Shown here in pieces: positions 1 to 64,000 of a stretch of DNA of 64,000 nucleotides (positions are counted from its first letter, which is position 1; the number at the start of each line of letters is the position of its first letter). This stretch comes from Leucobacter chromiireducens subsp. chromiireducens (GTDB lineage Bacteria; Actinomycetota; Actinomycetes; Actinomycetales; Microbacteriaceae). The notes below the pieces were generated by a model that did not search any database, was not told where the DNA came from, and saw nothing but the letters and a program-made list of their open reading frames with translations. The position numbers and the translations under genes were made by a program. The DNA lies in assembly GCF_016758255.1 (NCBI RefSeq), contig NZ_QYAD01000002.1, positions 310,001 to 374,000 on the forward strand, written 5' to 3'.

Positions 1-2
1 CA

Positions 3-689
3 ATCCGGGCCACCGGGATTCACGCTGCCTACACCCGCGCCCCCGTGCTGCGCGGAATCGATCTGACGCTTGAGTGGGGAGCGGTGACCGCGCTCACAGG
101 CGCCAACGGCGCCGGAAAATCAACGCTTCTCGAGATCCTCGCGGGTGCTCGGGATCCGGGCTCGGGGACCGTGATCCGCGCCGCACCGGTGGCGCTCGTG
201 GTGCAGCGACCCCTCTCCCCGGCGCAGCTGCCACTCACCGTCGCGGATACCGTGCGCATCGGCGCGTCGCGGCCGGCGCGGCACGGGAGGGCACGCAGAT
301 CCCGCGCCGAAATCACTGCCGCGGTGACGTCGGCGCTCGAATCCGTCGACCTTGTCGACCTCGCCCACCGGCCCTTCGGGGAGCTGTCGGGTGGACAGCG
401 CCAGCGCGCGCTGATCGCGCAGGGGCTCGCGACCGGCGACCGAATCCTGTTCCTTGACGAACCCGCGGCGGGGCTCGATGTGGCCAGCCGGGAGCGCACG
501 CGCGGCATCCTCGCCACCGCTGCTGAGCGCGGGATCGCGGTCTGCTGCGTCACGCACGACGCCGCAGACTGGGCCAGCGCAGACCGCTGGCTCCGCCTCG
601 AAGGCGGGCGAATTGCCGAGGACTGGGCGACGTCTCGATCGACACCCCGCTCGACGCCTCACGCGGCGCGACGAGAGCGTGCTGCGTGA
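3..689 (+). CDS. ABC transporter ATP-binding protein, 5' end outside the window
   Basis: Energises an ABC transporter at the inner face of the membrane by binding and hydrolysing ATP. Seen: Walker A GANGAGKST (nt ~99-125), signature LSGGQRQR (~nt 385-408), Walker B ILFLDEP (~nt 447-467) and a switch histidine in CVTHD. The reading frame is open to the left edge, and the residues before the GTG at 45 (..GIHAAYTRAPV) look like the normal first strand of this fold, so the gene probably starts upstream of the window. The domain most resembles ZnuC/AztA-type metal-transport ATPases, and the following genes also suggest metal homeostasis; the substrate is inference. Its stop overlaps the next start (GTGA). 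Confidence 0.85.
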   Translation: MRATGIHAAYTRAPVLRGIDLTLEWGAVTALTGANGAGKSTLLEILAGARDPGSGTVIRAAPVALVVQRPLSPAQLPLTVADTVRIGASRPARHGRARRSRAEITAAVTSALESVDLVDLAHRPFGELSGGQRQRALIAQGLATGDRILFLDEPAAGLDVASRERTRGILATAAERGIAVCCVTHDAADWASADRWLRLEGGRIAEDWATSRSTPRSTPHAARRERAA

Positions 690-1705
690 GCGCGCAGATC
701 ACGGCTCCCCGCACGACCGGCCACCGCGGTGGCCGCATCCGTGCGAGCGGCTTTGTCGTGCTGCTGCTCGCGCTGGGGATTCTCATTCGCCTCCTGGTGC
801 CGGGGGAGAGCCCCTGGCTCCCGGCGACCGCGCGCGATTTCGTGACGCTCGCGCTTGCCGTCTTCATCGAGTCGCTGCCGTTTGTGGTGCTCGGCACACT
901 CATCTCGATTGCGGTACGCATCTGGGTGCCCGACGGTGTGATCGAACGCGCGCTTCCCAAGCGGCCCTGGTTGCGTCGCGTGGCGCTGTCCTTGTTTGGG
1001 ATCGTGCTCCCGGTGTGCGAATGCGGAAACGTGCCGCTCGCGCGTGGCCTGATTCAACGTGGCTTCGCGCCGGCCGAGGCAGTGACGTTCCTCCTCGCCG
1101 CGCCCATCCTGAACCCCGTAACCATTCTCACCACCGCGCAGGCGTTTGGGTGGAACTCGGAGATCCTCCTGGCGCGCGTGCTCGGGGGGTTTGTGATCGC
1201 CAACCTCCTGGGGTGGTGGCTGAGCGGTCACCCGAGCCCTGAGCGAATGCTCACTCCCGGGTTCCGGTCAGCGTGCGCGCACCACGCCGTCGCTCCCCGG
1301 GGTGGGCGACTGCGCCGGAGCGCCGACGAGTTCCTCACCGAGACGGCGCAGCTCATGCCCGCGCTCGCCCTCGGCGCGGCCCTCGCTGGCGCGATCCAGG
1401 TGGGGGTGCCGCGCTCCGCGCTGCTCGCGCTCGGGGCCGATCCGCTGTGGTCGGTGCTCGCGCTCATCGCGCTCGCGTTTGTCGTCTCGCTCTGCGCCAC
1501 GGTGGACGCGTTCTTCATCCTGTCGGTGAGCGCGGCATTTCTGCCCGGCAGCGTGACCGCGTTCCTGCTGTTCGGCGCGATGATGGATGTGAAGATGGTG
1601 GCGCTCATGCGAACAACCTTCACCGGCAGAACGGTGGCGCAGCTCGCCGTGCTGACGGCGCTCTGCGTCGCCGCGATTGGGTGGGGGATGAACCTTGTTG
1701 CCTAG
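686..1705 (+). CDS. DUF318/ArsP_1-type membrane permease
   Basis: Polytopic membrane protein of 339 residues, of the family often annotated as a permease (YraQ/ArsP-like). Seen: about eight hydrophobic segments and the family hallmark CECGNVPLARGL near residues 111-122, followed by a second conserved half (ATVDAFFILS) near residue 270. It starts at a GTG whose last two bases are part of the stop of the ATPase gene, so the two are translationally coupled. In this family a DUF318 protein is usually paired with a TIGR03943 protein, exactly as here. What it transports is not shown by the sequence; metal or metalloid export is a possibility. Confidence 0.8.
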   Translation: MSAQITAPRTTGHRGGRIRASGFVVLLLALGILIRLLVPGESPWLPATARDFVTLALAVFIESLPFVVLGTLISIAVRIWVPDGVIERALPKRPWLRRVALSLFGIVLPVCECGNVPLARGLIQRGFAPAEAVTFLLAAPILNPVTILTTAQAFGWNSEILLARVLGGFVIANLLGWWLSGHPSPERMLTPGFRSACAHHAVAPRGGRLRRSADEFLTETAQLMPALALGAALAGAIQVGVPRSALLALGADPLWSVLALIALAFVVSLCATVDAFFILSVSAAFLPGSVTAFLLFGAMMDVKMVALMRTTFTGRTVAQLAVLTALCVAAIGWGMNLVA

Positions 1706-2447
1706 ATCACGCTGGCTCGGCTTGCTGCTGTTCGGGTGCGGGATCGTCGCCACGCTGTCACTCGCCGCGAGCGGCAAGCTTGCCTGGTACGTGCACCCCC
1801 GCTCCGCCTGGTTCACGGTGCTGATGGCGGTCGTCGCCGCAGTTGTTCTCGTGGGCGGGGCAGCGCTCCGCGCGGCACGGCCCGAGCGGACGCGGCCGAG
1901 TGGCCCCGGGGAGCGCGGCTGGCGGCGGCGCTGGCGGTGGGTGGGCAGCGGGGCCATCGCGCTGTGCGCGGTCGGGGCAATGCTGATCCTGCCTCCCGCG
2001 ACGTTGAGCCCGGAACGGGCCGCCCAGCAGTCCGCGGGCACCTCAGTGACCGCTGATCCCCGAGGAGCCGATGCGGCGCTGCTTTCGGGACGCCCCGACG
2101 ACGAGCTCAGCCTGCGCGACTGGTCGGTGCTCGCCCGCCAGCAGGAGAGTTCCGCGCTTGCCGGGCGGGGAGCCGAACTCCTGGGATTTGCGACCCCGGA
2201 CGACGACGATCCAGACAACGTGGTGGTGGTCACGCGATTCTTCATCACCTGCTGCGCCGTTGACGCACAGGCGGTCGGTGTGCCGGTGTACGCGCCGGGC
2301 TGGGAACGCGAGGTCGCTGCGGGTGAGTGGCTGAGCGTCACCGGCACGTTCGCCCCAAACCCGAGCCCGGCGAGCAGCTGGGCAGCCATTCTGCTGCCCG
2401 AGCAGCTCACCAGGGTTGACGCCCCGGAGGATCCCTATGTCGGTTAG
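1695..2447 (+). CDS. TIGR03943 (DUF1980) family membrane protein
   Basis: Partner protein of the DUF318 permease. Seen: two N-terminal membrane segments (residues ~8-28 and ~38-58), a third around residue 90, then a soluble domain ending in a beta-rich part with the family motif FFITCCAVDAQ near residues 183-193. The paired cysteines are good metal-ligand candidates. The start is TTG at 1695 (or the next TTG at 1698), preceded by a GGGGGAT ribosome site at 1683-1689 and overlapping the end of the permease gene. Its end overlaps the next gene by about 11 nt, so all four genes look like one operon. Confidence 0.8.
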   Translation: MLPRSRWLGLLLFGCGIVATLSLAASGKLAWYVHPRSAWFTVLMAVVAAVVLVGGAALRAARPERTRPSGPGERGWRRRWRWVGSGAIALCAVGAMLILPPATLSPERAAQQSAGTSVTADPRGADAALLSGRPDDELSLRDWSVLARQQESSALAGRGAELLGFATPDDDDPDNVVVVTRFFITCCAVDAQAVGVPVYAPGWEREVAAGEWLSVTGTFAPNPSPASSWAAILLPEQLTRVDAPEDPYVG

Positions 2448-3660
2448 CCGTTTTCGACTACGGACGGGCCTGCTCGCGGGCGCCCTTGTGCTCCTCGCCG
2501 GAGGTCTCGGACTTGCGAGCGTGCTCCAGCCCCCGCGGCTGACCGGGGTGGAGGTACGGCCCGCAGCGCTCGTTGCTGGCGATGGCGCGCGCGTCGTGCT
2601 GCGCCTCAGCCAAGACGTGCGCGCCGTGAGCGCGGGGGACATCCAGAGCGATCCCGAACTGCCGGTTCGCGCGACGAGCGACGGCAACGAGGTCGTGCTC
2701 ACGCTCGGTGAGTCACTCGAGTACGGTGCTGCGCTGCGCGTTCGCGCGCGCGTGGAAAGCGCTGCGACGGGGGCGGGAGCCGTGATCGAGACCGTGCTGC
2801 ACGCCCCCGACACGACCGTCGCCACGCTCGTGCGCGACGAGCGGGGCGACCGCATTCTCGGCGCGGGCCTCGTCTCCGGAGCCGCGGGTTTTGAACTCAC
2901 TCCAGCACCGCGGATTCAGGAATACGCGATGCTCCCTGACCGTGCACTCGTGGTCGCGGAGACCGGTGCGGGGCGCGCGGAGCTCAGTTCCGTGCGCATC
3001 GCGTCCGGCACCGTGGAACCGGTGATTCGGGACACGGCAGCAGAACTCACTGAACTCCGCACCGAAGCGACCGTGCTCGCCGCGGGCATCGTGGTGACTG
3101 GGCTGCAGCTCGGCCCCGATCCGACGCGGCGCACGCTCCTGCTCTTCGACGCGCGTGGTGCGTTTGCGGCCCCGGCCGTCGTCGCAGCGGCGGATGGTTC
3201 CCCGATTGCGGTGGAGCGGTGGCGATTTCTCCCCGGAACGAGCGCGGTGGTGCTCCGTGACACCGCGGGCGTGCTGTGGCGCGCGGACCCACTGCTCGGC
3301 GAGGCCGCGACGCCGATGCCGGCCAGCGCACCGGAGGCCGCGGCGCTCGGGGAGCCAGATCGGATCGTCGGCGCAGGCGGCGAAACCGTGACCGTTGCGC
3401 GCGATCGTGGTTCGCTTCGCAGCGCGCGCGAAGGCGTGGAACGCACCCTGTTCGCTCCCGCGGCCGCGCACAGTCGTATCGGAGCGCTCTGCGCCGCACC
3501 GAACGGCCGCGCACTGGCGGTTGAGGTGATCGCGGCCGACGCCGAATCCGACGGTCGCGCGGTGCGGCCGGGCGCAACGCGCAGCACGACGGTGTTCCTC
3601 GATATCAGGACGGGGGCACAACTGCGCAGCGCGATTGGCTTCTCACCGAACTGGTGCTGA
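2437..3660 (+). CDS. exported protein with Ig-like start and propeller-like repeats
   Basis: Not recognised by name. The ATG at 2437 follows GGAGG at 2426-2430 and is preferred to an upstream ACG-type extension in the same frame. A positively charged N-terminus and a hydrophobic stretch (residues ~10-30) act as signal or anchor. Residues ~35-110 look like a bacterial Ig-like domain (VEVRPAALVAGDGARVVLRLS); the rest is beta-rich and resembles a WD/propeller fold. Last of a four-gene operon with the ABC ATPase and the DUF318/TIGR03943 pair. Some actinobacterial zinc operons carry a periplasmic propeller-type chaperone (AztD), which is one possible reading, but no His-rich metal motif is visible. 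Confidence 0.6.
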   Translation: MSVSRFRLRTGLLAGALVLLAGGLGLASVLQPPRLTGVEVRPAALVAGDGARVVLRLSQDVRAVSAGDIQSDPELPVRATSDGNEVVLTLGESLEYGAALRVRARVESAATGAGAVIETVLHAPDTTVATLVRDERGDRILGAGLVSGAAGFELTPAPRIQEYAMLPDRALVVAETGAGRAELSSVRIASGTVEPVIRDTAAELTELRTEATVLAAGIVVTGLQLGPDPTRRTLLLFDARGAFAAPAVVAAADGSPIAVERWRFLPGTSAVVLRDTAGVLWRADPLLGEAATPMPASAPEAAALGEPDRIVGAGGETVTVARDRGSLRSAREGVERTLFAPAAAHSRIGALCAAPNGRALAVEVIAADAESDGRAVRPGATRSTTVFLDIRTGAQLRSAIGFSPNWC

Positions 3661-3668
3661 GCCGTGCG

Positions 3669-5090
3669 CTACGCCGTGGGAAGTGACTCGGGGGTGGGCT
3701 CGGGAGCGGCTCCCGAGGCGGCGGGGTCTGCGGGAACCGAAGCAACGCTTGGCGTCGCCTCCGGGCGGCGCAGCAGTTCCACGAGCGCGAGTGCGGCGAG
3801 CACTCCCACGGTAGTCCACACGATCGTCGGCGCGTTGACCGGCCGCGAGAGGAAGATGATCAGCACACCCGCCACGGCGACGAGCAGCGAGATGGTCGTG
3901 CGGAAACGCTCGAGCACTGTGCCGAGCGTTCCGGTCGAGACACCGTGCGACGTGTACGCGCGGCGTGCGCGGGCGAAGCCGGCAGTGAGCGCGCTGCGGA
4001 GCGCGACCGCCCCGCGCGACGACCCGAGCACGAGCGCTGCGAGCGCGATGAGGATGGCCGCGAATGCCAGCGCGGCGCTCGTTGCGCGGAGTGATTCGGT
4101 GAGCTGCGTCGAGAGGGCGACCGCCGTGGCGCGGGGCATCACTCCGGGGCTCACCGCCTGCTCGAACAGTGCCGATCCCAAGCTGAGTCCACCGAGCAAG
4201 AGCAAGAACCCGAGTGCGAGGCCGAACCCGGTGCGCGTAAGCGAGCGCGTGCGGCGACGCGCGAGGGCAATGCCCGCGACGAGGAGGCCGAGCACCACCC
4301 AGGGGAGCCACGCACCCATCGCAACCGCAGCGGCGTAGCCGAGCTGGGCCCCCACGAGGCCCTCAGCGGTGGTGAGCGGGATCGAGGCGGTCACGTTCGG
4401 GATCATCGCTGCCAACCCGAAGCCGCGAGCCTCGAGTTGATCTTTCACCTCGGCGACAATCACGCCGGCCTCAATGGCGAGCGCGCCCGTGTCACGGTCG
4501 AGCGTTAGCATGCCGTTCGTGTTCCCCTGCAGCAGGGCGACCGTGGCACGGTGCGTGTTCGTGAGCGCGAGCTGCCAGGTGCCCGCGAACGCGTCCGAGG
4601 CCACCGTCTCCTCGACCGTCGACGCCACCACCGACCGCATGCCCTGTGCCGCGGGGGCACGCAGCAGGGTGACCGCGGCGCTTGCCTCGGCGGGGAGATC
4701 CAGAGTCGTAAGGCCGCTCGCAAGCGAGCCCACGATCCCGTCGAAGTCCACCTGCTGATCGACCGCCACCATGATCTGATCGCTGATGAAGCGCTGCACC
4801 GCCGGATCCTCCGCGAGTGGCGCGAGGGTCGCCACGAAGCGATCTGTGTTGACGAGCTCCACCCGCACCCACGACGCGACGACCGCGAGTGGTGCGAGGA
4901 TCACCGCGAGCGTGAGCGCGATGCCGGCGAGCAGACTGCGGCCCCACCCGCGACCACGTTTGCCAGCACGCAGTGCCGCGTTCTCTGCCTCGAGTGCACG
5001 GACCCGCTCGTCAAGCGGTGTCGATGCGCGGTCGTCTGCCTCCGTGCGCTCTGCCGGAAGGTCGGTTGGGGAGTGCGGGGTAGCGTGCAC
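3669..5090 (-). CDS. conserved actinobacterial integral membrane protein
   Basis: Membrane protein of 473 residues of unknown function. Seen: a cytoplasmic N-terminus with a short coiled coil (DERVRALEAENAALRAG), one membrane segment, a long extracytoplasmic domain (~200 residues, VRVELVNTDRFVATLAPL onward), then a bundle of about five membrane segments and a Pro/Ala-rich tail. I place the start at GTG 5090 because GAGGAG lies 7-8 nt before it; the frame stays open to a GTG at 5201, but that extra stretch has no ribosome site and looks non-coding. Convergent with the operon on the other strand, with only 8 bp between the stops. Confidence 0.65.
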   Translation of the reverse strand: MHATPHSPTDLPAERTEADDRASTPLDERVRALEAENAALRAGKRGRGWGRSLLAGIALTLAVILAPLAVVASWVRVELVNTDRFVATLAPLAEDPAVQRFISDQIMVAVDQQVDFDGIVGSLASGLTTLDLPAEASAAVTLLRAPAAQGMRSVVASTVEETVASDAFAGTWQLALTNTHRATVALLQGNTNGMLTLDRDTGALAIEAGVIVAEVKDQLEARGFGLAAMIPNVTASIPLTTAEGLVGAQLGYAAAVAMGAWLPWVVLGLLVAGIALARRRTRSLTRTGFGLALGFLLLLGGLSLGSALFEQAVSPGVMPRATAVALSTQLTESLRATSAALAFAAILIALAALVLGSSRGAVALRSALTAGFARARRAYTSHGVSTGTLGTVLERFRTTISLLVAVAGVLIIFLSRPVNAPTIVWTTVGVLAALALVELLRRPEATPSVASVPADPAASGAAPEPTPESLPTA

Positions 5091-5243
5091 GGCGGGCTCC
5101 TCGACGGGAAACGGGGGATACGCACCCGAGAACGGGGCACACGCGGCGTCCTGCGGAGCCGTGAGTCTCCATCTTGCCGGAGAGATTGGCGTTTGGGCCA
5201 CTACGCCGCACCGTGGGCCTCCGTACGCGGTGAAGGGCGGACA

Positions 5244-5258
5244 CGTAGATCGCGCGTA
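5244..5258. promoter_or_regulatory. candidate operator upstream of the SipW operon
   Basis: The 15-bp sequence CGTAGATCGCGCGTA lies in the divergent promoter region 5091-5389, about 130 bp before the SipW-substrate gene. A copy differing at one base occurs at 10036-10050 before the RCC1 surface gene. It is surrounded by related TACG/CGTA pieces. The rest of the 299-bp interval shows no gene. Confidence 0.4.
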
Positions 5259-5389
5259 CGTACCCCGCAGATCCGAGCCCGCACCTTAGGTGGCGGACCG
5301 CGCCGCAGTTGACTCGTACTCGAGAACACCACGCGGAAACGCCACACGGGCCGGCCCGCTCTCGCTCCACACAACGAAAGGTCAGTCAC

Positions 5390-5938
5390 ATGGCTCCCCA
5401 GTCGAAGAAGAAGAAGTTCGCGATCGCCGGCGGTGCGCTCCTCCTGGTTGCCGGCGTTACCGTCGGTGGCGCACTGGTCACCGCAAACAGCACGATCTTC
5501 AACAACCAGTTCAGCGCTGAGGTGACCGAGAAGCCCGCTGACGGTGAGCTGCTCGTCACCGGCGCACCGATGAGCAACACCTTCACCGGTGCGATGGACG
5601 GCGAAGTGATCACGGGGTACTACACCGCGAAGAACACCTCGAACGCCTCCACCCTCACCGTGGGCATCGGTTCGCAGGTGCAGCCGGGCGGAGTGAAGGC
5701 TGGTGAGCTCGCCGCAGCACTCGACACGCGGATCGCAATCAATGACGGTGCGCTGAAGCCCACCGGCGCGCTGAACGACATGAAGTTCACCGCCGGCGAG
5801 ACCTTCGATCTCGCGCCGGGTGAGAGCGCCAAGGTGCGCGTCGACGTCTACGTGGCGGACGCGGATGCGTTCCGCGGCCTGGATCTCGACGGCGCCGAGG
5901 TCACCGCTGACTACCTCTTCAACAGCATCGCGAAGTAA
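5390..5938 (+). CDS. secreted protein with alternate (SipW-type) signal peptide
   Basis: Secreted protein of 182 residues, of the 'alternate-type signal peptide' kind (TIGR04089-like by pattern). Seen: MAPQSKKKKFAIAGGALLL at the start, a hydrophobic core ending near ALVTANS, then the mature start NNQFSAEV, which recalls the GNxFxA start of TasA-like fibre proteins. The mature part is small, beta-rich and free of cysteine. ATG at 5390 has GAAAGG 9 nt upstream. It lies directly before a SipW-like peptidase, which is known to mature TasA-type substrates in Bacillus. A role as an abundant surface or fibre subunit is inference. Confidence 0.75.
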   Translation: MAPQSKKKKFAIAGGALLLVAGVTVGGALVTANSTIFNNQFSAEVTEKPADGELLVTGAPMSNTFTGAMDGEVITGYYTAKNTSNASTLTVGIGSQVQPGGVKAGELAAALDTRIAINDGALKPTGALNDMKFTAGETFDLAPGESAKVRVDVYVADADAFRGLDLDGAEVTADYLFNSIAK

Positions 5939-5953
5939 CCGCAGGAGCACTGC

Positions 5954-5995
5954 GGTGTGCGGGCCCATCCCAGAGCGCGGATGGGCCCGCACACC
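5954..5995 (+). terminator. strong stem-loop between the substrate gene and sipW
   Basis: Perfect 17-bp inverted repeat (arms 5954-5970 and 5979-5995, GGTGTGCGGGCCCATCC and its complement) with an 8-nt loop. No T-run follows. It could be a terminator or partial terminator that lets the first gene be expressed more than the peptidase downstream. Confidence 0.7.
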
Positions 5996-6062
5996 CACAT
6001 TGACACCCGTTCATTCGCTCACTCGCACCCGCAGGTGAGCGCCCCACCTCCCGGAGGCCGAA

Positions 6063-6659
6063 ATGCGCATCACGATTCTGTTCATGCGAACCATCGCGAG
6101 TCTTGCGCTCGCAGCGCTCGCCGTGCCCTTCCTGTGGTCGACAGTGAGCGGCGACTACTACATGACCGTCACCGGCGTTTCCATGCGACCCACCTATGAG
6201 CTCGGTGATGTGCTCGTGGTGCAGCAAGCACAGGGAGACGAACTCCAGACCGTGGGCGCTCCCGTGATTGTCTCCTTTATCCCGGGCGAGCGCACCGACC
6301 AGTATGTTCACCGTGTGCACGAGATCACCCCCGAGGGTGCGATCCTCAAGGGCGATGGCAACGAGATTGTCGATCCTGCGCCAGTGACCCAGGAGCAGGT
6401 GCTCGGCTCGCCACGCATCGTGTTACAGGGCAATGTCGCGACCCTCTTCCGCCTCTCTGAACTGTGGGCCGTGCGCCTGATCGTCGGAGCGTTCTTCCTT
6501 ATTGCGCTCTTCATTCCGAGCCGCCCACGTGGGCGTCGCACCGCTGAGACGGGTGAGACGAACCAGCCGCGTGGCACGGAGCGGACCGGAGAACGAGCAG
6601 CAGCGCAGCCCGAGGACGCGCAGCCAGATCGAGTGCCCGTCGGAGCGTCTCATGGCTAG
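6063..6659 (+). CDS. sipW: SipW-like (ER-type) signal peptidase I
   Basis: Membrane serine protease that removes signal peptides from exported proteins. Seen: N-terminal membrane segment (residues ~8-27), catalytic GVSMRPT with Ser40, then YVHRVHEI with His83 where bacterial-type enzymes have lysine, and KGDGN at 96-100. The Ser-His pairing marks the archaeal/ER/SipW subgroup of family S26. A second membrane segment lies near residues 134-155, followed by an Arg/Gln-rich cytoplasmic tail. ATG 6063 follows GGAGG. Neighbours are a likely substrate upstream and an LPITG-anchored protein that overlaps its stop, so the three genes form one export/surface operon. Confidence 0.85.
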   Translation: MRITILFMRTIASLALAALAVPFLWSTVSGDYYMTVTGVSMRPTYELGDVLVVQQAQGDELQTVGAPVIVSFIPGERTDQYVHRVHEITPEGAILKGDGNEIVDPAPVTQEQVLGSPRIVLQGNVATLFRLSELWAVRLIVGAFFLIALFIPSRPRGRRTAETGETNQPRGTERTGERAAAQPEDAQPDRVPVGASHG

Positions 6660-7326
6660 CGGAGACCAGCGGCCCCGGGCGGCAGGGCGCGCAGCGAGGA
6701 GCACCGCCTGGTTTGCGGCGCTCGCGATCGCCGGAGCAGCAGTGGCGCTCATCGCAGCGCCTGCGAGCGCGGTGATCCCCGAGCCGGTTGTGTCCGACAC
6801 CGCTGGGCTTTCCGTGAGCCCGAGCACGGGGCTTTTCAACGTCACGCTGTGGCCGGGCGAGAGCACGACCGCCGTGGCCACCCTCGAAAACCACTCGTCA
6901 GTCGACATGCGAATTCGGCTCACCCCAGTGGAGACGGGATGGAGCGGAGCCGTGGGGGCGTTCGATGCACTCACGCTCGCGGGGGCACGGACTACGGACT
7001 GCACCGTAGCGTCGATGGCCCGGGTGCGGGGCGTTCCGATGTCGGCTGCGCAGAATCTCGATCAAGGAATTTTGCCCGCGGGTGAGCGTGCAGAGCTGTG
7101 CCTTCGGGTGAGCTACGACGCGCAGTCAGAGCTCGACCAGCCCGCAATGTCGTACGTGAACCTCGCGTTCACCGGTTTCGAACACGGGCGTGGCGGCGAC
7201 GTGCGTCCACCGCTGCCGATCACAGGCGCCCAGGGCCCGGCGATCCTAGCTGGAGTCGCGGTAGCCACACTCCTGATGGTGGCGGGAACCGCGACGCTCG
7301 CAACACGTCACCGAAAGCAGCGGTGA
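6652..7326 (+). CDS. LPITG-anchored surface protein
   Basis: Secreted protein of 224 residues attached to the cell wall by a sortase. Seen: Sec signal peptide (Arg-rich start, hydrophobic ~19-36, cleavage after ASA near residue 40), a ~140-residue beta-sandwich-like mature part (TLWPGESTTAVATLENHS resembles domains of cell-surface adhesins), sorting motif LPITG at 188-192, a hydrophobic segment and the basic tail RHRKQR. ATG 6652 overlaps the stop of sipW by 8 nt. No known enzyme motif. Probably works with the SipW substrate as a scaffold or fibre anchor (inference). No sortase gene is in the window. Confidence 0.8.
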   Translation: MASGDQRPRAAGRAARSTAWFAALAIAGAAVALIAAPASAVIPEPVVSDTAGLSVSPSTGLFNVTLWPGESTTAVATLENHSSVDMRIRLTPVETGWSGAVGAFDALTLAGARTTDCTVASMARVRGVPMSAAQNLDQGILPAGERAELCLRVSYDAQSELDQPAMSYVNLAFTGFEHGRGGDVRPPLPITGAQGPAILAGVAVATLLMVAGTATLATRHRKQR

Positions 7327-7418
7327 GGGGCATAGTCTATGCAGCAGGGGGAGCGGCCGGGGCCGTTCCAGAAGGATCTGCGCGCCGCAACTGGGGGGCG
7401 CGTCAAGGGGGAGAGCAG

Positions 7419-9971
7419 ATGTACACCCGAAACCCACTCGTGCAGCGGATTGTTCGCCACGTGATCGACGGTACGTCCGTCTCCGTGGTGGGGCAGCACT
7501 GGAGCGGACGCACGGAGCTCCTGAAGCAGGTCAACACGGCGCTGCGCAGCATCGGGCTCGCGACACTGCAGCTGCGCGGGATCGAGCACGCGCGGCCGCT
7601 TGAAGCATTTCGCGCCGCGCTGCCACCGGTTCCGCAGCTGCGGCGCACAGAAGGTGATCCCACGCAGGAACTGCCTCGCATGCTCACAGAGCTCCTGAGC
7701 GAGGGGCCCGCCGCGATCCTGATTGATGACATCGATCAGCTCGACGACGCGTCCTGGGCGCTGCTCGAACAGCTCCACAAATCGCATGGCACGCCGATCG
7801 TTGCTGCGACCGAGTCGCGCGGCAACATCGATCCCGATGAGAAGCTACTCATCCGCAAGGCGTCCCCCGTGGTGAAGCTGACCATTGACGAGCTGCCACT
7901 TGACCTCGTGCACGACCTGCTCGAGGCGCGCCTCGAAGGACGCGTTGCATCCTCGCTCAGCGGTCGGGTCCACATGAAGTCGGGCGGGCTGCCGGGCTTC
8001 GTGCTCGCGATCGCCGATACCGCGAAGCGCCGCGGCAAGATCCACCGCAACGGCGAGGTCTGGCTCGATGGTATTGAGCTGTGGTCAGACGAGCTCGAGG
8101 GTGCCTTTGAATCCCTGATCTACCGCTACCCGGAGGACGTGCGAGAGGCGCTCGAGCTGCTCGTGATGGCCGGGCCGATTCCCATTACTCAGGCGGCGAC
8201 GCTGATTGGGCAGGATCGCCTCGAGGAACTCGAAGAGCGAGGTTTGGTGCGCCTGTTCCACGCCGGGTCGAGTCCGCGGGTCACCGTGAACCCGCCCGGC
8301 ATCAGCGACTACTTCCGGCACCGGCCCGAGACCGTGAAGAGTCTCCGACTGCGCGCAGAACTCGAGGATCGGCTCGGCCAGGAGGCGACATTCGGCCTGG
8401 CAGAGCCGCCTGCCCTGCCGCGGCAGTTCGCCGATGTGATCCCGCAGTCGGAGGTGCCGCTCCTCGCGCGCGCGTTCCGTGATCGCTACGAGAACGAACA
8501 GGTACAGAGCTGGGAGACGTGGCGCAGTGAGCCGACCCTTCGCGCGGGGATTCGCGCGCTGGAGCTGCGTCTCACCGGAGAATCCTCGGACGAGGAGATT
8601 CGTGCGATCATCGCCGATACCCCCGCGAACGACGGGAGCGTCGAAGAGCAGCTCTTCTTCCGCTACCTCCACTCGCGCTGGCTCGTCACGCAGGAAGCGC
8701 CGCTCGAAGAGATCGAAGCCGTTCTCCAGGCCCACGACGATCTGGGACACCCCGCTGCGATCGAGGCGCTCATTGCGGGGGTGCACGCTGAGCGGAAGGA
8801 GATCAGTGCGGAGTCGCTCTCGCGCATCGACGAGCTCGCAGCGCTCCCTGGCATCGACGGGCAGATCGCTGGGCTCATCCTCATCGCGATGCACGCGCTC
8901 GGGGGCAGCTCGGAGCGCGCACTCGCACAGTTTGATCGCCTCGACGAGTCGGGGTGGGTGGCACGCTTCGCTGCGCCCCTGCGTGGCCTTGCGCTTATTA
9001 CTTCGGGGCAGCCGCAGCGAGCTCTGGAGTGGGCTTCTGCGCAGCTGACCATCGCGCGCCAGCGCTTCGACCGCTCGGCGATGGTTGCCGACGCGTACAT
9101 CGCGGTGATGGCGCTCCTCACAATGAGTCGGTATGCCGATGCGACCGCCGCGGGCAGCATCGTGGCGAGCGGGCAGTTCCAGGCTGCGAACCTGCCGTTT
9201 GGGCCGGACCGTGCGCTGATGAATGCGCTCGCGCTCGCGGCTCGACGCAGCGGCCGAGCCGGGGCGGTCGGTTCGCTGATTGAGCGTGGCGCAAGCTACG
9301 GCGGCCGAAGTGATGCGCTTCCGATGGGAGCAGCGGGCTTCCCCGCAGCAATGCTCACCGAACTTGAGGGCACCCCCGAGCAGATCGGTGCGGCCTATCG
9401 TGCGCTCGCTGACGAGCTGCGGGATCGCGGCTACGCGTTCTCCGCGGCGGGCTCGAACATCCTTGCGCTGCTCGTCGACTTCGATCCGCAGGCCGCCGCT
9501 GAAAAGCGGGATCGCGTGGCAGATATGGGGAGCGAAGTGTTCCTCGCCTATCTCGACGCCCGTCTTGCCCACCATGCGCAGGATCCGGTAGCTCTCGTGC
9601 ACGCAGCGCGGCGGCTGCAGGCCGAACACGCGAATGACTCCGCGCTGAAGTACTTCACCGCGGCCGCGCGCATGTTCCGTGAGGTGGACAAGGAGATCGA
9701 GGCATCCGAGGTGCGCGAAGAGATCGCAGCTCTGATGGCATCGGCCGATCCCGCGACGGCGACTGCGGTGTCAGACCTTGAAACGAGCCTTGGCTTCACA
9801 CAGCGCGAACGAGAGATTATTGATCTCGTGGCGGAGGGCCTCAACAACCCCGAGATCGCGCGCTCGCTCAGTCTGTCCGTCCGAACTGTGGAGACGCACC
9901 TGCGCAACATCCGCCGGAAGTCGGGTGCGCTTGAACGCGACGAGATTGGCGAGTTCTCCGGGAATCGGTAG
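7419..9971 (+). CDS. large LuxR-family regulator with degenerate P-loop
   Basis: Transcription factor of 850 residues with an N-terminal ATPase-like domain, a helical middle and a C-terminal LuxR/GerE helix-turn-helix (TQREREIIDLVAEGLNNPEIA... ~residues 788-840), the LAL-like layout. Seen: the P-loop at 25-32 reads GQHWSGRT, with Arg in place of the usual Lys, and the Walker B region reads AAILIDDIDQLDD. ATG 7419 follows GGGGGAGAG; the frame is open further upstream into the previous gene but that part is not protein-like. It sits between the SipW operon and the RCC1 gene and is the obvious candidate regulator of both. A paralogue with the same P-loop change lies at 14779-17304. Confidence 0.85.
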   Translation: MYTRNPLVQRIVRHVIDGTSVSVVGQHWSGRTELLKQVNTALRSIGLATLQLRGIEHARPLEAFRAALPPVPQLRRTEGDPTQELPRMLTELLSEGPAAILIDDIDQLDDASWALLEQLHKSHGTPIVAATESRGNIDPDEKLLIRKASPVVKLTIDELPLDLVHDLLEARLEGRVASSLSGRVHMKSGGLPGFVLAIADTAKRRGKIHRNGEVWLDGIELWSDELEGAFESLIYRYPEDVREALELLVMAGPIPITQAATLIGQDRLEELEERGLVRLFHAGSSPRVTVNPPGISDYFRHRPETVKSLRLRAELEDRLGQEATFGLAEPPALPRQFADVIPQSEVPLLARAFRDRYENEQVQSWETWRSEPTLRAGIRALELRLTGESSDEEIRAIIADTPANDGSVEEQLFFRYLHSRWLVTQEAPLEEIEAVLQAHDDLGHPAAIEALIAGVHAERKEISAESLSRIDELAALPGIDGQIAGLILIAMHALGGSSERALAQFDRLDESGWVARFAAPLRGLALITSGQPQRALEWASAQLTIARQRFDRSAMVADAYIAVMALLTMSRYADATAAGSIVASGQFQAANLPFGPDRALMNALALAARRSGRAGAVGSLIERGASYGGRSDALPMGAAGFPAAMLTELEGTPEQIGAAYRALADELRDRGYAFSAAGSNILALLVDFDPQAAAEKRDRVADMGSEVFLAYLDARLAHHAQDPVALVHAARRLQAEHANDSALKYFTAAARMFREVDKEIEASEVREEIAALMASADPATATAVSDLETSLGFTQREREIIDLVAEGLNNPEIARSLSLSVRTVETHLRNIRRKSGALERDEIGEFSGNR

Positions 9972-9976
9972 CGCGT

Positions 9977-10014
9977 GCGGTCGCTGCGTACTCGTACGAG
10001 TGCGCAGCGACCGC
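9977..10014. repeat. 38-bp near-perfect palindrome after the LuxR gene
   Basis: Arms GCGGTCGCTGCG and CGCAGCGACCGC enclose the perfect 12-bp palindrome ACTCGTACGAGT. It begins 5 bp after the LuxR stop. A terminator for the LuxR gene is the simplest reading, but the inner palindrome could also bind a dimeric regulator of the next gene. Confidence 0.65.
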
Positions 10015-10035
10015 GTAGCTTCGCCGCACCCACCC

Positions 10036-10050
10036 CGTAGAACGCGCGTA
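10036..10050. promoter_or_regulatory. candidate operator upstream of the RCC1 gene
   Basis: CGTAGAACGCGCGTA matches the site at 5244-5258 in 14 of 15 positions. It lies 60 bp before the RCC1 start and is followed by two CTACGCG copies (10056-10062 and 10066-10072); GCGCGTAG/CTACGCGC forms an 8-bp inverted repeat with a 4-nt loop here. Confidence 0.4.
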
Positions 10051-10109
10051 GCCGCCTACGCGCACCTACGCGGGAGGCTTGACTGGGAGTATCTGAAAGG
10101 GGCTCCCTC

Positions 10110-12548
10110 ATGTCACAGGACGCACGACACCGTTTGCCACGAGCGACCATGCTTGGCGCCGCCCGCCGAGTGAGCGCGCGCGCGACCCTCGCACTGATGG
10201 TTGTTGCTGCAGTGCTCCTCTCGCTCCTGGGAGTGTCGTCAACCGTGGTGGGGGCCGTGACCACCGACGCGTCCCGGGTAGACGGGAACCGCTTCGCGGC
10301 TGCAGTGCGAGTGGACATCGGGATCGTGGATCTCGCGGTGACGCCGAGCTCGGGGGAGCTCTTCGGGCCAGGGCCTGATACGGGAGAGGTGACGTTCGGG
10401 CTGCGCCCTGCGCCCGCAGCGCCCGTTGAGCTTCTCGCCGGCGAAGAGATTGCCGCAGTGGTGACACTTCCCGCCGGTGCGACGCCGGGGGAGCTCCCTG
10501 CACTGGACACCGGCAATGGCTACCGACGGAGCTGGACTTCGCAGGAGAACGGCGGCATCTGGACGGTGCGGAGCGTGCTCAGTGCGACAGCGGACGGCCT
10601 TATCGACCTGCCTGGTTTCTCGTTTCCAGTGCACACCGACTTCACCACGGTGACGCAGAACTCGGCCCGCACCGCCACTGCGAGTGTTGAGCTGCCTGAG
10701 CGACTCACGAGCGACATGCCGGAGGGAAGCGTAGTGATTCCCGCAGCTTGGGGCGTCAAGACCGGGGTGTACGGGCTCGGCGGTACCCTTGCGTCGACCT
10801 CCAGTGCGACGATCCGCTTCCAGACCCAGCCGAGCTCAGCCGCTGAAACTCTGTACCTTCAGGCAGGTGAGATTCTGCGCACCACCGTGGTACTCCCCGC
10901 TGGGGTGACTCCCGGGACGCTTCCTGCGCCAAGCAGTTCGGGCGGGATCGACACGGTGTGGAGGAGCGAGCGCATTGGCGCCGACTGGGCCGTCACGCAC
11001 ACTCGTACGGCAACTGCCGCCGTCGAGGCCGTACCGAATGCTGCCGTGACGTTCCCGGTACGACTCACGAGTGCGGTTGCCGCCTCAGGGTTTGAGATTT
11101 CAGCGTCTGCATATCTTCCCCCACGATTCACGAGCGCGCAGGCGAGCGCGATAGGCGAGGTCAGCGGGCTGGTCAGCGCGCCGAAACTCGGCCGCATTTC
11201 AGCCGGTGGCGGACAGTCGATGGCACTCGCTCAGAGCGGGTCGGCGTACGGCTCTGGGTACAACGTAGACGGACGTGTGGGGAATGGAACGAGAAACAAC
11301 GTATTGACTCCGGCGCCGCTCGGCTACCAAGATTTTGTTCAGCTTTCCGCCGGAGGCTCCCATACCTTGGGCCTTGGGAGCGATCTGAGAGTCTATGGCT
11401 GGGGGAGCGCCCAGTACGCTCTGACGGGCGGCACGAATGCACTGAAACCAGTCCAGGTGAGCTCCGACGGAATGGGACCTTTTACCCAGGTGTCCGCGGG
11501 GTACGACCACTCGCTCGCGCTCGGCTCGAATGGCCGCGCGTATGGCTGGGGCCGGAACCAGGCCGGTGCGCTCGGCGCTCTGTCGTCGCCCACATGGCCA
11601 ACCGCGCTGGAGAACCCGTCGGGTGTGCAGTTCGTTCAGCTCGAGGCGGGTGTCGCGACCACGCTGGGGCTTGCCTCAGACGGCAGCGTGTGGGGAATGG
11701 GAGACAATCGGGCTGGGCAGCTCGGTTTGGGAACTGGCATGACGCAGACGACCAAGTTCACGCGAATCCCCATGCCTGATGATGTCCAGATTGTGCAGCT
11801 CGCTTCGAATAGCTCAACGACTCTTTCGCATACGATCGCGCTCACCTCTACGGGGGATCTGATCGCCTGGGGTGCGAACAGCGGCGGCCAGGCGGGGACC
11901 GCGCTCGACGGCTCGCGTCCGCAAGCCTACTCCGAGCCGACGCGCATCCAAGCCCCCGCAGGGGTCCGCTTCACACGGGTGGCAGCGGGCAACGCAGTGT
12001 CACTCGCGCTGGGTACAGACGGAAAGGTGTACTCCTGGGGGTCCGCGACGCAGGGTGTTCCGAGCGGCGGCGCGTCCGCGATCCCGCGCCAGGTGGCCCT
12101 CCCACATGTGAGCGGAGGTTTCACCGATGTTGCCGCGGGAGATATGCATGCGTTCGCGCTCGGTGCGAACAACCAGCTCTATGGCTGGGGCGCGGGCACG
12201 GCGGGACGTTTGGGTAACAACAACACCGCCTACCAGACGACCCCCGTCCTCATTCCGCAGTCCCTTACCCGCGCCGAAGCCGTCACCGACGATGCCCCTG
12301 CGCTCAGTGAGATCGATGAGATCTCGGACGCGCCGGAGGACGTGGAGGTGCCGGCCGAGCCTGCAGACACGGAAGACCCGAACGCTTCAGAGGAGGATGG
12401 GACGGAGGCGGACTCCGACAGTGCGGAGAACCCCAGCGACGCGGGAGCCACAAATCCTGCTGCGGGTGACGAACGAGGAAGTCGCGAGGAGGAGCTCGGC
12501 GAGGCCCGCCCCTCGCTCGGATCAAGTGATGCCTCAGGCACGGGGTAA
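10110..12548 (+). CDS. secreted RCC1-repeat beta-propeller protein, likely SipW substrate
   Basis: Surface protein of 812 residues. Seen: a long basic N-terminus, hydrophobic core (ALMVVAAVLLSLLGV, ~30-45), and a mature start containing DGNRFAAAVRVD, which matches the GNxFxA pattern of SipW-type substrates. Two related beta domains (~65-200 and ~205-350, both with the motif LPAGxTPGxLPA) precede seven RCC1 blades between ~365 and 735 (e.g. AYGWGRNQAGALG, VWGMGDNRAGQLG, LYGWGAGTAGRLG), a complete propeller. The C-terminus is acidic and Glu/Asp/Ser-rich and has no LPxTG motif or membrane segment, so it is either released or held non-covalently. The function is unknown; RCC1 propellers usually mediate protein binding. 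Confidence 0.8.
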   Translation: MSQDARHRLPRATMLGAARRVSARATLALMVVAAVLLSLLGVSSTVVGAVTTDASRVDGNRFAAAVRVDIGIVDLAVTPSSGELFGPGPDTGEVTFGLRPAPAAPVELLAGEEIAAVVTLPAGATPGELPALDTGNGYRRSWTSQENGGIWTVRSVLSATADGLIDLPGFSFPVHTDFTTVTQNSARTATASVELPERLTSDMPEGSVVIPAAWGVKTGVYGLGGTLASTSSATIRFQTQPSSAAETLYLQAGEILRTTVVLPAGVTPGTLPAPSSSGGIDTVWRSERIGADWAVTHTRTATAAVEAVPNAAVTFPVRLTSAVAASGFEISASAYLPPRFTSAQASAIGEVSGLVSAPKLGRISAGGGQSMALAQSGSAYGSGYNVDGRVGNGTRNNVLTPAPLGYQDFVQLSAGGSHTLGLGSDLRVYGWGSAQYALTGGTNALKPVQVSSDGMGPFTQVSAGYDHSLALGSNGRAYGWGRNQAGALGALSSPTWPTALENPSGVQFVQLEAGVATTLGLASDGSVWGMGDNRAGQLGLGTGMTQTTKFTRIPMPDDVQIVQLASNSSTTLSHTIALTSTGDLIAWGANSGGQAGTALDGSRPQAYSEPTRIQAPAGVRFTRVAAGNAVSLALGTDGKVYSWGSATQGVPSGGASAIPRQVALPHVSGGFTDVAAGDMHAFALGANNQLYGWGAGTAGRLGNNNTAYQTTPVLIPQSLTRAEAVTDDAPALSEIDEISDAPEDVEVPAEPADTEDPNASEEDGTEADSDSAENPSDAGATNPAAGDERGSREEELGEARPSLGSSDASGTG

Positions 12549-12597
12549 TTGGGGCGCTTGAACGGGGAAGCTGCGCACTCGTGTGCCACGCCCCACT

Positions 12598-12620
12598 TTC
12601 ACCCTCTTCTTGAGGGTGAA
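12598..12620 (+). terminator. stem-loop terminator after the RCC1 gene
   Basis: Perfect 9-bp stem TTCACCCTC/GAGGGTGAA with loop TTCTT, about 50 bp after the RCC1 stop. The 12549-12728 interval otherwise shows only an open frame that does not look coded. Confidence 0.6.
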
Positions 12621-12728
12621 CTGACTTTCCAGAGTGGGATCAGGGCTTCCTCACGGTGTCCTGTTTTGCCGCGTGTTTCCGCGGTTTTCTGGGCTCTGAA
12701 TGTCAGTGGTCACTGCTTGAATGAGCAC

Positions 12729-14720
12729 ATGACCACCACCCGAGGCTCTCCCCCTGCTGGCTCGCCGCTCGCGCCGCGCCGGGCTTCCCGGGTGCGCTTC
12801 CAGAAGACCTCCGCGGCTCACACTTCTGCTCCACCCCAGCCGCCGGAGTTCGACCCCACCGAGCTCATCACCAAAGCATTCGCGTCCGCAACCCCCGGTG
12901 TCATCCCACCCGTGTTCTCTGTGCGGGTGGTCGATGACGTGGTCGGCATGCTGGAACAGTTCGATCGTTTCCAAGGCATTCTCGCCGCCGCACGCCTGAA
13001 TGTTCTTTCCTTCGCGATGGAGACCGCGGTGCACCGCGCCCCTTCCGGGAGTGGCGACATCCCGTATCGTTCCCTGCGTGCCGAGATCGCGACCGCCCTT
13101 CATCAGAGCGAACATGTTGTGGAACGCGATCTGAACCTTGCGAGCGCACTCACGATGCGTTTCCCCGCAACCCTGCCGCGCATGCTCACCGGAAAGGTTT
13201 CTCCCGAGCATGTGCGGGCACTTGTGGAATCCTCGGACGCGTTGGGCCTTGGGCAGGATCCAGATTCGGTGCGTATGCGGGGCAGGTACGAGGCGGAAGT
13301 GTTGCGGCGTGCTGAGTCCCAGACTCCGCAGCGTTTGCGGCCGATCGCGCGGAAGCTTGCCCGTGAACTCGCGAGATCCCTTCCGAAGCCGGCCCCGTTC
13401 CCGGGCGTTGACCCCACGAGCGATGACCCATCTAGTACTGACCCGGCCAGCACCGACCCAACGAGCACCGATCCCGACGGCGCTGCCCCGAACAACCTCG
13501 ACCCGGAAGCTAGCACTGCTGCTAGCGGCGTCCCCGTTCCAGCGCCGGAGTGTGAGCGAAAAGTGTGGGTGCGTGATCACGAGAACGGGATGGCGGAGCT
13601 GGTCGCGTTCATGCCGTCACCTGTGGCGTATGCGATTCATGATCGCTTGACGCGGCTCGCGAAGTCCGCGGAAGTCACCGAGCACCAACTCACACGCACC
13701 CTCACTGGTCGCGATGGTGTTTCCGCGGGTGCAGGCACCGGCACCGGCACAGGCGCCGTCACGGGTGAAGCGTCACGCGCGCACACCACCGGCAGAACCC
13801 AGCGAGTCAGCACGAAGAGCATCGCAGAACGCCGGCGCCTCCTCCGGGAACTCCGTCCGGGTATGAAGGGTGGGCGTCCCGGGGTGCGAGAGATCCGGGC
13901 AGGGCTTCCCAAGCGCAGTCGTGCCCAGACTCGCACGGATGTGCTCCGGGACTTGCTCCTTGCGGGTGATCCGATGCGGCTGGTTGCGGGGTCTCCGGAG
14001 GAGGCGGTGCGGGCGCACATCCAGGTCGTGGTGACCACCACAACACCCCCGGCAGGTACCGGCAGTGACCCCACTGCTTCCTCGCCGCCGGAGTTCACGG
14101 ACGCCGAACTCATCGGATCCGGACCCATCGACCCCGAACAGATCCGCGGCTACGCAGGCCACGCCGACTTCTGGGAGAACGTCACCGTGTCCGGTGAGAC
14201 CGGGGATGTCCTGAGTGTGAACCGGTATCGCCCCAGCGCACAGATGCGCCGCTTCCTCGGGGCCCGCGACCTGCACTGCAGATTCCCCGGCTGCCGTGTC
14301 CCGGTGAACCGCTGCGATATTGACCACACGATCCCCGCAGCAGATGGCGGCACGACATCTACAAACAACCTTGCACATCTCTGCCGAGGCCACCACACGA
14401 TGAAGCACAACTCTGACTGGGACCACCGTTTGTTGTCGGACGGGACGATGCGCTGGCGGTCCCCGACCGGACGCGTGTACGACGATGAGCCGCCGAGCCG
14501 GGTGAGGTTCCTGAAACACGACAACACGGGCACACCACCACCGAGGCCATCAGAGCAGAGCTCATCAGTGGCGGGCTCATCATTGCCGAAGGCTGCAGCA
14601 TCGATACCACTGCCGCCCGCAGCACCGGCATCAAAACCGACACCACCGGTCCGCACAGCCCGGCCCCTCGTGCCACCGGGGCTAATTGCCGACGATGATC
14701 CCACCGGCCACCCATTCTGA
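12729..14720 (+). CDS. DUF222 / HNH endonuclease domain protein (13E12 type)
   Basis: Protein of 663 residues. Seen: an N-terminal DUF222 region (~35-220, VVDDVVGMLEQFDRFQGILAAARL, LTGKVSPEHVRALVES), a low-complexity linker of repeated D-P-x-S-T units (~220-255), a Gly/Thr-rich linker (~335), and near the C-terminus an HNH nuclease fold (LHCRFPGC...DIDHTIPAADGGTTSTNNLAHLCRGHH). The family is multicopy in actinobacteria and is thought to be mobile or selfish; no inverted repeats or transposase are visible beside it. ATG 12729 is chosen because the protein-like sequence starts there, though the ribosome site is weak. It separates the two LuxR/surface-protein pairs. Confidence 0.85.
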   Translation: MTTTRGSPPAGSPLAPRRASRVRFQKTSAAHTSAPPQPPEFDPTELITKAFASATPGVIPPVFSVRVVDDVVGMLEQFDRFQGILAAARLNVLSFAMETAVHRAPSGSGDIPYRSLRAEIATALHQSEHVVERDLNLASALTMRFPATLPRMLTGKVSPEHVRALVESSDALGLGQDPDSVRMRGRYEAEVLRRAESQTPQRLRPIARKLARELARSLPKPAPFPGVDPTSDDPSSTDPASTDPTSTDPDGAAPNNLDPEASTAASGVPVPAPECERKVWVRDHENGMAELVAFMPSPVAYAIHDRLTRLAKSAEVTEHQLTRTLTGRDGVSAGAGTGTGTGAVTGEASRAHTTGRTQRVSTKSIAERRRLLRELRPGMKGGRPGVREIRAGLPKRSRAQTRTDVLRDLLLAGDPMRLVAGSPEEAVRAHIQVVVTTTTPPAGTGSDPTASSPPEFTDAELIGSGPIDPEQIRGYAGHADFWENVTVSGETGDVLSVNRYRPSAQMRRFLGARDLHCRFPGCRVPVNRCDIDHTIPAADGGTTSTNNLAHLCRGHHTMKHNSDWDHRLLSDGTMRWRSPTGRVYDDEPPSRVRFLKHDNTGTPPPRPSEQSSSVAGSSLPKAAASIPLPPAAPASKPTPPVRTARPLVPPGLIADDDPTGHPF

Positions 14721-14778
14721 GGAAGACCGCTACGAAGGGTCCTCCGACAGCTCACGAAGGTACTGCATCATGACGGGA

Positions 14779-17304
14779 CTAGCCGAGCAGCGACGCCTTC
14801 ACCTCGTGGCGGTTGGTGACGCCGAGCTTGCGAATGAGTCGGTGGATGTGGCTCTCCACTGTGCGCACGCTCACCACGAGCTGCGTAGCGATCTGCGCGT
14901 TCGAGAGGCCGTCGGACACGAGTCGAGCAACCTCGAGCTCGCGCTCAGTGAGGCGTGAGCGATCCGGCTCGAACCGGCGGGTCTCGAACTCGATGTCGGG
15001 GAGATCCGCGCGAAGGCGCTCGCGGGCGGATCGGAGCGCGGGCGCAGCATCGGCCTTGGCCTCGCTCACCGCGTGATCGTGCACCGCGATCGCGAGCCCG
15101 GTGCGCCCGGCGCTGAGCAGTTCCTCGGCGACCGCGACAGGGTCGTCGCTTGTGGGCTCGTGCAACCAGCGCACCGCGCGCACATAGGCGAGCACAAATC
15201 TGCCGCCCATCTGCTCGGCTTCTGCCGACACAACAGCAAGCAGCTCGGGATCTTGCCGCACCTCGAGCGAGGCCAAACGCAACAGCACACCCGCGAAGAG
15301 GTAGCCACGGGCGATGAGGTCTGCACCGCGGTCACGCAACAGCTCAGCCGCAGCATCACGCTGACCGAGCAAAATGAGGAGCTGCGCCTCTGCCTCGGCG
15401 GGGGACTGATGCAGCGGGGGAAGGCCCTCCGTGCTCAGCCCACGGAGCGTGTCGAGGTGGCGTTGCGCCTGCTCGCGCCGCCCGCGCCGCGCAGCAATGA
15501 GCGCCGCACAACCGTGAATCGCGAGGCCGGACGCCGCGGCGGCAACCGTTCGCGCCGCGGGGGAGAGTGGCACGAGCGTTGCGAGCACGTCCTCCGCCTC
15601 CGCGTAGCGGCCCTGCGCCTCCAGCGCGTACACCAGCACCGCACCGTGGCTGCGCAGCGAATCGACGTCGAGGATCGCAAGCGCCTGCGCATAGCCTCGC
15701 CGCGCCCAAGCGGTGGCCTCGTGCATCTCGCCGAGACCGAGCTGCACGACGCCCCGTAGCGAGTCGATCGCGAAGTCCTCGAGCGCGCGGGTGGTGTGCT
15801 CCGCCTCAGCGAGTGTGTGCGAGGCTGCTTCGAAGTCACCGCTGGTGGTCTGCGCGATGGTGAGTGCCCGCAGGCCCCGCACCTGATCCTCCGGCGGCAG
15901 GTCGTCGCTGACCTCCAGACGCACCGCGAAGTCGGCGGGGACCTGCCGCAGGTAGTGCTCGAGGGACACCGCGGTCGTGTCGGTGATCCGCGCGGTAACG
16001 CTGCCGCTCGGCCCAGCGGCCGCAAGCATCTCGAGCGCGCCATCGAGGTCCCGTTGGACGAACGCGCGCCACTCCGCGCGGAGCAAGAGCAGGTGGGTGG
16101 CGGCGACAGTGTCGTGCTCCTCTGGCAGCGACGCATTGAGCACAGCCTCGACGTCGGCATCGGGAGCCTCGCCCGCGACGAGGGCCTTCACCGCATTCAC
16201 CGCGGTGCCCGCGTTCGGGTTCGACGCCCAGGCCGCACGGGCGAGTCGAACTCGAGCCTGCGCCTGCTCGTGGAACATCCGGGCGATCACGGCGTTCTCG
16301 GGAGTCGACGCGGACGCAGACCGGCCGAGGGAGCTTCGCAGCTCGGCGGAGTCCAGCCGTTCGGCCACGAGGCCAGTGAGACGAGTCCGCCGGGCAAGTA
16401 GGGGGCGGTGCCTGAAGTAGTCTTCGAGAAGCGGCGGATGCACCGCAATCCGCAGCTGACCGCGTACTGGGTGCACGCGGACGAGCCCGGCCGCTTCGAG
16501 CGACTCAATCGCCGCGCAGTCGAGTACCTCACGCACGGCATTGAGATCCGAGACTCCCGCGATCGCGAGAAGCTCGAGGGCATCGAGAAGCTCGGGGCTG
16601 AGCCCGGCGATGAGTTCCTGCATTGCGCCGCCGAGCTCCGGTGACCACAGCCCGGATTGTGCAACCCACACGTTGTCCTCGCGATGAAGGCCGCCATTCA
16701 GCACCGCCGCGTCGACGAGATCCTGGGCAAGCCCTGCCGAGGCCCCCGAGCGCGCAAAGATCTGTCCCAGTGTCACGTCGTCGAGGGGAGCACCAAGCTG
16801 CGCCTCCACGGAATCGCGCAGCTCGCGATAGGTGAGGGGCGGGAGCTGCACCGTGAGCGCCCGCAACCGCCGCGCCGCGCCGGCCGCGGGCGCCATGCCA
16901 TGCCCGGTGGTCACGACCCGCGTCTCGGGATTCTGCTCCGCGTACGCGACGATCGCGCCCCATGACGCATCATCGAGCTCGTCGACGTTATCGATGAGCA
17001 GCGCTGCGTGCTGTCCGGAGATGCGCTGGGCGAGCTGCTGCACGTGGCCGGCAAGCTGTGCGGCAAACGTGTGCACCGGGCCATCCGGGGAAAATCCGGA
17101 CACCGCGAGCGCGCCGAATGGCACTGTCCGAATCGCGGCGGCGCCGCTCACCCAAAACGATGCCCAGCGCTGCTCGTGCAGAGCGGCCTCAAGCTCGCGG
17201 AGAAACACGGTGCGCCCGCTGTGTTCGGCGCCGACGAGCTCGACGTGCCGACCATCCACGAGTGTGGCAAGCACCTGCGCAATCGCGCGGCTTCGTGCGC
17301 TCAT
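14779..17304 (-). CDS. second large LuxR-family regulator, paralogue of 7419-9971
   Basis: Transcription factor of 841 residues. Same layout as the regulator at 7419: P-loop at 25-32 reads GAEHSGRT (Arg for Lys), Walker B region AALLIDNVDELDD, conserved middle motifs (VNPP/VHPP...DYFRHRP) and a C-terminal LuxR helix-turn-helix (LTERELEVARLVSDGLSNAQIA). ATG 17304 follows GGGGGAAG. It is divergent from the LARTG surface gene at 17726, as if each regulator serves a neighbouring surface gene. The two proteins match end to end, which suggests an old duplication rather than shared family membership alone. Confidence 0.85.
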   Translation of the reverse strand: MSARSRAIAQVLATLVDGRHVELVGAEHSGRTVFLRELEAALHEQRWASFWVSGAAAIRTVPFGALAVSGFSPDGPVHTFAAQLAGHVQQLAQRISGQHAALLIDNVDELDDASWGAIVAYAEQNPETRVVTTGHGMAPAAGAARRLRALTVQLPPLTYRELRDSVEAQLGAPLDDVTLGQIFARSGASAGLAQDLVDAAVLNGGLHREDNVWVAQSGLWSPELGGAMQELIAGLSPELLDALELLAIAGVSDLNAVREVLDCAAIESLEAAGLVRVHPVRGQLRIAVHPPLLEDYFRHRPLLARRTRLTGLVAERLDSAELRSSLGRSASASTPENAVIARMFHEQAQARVRLARAAWASNPNAGTAVNAVKALVAGEAPDADVEAVLNASLPEEHDTVAATHLLLLRAEWRAFVQRDLDGALEMLAAAGPSGSVTARITDTTAVSLEHYLRQVPADFAVRLEVSDDLPPEDQVRGLRALTIAQTTSGDFEAASHTLAEAEHTTRALEDFAIDSLRGVVQLGLGEMHEATAWARRGYAQALAILDVDSLRSHGAVLVYALEAQGRYAEAEDVLATLVPLSPAARTVAAAASGLAIHGCAALIAARRGRREQAQRHLDTLRGLSTEGLPPLHQSPAEAEAQLLILLGQRDAAAELLRDRGADLIARGYLFAGVLLRLASLEVRQDPELLAVVSAEAEQMGGRFVLAYVRAVRWLHEPTSDDPVAVAEELLSAGRTGLAIAVHDHAVSEAKADAAPALRSARERLRADLPDIEFETRRFEPDRSRLTERELEVARLVSDGLSNAQIATQLVVSVRTVESHIHRLIRKLGVTNRHEVKASLLG

Positions 17305-17725
17305 ACTTCCCCCTGGTCCTCCGGCATGTTCGCCGGGCGTGCCCCTGGCTGTGCCCGAAAGACCAGCCTGATGAGTCCCACACTAGAGGTGCCGGACTGC
17401 GCGCGCACGCTTTTCTCCGTCTCAGCAGTGCCGCGTGCGCTGAGCTCGGTGCAGGGTGCCACGGAGGCTGGCACCGTTGACCACGGGACTGCTGGCCGGC
17501 GACCACGGAGCACGCCTCGCGCTCACCGCGCAGCCGGGATCCCGCACCGCTGCTCCTTTGACGTGCTGGCGCAGAAATCTCGTTCTGTGCCGGTGTGAGA
17601 GAGAACGATTGATGGTGTTCCGCACACCGGACGGGCTACCCGCCCACGGTGCGCAGGGCGGTCGTCACAGCCCACACGGGCCCGCGATCAGACGAGCTTC
17701 ACGAACGACACCCAGGAGGTGCCGG
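17305..17725. other. divergent intergenic region between LuxR and surface gene
   Basis: 421 bp without a convincing gene. It must hold the promoters for both flanking genes. Seen: an inverted repeat CTCAGC/GCTGAG at 17421-17426 and 17439-17444, and a consensus AGGAGGTG ribosome site at 17714-17721 for the downstream gene. The 15-bp motif found at 5244 and 10036 is not present here by eye. Confidence 0.5.
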
Positions 17726-19687
17726 ATGACCATCACCCACCCACACACCCGCCGCTCACGGCAGGCCGCATAGGGCGGCGCGCTGATTGCAGCGCTGTGC
17801 CTGGCGCCGCTGGCCGTGCCGACCGCGGCGCTCGCACACGACGGAGCGGAACCTGCCTCGACCGGGATCGAACTGAGCGATCCCGAGCTCACCCGAGCGG
17901 TGACGGCGCTGGGTGCACCGCTCGACATCCGCATTCCGATCCTCAACGTGCCTGGCGATCCCTCGAGCGGCGAACGCGACGCGAGTTCGGGCGACCCGTG
18001 GACACTCGCGCTGAGCCCAGACGGGCGCTACGCCTACGTCGACAACGCGAACTACGGACAGAACCCAATCGAACTGTGGGTATTCGACCTTGATCGGCGT
18101 ATGCACGTCAAGACACTTGAGGTGGGCGACAACCCGGGAGGCACATCGACGATTGTCGCCGCGACCTCCGCAAACGTTGTCGCGGTGCGATCGGGCGACA
18201 GCGTGTACGTGATCGACTCCGTTGCCAACGAGATTCGCGACCGCTGGGACCTTCCGCGCTCCTCCGGGTATCGGGAAGCGATCAGCCCGGATGGACAGTA
18301 CTTCTATACGGTTTCTTCCGTCGGGCTCGTGCAGAAGCTGAACTTGGACTCGGGGGAGATCGAGGCATCGCGCAGGATCTCGGTCAAGATGATGGGGACC
18401 ATTGAGGTTACGCCGGACGGAAACTCCCTGGCGATTGGCGAGGGGTACACCGAAGACGCGAACTACCGCTTACTCTCCGCCGCAACGCTCGAAGACCTCG
18501 GACCGGCGCACTCGACCCCAACGATTTGGCAGTACAGCCGGATGCGCTTCGACGCTGCGGGAACCGCGCTCTATCAAACTGACTTTGGTACGAAGCTCAA
18601 CAAGCTGGATCCTGTCACGGGGCAGTCGCTGCAGGAGGTGGCGGTGGGCACCAAGATGAGCGGGCTCGTGCCGAACCCGGAGCAGAACCGCGCGTGGGGA
18701 ACCTCGATTGGGTTCAGCCTGGTGATGGTGGCGGACTACACGACGGGCAAACGCTCGGAGAGCTTCCGCTCGGTGCCCGGTGGATCGATTGACCTGGCGC
18801 AGCGCCCCAACGGTGAGCTTGTTGCTCCGAACGGAGCGAAGGGCAAGCGCGGCCCGGACATGAGCATTTCGGTGCTGCTTCCCGCCGCGGTCACCCAGCA
18901 GCCGGCGGACGTTACGGTGGAGACCGTGGACGAGGAAGCCGTGTTCACCGCCGAGGTGCAGGGCATCAAGGCCGACGCCGCGAGCGGAGTGACCTGGCAG
19001 CGCTCAGACGATGCCGGCGAGACCTGGGTCGACCTCGATGCGCACGGACTCAGCCTCGAGGTCCCCGCGACGCGCGAAACGGTTGCAGCGCAGTTCCGCC
19101 TCGCCTACACGGACGACTTTTGGGGCGTCGCCGGCGCGAGTGATGCTGCCCGCATAGTTGCGCCTGCCCCCGAGATCCTCGACCCAGTGACGGAGATCTC
19201 GGCGACCACCGGAACGGAAATTGCGCCGGTGTCGTTCACTGCCCGTGCTCAGGAAGCCCACGAGTGGAGCGTAGACGGCCTCCCCGAGGGGCTTGCACTC
19301 GATGCGGCAACGGGCGAACTCAGCGGTATGCCCGCGGTTGCTGGTGAGTTCAGTGCAACGGTGTCGGTGAGTGACGACTTCGGCGTCGATGTTGCAGAAC
19401 TGAGCATCGCGGTGAGCGATCCGGCGGGCGACCCGGATCCAAAGCCGGGCCCTGGCACCGACCCGGCACCCGGTGAAGATCCGAGCGACGAACCCGGGGC
19501 GAAGCCGGCGCCGGGCAGCGACCCCGCTCCAGGCGATACCCCCGCTGGAGACCAGCCGGCTACGAAGCGCTCGGCTGGGGATCAGGATCTTGCCCGCACG
19601 GGCGGCACCGAGTTGATCGGCGCGGGGCTCCTCGGCGCCGGACTGATCCTCGCTGGCCTGGTGACGCTCAAGCGTCGTCGCGCGTAG
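17726..19687 (+). pseudogene. LARTG-anchored propeller surface protein with amber codon in signal peptide
   Basis: Reads as a complete wall-anchored protein of 653 codons except that codon 16 (17771-17773) is TAG. Start ATG 17726 has a consensus AGGAGGTG. Codons 1-15 give MTITHPHTRRSRQAA; after the stop the same frame continues as a normal signal peptide core and cleavage site (GGALIAALCLAPLAV...ALAHDG). The mature part has a YVTN-type propeller (~60-370), an Ig-like region, a putative-Ig domain (WSVDGLPEGLALDAATGELSG), a DPxPG-rich stalk and sorting motif LARTG at 622-626 with a membrane segment and KRRRA tail. No good start lies after the TAG, so it is either a nonsense mutant, a sequencing error or read through. 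Confidence 0.75.
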
Positions 19688-19702
19688 ACCCAGTGCACGA
19701 CC

Positions 19703-19737
19703 GAGGGGCCCAGCTGCGTCATGCCGCTGGGCCCCTC
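19703..19737. terminator. bidirectional terminator
   Basis: 12-bp perfect stem GAGGGGCCCAGC/GCTGGGCCCCTC with an 11-nt loop, placed between the convergent ends of the LARTG protein gene and the cysteine hydrolase gene. Confidence 0.8.
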
Positions 19738-19747
19738 ATGTGCGTGT

Positions 19748-20536
19748 CTAGCGGCGATGGCGCCTTCCGGCCCGTCCCTCCGCTCGACGGGCGAGCTGGG
19801 CCTCGAGTGCGGTGAGCCGGTCGAGCAGCTCTGCGGTGGTCTCTGAATTGGCGTAGAGCTTCCGGATGCTCTCGAGTGCATTCGCGTGACGCTGGGGGCT
19901 CATCGCGCCCATGGCGTCCTCGACGAGGCCTACCTGGTAACCGAGGTCTGCGAGATCTCGCACCGAGGAACTCACGCACTGATCGGTGTAGAAACCGGCG
20001 ACGATGACGTGGTGTACTCCCATGTTGCGCAGCATCTGGTCGATGTGCGTGCCCACGTGCACGCCTGAGCAGGTCTTCGTGAGCACGGCCTCGCCCGGCA
20101 GCGGCGCAGCCTGCGGCAGGAACGCGGAGTCGGGGGAGCCCGGCGGGTAGAGCATGCCAGCGGCCCGATGGAGCGCGCCGGTGTCTGACGCATCTCCGAG
20201 CTGCGCCTGGATGCCCACGTGCACGGGACGGATGCCCAGCTCGCGGCACTTCGCGAGCACTGCCTCGATGTTGTCGAGGGCCCGGGCGAGATCAGCCTCC
20301 ATCGCGCGGAGCACGGGATCAAGCCCCTCGTGATACAGGCCCGCTGCGGTGAGCGACGCGACGATCGCGGGCGTCGAAAGATGCTCCTGGATATCGACGA
20401 GCAACAGCACGGTATCCCGGGGGTCGATCGTCAGCGGCTCTGCATAGCCGTAGGCGCCCAACGTCCCGTAGTACTGCTCCGCGAGTGCGTTGACCTCCGC
20501 TTCGGTGGCCAGTGGCGCGGAATCGCTCATGCTCAT
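19748..20536 (-). CDS. isochorismatase-family cysteine hydrolase
   Basis: Soluble hydrolase of 262 residues. Seen: the family triad Asp48 (LLLVDIQ), Lys154 (VLTKTCSG) and Cys187 (YTDQCVSSSVRD), with the usual cis-peptide region before the cysteine. Members cleave amides or ester-like bonds (nicotinamide, N-carbamoyl compounds, isochorismate); the substrate here cannot be told. The N-terminal ~40 residues are longer than in short family members, like those acting on carbamoyl or biuret-type substrates. ATG 20536 follows GAAAGGAC. It lies 58 bp after kdpC on the same strand, with no stem-loop in between, so it may be read through from the kdp operon, though no functional link is known. Confidence 0.8.
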   Translation of the reverse strand: MSMSDSAPLATEAEVNALAEQYYGTLGAYGYAEPLTIDPRDTVLLLVDIQEHLSTPAIVASLTAAGLYHEGLDPVLRAMEADLARALDNIEAVLAKCRELGIRPVHVGIQAQLGDASDTGALHRAAGMLYPPGSPDSAFLPQAAPLPGEAVLTKTCSGVHVGTHIDQMLRNMGVHHVIVAGFYTDQCVSSSVRDLADLGYQVGLVEDAMGAMSPQRHANALESIRKLYANSETTAELLDRLTALEAQLARRAEGRAGRRHRR

Positions 20537-20593
20537 CGTCCTTTCTCCGGGTTCGGCTTACAGCTATGTTGGCAGGAAACGCAGGCGCTTCGC

Positions 20594-21235
20594 CTACCCC
20601 GAGCGGGGAGGATCCCCAGCCGAGTGTGCAAGCGCGTCGAGCGCAAGATTGAGCTCCACCACGTTTACCCGACTTTCCCCGAGATAGCCGGCATCGCGCG
20701 AGCTGGTCGCCGCAGATACGATCGTCGTCACGACGTCCACGGGAAGACCGCGCGCCTCGGCGACGCGCGCGACCTGAAGCGCAGCATACGCTGGGCTAAT
20801 GTGCGGGTCGAGGCCTGAGCCCGATGCTGTGACCGCGTCCGTCGGCACCTCTGACGCGGGTACCTCATTGAACGAGGCAACGGCGTGCCGTCGTTCCTCG
20901 ATCTGCAGGGCGAGCTCTTCACTCTCCGGCCCCAGATTCGAGCCTGCGGATGCGAGCGCGTCGTAGCCGTCGCCTGCGGCGGAAGGCCGGGGCTGGAAGT
21001 ACTCGGGCAACGGCGCGCCAGAGGCGTCCGCGAACCGCTGCCCAATGAGCTCGGAACCCGCGATCCGACCGTCGGCTGCGCGCACCACAGAGCCGTTCGC
21101 CTGATGCGGAAAGACGCTCTGCCCGATGCCGAGCATCACGAGCGGGTAGCCGATACCCAACACGAGTGTGAGGAGCAGCATGATGCGGAGCGCCGTCCAC
21201 AGCGGGGCAGTCTTCCGCCAGATGGTGCGTGCCAC
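20594..21235 (-). CDS. kdpC: potassium-transporting ATPase subunit C
   Basis: Small membrane-anchored subunit of the high-affinity K+ pump KdpFABC, which helps assembly and ATP affinity. Seen: 213 residues, one N-terminal membrane segment (~15-37), and the conserved blocks GIGQSVFPHQANGS, GSELIGQRF, YFQPRPSAAG, GLDPHISPAYA and VNVVELNLALD. It starts 8 bp after the kdpB stop. Confidence 0.95.
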   Translation of the reverse strand: MARTIWRKTAPLWTALRIMLLLTLVLGIGYPLVMLGIGQSVFPHQANGSVVRAADGRIAGSELIGQRFADASGAPLPEYFQPRPSAAGDGYDALASAGSNLGPESEELALQIEERRHAVASFNEVPASEVPTDAVTASGSGLDPHISPAYAALQVARVAEARGLPVDVVTTIVSAATSSRDAGYLGESRVNVVELNLALDALAHSAGDPPRSG

Positions 21236-21243
21236 GACGCCCC

Positions 21244-23397
21244 CTAGTATCCCGGCATCAGGCTCACGACCATGTCGATGAGCTTAATGCCGATGATCGG
21301 GACGAGCACGCCGCTCAGTCCATTGACAATGAGGTTGCGGGTGAGGTCGCCGCGGGGCCCGGTGCTCCGGTACGGCACGCCGATGAGGGCGAGCGGGATC
21401 AGGATGACCATGACCAGACTGCTGAAGATCACCGTGGAGAGGACCGCCGACGCAGAGGAGTGCAGCTGCAGCACATTGAGTGCGGCAAGCCCTGGAAACG
21501 CGCCAACGAAGAGGGCGGGGAATAGCGTGAAGTAGCGCACGAGATCGTTGGCGAGGTTGAACGTCATGAGGGCACCGCGGGTGGCCATCTGTCGACGACC
21601 CACCTCGACGATGTCCACGAGGTGAGCGGGGTCGTCGTCCAGGATGATCATGTTCGCGGAGGCCTTCGCCGCAGCCGTTGCAGAGTTCATCGCGATGCCA
21701 ATGTCTGCTTGCGCGAGCGCGGGAGCATCGTTGACGCCGTCACCGCTCATCGCCACCAAGTGCCCCGCGGACTGCTCGCGCACGATGACCGCGAGCTTCT
21801 CCTCTGGCGTTGAGTTGCCGACGTACTCGTCGATCCCCGCCTCCGCGCTGATCGCCTTCGCGGTGAGCTCGTGGTCGCCGGTGACCATCACGGTTCGAAT
21901 ACCGAGGCCGCGGAGGGCGCTGACGCGACCGGGTACGGAGGCCTTGATCGTGTCGCGCAGGTCGACCACGCCGAGCGCACGGCCTGGCCCCGCCGGTGGC
22001 TTCACCCCAATGATGAGCGGGGTGCCGCCGTCGCTCGCGATGGCGTGTGTGCTGGCCTGAAGCTCCGCGAGAACGTGACGCGATGGCTGCGTTCCCTGCT
22101 GTTTCAGCCAAGCGGCCACCGCGTGCGCCGCGCCCTTTCGGAGCTTCGTCCCATCGGGGAGGTCATACCCCGAGATCCGGGCGTTCGCGGTGAAGACCAC
22201 GGGGGTTCCGTCCTCAGCGCGCGTGTGTTCGGTGCCTGCGGGGTCCGGTTCAGTGGCCCCAAGCGCGCGCGCCAGCCGGACAATCGAAGAGCCCTCGGGG
22301 GTGGGGTCACCGATCGATGCGAGCGCCGCAAGACGCATGAACTCGGTGGGGTCGACCCCGGAGAGCGGCAGGAACGCGACCGCGCTCCGGTTCCCCTGGG
22401 TCACCGTGCCGGTCTTGTCGAGGAGCACGGTCGTGATGTCGCCGGCCGTCTCGAGTGACTTCGCCGAGGTGACGAGCACCCCGCGCCGGAGCAGTTGCGA
22501 CATCCCCGCGATGCCGGTTACGGACATCAGTGCGGCGATCTCCGTGGGGATGAGGCAGATCACCATCGCGACGAGCACGGGGATGGAGACCGGCGGCGCG
22601 ACGGGCGAGACCGCAGAGTTGAGCGTGAGCGCGACGATCACAAACGATACCGAGAATGAACTGAGGAGCGCGCTGAACGCCACCTCGATGGGGGCCTTCT
22701 GGCGGCGCGCGGTGCTTGCGAGTTGTATCGTGCGCTCGAATGCGCTCGCTCCCACCGAAGCGGTGATGCGCACTACGAGGCGCCCACCCAGGTCACTCGT
22801 GCCACCGATGACGGCGGTGCGATCGCCGCCAGCCTCGCGGACCACCGTTCCCGCGTGTCCCGTGTACTCCGACTCGTCAACCTCGGCGGCGCCCCAGAGC
22901 ACCTCACCGTCGGCTGGAATTGTGCCACCCGTATCCACGACGACGACATCGCCCGGCACCAGATCGTGCGAGTCGACCTGCTCAAGCTCGGCGTTCTGAG
23001 CCGAGCGGTCGCGGGTGGGATCATAACTTGCCACTCGAAGGGCAGGGGTGCTGCGCGCGGCCTGTCGGAGGGACGCAGTGTCAGAGCGACCGCGACCCTC
23101 CGCGATCGACTCAGCGAGCGTTGCGGTGAACAGGCACACCCAGAAGCCGATGGCGAGCGCCCAGGTGAACCCCGGAGGCATCGTGGTGCCGCCTGAGGGG
23201 CGCGCCCCGCCGACAAACGGTTCGGCGACCGCGATCAGTGTGGTGAGCGCGGCGCCCGCTTCCGTGAGCAGGAGGACTGGGTTGTGCCAGAGGTAGCGCG
23301 GGTCGAACTTCCGGAGCGCATCGAGGATCACCGTGCGCAGAGCGGACGGTGAGATCACGCTGTTGTTCCGCAGCCGCTCGAGGAGTCTCTGGATCAC
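21244..23397 (-). CDS. kdpB: potassium-transporting P-type ATPase subunit B
   Basis: Catalytic subunit of the Kdp pump. Seen: 717 residues, the phosphorylated aspartate in DKTGT (~residue 343), the hinge GDGVNDAPAL (~residue 563), the TGES-equivalent actuator loop (SEYTGHAG), and membrane segments at both ends. The ATG overlaps the end of kdpA by 4 nt (ATGA), so the two subunits are translationally coupled. All parts are present and the length is normal. Confidence 0.97.
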   Translation of the reverse strand: MIQRLLERLRNNSVISPSALRTVILDALRKFDPRYLWHNPVLLLTEAGAALTTLIAVAEPFVGGARPSGGTTMPPGFTWALAIGFWVCLFTATLAESIAEGRGRSDTASLRQAARSTPALRVASYDPTRDRSAQNAELEQVDSHDLVPGDVVVVDTGGTIPADGEVLWGAAEVDESEYTGHAGTVVREAGGDRTAVIGGTSDLGGRLVVRITASVGASAFERTIQLASTARRQKAPIEVAFSALLSSFSVSFVIVALTLNSAVSPVAPPVSIPVLVAMVICLIPTEIAALMSVTGIAGMSQLLRRGVLVTSAKSLETAGDITTVLLDKTGTVTQGNRSAVAFLPLSGVDPTEFMRLAALASIGDPTPEGSSIVRLARALGATEPDPAGTEHTRAEDGTPVVFTANARISGYDLPDGTKLRKGAAHAVAAWLKQQGTQPSRHVLAELQASTHAIASDGGTPLIIGVKPPAGPGRALGVVDLRDTIKASVPGRVSALRGLGIRTVMVTGDHELTAKAISAEAGIDEYVGNSTPEEKLAVIVREQSAGHLVAMSGDGVNDAPALAQADIGIAMNSATAAAKASANMIILDDDPAHLVDIVEVGRRQMATRGALMTFNLANDLVRYFTLFPALFVGAFPGLAALNVLQLHSSASAVLSTVIFSSLVMVILIPLALIGVPYRSTGPRGDLTRNLIVNGLSGVLVPIIGIKLIDMVVSLMPGY

Positions 23398-25067
23398 CGG
23401 ACGAATCCTTCCGCGAACGGCCCAGCGAGCAGGTATGGCACGAACATGGGCACCGCGATAAACACGATGAGCGCCACAAGCAGGCCGACAAACTGGGGTC
23501 GGTGCAGCGGCAGTTCGAGTGTGCTCTCCGCTTTGCCCTGAAGCGAGAAGGACCCCGCGAGGGCGAGCACGAGCACGATCGGGATGAATCTCCCGAGCAG
23601 GATCACGATGCCGAGCGTGACGTTGAGCAGTGGGGTGTTCGCGCTCAGCCCGGCGAACGCGGAGCCATTGTTGATCGCTGCGGACACGAACGCGTAGAGC
23701 ACCTCAGAAAGTCCGTGCGAGCCTTCGTTTCCCATACTCGACACGATCTCCGCCTGCACCGATGGGATCGCAAAACTCACTGCGATCCCGCCGATCGCGA
23801 GCGTCGGCATCACGAGGATGGCGATGCTGACGAGTTTCATCTCCTGTGTACCGAGTCGCTTGCCGAGGTAGACGGGAGCACGGCCGAGCAGCAACGCGGT
23901 GAGGAAGACCGCGATGACCATGAGCACGAGCATCGTGTAGATTCCCGATCCCGCACCGCCCGGGGCCACCTCGCCGAGCATCATGTCGAACATCAGCATG
24001 AGGCCGCCGAACGCGGTGTACGAACCGTGCATGGAGTTGACCGCACCACCCGTGGTGCCCGTCGTAGCGGTTGCGAACAGCGTGGAGCCCACGATCCCGA
24101 ACCGCTGTTCCTTGCCCTCGAGCGCGCCGCCCGCGAGCTTGGGGGCCGTGCCAGCCCCCGCAAACTCGAATCCCGTGAGCGGCACGTACACGAGCACGAA
24201 GAGCACCGCCATCGTGGCAAGCAGAGCGTACCCCGCGCGCTGATCGCCGACCATCGTGCCCACCGTGCGGGGCATCGTGAAGGGAATCAGCAGCAGGAGG
24301 AGCGTCTGCAGCATGTTGGTCCACGGCGTCGGGTTCTCGAACGGGTGCGCGGAGTTCGCGTTGAAGAAGCCGCCACCGTTCGTCCCCAGCATCTTGATTG
24401 CCTCCTGCGAGGCCACCGGTCCCCCCGGGAGGGTCTGCGTGAGGCCCGCGACAGTCTCGATCTCAACCGGAGCCGCGAGGTTCTGGATCACCCCGCCAGC
24501 GAGCAACAGCACTGCTGCGAGCAGTGAGATCGGCAGCAGGATGCGCAGGTTTGCGCGCACGAGGTCGACCCAGAAGTTGCCGAGCCCGCTGCGACCGCCG
24601 CGCGAGGCGATTCCACGAATCAGGGCGATGGCGACGGCCATGCTGACTGCCGTCGACACAAAGTTCTGCACAGTGAGACCGACCGCCTGCGCGGTGTATC
24701 CGACGGTCTGCTCCGGCGAATACGACTGCCAGTTGGTGTTCGCAACGAACGACGCGACGGTGTTGAACGCTAGGTCAGGGCTCATGGGCCCCATGCCGAG
24801 AGAGTACGGGAGGAACTGCTGCGTGCGAAGCAGCAGGTAGAGCAGCACGAACCCAATGAGGGAGAACGCGAGGATCGAAGTGAGGTACCCGCGCCACGAC
24901 TGCTGTCGATCGGGGTCGACTCCAGAGAGCCGGTAGATGAACCGTTCGACACGCCAGTGCCGGTCAGAGGTGAATACCCACGCCATGTAGTCGCCCAGCG
25001 GGCGGTACAGGAGGGCGAGGATCAGCGCCAGCGTCAGGAACGCTGTGGCTGCGAACCACCAGTTCAT
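23394..25067 (-). CDS. kdpA: potassium-transporting ATPase subunit A (channel)
   Basis: Channel-like K+-binding subunit with about ten membrane segments, 557 residues. Seen: the selectivity-filter loops, including GTNGGGFFNANSAHPFENP and GSTLFATATTGTTGGAVNSMHG. The frame is open well upstream, but the real start is ATG 25067 because MNWWFAATAFLTL is the family N-terminus and it overlaps the kdpF stop by one base (TGATG). No kdpDE sensor/regulator pair is in the window. Confidence 0.96.
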   Translation of the reverse strand: MNWWFAATAFLTLALILALLYRPLGDYMAWVFTSDRHWRVERFIYRLSGVDPDRQQSWRGYLTSILAFSLIGFVLLYLLLRTQQFLPYSLGMGPMSPDLAFNTVASFVANTNWQSYSPEQTVGYTAQAVGLTVQNFVSTAVSMAVAIALIRGIASRGGRSGLGNFWVDLVRANLRILLPISLLAAVLLLAGGVIQNLAAPVEIETVAGLTQTLPGGPVASQEAIKMLGTNGGGFFNANSAHPFENPTPWTNMLQTLLLLLIPFTMPRTVGTMVGDQRAGYALLATMAVLFVLVYVPLTGFEFAGAGTAPKLAGGALEGKEQRFGIVGSTLFATATTGTTGGAVNSMHGSYTAFGGLMLMFDMMLGEVAPGGAGSGIYTMLVLMVIAVFLTALLLGRAPVYLGKRLGTQEMKLVSIAILVMPTLAIGGIAVSFAIPSVQAEIVSSMGNEGSHGLSEVLYAFVSAAINNGSAFAGLSANTPLLNVTLGIVILLGRFIPIVLVLALAGSFSLQGKAESTLELPLHRPQFVGLLVALIVFIAVPMFVPYLLAGPFAEGFVR

Positions 25068-25168
25068 CAGAAGCGATCCGGGTGGAGCAGGGCGTAGCCC
25101 AAATAGAGCAGCGCCCCGAGGCCTGCGAGTAAGGCTACGTCGTCGATGAAACCCAACACTCTCTCCAT
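25067..25168 (-). CDS. kdpF: small Kdp subunit F
   Basis: 33-residue single-span membrane peptide (MERVLGFIDDVALLAGLGALLYLGYALLHPDRF, in two halves around the span) that stabilises the Kdp complex. It is recognised by size, the GALLYLGYALLHP pattern ending in a family-like F, and position: its TGA shares a base with the kdpA start. It begins 26 bp after the stop of the DUF998-like gene, so there is no room for a long leader unless transcription starts inside that gene. Confidence 0.8.
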   Translation of the reverse strand: MERVLGFIDDVALLAGLGALLYLGYALLHPDRF

Positions 25169-25194
25169 CTGAAGGAACGAGTCTGAGTGTAGCC

Positions 25195-25968
25195 TCACGG
25201 AAGCCGTTGCGGGTACCGGGTGGGGCGGGGCCAGCAGAGTTGAATGCTCGACACGACGCCGGTTGCCACAAGCCAGGCGATCCCAATCGAGGTCGCGACA
25301 TACTCGCAGAGGGCGCCGAAGTCGGTCGCGGTGTCGGTGAGCGAAAGGATGCCACCGGTGCCCGCGATCACGGCGACGAGCGACGCAGCGGTGCAGGAGA
25401 GGAGCGCCCACGTGCGGCCGCGAAACGCGAAGAGGAGCATTGCGGCGCAGGCGAGCACGAAACCGGTAATCGCGAGGAAGAGGTGCGCGAAGTCCTGGGC
25501 GGTGAAGAGCGCGGAGCTGGGGGCTGGGCATCCGGGAGTGCACGGGGTAGCTGCGGCGCCGACAAAACAGAGTCCGGCCACCGTGAGTGCAAGCGCGCCG
25601 GCGGCGGCGATCTTGCCCGCGCGGGAGTTCCAGCAGCCGAGGCCGACCAGGATCCCGGCTGCGCCGACCATGGTGAGGGCGACGCGGAACACGAACTCGG
25701 TGGGCTCACCCGGCGCCCCCAGGCCGCTCACATACGGCGGATCTTCGTGGGTGGAACGTGCGATCCAGATCAGGATCAGGGCGACGAGTGCCGTCAGGGC
25801 TCCCAGATAGCAGAGCGCGGCGGAGATCAGGTCCGCCGTTCGTGGCCGTTGCGCCTGCCCGCGCGGCTGATGGTCTGCGTGCGACTCGTCCGCCGGGGCC
25901 GGGGCATCGGCAGCGTGTGGGCCTGCGGGGAAGTGTTGCAGCAACGTGGTCCATTCGTGTCGGGTCAA
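25195..25968 (-). CDS. DUF998-like integral membrane protein
   Basis: Membrane protein with about six hydrophobic segments (e.g. ALCYLGALTALVALILIWIA, VALTMVGAAGILVGLGCW, HLFLAITGFVLACAAMLLF, ATSIGIAWLVATGVV) and cysteines in the loop TPCTPGCPAP. The pattern fits the DUF998 family, whose function is unknown. The start is uncertain: the frame is open to 26097, but that lies inside a terminator hairpin, so I use TTG 25968, which has GGAG 13 nt upstream. It is directly followed by kdpF on the same strand. Confidence 0.6.
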   Translation of the reverse strand: MTRHEWTTLLQHFPAGPHAADAPAPADESHADHQPRGQAQRPRTADLISAALCYLGALTALVALILIWIARSTHEDPPYVSGLGAPGEPTEFVFRVALTMVGAAGILVGLGCWNSRAGKIAAAGALALTVAGLCFVGAAATPCTPGCPAPSSALFTAQDFAHLFLAITGFVLACAAMLLFAFRGRTWALLSCTAASLVAVIAGTGGILSLTDTATDFGALCEYVATSIGIAWLVATGVVSSIQLCWPRPTRYPQRLP

Positions 25969-26096
25969 GCGTGGTCGGCTGCTCCAATGCTCGCACCGCG
26001 TTCTCGGATGGGCATCGGACGCTGGACCTTGTCGTGGGTACGACGGTACTCGTAGCCGGGGGCGCTGAACAGCCCTGGGTGAGAGAAGCAATGGCA

Positions 26097-26130
26097 TGCA
26101 GCGGGTCTCCTGTGGAGGAGACCCGCTGCA
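26097..26130 (-). terminator. terminator after the LARTG surface gene
   Basis: Perfect 14-bp inverted repeat TGCAGCGGGTCTCC/GGAGACCCGCTGCA with a 6-nt loop, 18 bp after the end of the minus-strand surface protein gene. Confidence 0.8.
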
Positions 26131-26148
26131 GTGAGCCTTCTGGCCTCG

Positions 26149-27327
26149 TTAGTGCTGGTGTCGACGGCGCGCCGCTGCGAGAACGAGTCCGGCCGCTCCC
26201 AGCGCAGCGATCACTGCGCCAGTGACCGCGATTCCTGCAAGATCCGTGGGCGACCCCGTTCGAGCCAGGTCCTTTGATGGAGCCGGCTGTGCAGGCTTCG
26301 TTGACGTCGTCTCTCCAGGCCTCGTCCCCGTCGGATCCGTCGGCTTCACCGGGTCGACAGGCTTCACGGGGTCGACCGGTTTCACAGGATCAATGGGTTT
26401 CACCGGGTCCGTTGTCGCTTCTTTCGCTGAGGAGGTGAGATGGTTCAGATCGCCGAGGTATTCGAGCGTGAACCCAGAACTGTCTGCGGAGAAATCGCTG
26501 AGGGAAAACGCTCCCGTGCTGTCGAGAGGCGCGGTAGCGTTCACCGTTCCTGACTGAGTGGTGACCACGACAGATCCCGTTGGCACTGAGTCGAAAGCGG
26601 CGGTAACGCTCCCACGGAGCGTGCCCTCCGACACGGCGTAGGAAATTTCCGTTGGTGCTTTGCGTACTTCGAGTGTGCCGGCGGGGCGCTCTGGAATGAT
26701 TTCGGGCGCCTGCGCAGCGCGAGCAGGTGCATATGAGCCGAGCACTACCCCGTACTTTCCTGCGTCAAGCGTGCGGGGCTGGAGCGTCAAGGACGCCCGC
26801 CCTTCGGCCTGCGCATCAGGGGTGTACGTCTCGTCGCCGACTGCAAAGTAGAGCGCGTCGTGCTGGGTGAGCTTCGTGTAGTCGCCCGTGAGCTGTCCCG
26901 CTTGACCATAGGTAATACTCAGGTCGTCAGCGGGGACCTCCCACACTTGCGGGAGGATCGAAATGCTCAGCGGGTTAGACGAGCCGCCCGCGCCGTCGAC
27001 GGTGAGATGAACTTCATCGCTGCCGCCGAGATACGCCGTAAAGGTGATCTGCGTGTCTGAGACGACCTCGAACGGGTAGGAGACATCGGCGGCAAGGAGC
27101 TGGGTCACACCGGAAAGATTCTTGCCCGTGATCGTGAAAGTGTTGCGCTGGTACTCGGTGACCGTGGTCGGAGTTACAGAGGAGAGTTCCGGGAGGGTAA
27201 TAACTGAGGGGGCGGCTTCGGCGGCAGGGTCGTCAGGCGCGGCCGCGCTGCTGTTAACTCCGACTGCCATGAGTGCCAGCGTCCCGAAAAACGCGGCTGC
27301 TATGTGTGTTGCTCTTCGAATACTCAC
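26149..27327 (-). CDS. LARTG-anchored surface protein with TIG/Ig-like domains
   Basis: Wall-anchored protein of 392 residues. Seen: signal peptide (residues 1-30, cleavage near SSAAA), an IPT/TIG-type domain (~45-120, ITGKNLSGVTQL), a second Ig-like domain (~125-225), an Ig-like repeat (~230-300, LRGSVTAAFDSVPTGSVVV), a stalk of DPVKPx repeats, and the sorting motif LARTG at 354-358 with membrane segment and RRRHQH tail. LAxTG is the motif used by class E sortases in high-GC actinobacteria. GTG 27327 follows GAGAGG. It probably displays the Ig domains beyond the wall; the ligand is unknown. Confidence 0.85.
   Translation of the reverse strand: MSIRRATHIAAAFFGTLALMAVGVNSSAAAPDDPAAEAAPSVITLPELSSVTPTTVTEYQRNTFTITGKNLSGVTQLLAADVSYPFEVVSDTQITFTAYLGGSDEVHLTVDGAGGSSNPLSISILPQVWEVPADDLSITYGQAGQLTGDYTKLTQHDALYFAVGDETYTPDAQAEGRASLTLQPRTLDAGKYGVVLGSYAPARAAQAPEIIPERPAGTLEVRKAPTEISYAVSEGTLRGSVTAAFDSVPTGSVVVTTQSGTVNATAPLDSTGAFSLSDFSADSSGFTLEYLGDLNHLTSSAKEATTDPVKPIDPVKPVDPVKPVDPVKPTDPTGTRPGETTSTKPAQPAPSKDLARTGSPTDLAGIAVTGAVIAALGAAGLVLAAARRRHQH
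26342..26413. repeat. four 18-bp tandem repeats coding the DPVKP stalk
   Basis: Four head-to-tail 18-bp units (start points 26342, 26360, 26378, 26396), each coding six residues of the type DPVKPV on the minus strand. Units differ at a few positions. Copy number could change by slippage and alter stalk length. Confidence 0.8.
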
Positions 27328-27479
27328 CTAGTTGTGCCTCTCGTTTGGGTAGCCAAGTCTAGAACTGCGTTTCGTCCCGCTCCCGACAATTCAGCGTGAA
27401 GACACGGGTTGGTCATGCGCTGTTTACTTGAGCGGCGGGGGAGTGGCGTCGACGTCGTCGAAGCTGAGAGGATCAGCGT

Positions 27480-28211
27480 ATGAACCCGAGCGCGCACGTC
27501 ATTGCCATCACTGGAGGCTCGCGCGGAATAGGTGCCGCGGTCGCGCAACGCTTGGTTCGTGACGGCTACGGTGTGCTTGTTGGGTACCACAGCGATCGGG
27601 CCGTGGCCGAACAGGTCGTCCGCGAGCTGCGCGACGCCGGTGGTACTGCCGAGGCGCAGCGCGTAGAGATCACCGATCCTGATTCGCTTGAGGAATTTCT
27701 CGAGGCGGCCGAGCGCATGGGAGAACTCTCCGGGCTCGTCGCGAACGCCGGCGCTGTTGGCACAGTCGGGCCGCTCACAACGCTCGACCCAGCCGCCATT
27801 CGGCGTGACATCGACGTGAACCTCCTGGGCCCGATCCTCAGCTGCAGGGCCGCGGCGCCTCGCCTCGCTCGCACGAACGGTTCGATCGTGCTCCTCGGGT
27901 CCGCCGCGACCACCGCGGGCAGTCCCGGAACCTACGTGCACTATGCCGCGGCGAAGGCCGCGGTCGCAACGCTCGCGGTTGGGCTGTCGACTGAGCTTGC
28001 TCACTCGGGTGTTCGTGTGAACTGTGTGGAGCCCGGAACGATTTGGACGGAGTTTCACCAGGATCCGGATCGGCCTGCGAAAATTGCAGAGGTTATCCCG
28101 TTGGGGCGGGCGGGGCAGCCGCATGAGATCGCGGGCGCCGTCGCCTGGCTCCTTTCGCCAGATGCAGCGTACGCCACTGGCGCTGTTCTCCGAGTGGCGG
28201 GCGGGATGTAG
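27480..28211 (+). CDS. SDR-family oxidoreductase
   Basis: NAD(P)-dependent short-chain dehydrogenase of 243 residues. Seen: cofactor motif TGGSRGIG (11-18), NAG (89-91), catalytic Ser141, Tyr155 and Lys159 (YAAAK), and the C-terminal VNCVEPGTIWT/GAVLRVAGG blocks, close to FabG-type reductases. Substrate unknown. It stands alone between a surface protein gene and a lipoprotein gene, in a promoter interval of ~150 bp. Confidence 0.9.
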   Translation: MNPSAHVIAITGGSRGIGAAVAQRLVRDGYGVLVGYHSDRAVAEQVVRELRDAGGTAEAQRVEITDPDSLEEFLEAAERMGELSGLVANAGAVGTVGPLTTLDPAAIRRDIDVNLLGPILSCRAAAPRLARTNGSIVLLGSAATTAGSPGTYVHYAAAKAAVATLAVGLSTELAHSGVRVNCVEPGTIWTEFHQDPDRPAKIAEVIPLGRAGQPHEIAGAVAWLLSPDAAYATGAVLRVAGGM

Positions 28212-28274
28212 CGCGCCTCCTCTCCGCACGCTCCACAATCACAGCCGAGTTCTGCGGAGAGCCCGCGCATCACG

Positions 28275-28649
28275 TCACGTCTTCCGGGCATCCTGCGCGA
28301 CTAGAACCTCAGTAGAAGCAGTGCGCGTGAGTTTCTGACTTTCGGGTCGAGTCGGTGAGCGGTCTCTGCCGGGCAGCCGGATCGCGTCCGCAACGTCAAC
28401 TACTCGGGTGCTTCCTGCGGGCCACACGAGCCAGAGAGGCTGTTCCGAGTCGCCTTCTAGCGATAAGTAGCCATTTCCGGGGTTGACGAGCGTTCCAGAA
28501 AACTCTTGCAGGGGGCCGCTTGGTGGGATGAACCCGTCTGCGCTGACCGGTACGTTTCCCACTGGATCGGTGCTGCAACTCGCAGTCAAGATGATGCTGC
28601 ACGCGGCAGCCATGAGGATGCCAGTCCGTGTTTCTGCGCGATTCGACAT
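28275..28649 (-). CDS. small putative lipoprotein
   Basis: 124 residues, not recognised. Seen: N-terminal signal with a lipobox-like end (IILTASC, Cys24), then a short beta-rich domain (FSGTLVNPGNGYLSLEGDSEQPLWLVWPAG) and a basic C-terminus. ATG 28649 has GGAG 8 nt upstream. The threonine at the -3 position of the lipobox is less common, so lipidation is likely but not certain. Confidence 0.55.
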   Translation of the reverse strand: MSNRAETRTGILMAAACSIILTASCSTDPVGNVPVSADGFIPPSGPLQEFSGTLVNPGNGYLSLEGDSEQPLWLVWPAGSTRVVDVADAIRLPGRDRSPTRPESQKLTRTASTEVLVAQDARKT

Positions 28650-28925
28650 GGGGGCGTCTCCGTCGTTGGATCACATACAGGACGAGCGGGCTGTCGAGTT
28701 CATACCGGTGAGAGCTGCCCCATACCCTGTGGCGCGATCGAGAGAACACGATCATTCCCTCGAATTATCTATCCAATTTCTGTGTATATTGTGTCCATGA
28801 ACTGAGTGGGATCGGCTGGTGCGTGACACGCAGCGCCCGGTCTCGGCGATGGGGCGCTCCGCACACCCAATGCTTCGTCCGCTGGTGGCTTTGACCCCTA
28901 GTTCCGCGAAACGATTGGAAAGCAC
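28650..28925. other. AT-richer divergent promoter region
   Basis: 276 bp between two divergent lipoprotein genes. The stretch 28745-28800 is clearly richer in A/T than its surroundings (ATTATCTATCC, TGTATATTGTG) and is the likely promoter zone. No gene is seen. Confidence 0.35.
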
Positions 28926-29447
28926 ATGAACGCCATTACTCGCACTACCTGGACCCTTGCGATGGGCGCATCCCTCATCGCTCTCACCGCTTGTTCCCCG
29001 AGCCCAGAGGTCCGACCTGAGGCTGCGGTGACTCCACCAGAGGCGCCTGAACCAAGCGAGGCCGCTCAAGGCTCGAGCTCAGAAGGTGGCTTGCATGGGC
29101 AGGACCTGAGCGGGATGTCGCGAGAGGAAGCCGAGTCCATCATGGCCAACTATCAGTGCGGTCAGTTTGCCATACTCGAGACATATCAGCTGCGGCTTGA
29201 CCTCGGATTCTCGAATGACGGATTCGGAGAGGTGGGGCAGCAGGCTCAGCAGCAGATGCTGAACGATCTCTGGGCGAGCGTGATCAGTGGGAAGAGCCCC
29301 GTCTCGAAACACCTGAATGCGATCCAGAAGGCATTGAAGGACGGCGATCGTGAGGCCTACGACACGGCCTCGGGGCAGGCTGCGCAGGCGTGCGCAGCGA
29401 ACGGCACCGGGCTCACGATGCAGTTCCTGCCTGGGGAAGGGGGATAA
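28926..29447 (+). CDS. small lipoprotein
   Basis: 173 residues, not recognised. Seen: a classical lipoprotein signal with lipobox LTAC (Cys23), a Pro/Glu/Ser-rich linker (~25-55), and a helical domain with Gln-rich stretch (EVGQQAQQQMLNDLW) and two cysteines (YQCGQ, QACAANG) that could form a disulfide. ATG 28926 has GGAAAG 6 nt upstream. The next gene follows within 6 bp, so they are probably co-transcribed. Confidence 0.7.
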   Translation: MNAITRTTWTLAMGASLIALTACSPSPEVRPEAAVTPPEAPEPSEAAQGSSSEGGLHGQDLSGMSREEAESIMANYQCGQFAILETYQLRLDLGFSNDGFGEVGQQAQQQMLNDLWASVISGKSPVSKHLNAIQKALKDGDREAYDTASGQAAQACAANGTGLTMQFLPGEGG

Positions 29448-29452
29448 GGGCA

Positions 29453-30241
29453 GTGATGATCCCCAGGCGCCCGGCAACGCCGCGGGGAGTGCGGCGTGGC
29501 GTGAGTCATCTCGCATCGGGTGGGAGGGAGCCATCTCGGGGCCGCGTGCGGAAGCTCGCCGTGTCAGCGGTCCTTGTTGGCGCCACGCTCGCGGCCGTTC
29601 CGGGGTGCGTGTCGATCGCTGTTGCCATGGCGAGTGGGCACTCGAAAGCGAGTGAGATCCATGGGTCGACGGAAAGATTGGCCCACCACGTCGATGGCTT
29701 CGGGCGCCTGCTCGTGTGGAACACCGCGAGCGATACTGGCGGCTCGGCCTCCGTTGAAGCTATCGTCGAGTCTTTTCCTAAGGCAGCAGTGCGGATCGTT
29801 GATGGTCGAGGCGAGTTTGACCCATCACGCTACTTCGAGGAGGACGGAACAATCTACGAGATCGACAGCAACAATGATGAGCTTCGGATTTCCGTCTTTT
29901 TCGTTGGAGAGTCGGCGAAGGACTCCTGGAAATCGCTCGTGACTTACGTTCACTACGGCTGCGGTGCGTTTGTATCGAAGGATGCGGGTCTCACCTATCT
30001 GCTCGAGGAAGTGACCTGTCCGCCGGGTGTTTACCCCACAAAGCTCGAGGAGGAGCAGAGGAACGTTCTTGAAGAGAAGATCCTCACCGCGTCGCAAAAG
30101 AAGAGCTCGGATACTCGCTCTGGAAGTAGGAGCAGGGCTCAGATGCGCAATCAGGCGATGCAGGGCAGGGCGCAGAGCGCGGGCCCGGCGGGTGATCGTC
30201 GGTGTCGGGTCCTTCTGCTGCGCCTCGCTCGGCGCTACTGA
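29453..30241 (+). CDS. putative exported protein or lipoprotein
   Basis: 262 residues from GTG 29453 (ATG 29456 is equally possible), just after GGGGATAAGGG. Seen: a basic N-terminus, a hydrophobic stretch ending in VPGC (a possible lipobox, ~residue 52), and a mature alpha/beta domain (LLVWNTASDTGGSASVEAIV, ISVFFVGESAKDSWKSLVTYVHYGCGAF). The last ~30 residues (RNQAMQGRAQ... onward) are Arg-rich and unlike the rest, so a frameshift near 30100 may have replaced the true C-terminus. Function unknown; probably operonic with the lipoprotein before it. Confidence 0.55.
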   Translation: MMIPRRPATPRGVRRGVSHLASGGREPSRGRVRKLAVSAVLVGATLAAVPGCVSIAVAMASGHSKASEIHGSTERLAHHVDGFGRLLVWNTASDTGGSASVEAIVESFPKAAVRIVDGRGEFDPSRYFEEDGTIYEIDSNNDELRISVFFVGESAKDSWKSLVTYVHYGCGAFVSKDAGLTYLLEEVTCPPGVYPTKLEEEQRNVLEEKILTASQKKSSDTRSGSRSRAQMRNQAMQGRAQSAGPAGDRRCRVLLLRLARRY

Positions 30242-30942
30242 GTGGTTTCCCGCACCGCAGTGTTGAGGGTGTCGCCGAGGACGGTCTCGAGGAAGGCCCA
30301 CGATACGAACCGCCCTGTGACATGATCTTCTTCGAAGTCGTACTGCGCGCCTCCGAACTCGCAGTGTGTGTTGATGCGGAAGTGCTCCGGCAACGAGCCG
30401 GTATGCGCGGCGTAAGAGTGAGTGTGCGTGAAATGCCGGATCCGAGCATGGACCGAATCCTTCACCACCGCGTACGCGAAGCTCTAGTCGTTCCTCACTC
30501 GCTCGGCTGCCGTGTTCGGAATGCTCATGAGGTCCACGACGAGGGGTTCACGCAATGTGGGGGATCGAAGAGTCACATCAGAGACATTGCCTGCCAGGGC
30601 CGCGTCATTGCGATCAGAGCACGTCGTGAGTACGAGGACCAGCTCGACCTCCCCGGTACTCACGCGCTGAAGCAATAGGTCGTGACGTGTTCCTCTCTCG
30701 TTGCCGAGGCTGCGGCAAGAATACGTGGTGGCCGGGAGAGTTCGAAGTTCTCTGCGCGTATGAAGCGGTTTCACTCGTGCCCCAGCCTGCGAGTTTCCCC
30801 AGCCAGCCGCGAAGCAGCCGCTACCGAGGCGATGGATCTCAAAGCTCGCCACAAACTCGCCTGACTCGCGGGTCACTCGGGAGAAGTGCACCCTTGACGA
30901 TTGATCGGAGTTCGTGAGGGTGAGCTCCTCGAGCGAGTCTGT
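30235..30942 (-). pseudogene. decayed gene with two in-frame stops
   Basis: One minus-strand frame reads as protein across three pieces. After a TGA at 30943-30945 it continues DSLEELTLTNSDQSS without any start codon until GTG 30891, then runs for 135 residues (VHFSRVTRESGEFVASFEIHR...) to a TAG at 30484-30486. Beyond it the same frame goes on with coding-like sequence (SFAYAVVKDSVHARIRH..., EFGGAQYDFEEDHVTGRF) to 30235. Composition is even throughout, which argues for one former gene rather than two small ones. The family is not recognised. It overlaps the end of the convergent lipoprotein-type gene by 7 bp. Confidence 0.5.
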
Positions 30943-31030
30943 TCAGACTCTCACGTGGCTCCGAGATTCTTCATCCCTCCGCCGAGGGAGTGACGCCGTG
31001 GCCAGCTCGACGCTCAGCATCCTGCGTGCA

Positions 31031-32377
31031 CTACGAGATTCCAATCGTTCTTTGCGTGCCCTCAACGCTCAGGCCACCCGGTGCGGGGCTTGTGCTGCTC
31101 GAAAGATCGGAGATTACTGTCTCGAGTCCCGCCAAGCCTGACGACCTCTTGATCTCAGCGCCGATGCGGGTGCTGGCCTCTCGGAAGCTGTCGTCGGCGA
31201 GCACTCGGCGGACCGCTTGCTGCACCTGCGCGGGCGTTGGAGCGTTCGTTGAGAGGTTCACGCCTGCACCACTCCAGCCCACTCGCGCGGTGACCTCGGC
31301 TTTGTCCTCGGTCTTGCCCGCGACGACCAATGGGACGCCATGCTCGAGCGCGTAGTGCACGCCCCCATACCCGCCATTGCTCACAAATACGTCGGTGAGC
31401 GGAAGGAGTTGGTCGTGGGGGAGATACGGAGCGACGCGAACGTTTCCTGGCAGTGGTGATGGCAGCGTGTCTATGGGGCGGCCGCCCGTCGACACCACCA
31501 CGACAACGTCCTCCTCAGCGAGCCCCGCAATTGTGGGTTCGATGAGTTGAGAGTAGTCACGGTTCGCCACGGTGCCTTGGCTCACATGGACTACCGGCTT
31601 CCCTTCGCGGAGTTCCTCCCACCACTCGGGAAGATCTCCCGCGGAGGGGACAGAGCGAGAGACCGGACCCACAAAGTGGACGCTAGTGGGGAGTTTCGAG
31701 CGTGGATACTCGAACCCCGGTACTGAGAACTGCACAATTGCGTCGGCGCGCTCCTGCCCGTTCATGAAGAACCCGTTCAAGGGTTTCCCGGTCGCCTCGA
31801 GCATGAGCTGCTCCGCCTCCTTCTGAACGCCGCCGAAGATGACCTTCTGAGCAAAGAGTCGAAGCAGCGAATTGCGGAGGCGCCCGATTGGCCCGCGCAT
31901 GGGTGTAACTCCGAGCCCGTACGGGGCGGTGTCGGGGCTGGAAAGTCCGAGCGGAATGATCCCAAGCGAAATCACAGCGGGTCGGTCCTCGCGGTTCTTC
32001 GCCGCAAGCCCGAGCGTTCCCATGAACATTGGTTCTACCAGCACTGCATCAGTAGCTTCCGCGTCGAGTGCTGCCTCGACAGCGGCGAGCTGGCTCAGTG
32101 CCGGACGGAGGAATATGGCGGTGATGTCGTATCGAATGCCCGCCGCACCCGTGCGGCCAACCCGCCCAGGGAACGCTGCATCCATGTCTGAGTCGTCGTA
32201 GTCGGCGTCTGCGGGGAGTGCGAGATATTCTGCACCGGTTGCTTCGATCGCCTCCCGGTACTTCGCGCCGCTGAGGAAGCGAACGCGATGACCGCTGTGG
32301 TGGAGGTGGCGCGCGACCGCGAGAAGCGGGGTCACATGCCCATGAACTGGAGTGCTGCAGAGAAGAACGGCGGACAC
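31031..32377 (-). CDS. family-1 (MGT-type) glycosyltransferase
   Basis: Transfers a sugar from a nucleotide donor to a small molecule, as macrolide and UDP-glucosyltransferases do. Seen: GT-B fold with the N-terminal PVHGHVTPLLAVARHL block, and a C-terminal donor-binding region (HVSQGTVANRD, VRVAPYLPHDQLLPLTDVFVSNGGYGGVHYALEHGVPLVV). About 448 residues. I choose GTG 32377, which has GAAAGGA 5 nt upstream, over the ATG at 32440. It is divergent from a TetR-type regulator with a short shared promoter region, the usual arrangement for an inducible detoxification gene. The acceptor is unknown. Confidence 0.88.
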   Translation of the reverse strand: MSAVLLCSTPVHGHVTPLLAVARHLHHSGHRVRFLSGAKYREAIEATGAEYLALPADADYDDSDMDAAFPGRVGRTGAAGIRYDITAIFLRPALSQLAAVEAALDAEATDAVLVEPMFMGTLGLAAKNREDRPAVISLGIIPLGLSSPDTAPYGLGVTPMRGPIGRLRNSLLRLFAQKVIFGGVQKEAEQLMLEATGKPLNGFFMNGQERADAIVQFSVPGFEYPRSKLPTSVHFVGPVSRSVPSAGDLPEWWEELREGKPVVHVSQGTVANRDYSQLIEPTIAGLAEEDVVVVVSTGGRPIDTLPSPLPGNVRVAPYLPHDQLLPLTDVFVSNGGYGGVHYALEHGVPLVVAGKTEDKAEVTARVGWSGAGVNLSTNAPTPAQVQQAVRRVLADDSFREASTRIGAEIKRSSGLAGLETVISDLSSSTSPAPGGLSVEGTQRTIGIS

Positions 32378-32442
32378 CGGTGTCCTTTCGGTGGAGTTGA
32401 GAGGCAATCCGGCTATGCTGGAGCCTGATAGGTAATTCATTA

Positions 32443-32454
32443 AACCATAAGGTT
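32443..32454. promoter_or_regulatory. candidate TetR operator
   Basis: Short inverted repeat AACC-ATAA-GGTT only 6 bp before the TetR start, in an A/T-richer stretch of the 83-bp interval between the divergent glycosyltransferase and TetR genes. Position fits autoregulation. Confidence 0.35.
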
Positions 32455-32460
32455 AGTCAA

Positions 32461-33129
32461 ATGTCTGCGTCTCAATCTTCCCAACCAGTCGCTCGGACCT
32501 ACAGCTCTCCGCTTCGTGAGGAGCAGGCGGCAGAGACGCGGCTGCGTGTGGTTCGTGCTGCTGCCAAGCTGTTCGCTTCCGCGGGATACGAGGGCACATC
32601 GCTTGCTGATTTGGCCCGCGAAGCGGGGGTCTCATTGGGGACAATGAAGGCAAGTGGCCCGAAGCGTGAACTGCTGCTCGCCGCATTCGAACTGAGCTTT
32701 GCAGGCGCCGAAGGGATCGACACGCTGGCGTCGCATGAGCCTATTGTCGAGATCACGGCAGACGAGGACAATGAGAAGTACGTCTTCGGTATTACTCACT
32801 TCGTCGCTGAGTCAAACCGTCGCAGTAGTCGGCTCTGGGCTGCGTTGGTGTCCGCCGCAATATCTGACAGCAACCTCAATGATGCGCTCGAAGGCCTCCG
32901 CCAACGACGGCGAAAAGACATGCTTGTCCTCGTAGATGAACTATGTAGCCGAGGCATTGCATCGTCACGGGTGAATCGTGAGGCACTGGCAGACGGGCTC
33001 TCTTTCCTCCTCTCACCGGAGGGGTACAGCCAACTCGTCCTTGAAGCCAGGTGGGACCATCGCGACTACGAGTCATGGCTCAACAGCATGGTATTTTCTG
33101 TGGCGCGGCAGCTCTCTGCGGCAGAGTGA
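32461..33129 (+). CDS. TetR/AcrR-family regulator
   Basis: Transcriptional repressor of 222 residues. Seen: the N-terminal helix-turn-helix domain (~residues 24-72, RLRVVRAAAKLFASAGYEGTSLADLAREAGVSLGTM) and a helical ligand-binding C-terminal part. One change is notable: after the recognition helix the usual YxHFxxKexL is replaced by ASGPKRELL. Divergent from the glycosyltransferase, which is its likely target; a glycosylated or toxic substrate may be the inducer (inference). Confidence 0.88.
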   Translation: MSASQSSQPVARTYSSPLREEQAAETRLRVVRAAAKLFASAGYEGTSLADLAREAGVSLGTMKASGPKRELLLAAFELSFAGAEGIDTLASHEPIVEITADEDNEKYVFGITHFVAESNRRSSRLWAALVSAAISDSNLNDALEGLRQRRRKDMLVLVDELCSRGIASSRVNREALADGLSFLLSPEGYSQLVLEARWDHRDYESWLNSMVFSVARQLSAAE

Positions 33130-33148
33130 GAGACTCGCGATTTGCCTT

Positions 33149-33430
33149 TCAATCTCTGCCGGGAGCCTCAGAGGTATGTCGCTTCATTGAGGTGACGAGA
33201 GCGAAGTATGCGGGCTTCTGAGAGTCCGAAGGTGCGTGCCACCGTGCGGAGCCGAATGCCTCGCTGTACTCGAATAGCGCGTACGCGAGCCCAAACGGGG
33301 TGCGCCGTTTCTTCCGGTTGAGTAGTCGATCGGCACGCAGTACCAGCGCGAACCCATCACCCTGAGCGCCTTCGGCGTCGGTTGAGAAATCTCGAGGCAC
33401 GAGATCCTCTGCAGAAGTTCGCTTTTCCAC
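33149..33430 (-). CDS. possible small ORF or gene remnant
   Basis: 93 codons from GTG 33430 with a fairly protein-like composition (DGFALVLRADRLLNRKKRRTPFGLAYALFEYSEAFG) but a weak ribosome site (GTGGATC), and the frame continues open upstream. No family recognised. The rest of the 33130-33560 interval shows no gene; its right end carries the GGAGG ribosome site (33548-33552) for the Asp23 gene. Confidence 0.25.
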   Translation of the reverse strand: MEKRTSAEDLVPRDFSTDAEGAQGDGFALVLRADRLLNRKKRRTPFGLAYALFEYSEAFGSARWHAPSDSQKPAYFALVTSMKRHTSEAPGRD

Positions 33431-33560
33431 GATCCACGAACGAGTTGCAGCGGATTTGTGACATTTCGTGGTCTCGTCCCGTCTTCTACACAGGGCGTCA
33501 TTCTTCGCTCAAAAGATGGTGCGGCCGGCGGTCGTGCCACGAAACGTGGAGGTAGTTCTG

Positions 33561-34073
33561 ATGGGTACGGAAGAAACGAAGGCGACGGTCGCTCCCGAGA
33601 ACGGCGCCCAGGCGCCGCGGCGTGGAGGGGCTCCGGTGCAGCCGCGAGTAGATCGAGCGCCTGTAGTTCCGCAGAGTTCGACCGCCGACAATGGTTCGAC
33701 GGGACGGACAACGATAGCCGAGGGCGTGGTCGCGAAGGTTGCGGGTATCGCAGCTCGGGAGGTTTCCGGCGTACATGCACTCGGCGGGGGAGGCGCTCGC
33801 GCGTTCGGTGCTATCCGGGACGCGGTGAACGCGACGGACCTCACTCAAGGGGTAAAGGTTGAGGTCGGCGAGACCCAGGCGGCCGCCGACATCACAATCG
33901 TTGTCGACTACCCTGCCCCCATCCAGGATGTCGCCGAGAACGTTCGCAGCGCAGTGACCGCAGCGATCACCAGGCTGGTTGGACTGCAGGTTGTCGAAGT
34001 GAACGTTGACGTGAATGACGTGCACCTTCCATCCGACGACGTTGACGACGACACAGAGTCGCGCGTCTCATGA
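33561..34073 (+). CDS. Asp23/Gls24-family envelope stress protein
   Basis: 170 residues. Seen: a disordered N-terminus (~1-50, Ala/Pro/Arg-rich), then the Asp23 fold (TTIAEGVVAKVAGIAAREVSGVHALGG, VKVEVGETQAAADITIVVDY, IQDVAENVRSAVTAAITRLVGLQVVEVNVDVNDVHL). Family members associate with the membrane through AmaP-type anchors and respond to alkaline or envelope stress. ATG 33561 follows GGAGG. First of a tightly packed gene run; its TGA overlaps the next ATG. Confidence 0.88.
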   Translation: MGTEETKATVAPENGAQAPRRGGAPVQPRVDRAPVVPQSSTADNGSTGRTTIAEGVVAKVAGIAAREVSGVHALGGGGARAFGAIRDAVNATDLTQGVKVEVGETQAAADITIVVDYPAPIQDVAENVRSAVTAAITRLVGLQVVEVNVDVNDVHLPSDDVDDDTESRVS

Positions 34074-34261
34074 GTGCCACGCTGACCGGGTCGATGGTCG
34101 GCGCAGTACTGGCTTTCGCTGCGCTGGTCTTCGGGTTCTGGGGATTCTTGCTGGTCGGGATCCTGATGTCGATTGGGGCCTTGGTTGGCCGTGTTCTGGC
34201 AGGCCAGCTAGATCTCCGTGCCCTAGCTGGCGCATTCACGGGGAGGCGGAGGTCGTCATGA
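34070..34261 (+). CDS. small membrane protein of the Asp23 cluster (DUF2273-like)
   Basis: 63 residues with two hydrophobic spans (~8-28, ~25-43) and a basic tail. ATG overlaps the stop of the Asp23 gene and its own stop overlaps the next ATG (ATGA both times). Small two-span proteins of this type are a standard member of Asp23 clusters. Confidence 0.75.
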   Translation: MSATLTGSMVGAVLAFAALVFGFWGFLLVGILMSIGALVGRVLAGQLDLRALAGAFTGRRRSS

Positions 34262-34647
34262 GCGTGATGGCCGTTGAACCCCCGAGCGCTGTATACCCGT
34301 TCGACATCGATTCGCGCACGCCGGGCGGCGTTCGGGTACACGAACGCGTTGTCGCCAAGGTGGTTCGGGAAACGTCAGCGGTCGCTATCGGGGTATCGCG
34401 AGACCACGTGGACGTTGAGGTGACTGAATGGGGCGGAGGATTGGGCGTGCGAATCGCCGCGAAACTCCCCGTTCCGGATCTCAGCGACCTCGCAGCGCTC
34501 GAGGCTGCGGTTCCAGTCCTCGAGCGCGTGCATGAACTTCAGGCCGGGCTTGCCGAAGAACTCGCGACGCTGACAGGACGGGTGATCCATCGGGTGTCGT
34601 TCACGGTAACCGGGGCGGTCATTCCGAAGCGAAAGCGGGTGAGGTAG
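34258..34647 (+). CDS. second Asp23-like protein
   Basis: 129 residues. The sequence RVHERVVAKVVRETSAVAIGVSRDHVDVEV and the following VRIAAKLPVPDL resemble the Asp23 core, and the C-terminus is a helix-strand repeat (VLERVHELQAGLAEELATLTGRVIHRVSFTVTG). No signal peptide, so cytoplasmic. Translationally coupled on both sides. Probably a partner of the protein at 33561. Confidence 0.75.
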   Translation: MSVMAVEPPSAVYPFDIDSRTPGGVRVHERVVAKVVRETSAVAIGVSRDHVDVEVTEWGGGLGVRIAAKLPVPDLSDLAALEAAVPVLERVHELQAGLAEELATLTGRVIHRVSFTVTGAVIPKRKRVR

Positions 34648-35229
34648 ATGACGAATGCCGTGCTGAAGCGGATAGTGCGTCGCGAGATGCACTCTCCGCG
34701 CACCGTTCCCGCCGTGATCGTCCTTGTCTTGATCGCGCTGACTGCCGTCTATGCGGGTATCGAACTCGTCCTTCGCCTGTTGGGTGCTAGTCCTTTGCTG
34801 ATCTCGCCAGGGGCAGCGCTGACATGGCCGCAGGAGGTACCGCACCAACGAGAGGGCATGATTGTTGCAGGCGGGTTCCTGGTGGTGGTGGTCGGAACCA
34901 TGCTTATCTGGTTCGCTCTTGGCCCTGGCCGGAGGCCGAAGCATGAACTTGAGGTCTCCTCGCACGCTGTCATCGTTGACAACGGGGTGATTGCGTCGGC
35001 CGTGGCCGAGCGGGTGCGGCGTGAACTGGACCTCTCGAAGGGCGCCGTCGTGGTGGGAGTCGGGCACCGCAGCGCGGATGTCACGGTCAAGCCAGAACCC
35101 GGGCAATCAGTCGACAGATATCAGGTAAGCACCATTGCGGAGGCTGAGCTCTCCGGGTATCGGCTGTCGCCTCCTGTGAAGGTACGAGCGCGTGTCGTCC
35201 GGCCCACAGAAAAGGACGGTGGGTCATGA
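34648..35229 (+). CDS. DUF6286-like membrane protein of the Asp23 cluster
   Basis: 193 residues with two membrane segments (VPAVIVLVLIALTAVYAGIE and MIVAGGFLVVVVGTMLIWFAL) and a C-terminal cytoplasmic alpha/beta domain (HAVIVDNGVIASAVAERVRRELDL) that itself looks Asp23-like. It starts directly after the previous stop and its end overlaps the next start. Likely a membrane anchor for the soluble Asp23 proteins. Confidence 0.75.
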   Translation: MTNAVLKRIVRREMHSPRTVPAVIVLVLIALTAVYAGIELVLRLLGASPLLISPGAALTWPQEVPHQREGMIVAGGFLVVVVGTMLIWFALGPGRRPKHELEVSSHAVIVDNGVIASAVAERVRRELDLSKGAVVVGVGHRSADVTVKPEPGQSVDRYQVSTIAEAELSGYRLSPPVKVRARVVRPTEKDGGS

Positions 35230-35843
35230 ACGCCACGAATCGAGGCCTGAACCGAGCAATCCTCTTCACCGTTGGCATTCTGATGATTGGCCTGGGAGGG
35301 GCAATGCTGTTGGCCATGTGGTGGCCCGTCGCAGGTGAACTTTGGCTGCGCTGGTCAGCGACCGGCAGGGAATGGCTGGTAGGTGCAGAGCAAGCGTCTC
35401 GCCTTGCTGCGGCCACGACAGTGAGCTGGCTCACCATCGCGATCCTCGTTCTGCTGCTCGTGATGGTGACGATCGCGGTGGTTGTCATCGCCCGGCTCGG
35501 AGGCGGGAGAAGCAACGTAGTGATCCGTGAGGATGCCGGAACTGGGGTGAGAGGGTCGGTTACCATACGCCAAGAGTTCGTGGCTGACGCGGTCACGCAG
35601 TCTCTTGCCTCGTATGACGAGATCCTCTCCTCTAAGGTAAACGCCCGCAGGCTTCGGGGTGCCGACATTCTCCATGTGAGCGTGACACCGAGACAGAACG
35701 TTTCTCCTGCTGATGTCTCCGAAACACTGGCGGAACTCATCGACCGTCTGGGGGTCTTAATGGGGCAGGAGATTCCGACTATTGTGACGATCCAGGCCGG
35801 GATTCGCTCGCGGCTCGCGGCTGACAAATCCCGGGTGAACTGA
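35226..35843 (+). CDS. AmaP-like membrane anchor
   Basis: 205 residues. Seen: two membrane segments (~10-35 and ~68-90) followed by a cytoplasmic domain (SVTIRQEFVADAVTQSLASYDEILSSKVNARRL, DILHVSVTPRQNVSPADV). The layout matches the alkaline-shock membrane anchor AmaP, which recruits Asp23. ATG 35226 overlaps the preceding stop. Confidence 0.75.
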   Translation: MNATNRGLNRAILFTVGILMIGLGGAMLLAMWWPVAGELWLRWSATGREWLVGAEQASRLAAATTVSWLTIAILVLLLVMVTIAVVVIARLGGGRSNVVIREDAGTGVRGSVTIRQEFVADAVTQSLASYDEILSSKVNARRLRGADILHVSVTPRQNVSPADVSETLAELIDRLGVLMGQEIPTIVTIQAGIRSRLAADKSRVN

Positions 35844-35882
35844 CTCCCTCAAATGCGGGGGGAGCGACGAAAGGAACAAGCG

Positions 35883-36098
35883 ATGCGCAAAAATGTACTG
35901 ATACTCGGTGTGATCGCCGTCGCCGCCTATCTGGTCGGTGTTGAGTCGGCGAAAGCACGCGGGAAGAACTACGAAGACCTTCGGCATCAACTCGAACGGC
36001 TCTGGACCAACCCTGAAGCCAAGAAGTCGCGCAAACGTATGGCGAAGAACGCCAGAAGATCATTCGAGAAGGCTCGCAAAAACTTCCTTGGAAGCTAG
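35883..36098 (+). CDS. small membrane-anchored basic protein
   Basis: 71 residues from ATG 35883, which has AAAGGAA 7 nt upstream. One N-terminal hydrophobic span (VLILGVIAVAAYLVGV), then a strongly basic helical tail (KKSRKRMAKNARRSFEKARKNF). Resembles YtxH-type stress proteins in size and layout, but no firm family assignment. Confidence 0.65.
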   Translation: MRKNVLILGVIAVAAYLVGVESAKARGKNYEDLRHQLERLWTNPEAKKSRKRMAKNARRSFEKARKNFLGS

Positions 36099-36181
36099 CG
36101 CACACCGACAGTGCGCCACTGTCCACGGAACCTCGCTCCCCAATCTGGTGAGCGTTTCAGAGAATGGAAGGAAATCACGCT

Positions 36182-36355
36182 ATGAGCGCAGAAGACAAGA
36201 TCAAGGCCGCAGCTGAGAAAGTCGTCGGGGGTATTAAGGAGACAGCAGGCAAAGCTACCGACAACGACAAGCTCGTCGCCGAGGGGAAATCGGAGCAAGC
36301 GAAGGGCACGATTCGGGAGAAAGCGGAGGATATCAAGGACGCATTCAAGAAGTAA
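36182..36355 (+). CDS. CsbD-family stress protein
   Basis: 57-residue hydrophilic protein with the CsbD pattern (KIKAAAEKVVGGIKETAGKATDNDKLVAEGKSEQAKG). Members are small, abundant general-stress proteins of unknown mechanism. ATG 36182 follows GGAAGGAAA. Confidence 0.9.
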   Translation: MSAEDKIKAAAEKVVGGIKETAGKATDNDKLVAEGKSEQAKGTIREKAEDIKDAFKK

Positions 36356-36423
36356 CACTGCCACCGGGGCGGGGAATCCCCGCACCGGTTCCCAAATCTC
36401 GCACATTCGAAAGGACGGCTCTC

Positions 36424-36690
36424 ATGAGCTTTTTCAGTTTCCTCATTCTCGGCTTGATCGCGGGAGCGATCGCCAAGCTGATTCTTCCCGGCAAGCACGG
36501 TGGCGGCTGGTTCGTTACGTTGCTGCTCGGCGTCGTCGGGGCGATGCTCGGTGGATGGCTCGGCGGTCTCGTTTTCAATGTCAACTTGCAGGGCTTCTTT
36601 AACCTTTCAACCTGGCTTCTCGCGGTTGGGGGCTCCATCCTGGTATTGCTCATCTACGGTTTGCTCACCGGGCGACGTGCGGAGAAGTGA
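36424..36690 (+). CDS. GlsB/YeaQ/YmgE-family membrane protein
   Basis: 88 residues, three hydrophobic spans, with the family signature GAIAKLILPGKHGGGWFVTLLLGVVGAMLGGWLGG. Such proteins accompany Asp23 clusters and transglycosylase-associated stress loci. ATG 36424 follows GAAAGGA. Confidence 0.92.
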   Translation: MSFFSFLILGLIAGAIAKLILPGKHGGGWFVTLLLGVVGAMLGGWLGGLVFNVNLQGFFNLSTWLLAVGGSILVLLIYGLLTGRRAEK

Positions 36691-36812
36691 CACAACCTCC
36701 TATCCCGTGGACTAACTGACGCTTACCGGTCATGATGAGGGGAAATGGGTGGGCATCGCACCGCCCGTTGGCCCTCGCTGGAGAGGTGCCCTTCAAATCA
36801 GGGGGATGAAGG

Positions 36813-37379
36813 ATGAGCAGTGAGCCTTACCGCAACCCGTTGGAGTACGCGGACGATCGGATTCTCGCCGGGCGTGCTGCAGACGGGGACACGGCAGCAT
36901 TCGCCGCTCTGGTTCGCCGGCACACTCCGATGATGCGTGCGTATGCGCGACGGATTCTCCCCGGAAGCGCGGATGTTGATGACGTTGTCCAAGACGCGTT
37001 TATCGCCGCTTGGGACCAGCTGCCGAAGCTGGAAGACGCCGGCCGAGTGAGGAGCTGGTTGTTGCGGATTGCGGGCCGCAAGGCTATCGACCGCATCCGA
37101 TCCACCGGACCCCGCGCTGATCTGAACGAGACGGAACTAATGGCGCCTGAACGGATGGCCCCGCATCGACAGGCTGAGGCTCGAGCAGGGATCGCGGCGC
37201 TCAGCGATGCGATCAACCAACTCCCCGATGCACAGCGTGAATGCTGGGTGCTGCGTGAGCTCGGGAGCTACAGTTATGAGGAAATCGGCCAAGACTTGGA
37301 TCTCCCGGTATCGACAGTTCGTGGTTTGCTCGCCCGTGCGCGTAAAGACATCATTGTTCGAATGGAGCATTGGCGATGA
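36813..37379 (+). CDS. ECF-type sigma-70 factor
   Basis: RNA polymerase sigma factor of 188 residues. Seen: region 2 (~30-95, DDVVQDAFIAAWDQLPKLE, WLLRIAGRKAIDRIRS) and region 4 (~135-182, LPDAQRECWVLRELGSYSYEEIGQDLDLPVSTVRGLLARARK). No region 3, so ECF type. ATG 36813 has AAGG 5 nt upstream. Its TGA overlaps the ATG of the next gene, the position where anti-sigma factors usually sit. It probably controls this cluster (inference). Confidence 0.9.
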   Translation: MSSEPYRNPLEYADDRILAGRAADGDTAAFAALVRRHTPMMRAYARRILPGSADVDDVVQDAFIAAWDQLPKLEDAGRVRSWLLRIAGRKAIDRIRSTGPRADLNETELMAPERMAPHRQAEARAGIAALSDAINQLPDAQRECWVLRELGSYSYEEIGQDLDLPVSTVRGLLARARKDIIVRMEHWR

Positions 37380-37996
37380 ATGATCAAGAGATCTCTGATC
37401 TGCGGAGTCCCATGCCCCGGTTCGAAGACCTCGACGGGCACACCATTGAAGAACTCTCCGATTACTTGGACGCTGGGCGCACACCCACGGACCCCTCTAT
37501 CGAAGCATCGCCCGGCTGCCGCATCGCCCTGGACGCGTTGGGCCGACTTCGCGACCTCACTCCCGAGCTCCTTGCCTTCGATACCGCTGGAGAACCTGAA
37601 CCCGAGGAGACATGGGTACAACGCATCCTCTCCGGTATCGCCCTGGATGCGCATGCTGGACGACGCATCCCCCTCACCGCCCCCACTCCCGATGTTGATC
37701 TCGGGATCACTGAGGGCGCGGTCAGGGGGATGATCCGCGCAGCAGAGGCCACTGTGCCTGGCGTAGTTATCGGCAAATGCCGGTTCGAGGGCGATGTCAC
37801 GGTGCTGGGGGAGCCGGTGCGGGTTCACGTTGAGGTCAGCGTCCCGTACGGTGTGCCGATCCCAGATATTGCAGAACGCCTCCGTACTGAGATCAGCGCT
37901 CGATTGGACGCGCATACCACGCTGAGCGTGGATGGGATTGATATCACTGTGCGAGATGTTCAGCAGTTTCGACCTGCAAAGAAAGGAATCCGATGA
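37376..37996 (+). CDS. Asp23-domain protein coupled to the sigma factor
   Basis: 206 residues, soluble. Two parts: an N-terminal helical region (~10-75, LDGHTIEELSDYLDAGRTP...IALDALGRLRDLTPELLAF) that looks like the helical core of anti-sigma domains but has no HxxxCxxC zinc motif, and a C-terminal Asp23-like domain (~100-190, LGITEGAVRGMIRAAEATVPGVVIG, VRVHVEVSVPYGVPIPDIAERLRTEI). No membrane segment. Start and stop both overlap neighbours (ATGA). The position suggests an anti-sigma or sigma-adaptor role; this is inference. Confidence 0.75.
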   Translation: MNDQEISDLRSPMPRFEDLDGHTIEELSDYLDAGRTPTDPSIEASPGCRIALDALGRLRDLTPELLAFDTAGEPEPEETWVQRILSGIALDAHAGRRIPLTAPTPDVDLGITEGAVRGMIRAAEATVPGVVIGKCRFEGDVTVLGEPVRVHVEVSVPYGVPIPDIAERLRTEISARLDAHTTLSVDGIDITVRDVQQFRPAKKGIR

Positions 37997-38364
37997 TCAG
38001 CCCGGTAGATCAGGCAATGACCGCGGATATCGAAGCTGCAATCCGAACCGTTCCGGGGGTGACTACACTTTTCCGTGCGGGTGGCGTCATCTCGAAAGCG
38101 GTCGATGTTGGCGCTCAACTCCTGGGAACCCCTCAGGCCGAGCTACCGCTCATCCGCTGGGAGCACCAATCGGCTAAAAATGCTCGAGTAGAAGCAGTAT
38201 TCGGCGTGCATGCGGACGCGGGTGCTACTGAAACTAGTCGCAAAGCACACGCCGCGATCACCTCGCTGTGTGCTGACCGCGGCTATTCTCCTGTGGCGAT
38301 CCATCTCACGGTTGTCCATATTGACGACGGTCGAGGCTCATATTCATCTGGCACAACAAGGTAG
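37993..38364 (+). CDS. hypothetical protein ending the Asp23 cluster
   Basis: 123 residues, soluble, not recognised. The core (RVEAVFGVHADAGATETSRKAHAAITSL... VAIHLTVVHID) has the alternating strand-helix-strand look of a short Asp23-like domain. The ATG overlaps the previous stop, so it is translated with the sigma partner. Confidence 0.6.
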   Translation: MISPVDQAMTADIEAAIRTVPGVTTLFRAGGVISKAVDVGAQLLGTPQAELPLIRWEHQSAKNARVEAVFGVHADAGATETSRKAHAAITSLCADRGYSPVAIHLTVVHIDDGRGSYSSGTTR

Positions 38365-38422
38365 CGATATGCGTAACTAGTGAATCAGGAGCGCGACTAT
38401 CCCTCGCGGGGATTGCCGACCG

Positions 38423-38599
38423 CTCGGGCACTCATCGATCAGCACGACCGAGCGCTACGCTCACCGCCGCTCCAAGGTGCGAGCCGAAGCCGCAACTGCC
38501 ATCCGAGACCCACGTCTTGCCCCGGAAGAGCTGCCGGCACCACCGGCGCCTACGGACGAGCTCCCCGACAACGTGCTCCGTTTCCCACTCGTGCGATAA
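38423..38599 (+). pseudogene. C-terminal stub of a tyrosine integrase
   Basis: 58 codons and a TAA that read LGHSSISTTERYAHRR, the tyrosine-recombinase end with the catalytic Tyr (38456-38458) and preceding His, followed by a tail ending PDNVLRFPLVR. Nothing upstream of 38423 fits the rest of the catalytic domain in any frame, so the main part of the gene has been deleted. It lies 165 bp from the 3' end of tRNA-Arg, where such integrases normally sit. Confidence 0.8.
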
Positions 38600-38603
38600 C
38601 GGC

Positions 38604-38624
38604 TTGCCCCACGTTTGCCCCACG
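38604..38624. repeat. two direct repeats TTGCCCCACG beside the integrase stub
   Basis: Copies at 38604-38613 and 38615-38624, between the integrase stop and the tRNA. Short direct repeats here could be arm-type integrase sites. Right after them CCGACCTACGG (38625-38635) repeats 11 nt of the tRNA gene (38788-38798). Confidence 0.5.
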
Positions 38625-38697
38625 CCGACCTACGGACCTTCAGAACGCTGAGCCAGAGGAGCGAGCCGGCCCGACGGGCAGAAGGGAATAAAAAAGA

Positions 38698-38727
38698 GGC
38701 TGACCAGCTATTTCTAGCCGGTCAGCC
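38698..38727 (-). terminator. terminator of tRNA-Arg
   Basis: 8-bp stem GGCTGACC/GGTCAGCC enclosing a second stem GCTA/TAGC, followed on the minus strand by a T-run (A-run at 38690-38695 on the plus strand). It lies 38 bp after the tRNA 3' end. Confidence 0.75.
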
Positions 38728-38764
38728 CCTCAATAGAACTCGCTCTGCGAGCCAAGTGTTGCAG

Positions 38765-38837
38765 TGCCCCCGGAGGGATTCGAACCCCCGACCTACGGTA
38801 CCGGAAACCGGCGCTCTATCCCCTGAGCTACGGAGGC
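38765..38837 (-). tRNA. tRNA-Arg, anticodon CCG
   Basis: 73 nt without encoded CCA. Acceptor GCCTCCG pairs with CGGGGGC (one G-U), D-arm GCTC/GAGC, anticodon loop TTCCGGT (anticodon CCG, reads CGG), T-arm with TTCGAAT loop. One mismatch at the base of the anticodon stem (C27-U43). Its 3' end faces the integrase stub. Confidence 0.92.
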
Positions 38838-38933
38838 GAGCATGTGCAACCCTCTCAGCCTAGCGCACAACGGAACGCCGGCGCGCACCGCGTGGGGCCG
38901 GGGCGCGCCGCTTCAGGACTAGAATGAGTCCTC

Positions 38934-40604
38934 GTGACGCCACAAGAACTCTCCTCCGCCCTTGCCCGCATCGTGACCGACCTCGTTGGGGCCCGCGGCC
39001 TCGACCTCGTGGTCACCGATTCCGACACGCAGGTGGAGCGACCCAAGAACCGAGAGCACGGGGACTGGGCCTCGAACGTGGCAATGAAGTTTGCGAAGCG
39101 CCTCGGGGTGAACCCCCGCGAGTTTGCGCAGGAGATCGCGGCGGCTGCCGAGGGGATCGACGGCGTTGCCAAGGCGGAAATCGCCGGCCCCGGCTTCATC
39201 AACCTGACCCTTGACGCCGCGAGCGCGGGCGAAACCGCACGCCGCGTTGTGGAACAGGGCGAAAACTACGGCCGCAGCGACACCCTCGCCGGCCAGCGCA
39301 TCAACCTCGAGTTCGTTTCGGCCAACCCGACCGGGCCGCTGCACATGGGGCACACCCGCTGGGCCGCGCTCGGCGATTCGACCGCGCGCGTGCTGCGCGC
39401 TGCGGGCGCCGAGGTGACGAACGAGTACTACATCAACGACGCCGGCGCGCAGATGAACAAGTTCGGCCGCTCGGTGCTTGCCGCCGCGCTCGGCGAGGAA
39501 GCACCCGAGGACGCGTACCCGGGCGAGTACATCCAGACGCTCGGCGCACGCGTGCGTGAGCAGATCCCGGGCCTTGCGGAACTCGCTGCGAACGACCGCG
39601 ATGCCGCGCTCGAGCAGGCGCAGGAGCTGGCGTACCAGCTGCAGCTCGCCGAGATTCAGGATTCGCTTGAGCGCTTCAACGTGCACTTCGACGTGTTCTA
39701 CTCCGAGCGCACACTGCACACGGATGGACCGAATGGCGAGCCCAGCCCCATTGCTGCGGCGATCGATCGCCTGCGCGAGCAGGGGCACGTCTACGAGGAA
39801 GACGATGCGATCTGGGTGCGCACCACCACGTTCGGCGATGACAAGGACCGCGTGTTCACCCGCGGCAATGGCATCTACACCTACTTCGCCGCCGACGCCG
39901 CCTACTACCTCGACAAGATGGATCGCGGCTTCACCGAGAAGATCTACTTGCTGGGCGCGGATCACCACGGCTACATCGGCCGCCTGACCGCCATCGCGGG
40001 TGCCGCGGGCGACGACATTGAGACGAGCATCACAGTGCTCATCGGGCAGCTCGTGAACCTCAACGGGGCGCGCCTCTCCAAGCGTGCGGGCAATATCATT
40101 GAGCTCGACGATCTGCTCGAGTGGCTCGGCGCCGATGCCCTCCGCTACTGGCTCGCGCGTTACCCGGCAGACTCGCCGCTCGCGCTCGACGGCGAGAAGC
40201 TGCGCAGCCGCTCGAACGACAACCCGGTGCACTACGTACAGTACGCGCACGCCCGCACCTGCGCGGTCGATCGGAACGCTGCCGCCGCGGGACTTGAGCG
40301 GAGCGCGTTCGCGCCCGAACTGTTGACCCATGAGACCGAGACGGAACTGCTCGGCAAGCTGCAGCAGTACCCCGGCATCGTTGCAGGTGCCGCGGAGCTG
40401 CGCGAACCGCACCGCATTGCGCGGTTCCTCGAGGAGCTCGCTGCAGCGTTCCATCGTTGGTACGACAACTGCCGCGTGCTGCCGATGGGTGAGGAGCCGA
40501 TCACCGATCTGCACCGCACCCGCCTGTGGCTAAACGACGCCGCCGGCCAGGTGCTGCGCAACGGTCTCGATCTCATTGGTGTGAGCGCGCCCGAGCGCCT
40601 CTAG
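38934..40604 (+). CDS. argS: arginyl-tRNA synthetase
   Basis: Class I aminoacyl-tRNA synthetase of 556 residues that charges tRNA-Arg. Seen: N-terminal Add-1 domain, the HIGH-type motif HMGH (137-140) in ANPTGPLHMGH, the KMSKS-equivalent LSKRAGN, and the helical anticodon-binding C-terminus ending GLDLIGVSAPERL. GTG 38934 is the only reasonable start. It lies next to a tRNA-Arg gene on the opposite strand. Confidence 0.97.
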   Translation: MTPQELSSALARIVTDLVGARGLDLVVTDSDTQVERPKNREHGDWASNVAMKFAKRLGVNPREFAQEIAAAAEGIDGVAKAEIAGPGFINLTLDAASAGETARRVVEQGENYGRSDTLAGQRINLEFVSANPTGPLHMGHTRWAALGDSTARVLRAAGAEVTNEYYINDAGAQMNKFGRSVLAAALGEEAPEDAYPGEYIQTLGARVREQIPGLAELAANDRDAALEQAQELAYQLQLAEIQDSLERFNVHFDVFYSERTLHTDGPNGEPSPIAAAIDRLREQGHVYEEDDAIWVRTTTFGDDKDRVFTRGNGIYTYFAADAAYYLDKMDRGFTEKIYLLGADHHGYIGRLTAIAGAAGDDIETSITVLIGQLVNLNGARLSKRAGNIIELDDLLEWLGADALRYWLARYPADSPLALDGEKLRSRSNDNPVHYVQYAHARTCAVDRNAAAAGLERSAFAPELLTHETETELLGKLQQYPGIVAGAAELREPHRIARFLEELAAAFHRWYDNCRVLPMGEEPITDLHRTRLWLNDAAGQVLRNGLDLIGVSAPERL

Positions 40605-40653
40605 CCGCGAAACCGCTAGGCTCGGATCACAATAGTCCCGAGGGAGTGTGGCA

Positions 40654-41415
40654 ATGGCGCGAGGTACGTCCAGCTGGTGGAAGAAACTCTTGGGCGTGCT
40701 CATCGCGCTCGCCGTGCTCGCTGGGTTGGGGGAGCTGGGGCTCAGGCTTTTCCTCCCCGGAGTGATCGAGGGTGTGGCACGCGCGCAGCTAAAGATCTCA
40801 GACGATCACCCCGTAGACGTAGATCTAGGCGGATCCGCCCTGCTCAACGCCCTGCGCGGGGGTATTGGCGATGTGTCAGTGAGCGTGCCGGATGCGCCGA
40901 TCACCGATGGGATCGTTGCTGACGCGAAGGTGACCGCTGGCCTTGTGCCCTTCAACCCGCTGAGCGGTGAGATTCGAGATGGATCAGTCCGCCTCACGGT
41001 GCCGCAGGATCAGCTCGGCTCGATCGTGTCTCTCGTGACGAAGGGTGTCGCGACGACCGGTGAGGTACGAGACGGCTCGCTCCTCGTTGGGCGTTCGATT
41101 CCGCTGCTCGGGCAAGAGATTCCCGTGACCGTTGCGCTGGATCTCGGCGTGGCAAACGGCGACGTCATCCTCACCCCAAAGCAGGTGAGCGCGGCTGGGC
41201 TCGACCTCACGGCGGAGCAGATTGCGGCAGCTACTGGGACGCTCCTTGACCCGATCTTGCGGCCGGAGCCGGTGTGCGTGCGTGATCAGCTCCCCGCGGG
41301 CATCACGCTCACGGACATCGCCCTCTCGAGTACGGGCTCAGTGACGGTGTCTGCGGATCTCGCCCCGACTGCTGTGTCCGACCCGAAGATGCGCGCGAAG
41401 GGCGTCTGCGAGTAG
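40654..41415 (+). CDS. LmeA/DUF2993-family lipid-binding protein
   Basis: 253 residues. Seen: an N-terminal membrane segment or signal (KKLLGVLIALAVLAGLGELGL) and a beta-rich DUF2993 domain with repeated strand patterns (ISDDHPVDVDLGGSALLNALRGGIGDVSVSVPDAPI). Relatives (LmeA) bind phospholipids in the mycobacterial envelope. ATG 40654 is preferred over GTG 40648 because GAGGGAG sits 8 nt before it. It follows argS by about 50 bp and may be co-transcribed. Confidence 0.8.
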   Translation: MARGTSSWWKKLLGVLIALAVLAGLGELGLRLFLPGVIEGVARAQLKISDDHPVDVDLGGSALLNALRGGIGDVSVSVPDAPITDGIVADAKVTAGLVPFNPLSGEIRDGSVRLTVPQDQLGSIVSLVTKGVATTGEVRDGSLLVGRSIPLLGQEIPVTVALDLGVANGDVILTPKQVSAAGLDLTAEQIAAATGTLLDPILRPEPVCVRDQLPAGITLTDIALSSTGSVTVSADLAPTAVSDPKMRAKGVCE

Positions 41416-41453
41416 CGGCCTGCTGCTCGTTCGCGAGCGCCGGGCGTCCGGGC

Positions 41454-42890
41454 CTACACGCCGGTGGCCCGCAGCGCGAGCCACGCCGCAGTGCGGTCGT
41501 CGGCGCGGTCGAGGAAGAGCCCCGTGAGTTCCTCGATTCGACGCACGCGCGACACGAGCGTTTGGCGGTGGATGCGCAGGCGCTCTGCGCTTGCGCGGTG
41601 GGCGCCGAGCTCTGCGAGAAACACCCGCAACGTCTCCGTGAGTTCCCCGTGCGCGCCATCTGCCCCGCGGAGCGGATCAAGCACGCTGGCAATCTCCGTG
41701 CCCGCAGCGTGATCGAGCGCGGAGAACACGAGACCGACGGTTGAGAGCGTTGCGTACTCGACCGCCGGTTGCCCGTCCTCAAACGCGGCGTCGAGGGCTT
41801 GGCGCGCCTGCACCGCGCTGCGTGAGAGCGCGTCCACAGGCGCGGGCGACCCGACTCCGAGATGGAGCCGGCTGCCCGCCACGGGTGAGAAACTCTGCAC
41901 GCGAGCGATGATCTCGGGGGTGAGTTCGGGGCGCATGAAGCCGCGCACTCGGCCGGGCCCCGCGGCAAACACGTGCTCTGCGCCCAGCTCGTCGAACCAA
42001 CGGCGAAGCAGGCGTTCTGCGTCAATGGTGCGCGTCTTTGCCCCGAGCTCGAACGCGGTGAGCATGGGCTCGTGCACACCCCATCGGTGCAGCAGCCGCG
42101 GCGCGGCCGGCCCGCCGGCGAGCAGAATGTCGAGCAACGCCTCGCGCCCCAAGTGCTCGGTGAGGGTGGGGTCGTGGGTGCGCAGCAGGAGATCGAACAA
42201 TGCCGCGGCGAGCGAGGCGAGGTCGCGGGCGTGACTCGTACGGCTGGAGCGGGTGGCGATCACGAGGCGACCGGCCAGATCCCGATCCGATCCGACCTGG
42301 TGGAGCTGCAGCCCGAGGTGACGCACGCGCACGGGGCGCCCAGTCGCGACGGCGATCGCGTCGGAGACGTGGAGGCGGCCGGCGCCCGCGCTCGCGATGA
42401 GCTGGCCCTGCGCATCGAGGAGGACCGCCCAGCCATCGATGCGGTGCGCGAGCTCGGCAATCACCGCGGTAATCCCGCCGCGGCGGGCGACCTGTGTCAG
42501 CACGTTCATGCCCGCGGTGACGAGCCGATCCGCTGCTGCGCGATCCTCCGAGATGATCGTGGTGAGCGTCGCATGCAGGGCCACGTCCGCGAGCCGGGTG
42601 CCGAGGATCGCGGTCATCCCGTGCTCGGCGAGCGCTGCCGCGAGATTGGGATCGCTGCTCGGGCTGACAAACACCGCGCCGAGCAGCGCCTCGCGTGCGG
42701 GGCCACCCGCGGCGAGCCGGTCGAGAAGGTCCTGTTCAGGGCCGGTAATGAGCGTGGCGTAGTTCGGGTTGCCCACCACGACGTACGCGTGCAGTGCGGT
42801 TACGCCGTCGACGGGCGTGCGTTCATCGAGCCGCTGCGGAAGGCAGCGTCCGCCGACCGCGCGGACGACCGCGGAAAGGTCGAGAGCCAT
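41454..42890 (-). CDS. PucR-family transcriptional regulator
   Basis: 478 residues. Seen: N-terminal PucR-type domain (VTALHAYVVVGNPNYATLITGPE), a GAF-like middle (RIDGWAVLLDAQGQLIASAGAG), a GGDEF-like CdaR region (LTAFELGAKTRTI...RLHLGVGSPAPVDALSRSAVQARQALDAA), and a C-terminal PucR helix-turn-helix (LGAHRASAERLRIHRQTLVSRVRRIEELTGLFL). Divergent from the alcohol dehydrogenase and permease genes, so it most likely activates them in response to their substrate. The 164-bp interval between has short imperfect repeats (CACCTGGTG) that may be its site. Confidence 0.85.
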   Translation of the reverse strand: MALDLSAVVRAVGGRCLPQRLDERTPVDGVTALHAYVVVGNPNYATLITGPEQDLLDRLAAGGPAREALLGAVFVSPSSDPNLAAALAEHGMTAILGTRLADVALHATLTTIISEDRAAADRLVTAGMNVLTQVARRGGITAVIAELAHRIDGWAVLLDAQGQLIASAGAGRLHVSDAIAVATGRPVRVRHLGLQLHQVGSDRDLAGRLVIATRSSRTSHARDLASLAAALFDLLLRTHDPTLTEHLGREALLDILLAGGPAAPRLLHRWGVHEPMLTAFELGAKTRTIDAERLLRRWFDELGAEHVFAAGPGRVRGFMRPELTPEIIARVQSFSPVAGSRLHLGVGSPAPVDALSRSAVQARQALDAAFEDGQPAVEYATLSTVGLVFSALDHAAGTEIASVLDPLRGADGAHGELTETLRVFLAELGAHRASAERLRIHRQTLVSRVRRIEELTGLFLDRADDRTAAWLALRATGV

Positions 42891-43054
42891 GCCTCAAGTG
42901 TACCAAGTGGTGATCTGAGTGTTCAGGAACCGACACCTGGTGCAGTGACAGTGCGCACCGAAGCTCCGTACGATCGCCTGAGTCGTCCTCGCGCCGAGCC
43001 ACACTCCGGCTGGCACGCGAGCCGAATGAATCGAATTACGAAGGAGTTTTCCTG

Positions 43055-44152
43055 ATGAAGGCTGTGGTGTTCCGCGATCCGGAGACCCGCGTCGAGGTTC
43101 TCGACGTCGAGCTCGCTGCCCCGAAGGCGGGGGAGGTGCGCGTCAAGATTGCCGCCGCCGGTGTGTGCCACTCGGATCTGCACGTGAAGCGCGGCGAGTG
43201 GGATGCGCCCGCCCCGATGGTGATGGGCCACGAGGGCTCTGGCGTTGTCGTCGAACTGGGTGAGGGCGTCACCTCGCTCGCAGTGGGCGACCACGTGGTG
43301 CTCAGCTGGGTGCCGCCGTGCGGCGAGTGCCGCTACTGCCTGCAGGGGCACGAGGCGCGCTGCCAGAAGGTGGCCACCGTTGTTGCGCCGCAGGGCGTGC
43401 TCTTTGACGGCACCTCGCGCCTCTCGGCCGGCGAAGAGCCGCTGCACCACTACCTCGGCGTCTCCTCGTTCGCCGAAGAGGTCATCGTGCCCGCATCGGG
43501 CGCGATCAAGGTGCGCGACGATGCCCCGCTCGATGTCATCGCCGTGGTCGGCTGCGCCGTTGCGACCGGTGTGGGCGCGGTGCTGAACACCGCCGCCGTC
43601 GAGCCAGGCGCAACCGTTGCCGTGATCGGTTGCGGTGGCGTGGGCCTCAACGTGGTGCAGGGCGCGAAGCTCGCGGGCGCCGAGCGCATCATTGCGATCG
43701 ACGTCGTGGCCGAGAAGACCACGATGGCGCTGCAGTTCGGCGCGACCGACCGCATCGACGCGTCCGAGCGCGACGCGGTCGAGCAGCTGTTCGAGCTCAT
43801 GCCTGACGGCGTGGACTACGTGTTCGACGCGATCGGCCGCACCTCGACCACCGAGCAGGCGATCCAGATGCTGGGCCTCGGCGGCGCTGCCGTGATCGTC
43901 GGGCTGCCGCCCACGGGTGCGAAGGCTTCGTTCGAGCCGCTCGTGCTCGCGGAGGCCGACCAGCGCATCCTCGGTTCGAACTACGGTTCCGTGCGTCCGT
44001 CGATCGACATCCCCGCGCTCGTCGACCGCTACATGGACGGCCAGCTGAAGCTCGATCCGCTGATCTCGGGCCGCCGCCCCCTCGACGAGGCCGCTGAGGC
44101 GCTCGACGACCTGCAGGCCGGCGGCGTGCTGCGCACGCTGCTCATTCCGTAA
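43055..44152 (+). CDS. zinc-dependent alcohol dehydrogenase
   Basis: NAD(P)-dependent MDR enzyme of 365 residues. Seen: catalytic zinc ligands Cys38 (AGVCHSDLH) and His59-Glu60 (GHEGSG), the four structural-zinc cysteines (Cys89, 92, 95, 103), VGCAVATGVGAVLNTA, and the cofactor motif GCGGVGLN. It matches the class III/NDMA-type alcohol dehydrogenase group. ATG 43055 follows AAGGAG. Paired with an APC permease and a divergent PucR regulator: uptake and oxidation of an amine-alcohol or similar compound is plausible, not proven. Confidence 0.9.
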   Translation: MKAVVFRDPETRVEVLDVELAAPKAGEVRVKIAAAGVCHSDLHVKRGEWDAPAPMVMGHEGSGVVVELGEGVTSLAVGDHVVLSWVPPCGECRYCLQGHEARCQKVATVVAPQGVLFDGTSRLSAGEEPLHHYLGVSSFAEEVIVPASGAIKVRDDAPLDVIAVVGCAVATGVGAVLNTAAVEPGATVAVIGCGGVGLNVVQGAKLAGAERIIAIDVVAEKTTMALQFGATDRIDASERDAVEQLFELMPDGVDYVFDAIGRTSTTEQAIQMLGLGGAAVIVGLPPTGAKASFEPLVLAEADQRILGSNYGSVRPSIDIPALVDRYMDGQLKLDPLISGRRPLDEAAEALDDLQAGGVLRTLLIP

Positions 44153-44196
44153 CCCGACCCACTTCCTCGACGAAGAGAAAAGACTCACGTACTGAC

Positions 44197-45624
44197 ATGA
44201 CTCAGACCACAGAACGAAAGGTCGACGCCGGCCTCCGCGAAGGGGTGATGTCTGGCCCCGAGCTCGCGGCCCAGGCCATCGCCAACATCGCGCCGAGCGC
44301 CGTCATCGCCTTCACCGCCGCCTCGATCTTCCTGGGCGCGGGCAACGGCACGATGTTCGCCTTCGTGCTCGCAACGATTGTGATCCTCTGCGTCGGCTAC
44401 ATCATCTCGATGTTTGCCCGTCGCCACGCCTCCGCGGGATCGCTCTACACCTACGTGTCGAAGGGCCTCGGCCCGACGGGCGCGTTCGCCGCAGGCACCG
44501 CGCTGCTCATCGGCTCGTGGGGTATCGCCGCAGGTTCGCTCGGCGGTGCGATCTCGTACATGTCCGACCTGCTGCAGATCTTCGGGATCTCGCAGGCCGG
44601 CAGCACCGGCTGGCTGATCGCGCTCGCCATTATCATCGGTGGCCTTGGCACCTTCTTCACGATCCGCGGTATTCGGATCTCGGCACGCGTCTCGCTCGTG
44701 CTCGAGCTCGCCTCCGTTGCGATCATCCTGATCCTGCTCGTAGCCGCGCTCGTGTGGCTCGGGCCGGACGCGTGGGATCCCACGCAGTTCTCCTTCGAGG
44801 GCGTGCCTTTCCAAGGCGTCGCGGCGGGCATGGTGCTCGGTATCCTCGGCTTCGTCGGCTTCTCCTCTGCTGACGCGCTTGGCCGTGAGGCACGCAACCC
44901 GCACACCGCAATCCCGCGGGCGATCATGTGGAGCGCCGTCGTGGTCGGCGTGCTGTACGTGTTCGCCGCGTACACGCAGATTGCCGTGCTGGGCGATGAG
45001 CTCGGCAAGGTGGCGAGCCCCCTGCAGGCGATCAACGACAAGATTGGGATGCCTGGCTGGTTCGCGCCTGTCCTGGTGTTCGGCGTCGCAGCATCCTTCT
45101 TCGCCGTGGTCGTCGCCCCGCTCAACGTCGTGGGCCGCATCGTCTACGTGATGGGCAAGGAGGGCATCATGCCCGAGCGCTTCGGCCGCACGCATGAGAC
45201 GCACCTCACCCCGCACCGCGTGCTGCTCATTGCCGGCCCCGCCGCGATCATCCTCGACATCATCCTGTTGCTCGCGGGCACGCACCCGATGGATATCGTC
45301 GTGTGGGTCGACACGTACGGCACTTACGGTTACATGGTTGCGTACGCGCTCGTCGCGATTGCAGGTGTGGTGTACACGACGAAGGCCGGGATCCCGAACC
45401 GACTCGTGTGGCTCTGCGCGGTCATCGCAGTGGTGGCCATGGGATACGTCTTCTTTGCGAACGTGTGGCCCGTACCCGCGTTCCCGATCAACGTGATCCC
45501 GTACCTGTTCGCGCTCACGATGCTCGCCGCGTTCGCTCGCTTCTGGTGGGTGAAGCGGAACCGCCCCGAGGTGCTCGCCCGGGTGGGCAACACGCACACG
45601 GAGATGATGGAGGGTGTGGGCTAA
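44197..45624 (+). CDS. APC-family amino acid or amine permease
   Basis: 475 residues with about twelve membrane segments. Seen: the APC start motif (AIANIAPSAVIAFTAASIFLGAGNGT) and the conserved block FVGFSSADALGREARNPHTAIPRAIMWS. ATG 44197 comes 44 bp after the dehydrogenase stop. Likely imports the substrate metabolised by the dehydrogenase; the substrate is not shown. Confidence 0.9.
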   Translation: MTQTTERKVDAGLREGVMSGPELAAQAIANIAPSAVIAFTAASIFLGAGNGTMFAFVLATIVILCVGYIISMFARRHASAGSLYTYVSKGLGPTGAFAAGTALLIGSWGIAAGSLGGAISYMSDLLQIFGISQAGSTGWLIALAIIIGGLGTFFTIRGIRISARVSLVLELASVAIILILLVAALVWLGPDAWDPTQFSFEGVPFQGVAAGMVLGILGFVGFSSADALGREARNPHTAIPRAIMWSAVVVGVLYVFAAYTQIAVLGDELGKVASPLQAINDKIGMPGWFAPVLVFGVAASFFAVVVAPLNVVGRIVYVMGKEGIMPERFGRTHETHLTPHRVLLIAGPAAIILDIILLLAGTHPMDIVVWVDTYGTYGYMVAYALVAIAGVVYTTKAGIPNRLVWLCAVIAVVAMGYVFFANVWPVPAFPINVIPYLFALTMLAAFARFWWVKRNRPEVLARVGNTHTEMMEGVG

Positions 45625-45698
45625 ATCCCCACCCTGTGGCCCGCCACCCGCAATGCCGGCGGGCGGGCCACGCCTCGCAGGGCACTGCATCCCGTGGC

Positions 45699-45752
45699 GA
45701 AATCGCGGTGTGCGGAGGAAAACGGAAGGTTTCCTCCGCACACCGCGATTTC
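45699..45752. terminator. perfect 23-bp inverted repeat
   Basis: Arms 45699-45721 and 45730-45752 are exact complements (GAAATCGCGGTGTGCGG... ) around the loop ACGGAAGG, followed by a short T-rich stretch on the plus strand and preceded by none. It lies between the convergent permease and SIS-domain genes and so can serve as a bidirectional terminator. The perfect, long stem is unusual for a plain terminator. Confidence 0.75.
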
Positions 45753-45802
45753 TTTGTTCAGGGGGGAGAGAGGCTGTGCGCGCGTTCGCGGCTTGCGGCC
45801 GG

Positions 45803-46468
45803 CTAGACCACACTCCCGCCGAGGCGGGGATCGGGTGCGCGACCGTCCCACCGCTGGGCTGGGACGTAGAGATCGAGTGCCTCTCCCAGGCGGTCACGCT
45901 CCTGGGCCCGCCGCGTGGCCCCCTTAGAGCTTGCGGCGGCGAGGTCGGCGAGCAGTCGAAGCGCGAGCACGATGCCGGCCGAGGTGTCTCCCAGTTCCCG
46001 GTCCTCGGTGTCGACAATGACCTGTTCCGCCGCGAAGGCGCTCAAGGGGGAGTCCGCGCTGTCGGTCACAATGATGAGCGTGCCGCCAGCCGCGACGTAC
46101 TGGCGCGAGATCTCCACGACGTCGCGCCGGTATGGACGCGTGCAGAGCGCGATGAGCGAGTCCCCGCCACGCACGTCTGCGAGGAGATCGAGCGCTTCGA
46201 GCGCCGGTGGTGCCGCGAGCGTCACCTGGCTAAAACTTGCGCTGAGCGCGGTTGCCAGCGCGGTCGCGAGCCCGTGTGAGGCGCCCCTGCCGAGCACGAA
46301 ACGGCGGCGGCTTCCTGCGATCACGGAGGCTGCACGCTCAAGCGCCGCATCCGTTTCGAATGCAACGGCTGCGCGTTCGAACGCGGCCCGCTCAGCCTGC
46401 AGTATCCGTGACTTCAGCGCCGACGACCGACGCCGCGGGGTCGAGCTGCTGTCAGGGCTGGGGGGCAT
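45803..46468 (-). CDS. stand-alone SIS-domain protein (RpiR/MurR-like, no HTH)
   Basis: 221 residues. Seen: the SIS sugar-phosphate fold (FVLGRGASHGLATALATALS, DSLIALCTRPYRRDVVEISRQYVAAGGTLIIVTDSADSPLSAFA) that in MurR/RpiR regulators follows a ~75-residue helix-turn-helix; here the N-terminus starts directly at the linker (MPPSPDSSSTPRRRSSALKS) and no HTH is present. ATG 46468 overlaps the end of the serine hydrolase gene. It may sense an amino-sugar or murein fragment without binding DNA itself. Confidence 0.7.
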   Translation of the reverse strand: MPPSPDSSSTPRRRSSALKSRILQAERAAFERAAVAFETDAALERAASVIAGSRRRFVLGRGASHGLATALATALSASFSQVTLAAPPALEALDLLADVRGGDSLIALCTRPYRRDVVEISRQYVAAGGTLIIVTDSADSPLSAFAAEQVIVDTEDRELGDTSAGIVLALRLLADLAAASSKGATRRAQERDRLGEALDLYVPAQRWDGRAPDPRLGGSVV

Positions 46469-47933
46469 GCGCGTCCTCTCGGTCCGACCTGCGGTACACG
46501 CGAAGCGTGATCCGTTGAATGCGAGGCGGCTCGGTGGGGCTGAGGTCCACGCCGAGCTCGCATTCCTGCTGCCGCCCGATCATACGCCAGAGCGCGCGTG
46601 CGGCGGTGGGAAACCAGGGACCTGCGGGATCGGGGGCGGCGTCTGGCCCGAGCGCCACGCGTGCTCTCGCGAACTCATCACTTCGTTCAGCGAGCGGGAG
46701 GTCCTGCGCGACGCAGGCCGCGAAAGAAGTGCGTTCTGCCGCGGACCACCCAGAGAGCTCGGCCGGACGATCGAACAATTGCTGCACGGTGGTAACGGCC
46801 GCCCGGGTCTCCGGCCACGGCGAGGCCAGTTCTGTTGACGGCACGGGAATGAACGGCTGGGGATCGCCCAGCTCGACAATCGGCTGGGCGCGTTCCTGGA
46901 GCCGCGCGAATGCTCCAGGAACCGTGTCGTAGAGTCCGGAGTAGCCCGCGTTCTCGAGGCCGCACATGGCGAGCCCGGTCGTAGGGCTCCAGCGGAGGTG
47001 CGCGGAGAATCCCGGATAGCCACCGGAGTGTGAGATGACTCTGCCGTGCTCGGGGGTCTCCTCCACGATGAGGCCGTACCCGTATCCGGCGGTGGGGGAG
47101 AACGCGCACTGCACTCGCTGCATTTCGCGCCGACTTGCCGCGGAGAGTACGTGATCCTCGGCGTCGGAGGGCACTGCTGCGCCCCCGCCAGAAAACGCGG
47201 CGGCCAACCATGCAGCCCAGCGGAGCAGATCGGCCGCGGAAGCAAACAGCCCGCCGATCGCGGAGAAGGCTCCGGGCCCGGTGAGTGGCTGCGGAATCCA
47301 CGTGCCACGCCTGCGCGCGTGACCCACCGCGAGCGGTCGTCCGGCGGGCGGGGTGAAACGCACGCCGGTGAGGCCCAGAGGTACGAGCACCTCTGCTTCG
47401 ACCTGGGCAGGGAGCGGTCGGCCATCGATGCGCTCGGCGATCCTGCCGAGCATTGCCCAGCCGAGGTTTGCGTACTCGTATCCCGTGCCGGGAGCGCGGA
47501 CGAGACGGATGCCGCTCTCGAGCAACGCGTCAAACTCCGCGGCCGGGAGCGCCTCGAGTCGATCGGCCCAGGCGTCATCGGTGGGGAGCCCGCCGGACAT
47601 CGCGAGGAGATGACGAAGCCGAAGCTCAGCGGCCCAGTGCGCCGGGGTCATGCGTGCGCCTGGGAGGTATGCGGACACCGGGGCCTCGAGATCGAGAAGT
47701 CCGGCATCGCGCAGTTGGAGGATGCGCACCGCGGTGAATGACTTCGTCACCGAGGCAATCCGGAACACCGTCTCGCAGTCCGGCGGGAGGCCGTCCCCGC
47801 GGTCGCCTACCCCGGCCACGCGTGCGAGATCGGCTCCACTGACGGCAAGCACGGAAGCCGGGGAGCGCAGAGCGGCGACCCGCTCGGTAGCAAAGCGCTC
47901 TGCGTCGAACGCGAGCGATGCGGGATTAGACAT
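46452..47933 (-). CDS. serine hydrolase, beta-lactamase/DD-peptidase (class C) family
   Basis: 493 residues, no signal peptide, so cytoplasmic. Seen: the SxxK motif SVTK (Ser61, Lys64), the YxN motif YAN (154-156), and an HSGG motif (ISHSGGYPGF) in place of KTG. Such cytoplasmic members include D-aminopeptidases and esterases. The C-terminal ~130 residues are an extra domain seen in D-amino-acid-peptidase-like relatives. The ATG overlaps the M20 peptidase stop by 8 nt. Neighbours (M20 peptidase, peptide importer, LD-carboxypeptidase, DadA-like) point to hydrolysis of D-amino-acid peptides. Confidence 0.8.
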   Translation of the reverse strand: MSNPASLAFDAERFATERVAALRSPASVLAVSGADLARVAGVGDRGDGLPPDCETVFRIASVTKSFTAVRILQLRDAGLLDLEAPVSAYLPGARMTPAHWAAELRLRHLLAMSGGLPTDDAWADRLEALPAAEFDALLESGIRLVRAPGTGYEYANLGWAMLGRIAERIDGRPLPAQVEAEVLVPLGLTGVRFTPPAGRPLAVGHARRRGTWIPQPLTGPGAFSAIGGLFASAADLLRWAAWLAAAFSGGGAAVPSDAEDHVLSAASRREMQRVQCAFSPTAGYGYGLIVEETPEHGRVISHSGGYPGFSAHLRWSPTTGLAMCGLENAGYSGLYDTVPGAFARLQERAQPIVELGDPQPFIPVPSTELASPWPETRAAVTTVQQLFDRPAELSGWSAAERTSFAACVAQDLPLAERSDEFARARVALGPDAAPDPAGPWFPTAARALWRMIGRQQECELGVDLSPTEPPRIQRITLRVYRRSDREDAHAPQP

Positions 47934-49260
47934 GTCGGAGAAACTCCTCGAGAATCCGCTGACCACCGTTGATCGAAGCGACTGGCATCCGCTCGTCCGC
48001 GCCGTGGGCGCCGGCGGGGCGACGCCCGCCCGGGTCGGCCGTGAGCGGAGCAAAACCGTAGCCCGCGATGCCGAGCTGCGCGAACGCCTTTGCGTCGGTG
48101 CCGCCACCCATGCAGACGGGAGGCACGACCGCCTCGGGGTCGTGCGCGAGAATGGCGTCGCGCATCGCATCGAACCAGGGGGAGTCCGCGGGGGCGCTGA
48201 CCGGGGACTGCCGATCGACGAACTCCCAGTCGAGATCGGGGCCGATGAGTTCACGAAGCGTCTCGACGGCTTCTTCCTCCGTGCCGGGGAGGCACCGCAC
48301 GTCGACGAGCGCCTCGGCAGAGCCCGGAATCACATTGACGGTCATTCCCGCGTTCACCACCGTTGTCGTCGCCGTGCAGCGGATCGTCGCTGCTGCGACG
48401 TCGCCCGCGGGGCCGAGTCGATCGATCGCAGCGAGCACGCCGGCTTCGCTCTCCAGATCGGGATCATTGCCGAGCGCGCGGTCGATCGTCTCGATGTAGC
48501 TCCGGACGGTCTCGGTGAGTCGGAGCGGCCACGCGTACGTGTTGATGCGGTGGCAGGCCGCGATGAGTCGCTCGAGCGCGTGCCCGGGATGCGGACGCGA
48601 CGCGTGCCCGGCCGTGCCGCGCGCGCGCAGGCGAAGGTGGAGCGTCCCCCGTTCCCCGGTGGCGATGGGATAGCAGCGCACGGGAGTGCCGTCCGCCGCC
48701 GCGAGTTCGGTCGCGTCACCGCCCGATTCGCCGATCGCGAAGCTCACCCCGGCGAAGAGCTCCGGCCGGTTTCGTACGAGCCAGAGCGCTCCGTGCTCGC
48801 CGCCCGACTCCTCATCCGCGACAAAGAGCACGACGATGTCGCGGCGCGGCCGGGTCCCCGCGCGGGCCCACTCGAGCAGCGTCGCGAGCGTCATCGCCAC
48901 CATGTCCTTCATATCGGTCGCACCACGACCCCACACATAGCCGTCAGAAATGCGGCCCGCGAATGCGGGGACCGTCCACTGCGAGGGTTCGACGGGCACC
49001 ACATCAGTGTGCGCGTGTACGAGGAGCGCGGGCAGCGTGGCGTCGGTGCCGGGAACTCGCAGCACCACGGATGCGCGCGCGGGCGACGGGCCGACGATGT
49101 GCGGTTCGTAGCCCGCCCGCTCAAGCGCAGCGTGAATCCACGTGGCGAGATCTGACTCTCCTGCGCTGCGACCCTCACCGTAGTTCGAGGTGTCGAAACG
49201 GATGAGCCGCGCACAGAGCTCTGCGGCGGTAAGGCGGGCGGCGGTGTCGGGTTTAGACAT
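47926..49260 (-). CDS. M20-family metallopeptidase
   Basis: Di-zinc peptidase or amidohydrolase of 444 residues. Seen: the first metal block HAHTDVVP (His84, Asp86), GRGATDMKDM, the catalytic EE pair in ADEESGGEHGA, the dimerisation domain, and the late GGGTDAK block. ATG 49260 has AGGAGG 5 nt upstream; the frame is open to 49641 but that part is non-coding. Divergent from the peptide ABC importer with a 212-bp promoter interval. Probably a dipeptidase acting on imported peptides. Confidence 0.9.
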   Translation of the reverse strand: MSKPDTAARLTAAELCARLIRFDTSNYGEGRSAGESDLATWIHAALERAGYEPHIVGPSPARASVVLRVPGTDATLPALLVHAHTDVVPVEPSQWTVPAFAGRISDGYVWGRGATDMKDMVAMTLATLLEWARAGTRPRRDIVVLFVADEESGGEHGALWLVRNRPELFAGVSFAIGESGGDATELAAADGTPVRCYPIATGERGTLHLRLRARGTAGHASRPHPGHALERLIAACHRINTYAWPLRLTETVRSYIETIDRALGNDPDLESEAGVLAAIDRLGPAGDVAAATIRCTATTTVVNAGMTVNVIPGSAEALVDVRCLPGTEEEAVETLRELIGPDLDWEFVDRQSPVSAPADSPWFDAMRDAILAHDPEAVVPPVCMGGGTDAKAFAQLGIAGYGFAPLTADPGGRRPAGAHGADERMPVASINGGQRILEEFLRHV

Positions 49261-49472
49261 CGGATCCTCCTGGGGTGGGCGACCGCGCTGTCGCCAAAAG
49301 TTGATCTTGTGATTCCTATCATTCACCGATACCTTGTCGAGTGCAAGCTTCGTTCGGATTGAATTTCCTTGATTTTGTGCGGTTTTCCCGGGATATTCAC
49401 GCGAAGGGCCCAGGCGGTCACTCACCGACGAATTGCACATTTGGGAAACGTAAACACAAAGGAGTGGCAACG

Positions 49473-51305
49473 ATGACGGCACACACAACTGGGCGCGCTT
49501 CGCGCTGGCGGCGGCGCACTGCGCGCACGCTCGCCGGGCTGGGCGCGGCGAGTATTCTTCTGGCAGGGCTTGCCCCAGCTGCGAACGCTGAGGCGCAGAA
49601 GCCCGCGATTCGCGTCGCGCTGTTGGGCGACGTCGACACAATGAACCCCTTTCTCTCAGTCCTCTGGACGAGCCTCGAGATCATGCGGCTGCAGTACGAA
49701 CCGCTCGTGGAATGGGCGGCGGAAGACAACACGGAGACGCCCGCGATCGCTGAGTCGTGGGAGGCGAGCGACGATGCCAAGGAGTGGACTTTCCACCTGG
49801 AGCAGGGTGCGAAGTGGTCGGACGGCGAGCCGATTGTCGCCGACGACGTGATTTGGACGGTCGAGGCAATTCAGGGCGACGACGCGCTGAAGATGGCCAA
49901 CGGCTCGCTCGTGGAGAACATCGAGAGCATCTCGGCGCCCGACGCGGAGACCGTCGTGATGCAGCTGCGCGACCCGCAGGGCGCGAACCCCGGAACCGAT
50001 CTGCCGATCGTTCCGAGCCACGTGTGGTCCAAGATCGACGACCCCGCAGGGTTCGCGAACGACGCGGATGCCGTGGGGTCTGGCCCGTTCATTGTGCAGT
50101 CCTCCTCGAAGACTGATGGGGTCGTGATGACGGCGAACCCGAACTACCGCCACGGGATTGCGCCGTCCGGCGGTGTGACGTGGATTCCCTTCAAGAACTC
50201 GGATGCCGCAGTGCAGGCGCTCAAGACCGGTGAGCTTGACATGATCGGCGATCTCACGGTGGCGCAGTTCGAGGCGCTCGAAGGAATTGACGGGATCACC
50301 ACCGTTTCGGGTGCGGGCCGCGGCTACTCCTCAATCGCGATCAACCCGGGGGCGACCGACATTGACGGCAAGCCTCTGGGCGATGGGAACCCGGTGCTCC
50401 ACGACCCCGTCGTGCGGAGCGCGATTATCCGCGCGATCGACTCGAAGACTCTGCTTGACAAGGTGCTTGGCGGGCACGGTGCGCAGGCGACCGGTGAGGT
50501 GCCGCCGCTCTACCCGAAGTTCTACTGGGATGTTGACCCCGCCTCGCTGCCGCTCGCGTTCGACCCTGCTGCGGCGAACAAGATGCTGGACGATGCGGGC
50601 TACGAGATGGGACCGAACGGTTTGCGTCTTGACAAGAACGGGGCACCGATCTCCCTGCGCCTCATGGGCAACTCTGCGAGCTCCACGCACCAGCAGGTCG
50701 CTGACTTCGTGAAGCCGTGGCTCACAGACATCGGCATCGAGATCAAGACCACCATGCTGTCCGCGGCACAGGTGAACGACGAATCGGTTCTGGGTCGCTA
50801 CGACCTGTACTTCACCGGCTGGTCGATGGGACCCGATCCCGACTTCCTGATGGCGCTCAACCAGTGCAGCTCGCGCCCGAACGCTGACGGCTCAGGCGCA
50901 ACCAGCGAATCGAACTGGTGCTCACCGGAGTTCGACGCGATGTACGCGCAAATGCACTCGGAGCTCGACGCGGACAAGCGTGCGGAACTGATGGTTGGGC
51001 TACAGAAGCTGATTTATGAGTCGGCCTCGAACAATGTGCTCTACTACGGCGATGCCTTCCAGGCGTACCGCTCCGACCGCTTCACCGATGTCCAGAAGCA
51101 GCCCGCTGAGGGTGGCGTGATTCTCGCCCAGAATGGGCCGTGGGGTCTCTACTCGGCCACCCCGCTCGCGGCTGCTCCCGCGGGCGATGGCGGGTCCGGT
51201 GCTGGTGCGACCTGGTGGATCGTTGGCGGCGCGGCGGCAGTGCTGCTCCTCGGCGGTGTCCTCTTCGCGCGGCGCCGCGCAACCGCTGCGGACGATCGGG
51301 AGTAA
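49473..51305 (+). CDS. peptide-binding protein of an ABC importer, C-terminally anchored
   Basis: Extracytoplasmic solute-binding protein (SBP family 5, dipeptide type), 610 residues. Seen: signal peptide with an RWRRR start and cleavage at ANAEA, no lipobox; then the family-5 blocks (DTMNPFLS, WTFHLEQGAKWSDGEPI, VPSHVW, SSTHQQVADFVKPWLTDIGIEIK). The C-terminus has a Gly-rich linker and a membrane span (WWIVGGAAAVLLLGGVLFA) with a basic tail, so it is anchored at the C-terminus rather than by lipid. ATG 49473 follows AAAGGAG. First gene of the importer operon. Confidence 0.9.
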   Translation: MTAHTTGRASRWRRRTARTLAGLGAASILLAGLAPAANAEAQKPAIRVALLGDVDTMNPFLSVLWTSLEIMRLQYEPLVEWAAEDNTETPAIAESWEASDDAKEWTFHLEQGAKWSDGEPIVADDVIWTVEAIQGDDALKMANGSLVENIESISAPDAETVVMQLRDPQGANPGTDLPIVPSHVWSKIDDPAGFANDADAVGSGPFIVQSSSKTDGVVMTANPNYRHGIAPSGGVTWIPFKNSDAAVQALKTGELDMIGDLTVAQFEALEGIDGITTVSGAGRGYSSIAINPGATDIDGKPLGDGNPVLHDPVVRSAIIRAIDSKTLLDKVLGGHGAQATGEVPPLYPKFYWDVDPASLPLAFDPAAANKMLDDAGYEMGPNGLRLDKNGAPISLRLMGNSASSTHQQVADFVKPWLTDIGIEIKTTMLSAAQVNDESVLGRYDLYFTGWSMGPDPDFLMALNQCSSRPNADGSGATSESNWCSPEFDAMYAQMHSELDADKRAELMVGLQKLIYESASNNVLYYGDAFQAYRSDRFTDVQKQPAEGGVILAQNGPWGLYSATPLAAAPAGDGGSGAGATWWIVGGAAAVLLLGGVLFARRRATAADDRE

Positions 51306-51308
51306 CTG

Positions 51309-52364
51309 ATGACCGACGTCGTACTGACCGGCGGGGCCCACCCGGGCCCCGCCGGGGCGTCGGGGCCCGACCCCGATGAGCCGCGCCGCAGCGGCAGCTG
51401 GTGGCGTTTTGCTGGGACAAAGGCAGCAGGGGCGCTGGTGTCGCTCCTCATGGTCGTTGTGCTCGGCTTCTTCGCGTTCCGCATCCTGCCTGGCGACCCG
51501 GTGCGTTCGCTCGCCCAGGGCCGCCGGGTAAGCCCCGAACAGCTCGAGGCGATGCGCGTCGAGATGGGGCTTGATCAGCCGCTCATGTCGCAGTTCTGGC
51601 GATACCTCACCAATCTGTTCAGTGGCGACCTGGGCTACTCGTACACCTACAACCAGCCGGTGCTCGAACTGATCGGTGAGCGCATCGTGCCCACCCTGCT
51701 CCTTACCGGAACCGCGTTTCTGCTTTCGCTGGTGCTGGGACTCTGGCTCGGACAGCGCGCAGCGTGGCGCCGCGACTCGTTCTTCGATCGCAGCCAGACC
51801 GGCATCGCGCTGACGCTCTGGTCGGTGCCAACGTTCTGGCTCGGACTGCTGCTCCTGCTGGTCTTCGCCGGCACGCTGCACTGGTTTCCCACCGGGGGCA
51901 TGGTGACTGTCGGTGCGCAGCACACGGGGCTCGCATACGTGCTCGATGTTGCCCACCACATGGTGCTCCCCGTGCTCACTCTCGCTGCGGTCGTGTATGC
52001 GCAGTATCTGTTGGTGATGCGGGCGTCGCTGCTCGAGGAGATGAGCTCCGACTACCTCACCACGGCCCGCGCGAAGGGCCTGCACGAGAGCGGGGTGCGT
52101 CGCCGCCACGCGATCCCGAATGCGCTGCTGCCCACCGTCACACTGGTGTTTCTCGCCCTGGGCGGGCTGATCGGTGGTGCCGTGACTGTTGAGGCCGTGT
52201 ACTCGTGGCCGGGCCTCGGCTACCTCACCTTCCAAGCGCTCCGGGCTCCTGACTTCCCCGTTCTGCAGGGCACCTTCGTCGTGTTCTCCGCGATCGTGAT
52301 TCTGATGAACTTCATTGCCGATCTGCTGTATCGATCGCTCGACCCGAGGTTGCGCACCGCATGA
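51309..52364 (+). CDS. dipeptide-type ABC permease (DppB-like)
   Basis: 351 residues, six membrane segments. Seen: FRILPGDPVRSLAQG after the first span, family motif in the cytoplasmic loop (EEMSSDYLTTARAKGLHESGVRRRHAIPNALLP, the EAA loop that docks the ATPase) and GGAVTVEAVYSWPGLG near the end. A hydrophilic Gly/Pro-rich N-terminus is unusual. It starts 3 bp after the binding-protein stop and overlaps the next start. Confidence 0.92.
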   Translation: MTDVVLTGGAHPGPAGASGPDPDEPRRSGSWWRFAGTKAAGALVSLLMVVVLGFFAFRILPGDPVRSLAQGRRVSPEQLEAMRVEMGLDQPLMSQFWRYLTNLFSGDLGYSYTYNQPVLELIGERIVPTLLLTGTAFLLSLVLGLWLGQRAAWRRDSFFDRSQTGIALTLWSVPTFWLGLLLLLVFAGTLHWFPTGGMVTVGAQHTGLAYVLDVAHHMVLPVLTLAAVVYAQYLLVMRASLLEEMSSDYLTTARAKGLHESGVRRRHAIPNALLPTVTLVFLALGGLIGGAVTVEAVYSWPGLGYLTFQALRAPDFPVLQGTFVVFSAIVILMNFIADLLYRSLDPRLRTA

Positions 52365-53263
52365 GTACTCCGACCCTCACCGCCCGCGGCGTTGCCGCCG
52401 CTCGCCGCCGCGCTCGTGCGGCCGAAGTCTGGCGCGAGTTTCGCGCTCAGCGCTCCGGCATGATCGGCCTCGTGCTGCTCGCGATTGTGGTGGGCCTCGC
52501 GCTCGCCGCACCGCTCCTGTTTCCCGCAGTGACGCTTGACGTGACGCGGCTCACCACGCTGCCCAACCAGCCACCCAGCTGGGAGCTGCCGCTCGGCACC
52601 GACCCGCAGGGGCGCAGTGTGCTCGCGCTGCTGGTGTGGGGTGCACGGGCATCCTTGCTCGTCGGCTTCGCCGCGACGCTCGTATCGATGGTCATCGGGA
52701 CCGCGGTGGGCATGGCGGCAGGCCACTTCCGCGGGGCGACCCAGGCGATCCTGCTTCGGGTGATCGACTTCTTCCTCGTGGTGCCTTCACTGGTGCTCGC
52801 CATTGTGCTCTCCAGTGTGCTCGGTCCTGGCGTCGTGACGATCATCATCGCGATCGGAGTGACGTCCTGGGCCTCGACGTCGCGCCTCGTGCGGGCGCAG
52901 ACCCTCACCGTCGAGTCGCGCGGATACATCGAGCGCGCCTGGGCACTCGGCGCGGGTGACGGGCATGTGCTCGTGCGCCACGTACTGCCCGCGGTGCTCC
53001 CGCTCGTGCTCGCGAACACCACGCTGACGGTTGGCTCCGCGATTATCTCGGAGTCGACTCTGTCCTTCCTCGGCCTCGGCGACCCCAGCACCATCTCCTG
53101 GGGCTCGATGCTGAAGCTCTCGCTCGACACCGGGGCCGCGACCGGCGGCTACTGGTGGTACGTGCTGCCACCCGGTATCGCGATCGCTGTCGTGGTGCTC
53201 GCGTTCACGCTCGTTGGCCGCGCGTTCGAGTCCGTGATCAACCCCACACTGCGAGGTCGATGA
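52361..53263 (+). CDS. dipeptide-type ABC permease (DppC-like)
   Basis: 300 residues, six membrane segments. Seen: the DppC start pattern (VWREFRAQRSGMIGLVLLAIV), GTDPQGRSVLALLVWGARASLLVG, the EAA loop (TVESRGYIERAWALGAGDGHVLVRHVLPAVL) and ISESTLSFLGLGDPSTISWGSML. ATG overlaps the DppB stop. Confidence 0.93.
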   Translation: MSTPTLTARGVAAARRRARAAEVWREFRAQRSGMIGLVLLAIVVGLALAAPLLFPAVTLDVTRLTTLPNQPPSWELPLGTDPQGRSVLALLVWGARASLLVGFAATLVSMVIGTAVGMAAGHFRGATQAILLRVIDFFLVVPSLVLAIVLSSVLGPGVVTIIIAIGVTSWASTSRLVRAQTLTVESRGYIERAWALGAGDGHVLVRHVLPAVLPLVLANTTLTVGSAIISESTLSFLGLGDPSTISWGSMLKLSLDTGAATGGYWWYVLPPGIAIAVVVLAFTLVGRAFESVINPTLRGR

Positions 53264-55038
53264 TGCCCCAGCTTGTTTTTGACAATGTTCGAATCAGTTA
53301 CCGCACGCACGATGGCCGCGGTCGCGGCACCGTCGAGGCCGTCCGCGGAGTGAGCCTCACGCTCGCCGCGGGCGACACGGTTGGCCTCGCTGGAGAGTCC
53401 GGGTGCGGGAAATCAACGCTCGCCATGAGCGTGCTGCGCCTCCTCCCCGCGAACGCGAAGATCGAGGGCCGCATCCTGCTCGGAGACGAATCGATCGCGG
53501 ATATGCGCTGGGGTCGCCTGCGCGCCGTGCGCTGGACGGAGGCCGCGATCGTGTTCCAGGGCGCAATGCACTCCCTGAACCCGGTGCAGCGCATCGGCGA
53601 CCAGATCGGCGAAGCGCTGCGCCTCCACGCGAGCGGCGATCGAGCGCAGTACCGTGACGCGGATCGGCGGCGCGCTCGTGTCGCCGAGCTGCTCGGTCAG
53701 GTCGACCTTCCCGCTGGTAAAGCCGCGAGCTATCCGCACGAACTCTCGGGCGGCCAGAAGCAGCGCGTCATGATCGCGATGGCGCTCGCCTGCGAACCGG
53801 AGATCATCATCGCCGACGAGCCGACCACCGCCCTCGACGTGATTGTGCAGGACCAGATCCTGAAACTGCTGCGCGCAATGGTGCGCGAGCGTGGGCTGAC
53901 GCTCCTCATGATCAGCCACGACCTCTCGGTGCTCGCATCAACCTGCGAGCGGATCGTGGTCATGCAGCACGGCCAGATCGTTGAGGAGGGGCCGTCTGCC
54001 GAGGTGATGGGAGCGCCGCGTCACCCGCACACGCAGGCGCTTGCCGCAGCATTCCCCACCATCGGTGATTGGGCCTCGCGTTTGTCGCTGCCCGGCTACA
54101 CGGCACCAGACGCGCCGGGGCCCGACGGTCCGGGCTCCCGCCCGCGTCCGGAGCCGACGGCCATCTCCGCGACGCCAACGAGCGTGCTCTCGCTGGAGGA
54201 CGCGGTGATCTCGGCGCGCGGGTTGAACGTGGTGTTCGGTCGTGGTGAGCGTGCGCACGCCGCTGTGAAGGACGTCGACCTTACCTGCCGTCCGGGGGAG
54301 ATTATCGCCCTCGTGGGGCAGTCAGGCTCCGGGAAAACCACGCTCGCGCGTACCGTGCTCGGGCTGCAGGAGCCCAGCTCGGGTGAGCTGAACTACCGCG
54401 GTGCGCCGCTTTCGACCCGCCGACGCGATCTCAAGGAGTACCGACGTCGTGTGCAATTTGTGTTGCAGGATCCCTCCGCGGCGCTCAACCCGAAGCACAC
54501 GGTCTATGAGGCTGTGGCTGAGGGGCCGCGACTGCACCGGCTGCCGGGCGACGAGCGTGAGCGGGTGGCCCGAGCACTCGCTGACGCTGAGCTCACGCCG
54601 CCCGAGCAGTTCTTCGAAGCGATCCCGCAGGAGCTTTCCGGCGGCCAGCGTCAGCGCGTGGTGATCGCGGGCGCACTCGCGCTCGGCCCCGAGTTCCTGG
54701 TCGCCGATGAGCCGGTTGCCAGCCTCGACGCCTCTGTGCGTGCGGGCGTGCTGTCGCTCCTACTGCGGCTGCGGTGCGAGCTCGGCCTCGGGGCGCTCGT
54801 GATTACGCACGACCTGGGCCTTGCCTGGAACATCGCGGACCGGGTCGCGGTGATGTATCGCGGCGAGATCGTCGAACACGGCACGGTCGAGCAGGTCTTG
54901 CTTGATCCCCAACACGAGTACACCCGTCGACTCCTCTCGGTGGTGCCATCGCGGCAGCTGCGAGACACCGGCGCCGAGCCCGCCCGCACGCACGAGAACA
55001 CGAAAGTGAACACGAAAGAGAACACCCATGTCGCTTAG
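53260..55038 (+). CDS. fused double ABC ATPase of the peptide importer
   Basis: 592 residues containing two complete nucleotide-binding domains (DppD- and DppF-like) in one chain. Seen: Walker A GESGCGKST and signature LSGGQKQR in the first half, Walker A GQSGSGKTT and signature LSGGQRQR in the second, each with Walker B and switch His; a Pro/Gly-rich linker (~290-310) joins them. The start is ATG 53260 or the adjacent ATG 53263, overlapping the permease stop. All catalytic residues are present in both halves. Confidence 0.93.
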   Translation: MMPQLVFDNVRISYRTHDGRGRGTVEAVRGVSLTLAAGDTVGLAGESGCGKSTLAMSVLRLLPANAKIEGRILLGDESIADMRWGRLRAVRWTEAAIVFQGAMHSLNPVQRIGDQIGEALRLHASGDRAQYRDADRRRARVAELLGQVDLPAGKAASYPHELSGGQKQRVMIAMALACEPEIIIADEPTTALDVIVQDQILKLLRAMVRERGLTLLMISHDLSVLASTCERIVVMQHGQIVEEGPSAEVMGAPRHPHTQALAAAFPTIGDWASRLSLPGYTAPDAPGPDGPGSRPRPEPTAISATPTSVLSLEDAVISARGLNVVFGRGERAHAAVKDVDLTCRPGEIIALVGQSGSGKTTLARTVLGLQEPSSGELNYRGAPLSTRRRDLKEYRRRVQFVLQDPSAALNPKHTVYEAVAEGPRLHRLPGDERERVARALADAELTPPEQFFEAIPQELSGGQRQRVVIAGALALGPEFLVADEPVASLDASVRAGVLSLLLRLRCELGLGALVITHDLGLAWNIADRVAVMYRGEIVEHGTVEQVLLDPQHEYTRRLLSVVPSRQLRDTGAEPARTHENTKVNTKENTHVA

Positions 55039-55981
55039 CACTCCCGTTCCTTCAACGTCGTCGCTCGCGCTCAGCCCGGAGCCCGTGCGCCCGGGCGATC
55101 GCGTGGGCCTCGTCTCGCCCTCCAGTGCGGTGCCCAAGAAACGATTGCGCGAAGCGGTCGCGCTGCTCGAATCGTGGGGCCTCGTGCCCGTGGTGGGCGA
55201 CCACGTGCTCGACACGCACCCGCGCGCGGGAAGCTACCTTGCGGGAGAGGACCGCGACCGGGCGGAAGACCTGCGTCGCGCCTGGCTCGACGATTCGCTC
55301 GCTGCGGTGTTCTGCATGCGCGGCGGGTACGGGGCCGCGCGGATCCTCGATCTGCTCGATCCTGCTGAATTGCGCACCGCTCGGCCGAAACTGCTCATCG
55401 GATCTTCGGACATCACGGCGATCCACGAGTTCTGGGAGCACGAGCTCAACGTGGTCACGCTCTTTGCGCCGATGCTGGGTACGGGAGATCTGATGGGGGA
55501 TCCGGGAAACGTTGCTGCGCTGAAGCGCGCGCTGTTCAACCCGATTGCTGGTCGGGTGCTCACCGGGCCGGGGGTCGACCCCATCGTGCCGGGCACCGCA
55601 GAGGGTCGCATTGCTGGGGGAAACCTCAGCCTGCTTGTCATGACCGCGGGTGCGCATCCCCGCGACCGGGTGCGGGCAGACGGTCGCATTGTGCTGCTTG
55701 AGGACGTCACGGAGGATCCGTATCGAATCGATGGCTTCCTCCTGACCCTGCTCCGCTCTGGCTATTTCGAGGGGGCGCGCGGCATCGGACTGGGCACCTG
55801 GGTGAAGTGTGGCCCGCTGCAGGAGATTCACGCGATCGCCGAGGAGATGCTCGCGCCGCTCGGGGTACCGCTGCTGTGGGGGCTGCCGTTCGGCCACGGC
55901 TACGGTGTCGACTGCGTACCGCTGGGCGCGCGCGGTCGACTTGTCGCCGAGGGTGCTTCGCCAAGGCTCGACATTGTTTAG
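55028..55981 (+). CDS. LD-carboxypeptidase (peptidase family S66)
   Basis: Cytoplasmic serine peptidase of 317 residues that removes the terminal D-residue from murein peptides. Seen: catalytic Ser127 (GSSDIT), Glu225 (LLEDVTEDPYRIDG) and His290 (FGHGYGVD), plus the S66 start (RPGDRVGLVSPSSAV) and FCMRGGYGA. ATG 55028 overlaps the ATPase stop by 11 nt. With the importer it suggests use of imported cell-wall peptides. Confidence 0.92.
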   Translation: MSLSTPVPSTSSLALSPEPVRPGDRVGLVSPSSAVPKKRLREAVALLESWGLVPVVGDHVLDTHPRAGSYLAGEDRDRAEDLRRAWLDDSLAAVFCMRGGYGAARILDLLDPAELRTARPKLLIGSSDITAIHEFWEHELNVVTLFAPMLGTGDLMGDPGNVAALKRALFNPIAGRVLTGPGVDPIVPGTAEGRIAGGNLSLLVMTAGAHPRDRVRADGRIVLLEDVTEDPYRIDGFLLTLLRSGYFEGARGIGLGTWVKCGPLQEIHAIAEEMLAPLGVPLLWGLPFGHGYGVDCVPLGARGRLVAEGASPRLDIV

Positions 55982-57296
55982 TGAGCGGCCCGATTCGGGG
56001 GAGCACGGCGCCTACTCCGACGGGATCCCCGTGCTTGCCTGGCAGCTGGTTGTGGAGGCGGACGCAGGAGACGGGAGCGCCCGCGCCGTCGGGTTTCGTG
56101 CTGCGGCACCGTTCGCGGGCGATGGTTTTCCGGAGCGGCCTGACCCAGCTGCGCGGCACCCGGTGACCGCGGCGAGTATTGCCGATTGGCTCGAGCGCGA
56201 CGCGGCGTGGGGAGCCCAGGTCCCTGGGGCTGCTGAGGGGCCGATCCGCTCCGCGCTCCGTGACGGCGCGGTTGAGCGCGAGGTGTGGGGCGGTCGTGGC
56301 GGCCTGCGGTTCCACGCGGCACGGATCCGCACGGGATCGGGGGTGCGTCGCGTAGCGGTCGTCACGCGCGCGTTCTCGGCGGCGGACGCCGCTGCCGCTG
56401 CCGCCGCCATCTGCGCGCTGCTGTGCCCCGACCTCGCTCGAGACCAGGCCGTGCCCACGGATTCATCCGTGGCGGGCACCCACGACACCGCGCCCATCGC
56501 GACGTTCGCGGTGCTGGCCGCCGGGGGCGAGCAGCTTGCAGCGCGTGGCTCTCAGCGCGTGTTCTACGCGGCGAGCACGATCAAGCTGGGGCTCGCGCTC
56601 GCGGTGCTTCGGGCGGTCGACCATGGCGCACTCGACCTCGACGAACAGGTGGTGAGCCAGCACCATTTCGCGAGCGCGGTCGCCGGCGCGGGGAGCTTCG
56701 GATTCACACCCGACGAGATCGACGCGGGCTTCCCGCCTGAGGGGCGCCAGGTATCGCTCGCTGTGTGCCTCGCCCGCATGATCGAAGTCTCGGCGAACGA
56801 GGGCACAAACATGCTGGCGCAGCGCGTGGGTCTTGCGGCGGTCACCGCGGCATTTGGTGCAGCGGGCGCCCCGACCGCGCGCATGACGCGGCTCATCGGT
56901 GACTACGCGGCGCGCGAGCGTGGCGACACCCACGAAGCGAGCGCCTCGGATCTTGCCGCGACGATGCGTGAGATCATCGCGGGCACCCTACTCAGCCCCG
57001 ACTCCGCAGCTCGGCTGCAGCGCCATCTCCGTGCGCAGCGCTTCCCGGTGCTCGCAGACGGCTTCGCCGATGTGCGCGAGTGGGGATCCAAGAGCGGCTG
57101 GGTGACGGGCCTTCGCCATGACGTCGCCTGGTTTACCCGCAACGGTGAAGACACCCCCACCGTGATCGCCGTGTGCACCTCAGGATTTGAGACATCCGCG
57201 GCGCTCGAAACGATCCGCGCGCTCGGCGCTGCTGCCGAACGCGGGCTTCCCACGGCTATCCTGGCCGCAACGAACAAAGGAGTTCACCAGCAATGA
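55974..57296 (+). CDS. serine hydrolase, class A beta-lactamase-like, with duplicated C-terminal piece
   Basis: 440 residues from TTG 55974 (weak ribosome site AAGG; start uncertain). Seen in residues ~165-440: SxxK motif STIK (Ser201, Lys204), a SAN-type second motif (VSANEGTN) and KSG (SKSGW) in place of KTG. The first ~165 residues are extra: they resemble the end of the same domain (REVWGGRGG...VAVVTRAFSAADAAAAAAAICAL against REWGSKSGW...VIAVCTSGFETSAALETIRAL), as if part of the domain had been duplicated and lost its active site. No signal peptide. Probably a cytoplasmic peptidase or amidase of the same pathway. Confidence 0.75.
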   Translation: MFSERPDSGEHGAYSDGIPVLAWQLVVEADAGDGSARAVGFRAAAPFAGDGFPERPDPAARHPVTAASIADWLERDAAWGAQVPGAAEGPIRSALRDGAVEREVWGGRGGLRFHAARIRTGSGVRRVAVVTRAFSAADAAAAAAAICALLCPDLARDQAVPTDSSVAGTHDTAPIATFAVLAAGGEQLAARGSQRVFYAASTIKLGLALAVLRAVDHGALDLDEQVVSQHHFASAVAGAGSFGFTPDEIDAGFPPEGRQVSLAVCLARMIEVSANEGTNMLAQRVGLAAVTAAFGAAGAPTARMTRLIGDYAARERGDTHEASASDLAATMREIIAGTLLSPDSAARLQRHLRAQRFPVLADGFADVREWGSKSGWVTGLRHDVAWFTRNGEDTPTVIAVCTSGFETSAALETIRALGAAAERGLPTAILAATNKGVHQQ

Positions 57297-58558
57297 CCCA
57301 GCAGCACATCGTTATCGTCGGCGGCGGGCTCATCGGCCTGTGCTCTGCATTCGCGCTCGTGCGGGGCGGCCACCGCGTCACCATCGTGGAGCGCGACCAC
57401 CTCGGAGCGGGGGCCGCAACCGGCAATGCCGGGGAGCTCACCCCGCAGCAGGTCGCACCGCTCGCATCCCCGAACACCGCGCGCGACATCTTCACCGGCC
57501 TCTTCACTCGCTCGTCGTACCTGTCGATCGCGATCCCGAGCCTGCCCAAGCTCGCTGGCTTCGGGCTGGGCTTTCTCCGCGCTTCGATGCGGGCACCCGC
57601 CGCCCGCGGTGCTGCCGCGCTCGCACAGTTCGCTGACGAACTGTTGCCCGCGCTGCACCGCTTCGCTGCCGCGGGGATCGACACCTCCGGCGGCGGGATG
57701 GGGTACCTCATGACGTGCTCCGACGAGGTGGACCTCCGCGCAGCACACGCGAACTATGCGGCGCGCGCCTCGCGCGGGTGGGGCGAGGCCCCAGGGCCCG
57801 TGCTCCGCGGCGCGGCGCTGCACGCGCAGGAACCCGTGCTCGATCCCGCCATCGACGGCGGCTTCCTGCTGCCCGGGGAGCTCTCACTCGACCCGGTCAC
57901 ATTCGTGGCGAGCCTCATTGCCCACCTGGAAGCGGCCGGCGTCACGGTGCGCACGGGGCTCACCGCGCTTCGATTGGGATCAGGGGCCAGCGTCATCTGC
58001 CGTGACGCCGCAGGTGGCGAGACGACGGTGACGGGAGACCGCGTGCTCGTCGCGGCGGGAGCCTGGACGACCCCGATCCTGCGCCGCTCCGGTATCCGCT
58101 CCGCATGCGTGGTGTCAGGAAAGGGGTACAGCTACACCGTGCCCGTCGAGCGCATGCCGAGCACGCTCATTCATTCGATGGATCGGCACTGTGTGGTCAT
58201 CCCGATGCACGATCGACTGCGCGTCGTCGGCATGATGGAGTTCGACGGGAAGCCAGAACAACTGAATCGGGATCGCTTCGACGTGCTCACCCGCGCCGCC
58301 CGCGGCCTCATCACCGGGGCCGACTGGGCCGGCCGCACGGACGAGTGGGTGGGCGCCCGCCCCATGACCTCGGACGGCATGCCGCTGCTCGGCCCCGTGC
58401 CGGGCCGCCCGGAGATCATCGTCGCGGCGGGGCACAACATGCACGGGCTCTCGCTCGGTCCCATCACTGGTGAGGTCGTCGCGCAACTTGTCGCGGGGGA
58501 GACCCCTACCGTGGGCGAGCGCCCGCTCGACCTCTCTCCGTTCGCCGTGCGGCGCTGA
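57293..58558 (+). CDS. FAD-dependent oxidoreductase, D-amino-acid dehydrogenase (DadA) type
   Basis: Flavoenzyme of 421 residues that oxidises D-amino acids or related amines. Seen: the FAD-binding VGGGLIGL (9-16), TGNAGELTPQQ, the second FAD strand (RVLVAAGAWTT), KGYSYTV, and the C-terminal MTSDGMPLLGPVPG...GHNMHGLSLGPITG, the DadA pattern. ATG 57293 overlaps the previous stop by 4 nt. As the last gene of the operon it fits disposal of D-alanine or D-glutamate released from murein peptides. Confidence 0.88.
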   Translation: MTQQHIVIVGGGLIGLCSAFALVRGGHRVTIVERDHLGAGAATGNAGELTPQQVAPLASPNTARDIFTGLFTRSSYLSIAIPSLPKLAGFGLGFLRASMRAPAARGAAALAQFADELLPALHRFAAAGIDTSGGGMGYLMTCSDEVDLRAAHANYAARASRGWGEAPGPVLRGAALHAQEPVLDPAIDGGFLLPGELSLDPVTFVASLIAHLEAAGVTVRTGLTALRLGSGASVICRDAAGGETTVTGDRVLVAAGAWTTPILRRSGIRSACVVSGKGYSYTVPVERMPSTLIHSMDRHCVVIPMHDRLRVVGMMEFDGKPEQLNRDRFDVLTRAARGLITGADWAGRTDEWVGARPMTSDGMPLLGPVPGRPEIIVAAGHNMHGLSLGPITGEVVAQLVAGETPTVGERPLDLSPFAVRR

Positions 58559-58575
58559 CGACGTTCGCACTCAGC

Positions 58576-58607
58576 GTGCGGCCCCGGGCAGAAGTCCGGG
58601 GCCGCAC
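58576..58607 (+). terminator. terminator of the peptide-utilisation operon
   Basis: Perfect 12-bp stem GTGCGGCCCCGG/CCGGGGCCGCAC with an 8-nt loop, 18 bp after the DadA-like stop. Confidence 0.85.
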
Positions 58608-58814
58608 TGCGTCACCGCGCGGTACAGACCCACCCGCGCGGCACCCCTGTAACACTCCCGATTCGGCATGCGCAGCACGCTAAGCTAGACGGGTCCGTTC
58701 TGAGCTCCGGCTCCGTTCGCACGGCTTCAGGGGCCAATCCGGGTCCGCTCGCCATCGGTCGCCCGTTGCGACCCGCGAGCGTTGACGACACGATTCACAC
58801 CCCAGGAGCACACC

Positions 58815-60263
58815 ATGACCCAGGCGACCCGCACGGACACGTCCAACGCGATCGACCCACGCGTCTTTCCGCCGACCGCGCGCCGCGGCCGGAACTGCGG
58901 CGAACTCAAGCTGAACGGCATTCGCGCCACCGCGCTCACGGAGCAGTTTGGCTCCCCGCTCTACGTGGTCGACGAGAACGCCGCCCGCGCACGCGCCATC
59001 GAGGTGCGCAGTGCCCTGCAGTCCGAAGCCGAGCGCATCGGTACCTCCGCCACCGTGTACTACGCCACGAAGGCGTTCCTCTGCATCGAGGTGGCGCGCT
59101 GGATGGCCGAAGAGGGCCTCGCGATCGACGTTGCGAGCGGCGGGGAACTCGCCGTTGCGCTCGCCGCAGGTGTTGACCCCGCGCGTATCGGCTTCCACGG
59201 AAACAACAAGTCCGTGCAGGAGATTGAGCGCGCGGTAGCTGCCGGGGTGGGCACGATCATCCTGGACAGCGAGTTCGAGACCGAGCGCGTCGCTCAGGCC
59301 GCAGCGCGTGCGGGGATTCGCCAGCGCGTGCGCCTGCGCGTGAACAGTGGGGTGCACGCCTCCACGCACGACTTCCTCGCGACCTCGCACGAGGACCAAA
59401 AGTTCGGCCAGCCGCTCAGCGAAGCCCCGCGCCTCGTGCGCGACATCCTGCGCCACGACAACCTGTTGTTCGTTGGCCTGCACTGCCACATCGGCTCGCA
59501 GATCTTCGCGACCAGCGGCTTCCGCGAGTCTGCGCGCCGCCTGTTGGGCGCCTACCCGGAGCTCGCCGCGATCACTGGCCGCCCCATCCCCGAGCTGAAC
59601 CTCGGCGGAGGGTTTGGTATCGCGTACACGAGCGCCGCGGCAGACGAGGAGCCGGCCGTTGCGGACGTGGCCCGAGAACTCGCCGACATTGTCGCGGAGA
59701 CCGCGAGCGAGCTGGGCGTGCCGCTGCCGCACCTCGCGTTTGAGCCCGGCCGCTCGATCATCGGCCAGGCCGGTGTGACCCTCTACACCGTTGGCACCAC
59801 GAAGTCCGTGCAGCTTGCGGGCAGCAACGTCGCGGCGGACCCGGCCGACCTCGGCTACGCGGAGCGCCTGTACGTCAGCGTTGACGGGGGGATGAGCGAC
59901 AACGCGCGCCCGGCCCTCTACGGCGCTGACTACCAGGTGCGCATCGCCAACCGCGTGAGCGAGGCCGAGCCGGCCCTCGTGCGCGTGGTGGGGAAGCACT
60001 GCGAGTCCGGCGACATCGTCGTGCAGCGCGACGAACTGCCGGGCGACGTACGCCCCGGCGACACGCTCGCCGTCGCTGCGACTGGCGCGTACTGCTGGTC
60101 ACTCTCCAGCAACTACAACTACGTGCCGCGCCCGCCCGTCGTCGCGCTGCGCGATGGCGAGGCCCGCCTCATTGTGCGCGGCGAAACCGAAGACCAGCTG
60201 CTCGCGATGAGCGTGATCAGCGAAACACACGACACCCCCGATACGAACGGAGCAACCAAGTGA
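58815..60263 (+). CDS. lysA: diaminopimelate decarboxylase
   Basis: PLP enzyme of 482 residues that makes L-lysine from meso-diaminopimelate. Seen: PLP lysine Lys86 in YYATKAF, GFHGNNKS, HCHIGSQI, the GGGFGIAYT glycine loop, and EPGRSI, followed by C-terminal GxHCESGD. ATG 58815 has AGGAG 7 nt upstream, preferred to the open frame from 58782. First of the lysA-hom-thrB operon. Confidence 0.97.
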   Translation: MTQATRTDTSNAIDPRVFPPTARRGRNCGELKLNGIRATALTEQFGSPLYVVDENAARARAIEVRSALQSEAERIGTSATVYYATKAFLCIEVARWMAEEGLAIDVASGGELAVALAAGVDPARIGFHGNNKSVQEIERAVAAGVGTIILDSEFETERVAQAAARAGIRQRVRLRVNSGVHASTHDFLATSHEDQKFGQPLSEAPRLVRDILRHDNLLFVGLHCHIGSQIFATSGFRESARRLLGAYPELAAITGRPIPELNLGGGFGIAYTSAAADEEPAVADVARELADIVAETASELGVPLPHLAFEPGRSIIGQAGVTLYTVGTTKSVQLAGSNVAADPADLGYAERLYVSVDGGMSDNARPALYGADYQVRIANRVSEAEPALVRVVGKHCESGDIVVQRDELPGDVRPGDTLAVAATGAYCWSLSSNYNYVPRPPVVALRDGEARLIVRGETEDQLLAMSVISETHDTPDTNGATK

Positions 60264-61570
60264 ACGGATACCGTGACCTGCGCGTTGCGCTACTGGGCTG
60301 CGGCTCGGTGGGCGCACAGACGGCCCGCCTGATCCTCGAGCACGGTGAGGAGCTGGCTGCGCGCATCGGGGCGCGGCTGACGCTCAGCGGGATCGCGGTG
60401 CGCGACGTGAACGCGAAGCGCGACGTCGAGCTGCCGCAGGAACTGTTCACCACCGACGCCGAGCGGCTCGTGCAGGGCGCCGACATCGTCATCGAGCTGA
60501 TGGGTGGCATCGAGCCCGCAAAGACCCTCATCATGCAGGCGCTGCAGGGCGGCGCCGACGTGGTGACCGCCAATAAGGCGCTCATCGCCGCGCACGGCCG
60601 CGAGCTCTCTGACGCCGCCGAGCAGGTTGGCGCACAGCTGTCGTACGAGGCGGCAGTGGCGGCAGCGATCCCGATCCTGCGACCGCTCCGTGAGAGCCTC
60701 GCCGGTGATCACGTGACCCGCGTGCTTGGCATCGTCAACGGTTCGACGAACTACATCCTCGATCGCATGGACCGCTTTGGTGATAGCTCGGAAGACGCGA
60801 TGCGCGTTGCCAGCGAGCTCGGCTATCTCGAGGCGGATCCCACGCTCGATGTTGAGGGCTACGACGCCGCGCAGAAAGCAACGATCCTCGCCAGCATGGC
60901 TTTCCACACCGAGGTGCCGGTCGACGCCGTGCACCGCGAAGGCATCGCGAACATCACGCTCGAGCAGATCGAAGCGGCGAAGCACGCCGGCTACGTGATC
61001 AAGCTGCTTGCCATCGCCGAGCGCATCACCTCATCCGCGGGCGTCGACGGCGTCTCCGCGCGCGTGTACCCCGCGCTGATCCGCCGCGATCACCCCCTTG
61101 CCGCGGTGCACGGGGGGAAGAACGCGGTGTTCGTCGAGGCTGAGGCCGCGGGCGAGCTCATGTTCTACGGCGCCGGTGCCGGTGGCGCCGAGACCGCCTC
61201 CGCGGTGCTCGGTGATCTTGTGTCGGCCGCGCGTCGCCACGTGGTGGGCGGCCCCGGCATCCCGGGATCGCTCCACGCAGAGCTGCCGCTCTTGCCCGTC
61301 GGTGAGGTGAACACGGCCTACCAGGTGATGCTCGAGGTGCGCGATCAGCCCGGCGTGCTCGCCGGGATCGCCGGTATCCTCGCGGAGCACGGTGTTTCGG
61401 CCGCGAGCGTTGAGCAGACCGGTGTCGAGGGTCAGGACGATCGCGCCGCGCTCGTCATCGGCACCCACGTTGCGCGCGAGGCCGATCTCGCCGCGATGGT
61501 AGAGGCGCTCCGGGGCTCCGACATGGTGCTCGGCGTGACGAGCGTGCTGCGTCTCGAGGGCAACGCGTGA
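60260..61570 (+). CDS. hom: homoserine dehydrogenase
   Basis: 436 residues; reduces aspartate semialdehyde to homoserine for threonine and methionine. Seen: cofactor motif LLGCGSVGA (~11-19), TANKALIA, the catalytic YLEADPTLDVEGYDAAQKATILA block and a C-terminal ACT domain (~350-425, LEVRDQPGVLAGIAGILAEHGVS) for feedback control. The ATG overlaps the lysA stop by 4 nt. Confidence 0.97.
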   Translation: MNGYRDLRVALLGCGSVGAQTARLILEHGEELAARIGARLTLSGIAVRDVNAKRDVELPQELFTTDAERLVQGADIVIELMGGIEPAKTLIMQALQGGADVVTANKALIAAHGRELSDAAEQVGAQLSYEAAVAAAIPILRPLRESLAGDHVTRVLGIVNGSTNYILDRMDRFGDSSEDAMRVASELGYLEADPTLDVEGYDAAQKATILASMAFHTEVPVDAVHREGIANITLEQIEAAKHAGYVIKLLAIAERITSSAGVDGVSARVYPALIRRDHPLAAVHGGKNAVFVEAEAAGELMFYGAGAGGAETASAVLGDLVSAARRHVVGGPGIPGSLHAELPLLPVGEVNTAYQVMLEVRDQPGVLAGIAGILAEHGVSAASVEQTGVEGQDDRAALVIGTHVAREADLAAMVEALRGSDMVLGVTSVLRLEGNA

Positions 61571-62502
61571 GCGGGGGAGCGCAGCGCGCTGTTCGCGTCC
61601 GCGTCCCGGCAACGAGCGCGAACCTCGGGCCCGGTTTCGACACGCTCGGGATCGCACTCGCGTACGGCGATGAGCTGACCGCGGTGACTCGCGACGCGCC
61701 CGGCGCCACGGTGCACGTCTCTGGCGTTGGTGAGGGGGAAGTTCCCACAGATGCGTCAAATCTTGTGGTGCGCTCCGCAGCGCACGTCTTTGAGCAGCTC
61801 GGGCGCGAACTGCCCGGGCTCGAGGTCTCAGCCACGAACCGCATTCCGCACGGCCGCGGCATGGGATCCTCCGGCTCCGCAATTGTCGCCGGCGTGATGA
61901 TCGCGGCGGGCCTCCTGGAGAGCGATCCCGTCGCGCCGCTCGAACTCACGGAAGAGCAGCTGCTCGCGTTCGCCACCGAGCTTGAGGGGCACCCGGACAA
62001 TGTTGCGCCCGCGCTGTTCGGCGGCCTCACGATCGCATGGTCGACGGAGAACGGGCCGAAGTTCAAGCGACTCATGGTGCACCGCGGGGTCGCCCCGCTC
62101 GTGCTGGTGCCGAGCTTTACGATGTCCACCGAGCTGGCGCGCAGCCTGCAGCCGAAGCAGGTGCCGCACGAGGACGCCGTGTTCAATGTGTCGCGCTCCG
62201 CGCTGCTCATTGCCGCGCTCACGCAGAGCCCCGAGCTGCTCATGGAAGCCACGCAGGATCGCCTCCACCAGGACTACCGTGGCGAGGCGATGCCCGCCAC
62301 ACGTGACCTGATTCGGGAGCTGCGTGACGCCGGGTTCCCCGCAGTGGTCTCCGGTGCTGGGCCGTCGATTCTCGTGCTGAACAGCGGTCCCGCAGAGCGG
62401 CTTGCCGCGGCGGATCTCGTCGCGGAGCGTCACCCGGATTGGCGTGTGCTGCTCCTCGCGGTGGACACGAAGGGTGCTACAGTGGAGTCGATCCCCGCGT
62501 AG
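61567..62502 (+). CDS. thrB: homoserine kinase
   Basis: GHMP-type kinase of 311 residues that phosphorylates homoserine. Seen: PATSANLGPGFDTLGIAL, the ATP-binding PHGRGMGSSGSAIV, and VVSGAGPSILVL near the end. Starts at GTG 61567, overlapping the hom stop (GTGA). Threonine synthase is not beside it. Confidence 0.97.
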   Translation: MSGGAQRAVRVRVPATSANLGPGFDTLGIALAYGDELTAVTRDAPGATVHVSGVGEGEVPTDASNLVVRSAAHVFEQLGRELPGLEVSATNRIPHGRGMGSSGSAIVAGVMIAAGLLESDPVAPLELTEEQLLAFATELEGHPDNVAPALFGGLTIAWSTENGPKFKRLMVHRGVAPLVLVPSFTMSTELARSLQPKQVPHEDAVFNVSRSALLIAALTQSPELLMEATQDRLHQDYRGEAMPATRDLIRELRDAGFPAVVSGAGPSILVLNSGPAERLAAADLVAERHPDWRVLLLAVDTKGATVESIPA

Positions 62503-62645
62503 CCGCGCTCTCTTCGTGAGTGGTACGGGTGCCCGAGGCCGAGCCGATTTCGGTGCTGACTTACACGGTCGGTTGCTGGTGAGCGGTTCTGGCCCGGTGG
62601 TGGATTGTTTTCCTCACCGCGACGCTCATGTCCGGTGATCCCGAC

Positions 62646-62659
62646 GCACCTCGAGGTGC
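62646..62659. promoter_or_regulatory. 14-bp palindrome in the rho leader
   Basis: Perfect palindrome GCACCTCGAGGTGC, 65 bp before the rho start, in a 221-bp interval that otherwise shows no gene. May be a hairpin or a regulator site. Confidence 0.35.
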
Positions 62660-62723
62660 ACCACCGCGGGGGAGCGGGCCAGAGCGCTCGCGCACACCCC
62701 ACGGCGTTCCGAAAGGAAGAAAC

Positions 62724-64000
62724 GTGGAATCCAACGTAGAAGACCAGAACACTGCTCCCGCAGCCGAGGAGACCGCGGCGCCGCGGCGTCGCGCTTCGCG
62801 ACGCGTGAGCGCCGCGGCCGGCGCGACGAGCGACGCTGCGGTTACCGTCACGGCGACCGAGGCTCCTGCGGCTTCCCCCGCTGCGGAGGCCCCCGCCGCT
62901 GAGGCGGCACCGGCTGAGGCGCCGGCTGAGGCCGCGCCGAAGAAGCGTGCGACGCGCAGCCGCAAGAAGGTGGAGGAGGCGCCGGCCGAGGCCGAGGCTC
63001 CCGCCGCCGAGACTTCTGCGGCTGAGGCCCCCTCCGCTGAGGCCGCACTGGCTGAAGCGCCGGCTGAGGCCGCGCCGAAGAAGCGTGCGACGCGCAGCCG
63101 CAAGAAGGCGGAGGAGGCGCCGGCCGAGGCCGAGGCTCCCGCTGCTGAGGCTCCCGCGGCTGACGCTCCCGCCGCAGACGCCGCGGAGGAGACCCCGGCC
63201 GCACCCGCGAAGCGTACGCGCAGCCGTCGGGCCAAGACCGAAACCGCTGCCCCCGCGGAGTCCACCGAGGCTCCCGCCGGCGACGCTTCCGCTGCAGGAG
63301 AGGCCGAGGCAGCTGCCGAGACCCGTGCTCCCGCTCAGCGTGGCCGTGGCCGTGCTGCTGCACAGGCGAGCAACGCCGCGGACGCGGCCGAGGCGGAGGC
63401 GCCCGCGGCCGAGGCTGAGACCGTCGCCGCACCGAGTGAGGCGAAGACCGAGAATCAGGATGGCGACACGGCCGAAGGCGAGAAGCCGAGCCGCAACCGT
63501 CGTGGCCGCGGCCGTGGTCAGAAGGGCGAGTCCGCCGAGCAGAACGACTCGGCTGAGGCACACGCCGAGGGTGACGACTCGAACAAGGGTCGTGGCCAGA
63601 ACCAGGGCCAGCAGAACCAGCAGGGCCAGGGTGGCGAGCGCGGCGGTCAGGCGAAGAACGGCGCGGATCAGAGCGCACGCTCGAGCCGTACGCGTCAGCG
63701 CGATCGCAAGCGCCGGGGCGCGGGCGATGAGCTCGAGCTCGAGATCACCGAGGACGACGTCCTGCTGCCCATCGCGGGCATCCTTGACGTGCTTGACAAC
63801 TACGCCTTCGTGCGCACGAGCGGGTACCTGCCGGGCACGAGCGACGTGTACGTTTCGCTCGGCCAGGTGAAGAAGTACGGTCTCCGCCGCGGTGACGCAG
63901 TGGTGGGCGCGATTCGCCAGCCCCGCGAGGGCGAGAGCGGCAGCCGCCAGAAGTACAACGCGATCGTGAAGATCGACTCGGTCAACGGGCGCACGCTCGA
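62724..64000 (+). CDS. rho: transcription termination factor Rho, 3' end outside the window
   Basis: RNA helicase that ends transcription. The frame runs off the window end after 425 codons. Seen: GTG 62724 with AAAGGAAG 5 nt upstream; a ~330-residue low-complexity Ala/Glu/Pro and Arg/Lys/Gln/Gly-rich region; then the Rho RNA-binding fold (ITEDDVLLPIAGILDVLDNYAFVRTSGYLPGTSDVYVS, VKKYGLRRGDAVVGAIRQPREGE). Long charged N-terminal insertions are typical for actinobacterial Rho. The ATPase domain lies beyond the window. Follows lysA-hom-thrB, a common order in actinobacteria. Confidence 0.93.
   Translation, partial: MESNVEDQNTAPAAEETAAPRRRASRRVSAAAGATSDAAVTVTATEAPAASPAAEAPAAEAAPAEAPAEAAPKKRATRSRKKVEEAPAEAEAPAAETSAAEAPSAEAALAEAPAEAAPKKRATRSRKKAEEAPAEAEAPAAEAPAADAPAADAAEETPAAPAKRTRSRRAKTETAAPAESTEAPAGDASAAGEAEAAAETRAPAQRGRGRAAAQASNAADAAEAEAPAAEAETVAAPSEAKTENQDGDTAEGEKPSRNRRGRGRGQKGESAEQNDSAEAHAEGDDSNKGRGQNQGQQNQQGQGGERGGQAKNGADQSARSSRTRQRDRKRRGAGDELELEITEDDVLLPIAGILDVLDNYAFVRTSGYLPGTSDVYVSLGQVKKYGLRRGDAVVGAIRQPREGESGSRQKYNAIVKIDSVNGRTL
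62921..63142 (+). repeat. 84-bp duplicated unit inside rho
   Basis: Copies at 62921-63004 and 63059-63142 differ at one base (T to C) and are 138 bp apart start to start (46 codons). Each codes AEAAPKKRATRSRKK plus an acidic stretch. Near-identity at DNA level shows recent duplication or gene conversion. Confidence 0.85.

Follow-up and report, generated by a model that had tools for sequence, protein, structure and literature searches.

Asp23 proteins are widespread in Gram-positive bacteria, and the Asp23/AmaP complex of Staphylococcus aureus is under the control of SigB. Curtobacterium belongs to the same family as the organism from which the window originates, the window being the complete stretch of 64,000 nucleotides analyzed here. 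In drying Curtobacterium, the genes for Asp23, GlsB and CsbD rise (PMC12029717), and the molecular function of Asp23 is called unclear in PMC6954212. Among the closest known systems are the groups ECF286, with its model from Streptomyces rimosus, and ECF292, with its model from Mycolicibacterium cosmeticum (Casas-Pastor et al. 2021, as cited in PMC8999054). For the Asp23-family neighbors in both groups, an anti-sigma role was already predicted, with the mechanism listed as unknown (PMC8999054). A sequence-only reading of the window had put forward a route from Asp23 to a sigma factor that it did not know to be described, and this view of its novelty is not supported as worded, given the Asp23-family anti-sigma factors predicted there. 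In class I anti-sigma factors, helix 1 contacts sigma4 and helix 4 contacts sigma2, and zinc-containing and zincless forms are intermixed (PMC7406223).

The locus in the window is similar to the Asp23/AmaP genes of S. aureus in having one operon, AmaP-like anchors and small membrane proteins. All eleven co-directional genes of the proposed stress island were recovered as open reading frames on the plus strand at their positions between 33561 and 38364, albeit not “mostly” with ATGA overlaps, as had been claimed, because just 5 of the 10 junctions overlap in this way, while one further junction abuts and four are gapped by 39 to 122 nt. The first gene encodes a canonical Asp23-family protein (33561..34073; PF03780, 93.4 bits, cut-off 28), followed by the genes for a DUF2273-like small membrane protein with one hydrophobic span (34070..34261; 24.6 bits, just under the cut-off of 25.4) and for a conserved protein without a membrane span and without any family over the cut-off (34258..34647), which is present in 57 of the 80 named loci, these being the best 80 of 256 relatives. 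The two membrane anchors that had been suggested have two spans each and are AmaP-like, with neither of them reaching the cut-off of 55 for NCBIfam AmaP (NF033218): the product of 34648..35229 scored 22.4 with this model and 25.1 with DUF6286 (cut-off 35), and that of 35226..35843 scored 33.7 with NF033218. A small protein with one hydrophobic span and no family over the cut-off (35883..36098), a CsbD-family protein (36182..36355; PF05532, 61.7 bits, cut-off 40) and a GlsB/YeaQ/YmgE membrane protein (36424..36690; PF04226, Transgly_assoc, 34.4 bits, cut-off 25.3) come next. Downstream of these are the genes for the ECF sigma factor (36813..37379), its predicted anti-sigma factor (37376..37996) and a putative third partner (37993..38364). 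The earlier assignments to Asp23, CsbD, GlsB/YeaQ and ECF sigma families all agreed with Pfam scores above the cut-offs. An Rfam scan yielded a single tRNA as the sole match above the gathering score.

The product of 36813..37379 is an ECF sigma factor, since regions 2 and 4 are over their cut-offs (Sigma70_r2, 66.4 bits; Sigma70_r4_2, 51.2 bits) and a full region 3 is absent (14.1, under the cut-off of 25.3). Its gene shares 4 bp with the Asp23-domain gene 37376..37996, as had been read from the sequence, and an in-frame overlap was present in all 30 loci of a first set, one being the window itself and one (L009) containing an internal TAG stop. The search for this overlap in other genomes, which had been recommended as a check, was positive and exceeded chance: among the best 80 of 256 relatives the sigma gene was found in all 80 loci and lay directly upstream with an overlap in 79, and in 211 of 213 related loci (181 unique proteins) it adjoins upstream, with an ATGA, GTGA or TTGA overlap at 196 of these 211. 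A hairpin ahead of the sigma start was rejected as a candidate element; a regular expression found it in only 7 of the best 80 loci, and when six stretches were folded singly, that of the window (z −0.92) was not better than its shuffles, and that of L093 was (z −4.96).

An Asp23 domain (34.3 bits against a cut-off of 28) makes up the C-terminal half of the 37376..37996 product, residues ~96 to 200, and all 27 relatives in alignment A1, which omits L009 with its internal TAG and the near-copies L005 and L020, match the PF03780 model at a lax E. The highest Kyte-Doolittle mean over 19 residues is 0.99, in agreement with the earlier notion that this partner has no membrane span. It was also correct that a zinc motif is missing, because the ligand columns that read C, H, C, C in the relatives are D, S, S, C in the window protein (alignment A2), and the motif is incomplete; in a larger alignment of 181 unique proteins, the first ligand column is a gap in the window protein, and the zinc states are CHCC in 27, CxCC in 5 and lost in 149. 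The window protein does not possess the H-x3-C-x2-C with an upstream Cys or His of the ZAS subtype and appears to be a degenerate descendant of ZAS rather than a ZAS itself.

Residues ~20 to 95 could be connected to known anti-sigma domains by a chain of profiles, leading from the window type over the zinc type to zf-HC2 proteins. The window-type profile gave a score of 48.7 with the intact C-H-C-C relatives (without decoys for that pair), and these relatives gave 50.0 with 22 zf-HC2 proteins, with 200 column-shuffled decoys at 18.7 or below. The direct comparison of the window type with zf-HC2 was weak, at 18.4 with 1 of 200 decoys scoring higher. The zf-HC2 set contained 22 of 30 loci, with seven of a membrane-protein type left out by eye and one with an odd frame. 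The Pfam anti-sigma and zf-HC2 models were reached by none of the 27 window-type and none of the five zinc-type members, and a search of the PDB sequences with A1 returned two matches only, both with an E above 1. The N-terminal domain thus appears, through intermediates, homologous to known anti-sigma-type zf-HC2 proteins and probably descends from the zinc-binding class I type, with three of the four zinc ligands lost here. A helical N-terminal part joined to an Asp23 domain, as had been described, is consistent with this chain and the Asp23 score. Gene order, coupling, homology of both domains (for the N-terminal one via intermediates) and zinc loss are computed results. The profile link to zinc-type class I domains and the conserved, coupled pair, together with the asp23 genes as likely targets of the sigma factor, make the 37376..37996 product very probably the anti-sigma factor for 36813..37379; what had been offered as a possible Asp23-type anti-sigma protein is very probable by homology. 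Its N-terminal domain would bind the sigma factor.

That the Asp23-domain protein could instead be a co-transcribed envelope stress protein and no regulator of the sigma factor is most improbable. The coevolution of 181 sigma/anti-sigma pairs (effective number 126) does not speak against such a passenger, with no excess of couplings on the N-terminal domain, 23 of the top 50 versus 23.3 expected; the strongest mean-field coupling of 1.60, compared with 0.89 to 1.19 in three shuffled pairings, is expected from shared descent alone. A passenger would not explain, however, the profile link of the N-terminal part to anti-sigma domains, the sigma adjacency in 211 of 213 loci, the presence of the pair without asp23 within the fetched stretch in 9 of the best 80 of 256 relatives, and the zinc motif in 0 of 27 N-terminal parts where a sigma gene does not adjoin.

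In 150 genomes of the family, asp23 and the anti-sigma gene were both present in 52, the anti-sigma gene alone in 1 and neither in 97, kinship being ignored in these counts. The genomes G076 and G026 possess their sole canonical asp23 2.0 and 2.7 Mb away, respectively. This near-perfect co-occurrence, along with islands without a sigma gene that keep the domain beside asp23, argues for a functional bond of the anti-sigma Asp23 domain to the Asp23 complex. The co-occurrence could also mean merely that this sigma factor is needed for asp23 to be expressed. Alternatively, the protein may be an anti-sigma factor in which the Asp23 domain is a dimerization or stability module, with release by proteolysis or a small ligand. 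ChrR, a soluble class I anti-sigma factor with a cupin-like C-terminal module (PMC8999054), would be a precedent, and the domain is divergent, at 34 bits, with no direct link to AmaP seen. This alternative is nevertheless unlikely, considering the co-occurrence with canonical asp23 even where it is distant (G076, G026) and the retention of this Asp23 domain beside asp23 in all 27 sigma-less islands read, which are from one genus.

For the asp23 operon, an ECF-type promoter, TTTGTGAC-N17-CGTC, is predicted at 33455..33486 on the plus strand, with GTGAC at 33458 and CGTC ending at 33483. Of 71 named loci, 64 have GTGAC-N17-CGTC ahead of asp23, and one of these 64 (L098) looks like a chance match. 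Among the canonical asp23 genes, 36 of the 48 linked and 15 of the 29 unlinked ones had this promoter, with 0 of 77 for the reversed and 4 of 77 for the reverse-complement control; 77 of 78 canonical genes were used, G135:C1:1794213 being omitted. Where a genome has the anti-sigma gene, a stricter pattern was present in 39 of 53 cases (73 sites, reversed-pattern control 7), and where it lacks this gene, in 15 of 97 (16 sites, control 26), an enrichment with a Fisher p of 1.6e-12. Of the 89 sites, 44 were read, and 23 of the 38 from anti-sigma genomes, 14 of which were hand-picked to look for unlinked targets, precede asp23 (13), csbD (7), DUF7882 (2) or sigma (1) genes, compared with 0 of 6 from genomes without the anti-sigma gene. 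In the genome of the window, the island site is the only one with at most one mismatch to the long pattern, and the stricter search also found a good site at the island alone. The motif, which resembles a promoter, and its statistical association with the presence of the anti-sigma gene are observed; this sigma factor would read GTGAC-N17-CGTC, and the asp23 genes are likely to be among its targets.

Because the promoter rarely precedes the sigma gene itself (3 of the best 80 of 256 relatives), self-activation would need read-through; no word resembling a promoter emerged when the region ahead of this gene was searched for dyads. Among the 102 loci whose anti-sigma protein has lost the zinc site, 14 are without the exact promoter, and in the outer sigma clade it is nearly absent (1 of 19). 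A coupling of zinc loss with promoter use was rejected, since the zinc-keeping L423 and L426, nested in the clade, have the promoter, so that the promoter follows the sigma clade.

The third gene, 37993..38364 on the plus strand, is ATGA-coupled to the anti-sigma gene and present in all of the best 80 of 256 relatives. Its product has no Pfam match over the cut-off but appears Asp23-like and divergent, as judged by its hhalign comparison with the Asp23 half of the anti-sigma protein (E 1e-4, probability 58). In each of the 27 islands without a sigma gene that were read, the domain is fused to this Asp23 domain; all of them come from genus g91, and the fusion lies beside canonical asp23 in every case (L441 to L447 and L449 to L468, 27 of the 33 matches starting at model position 58 or later). 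Five of these 27 ORFs had been used to build both domain profiles, and the weakest second-domain score was 16. These sigma-less relatives retain the residues that align with the fourth helix, and for this reason the helix may have a role beyond sigma binding.

These data can be combined into a scheme that is considered moderately probable as a whole: an ECF sigma factor, a soluble anti-sigma factor, the state of the Asp23/AmaP scaffold as input and an asp23 regulon as output. In unstressed cells, the sigma factor 36813..37379 would be held by the N-terminal domain of its cognate anti-sigma factor 37376..37996, which, as read from the sequence, comprises a three-helix part and a fourth helix of the class I type. 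The Asp23 domain, probably with the 37993..38364 product, would sense the scaffold state beneath the membrane, and envelope or drying stress would alter the scaffold association and free the sigma factor. It would then transcribe the asp23-amaP operon from the predicted promoter, with read-through in the window to csbD, glsB and its own gene, and its targets in related species would include unlinked asp23, csbD and DUF7882 genes as well. The scaffold state as signal and the direction of action are inferred; tethering of the sigma factor to Asp23/AmaP via the Asp23 domain, as originally suggested, is plausible. The predicted off-protein seems to combine a worn sigma-holding domain with a copy of Asp23, which itself is apparently controlled by the switch, so that the condition of the envelope scaffold may serve the cell as a signal. 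A more specific and rather doubtful version has the anti-sigma factor as a decoy subunit that docks, by its Asp23 domain and the third protein, into the polymerizing scaffold, so that sigma activity directly follows the assembly state of the membrane-bound polymer; scaffold reading would have taken over from the ancestral zinc (redox) switch and thereby caused its loss. A homeostatic feedback instead, in which surplus cytosolic Asp23 without an AmaP site co-assembles with the Asp23 domain of the anti-sigma factor and turns the sigma factor off (or on), so that sigma activity gauges the amount of scaffold in place and not damage, is very improbable. Asp23 of S. aureus does form filaments, and AmaP keeps it at the membrane (PMC6954212), and the product of the putative target gene and the regulator have the Asp23 domain in common, but the fusion partner of the anti-sigma Asp23 domain is of the 37993 type and not canonical Asp23.

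The sigma/anti-sigma pair may be a candidate controller of the drying-induced Asp23, GlsB and CsbD genes of Curtobacterium (PMC12029717). The likely sigma-holding domain, the candidate promoter and the third partner supply a basis for tests, and asp23, csbD, glsB and DUF7882 supply a candidate regulon. Promoter, co-occurrence, promoter enrichment with unlinked targets, and the third gene with its fusion were added to the sequence-only reading. The sigma-less proteins of genus g91 contain the same Asp23 domain as the window anti-sigma factor, also beside canonical asp23, but differ from it by the lack of an adjoining sigma gene, the zinc motif in 0 of 27 and the third-gene domain fused on; they represent a natural case in which the Asp23 half occurs apart from the sigma-holding one.

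ECF286 and ECF292 resemble the window in that an ECF sigma factor adjoins a soluble protein of the Asp23 family for which an anti-sigma role is predicted, with the models coming from genera other than those of the window's relatives and the window sigma factor being likened by description only. The passages of PMC8999054 on both groups do not mention a degenerate zinc domain, a promoter, a regulon or a third partner. With the ZAS proteins RshA and ChrR and the zincless RseA and RskA, the window protein shares the N-terminal helical domain and the ECF-coupled gene. Its N-terminal domain is in register with the C-x20/21-H-x3-C-x2-C of its relatives and is followed by a fourth helix, as in class I, but it is unlike ZAS because the zinc ligands are lost. 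Its putative sensor half is an Asp23 domain, whereas class I systems have a cupin-like domain, a membrane span or none. The asp23 gene of the window is probably under the control of an ECF pair whose anti-sigma factor bears an Asp23 domain itself, in contrast to S. aureus, in which SigB has this function.

The 11 genes of the Asp23 island are located on the plus strand between positions 33561 and 38364, so that the gene cluster described in the sequence-only reading was observed correctly. It is flanked by a TetR gene (32461 to 33129) on one side and a tRNA gene followed by argS on the other, and five of its 10 junctions are 4-bp overlaps, one is abutting, and four have gaps of 39 to 122 nt. 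The two anchor proteins are AmaP-like, with scores under the cut-off of the AmaP model. The product of 34258 to 34647 is conserved and matches no Pfam or NCBIfam family above a cut-off; its gene lies between the DUF2273-like and AmaP-like genes in 57 of 80 named islands. The terminator scan of the window gave no terminator-like site on the plus strand between glsB (36424 to 36690) and the sigma gene. GC-rich inverted repeats are present between glsB and the sigma start in the window (36735 to 36815) and in a related locus (L093, 3740 to 3820); the latter folds strongly (z −5.0), the window copy no better than shuffles. Such repeats before the sigma start could be an attenuator.

The ECF sigma factor gene (36813 to 37379), the gene for the predicted anti-sigma factor (37376 to 37996), which contains an N-terminal domain and an Asp23 domain, and a third gene (37993 to 38364) were all found at each of the 80 named loci, the best 80 of 256 relatives. 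Within this set, the nearest matches came from Leucobacter, Gulosibacter, and Microbacterium, with a top identity of 74% in Leucobacter ruminantium; the sigma and anti-sigma genes overlapped by ATGA, GTGA, or TTGA at 79 loci, and the anti-sigma and third genes by ATGA or GTGA at 64. A canonical asp23 gene was inside the fetched stretch at 71 of the 80, 62 on the same and nine on the opposite strand. An in-frame 4-bp overlap with the sigma gene upstream occurred at 30 of 30 loci, the window counted (29 ATGA, one GTGA). The search for this overlap in other genomes, as proposed earlier, showed conservation: of 213 loci, which encode 181 unique proteins, 211 had the sigma gene directly upstream, 196 of them with ATGA, GTGA, or TTGA, and no sigma gene was found beside the anti-sigma gene at the other two (L080 and L438). 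The anti-sigma protein was present in 53 of 150 Microbacteriaceae genomes, representing 37 of 85 genera; a profile search detected it in 158 of 398, representing 42 of the 85. One genome (G101; L009/L215) has an internal stop in the anti-sigma gene, and the exact promoter is also absent at its linked asp23 (L285).

That the N-terminal part is a worn-down class I anti-sigma domain descended from a zinc-binding type is well supported by sequence comparison. Distant relatives (L036 to L040) have the same layout and an N-terminal C-x20/21-H-x3-C-x2-C, or near spacing, which is the motif of zinc anti-sigma domains. The window protein has D, S, S, and C in these columns (alignment A2), the first being a gap in the window type, which lost the site, in a larger alignment. 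Whole-length profiles of both types matched with an E value of 1.5e-21, and the N-domains alone with a score of 48.7 and a probability of 96, decoys not being part of this comparison. The zinc-type N-domain matched 22 zf-HC2 proteins from relatives, chosen by eye out of 30, with a score of 50.0 and a probability of 96.6 (200 column-shuffled decoys, at most 18.7), and the window type reached 18.4 directly, exceeded by one of 200 decoys. Pfam anti-sigma models matched neither type, so that the link to zf-HC2 depends on intermediates. Among 181 unique proteins, 27 had C-H-C-C, five C-x-C-C, and 149 had lost the site. All 24 members of the outer clade of the sigma tree had C-H-C-C, and the inner clade (n = 157) contained 149 lost, five C-x-C-C, and three C-H-C-C, indicating at least four changes on a quick tree with some long branches. 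In class I domains, according to PMC7406223, zinc and zincless forms are intermixed, helix 1 contacts sigma4, and helix 4 contacts sigma2. The invariant or nearly invariant window-type residues include G21, L27, and Y30 in a stretch that reads as helix-1-like and W80 and I88 in one that reads as helix-4-like.

Canonical Asp23 was encoded in 52 and the anti-sigma factor in 53 of the 150 family genomes; 52 had both, one (G084) only the anti-sigma factor, and 97 neither. Sixteen genera contain species with both and species with neither, which indicates that the two come and go together. In two genomes, the anti-sigma gene and the sole canonical asp23 share a contig at distances of 2.7 Mb (G026) and 2.0 Mb (G076), so that linkage alone does not explain the co-occurrence. 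A third genome (G137) is similar at 0.74 Mb, with a partial match and no sigma gene found beside it.

When the regions before asp23 were screened for enriched spaced words, the promoter-like GTGAC-N17-CGTC, usually TTTGTGAC...CGTC(T/C)(T/C)A, emerged at 64 of 71 named loci, one of which (L098) resembles a chance match; the window copy is at 33458 to 33483. CGTC is common in −10 elements of ECF promoters. With a spacer of 16 to 18, the motif preceded sigma at three of 80, csbD at one of 57, and glsB at two of 32 loci, these genes being mostly internal to the operon. When 77 of the 78 canonical asp23 matches in the family genomes were examined, it preceded 36 of the 48 that had an anti-sigma gene no more than 12 kb away and 15 of the 29 unlinked ones; in the controls, it occurred in 0 of 77 when the sequence was reversed and in 4 of 77 reverse complements. 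A stricter pattern gave 73 sites in 39 of the 53 genomes that encode the anti-sigma factor (reversed-pattern control, 7) and 16 sites in 15 of 97 without (control, 26), an enrichment with a Fisher P of 1.6e-12 over 150 genomes, kinship ignored. Of 89 sites, 44 were read. Genomes encoding the anti-sigma factor contributed 38, of which 14 had been selected for unlinked targets; 23 of the 38 preceded asp23 (13), csbD (7), DUF7882 (2), or sigma (1), some csbD genes being followed by glsB or DUF7882. None of the six sites from the other genomes preceded such a gene. The long pattern with up to one mismatch occurred in the own genome only at the island, with nine more sites at two mismatches (reversed control, three in all), and the strict pattern gave no site there. 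By zinc state, the motif was present at 88 of 102 lost, one of five C-x-C-C, and three of 21 C-H-C-C loci, and at one of 19 in the outer clade. This scarcity and uneven spread weaken the reading as a wide regulon. DUF7882 genes are located behind the same promoter at four loci (L392, L394, L402, and L403), after csbD in the last two, and a part of DUF7882 in the stress response is suggested. In two related genomes (L387 and L388), a small hydrophobic protein is encoded right behind it, the first 110 residues of that in L387 having no Pfam match.

The third gene had no family match; it aligned with the last part of the anti-sigma Asp23 domain with an E value of 1e-4 and a probability of 58. Of 33 matches lacking the first part of the anti-sigma factor, 27 were fetched with 5 kb (L441 to L447 and L449 to L468), and all came from one genus, g91, so that these sigma-less islands are not independent. 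A gene divergent from canonical asp23, which adjoins it on the other strand in all 27, encodes one protein combining the anti-sigma Asp23-type stretch with a third-gene-like domain. In profiles of five sequences, the first stretch matched positions 77 to 199 of the window-type anti-sigma factor (67.5; probability, 96.9) and the second domain the third gene (43.9; probability, 94.7; 100 shuffled decoys, at most 17.2). Both domains matched in one frame in all 27, five of which had built the profiles, with a weakest second-domain score of 16. This fusion suggests binding between the third protein and the Asp23 domain of the anti-sigma factor. H-x3-C-x2-C occurred in none of the 27 fusion proteins, and a sigma-like match above 40 bits in one island (L441; 50 bits, not adjacent), which suggests that islands without an adjacent sigma gene also lack the zinc-type part. 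The fourth-helix-like stretch, being retained in the fusions, may have another use.

According to PMC6954212, AmaP holds Staphylococcus aureus Asp23 under the membrane, and Asp23 assembles in vitro into structures resembling filaments. Tethering of sigma to the Asp23 complex is plausible: in the simplest model, the anti-sigma Asp23 domain, with the third protein, would join or touch the Asp23/AmaP scaffold, a change in the scaffold would free sigma, and freed sigma would produce more scaffold and the CsbD/GlsB set. That most of the lineage has lost its zinc site argues against a zinc-based redox switch as the input there. Unlike this site, the Asp23 domain was kept in the relatives found, in part by construction, since they were searched for with that domain. 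In drying Curtobacterium, two Asp23, two GlsB, and two or more CsbD genes rise together with two unspecified sigma factors (PMC12029717), which fits the proposed model if the pair is assumed to be present in that strain.

The available parts of the Asp23/Gls24-sigma factor literature contained no experimental study of an ECF/Asp23-domain anti-sigma pair. The sequence-only reading of an Asp23-type anti-sigma factor is well supported by the N-domain homology and the adjoining sigma gene (211 of 213), but as a bare prediction it was already in print: ECF286 and ECF292 are listed in PMC8999054, citing Casas-Pastor et al. 2021, as encoded beside soluble proteins of the Asp23 family for which an anti-sigma role is predicted, with the mechanism given as unknown. 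As far as can be told from these sources, what is new is the derivation of the N-domain, the candidate promoter together with its candidate regulon, the joint occurrence of canonical Asp23 and the anti-sigma factor, and the third partner, including its naturally occurring fusion. The window pair resembles ECF286 and ECF292 in its adjoining soluble Asp23-family protein with a predicted anti-sigma function.
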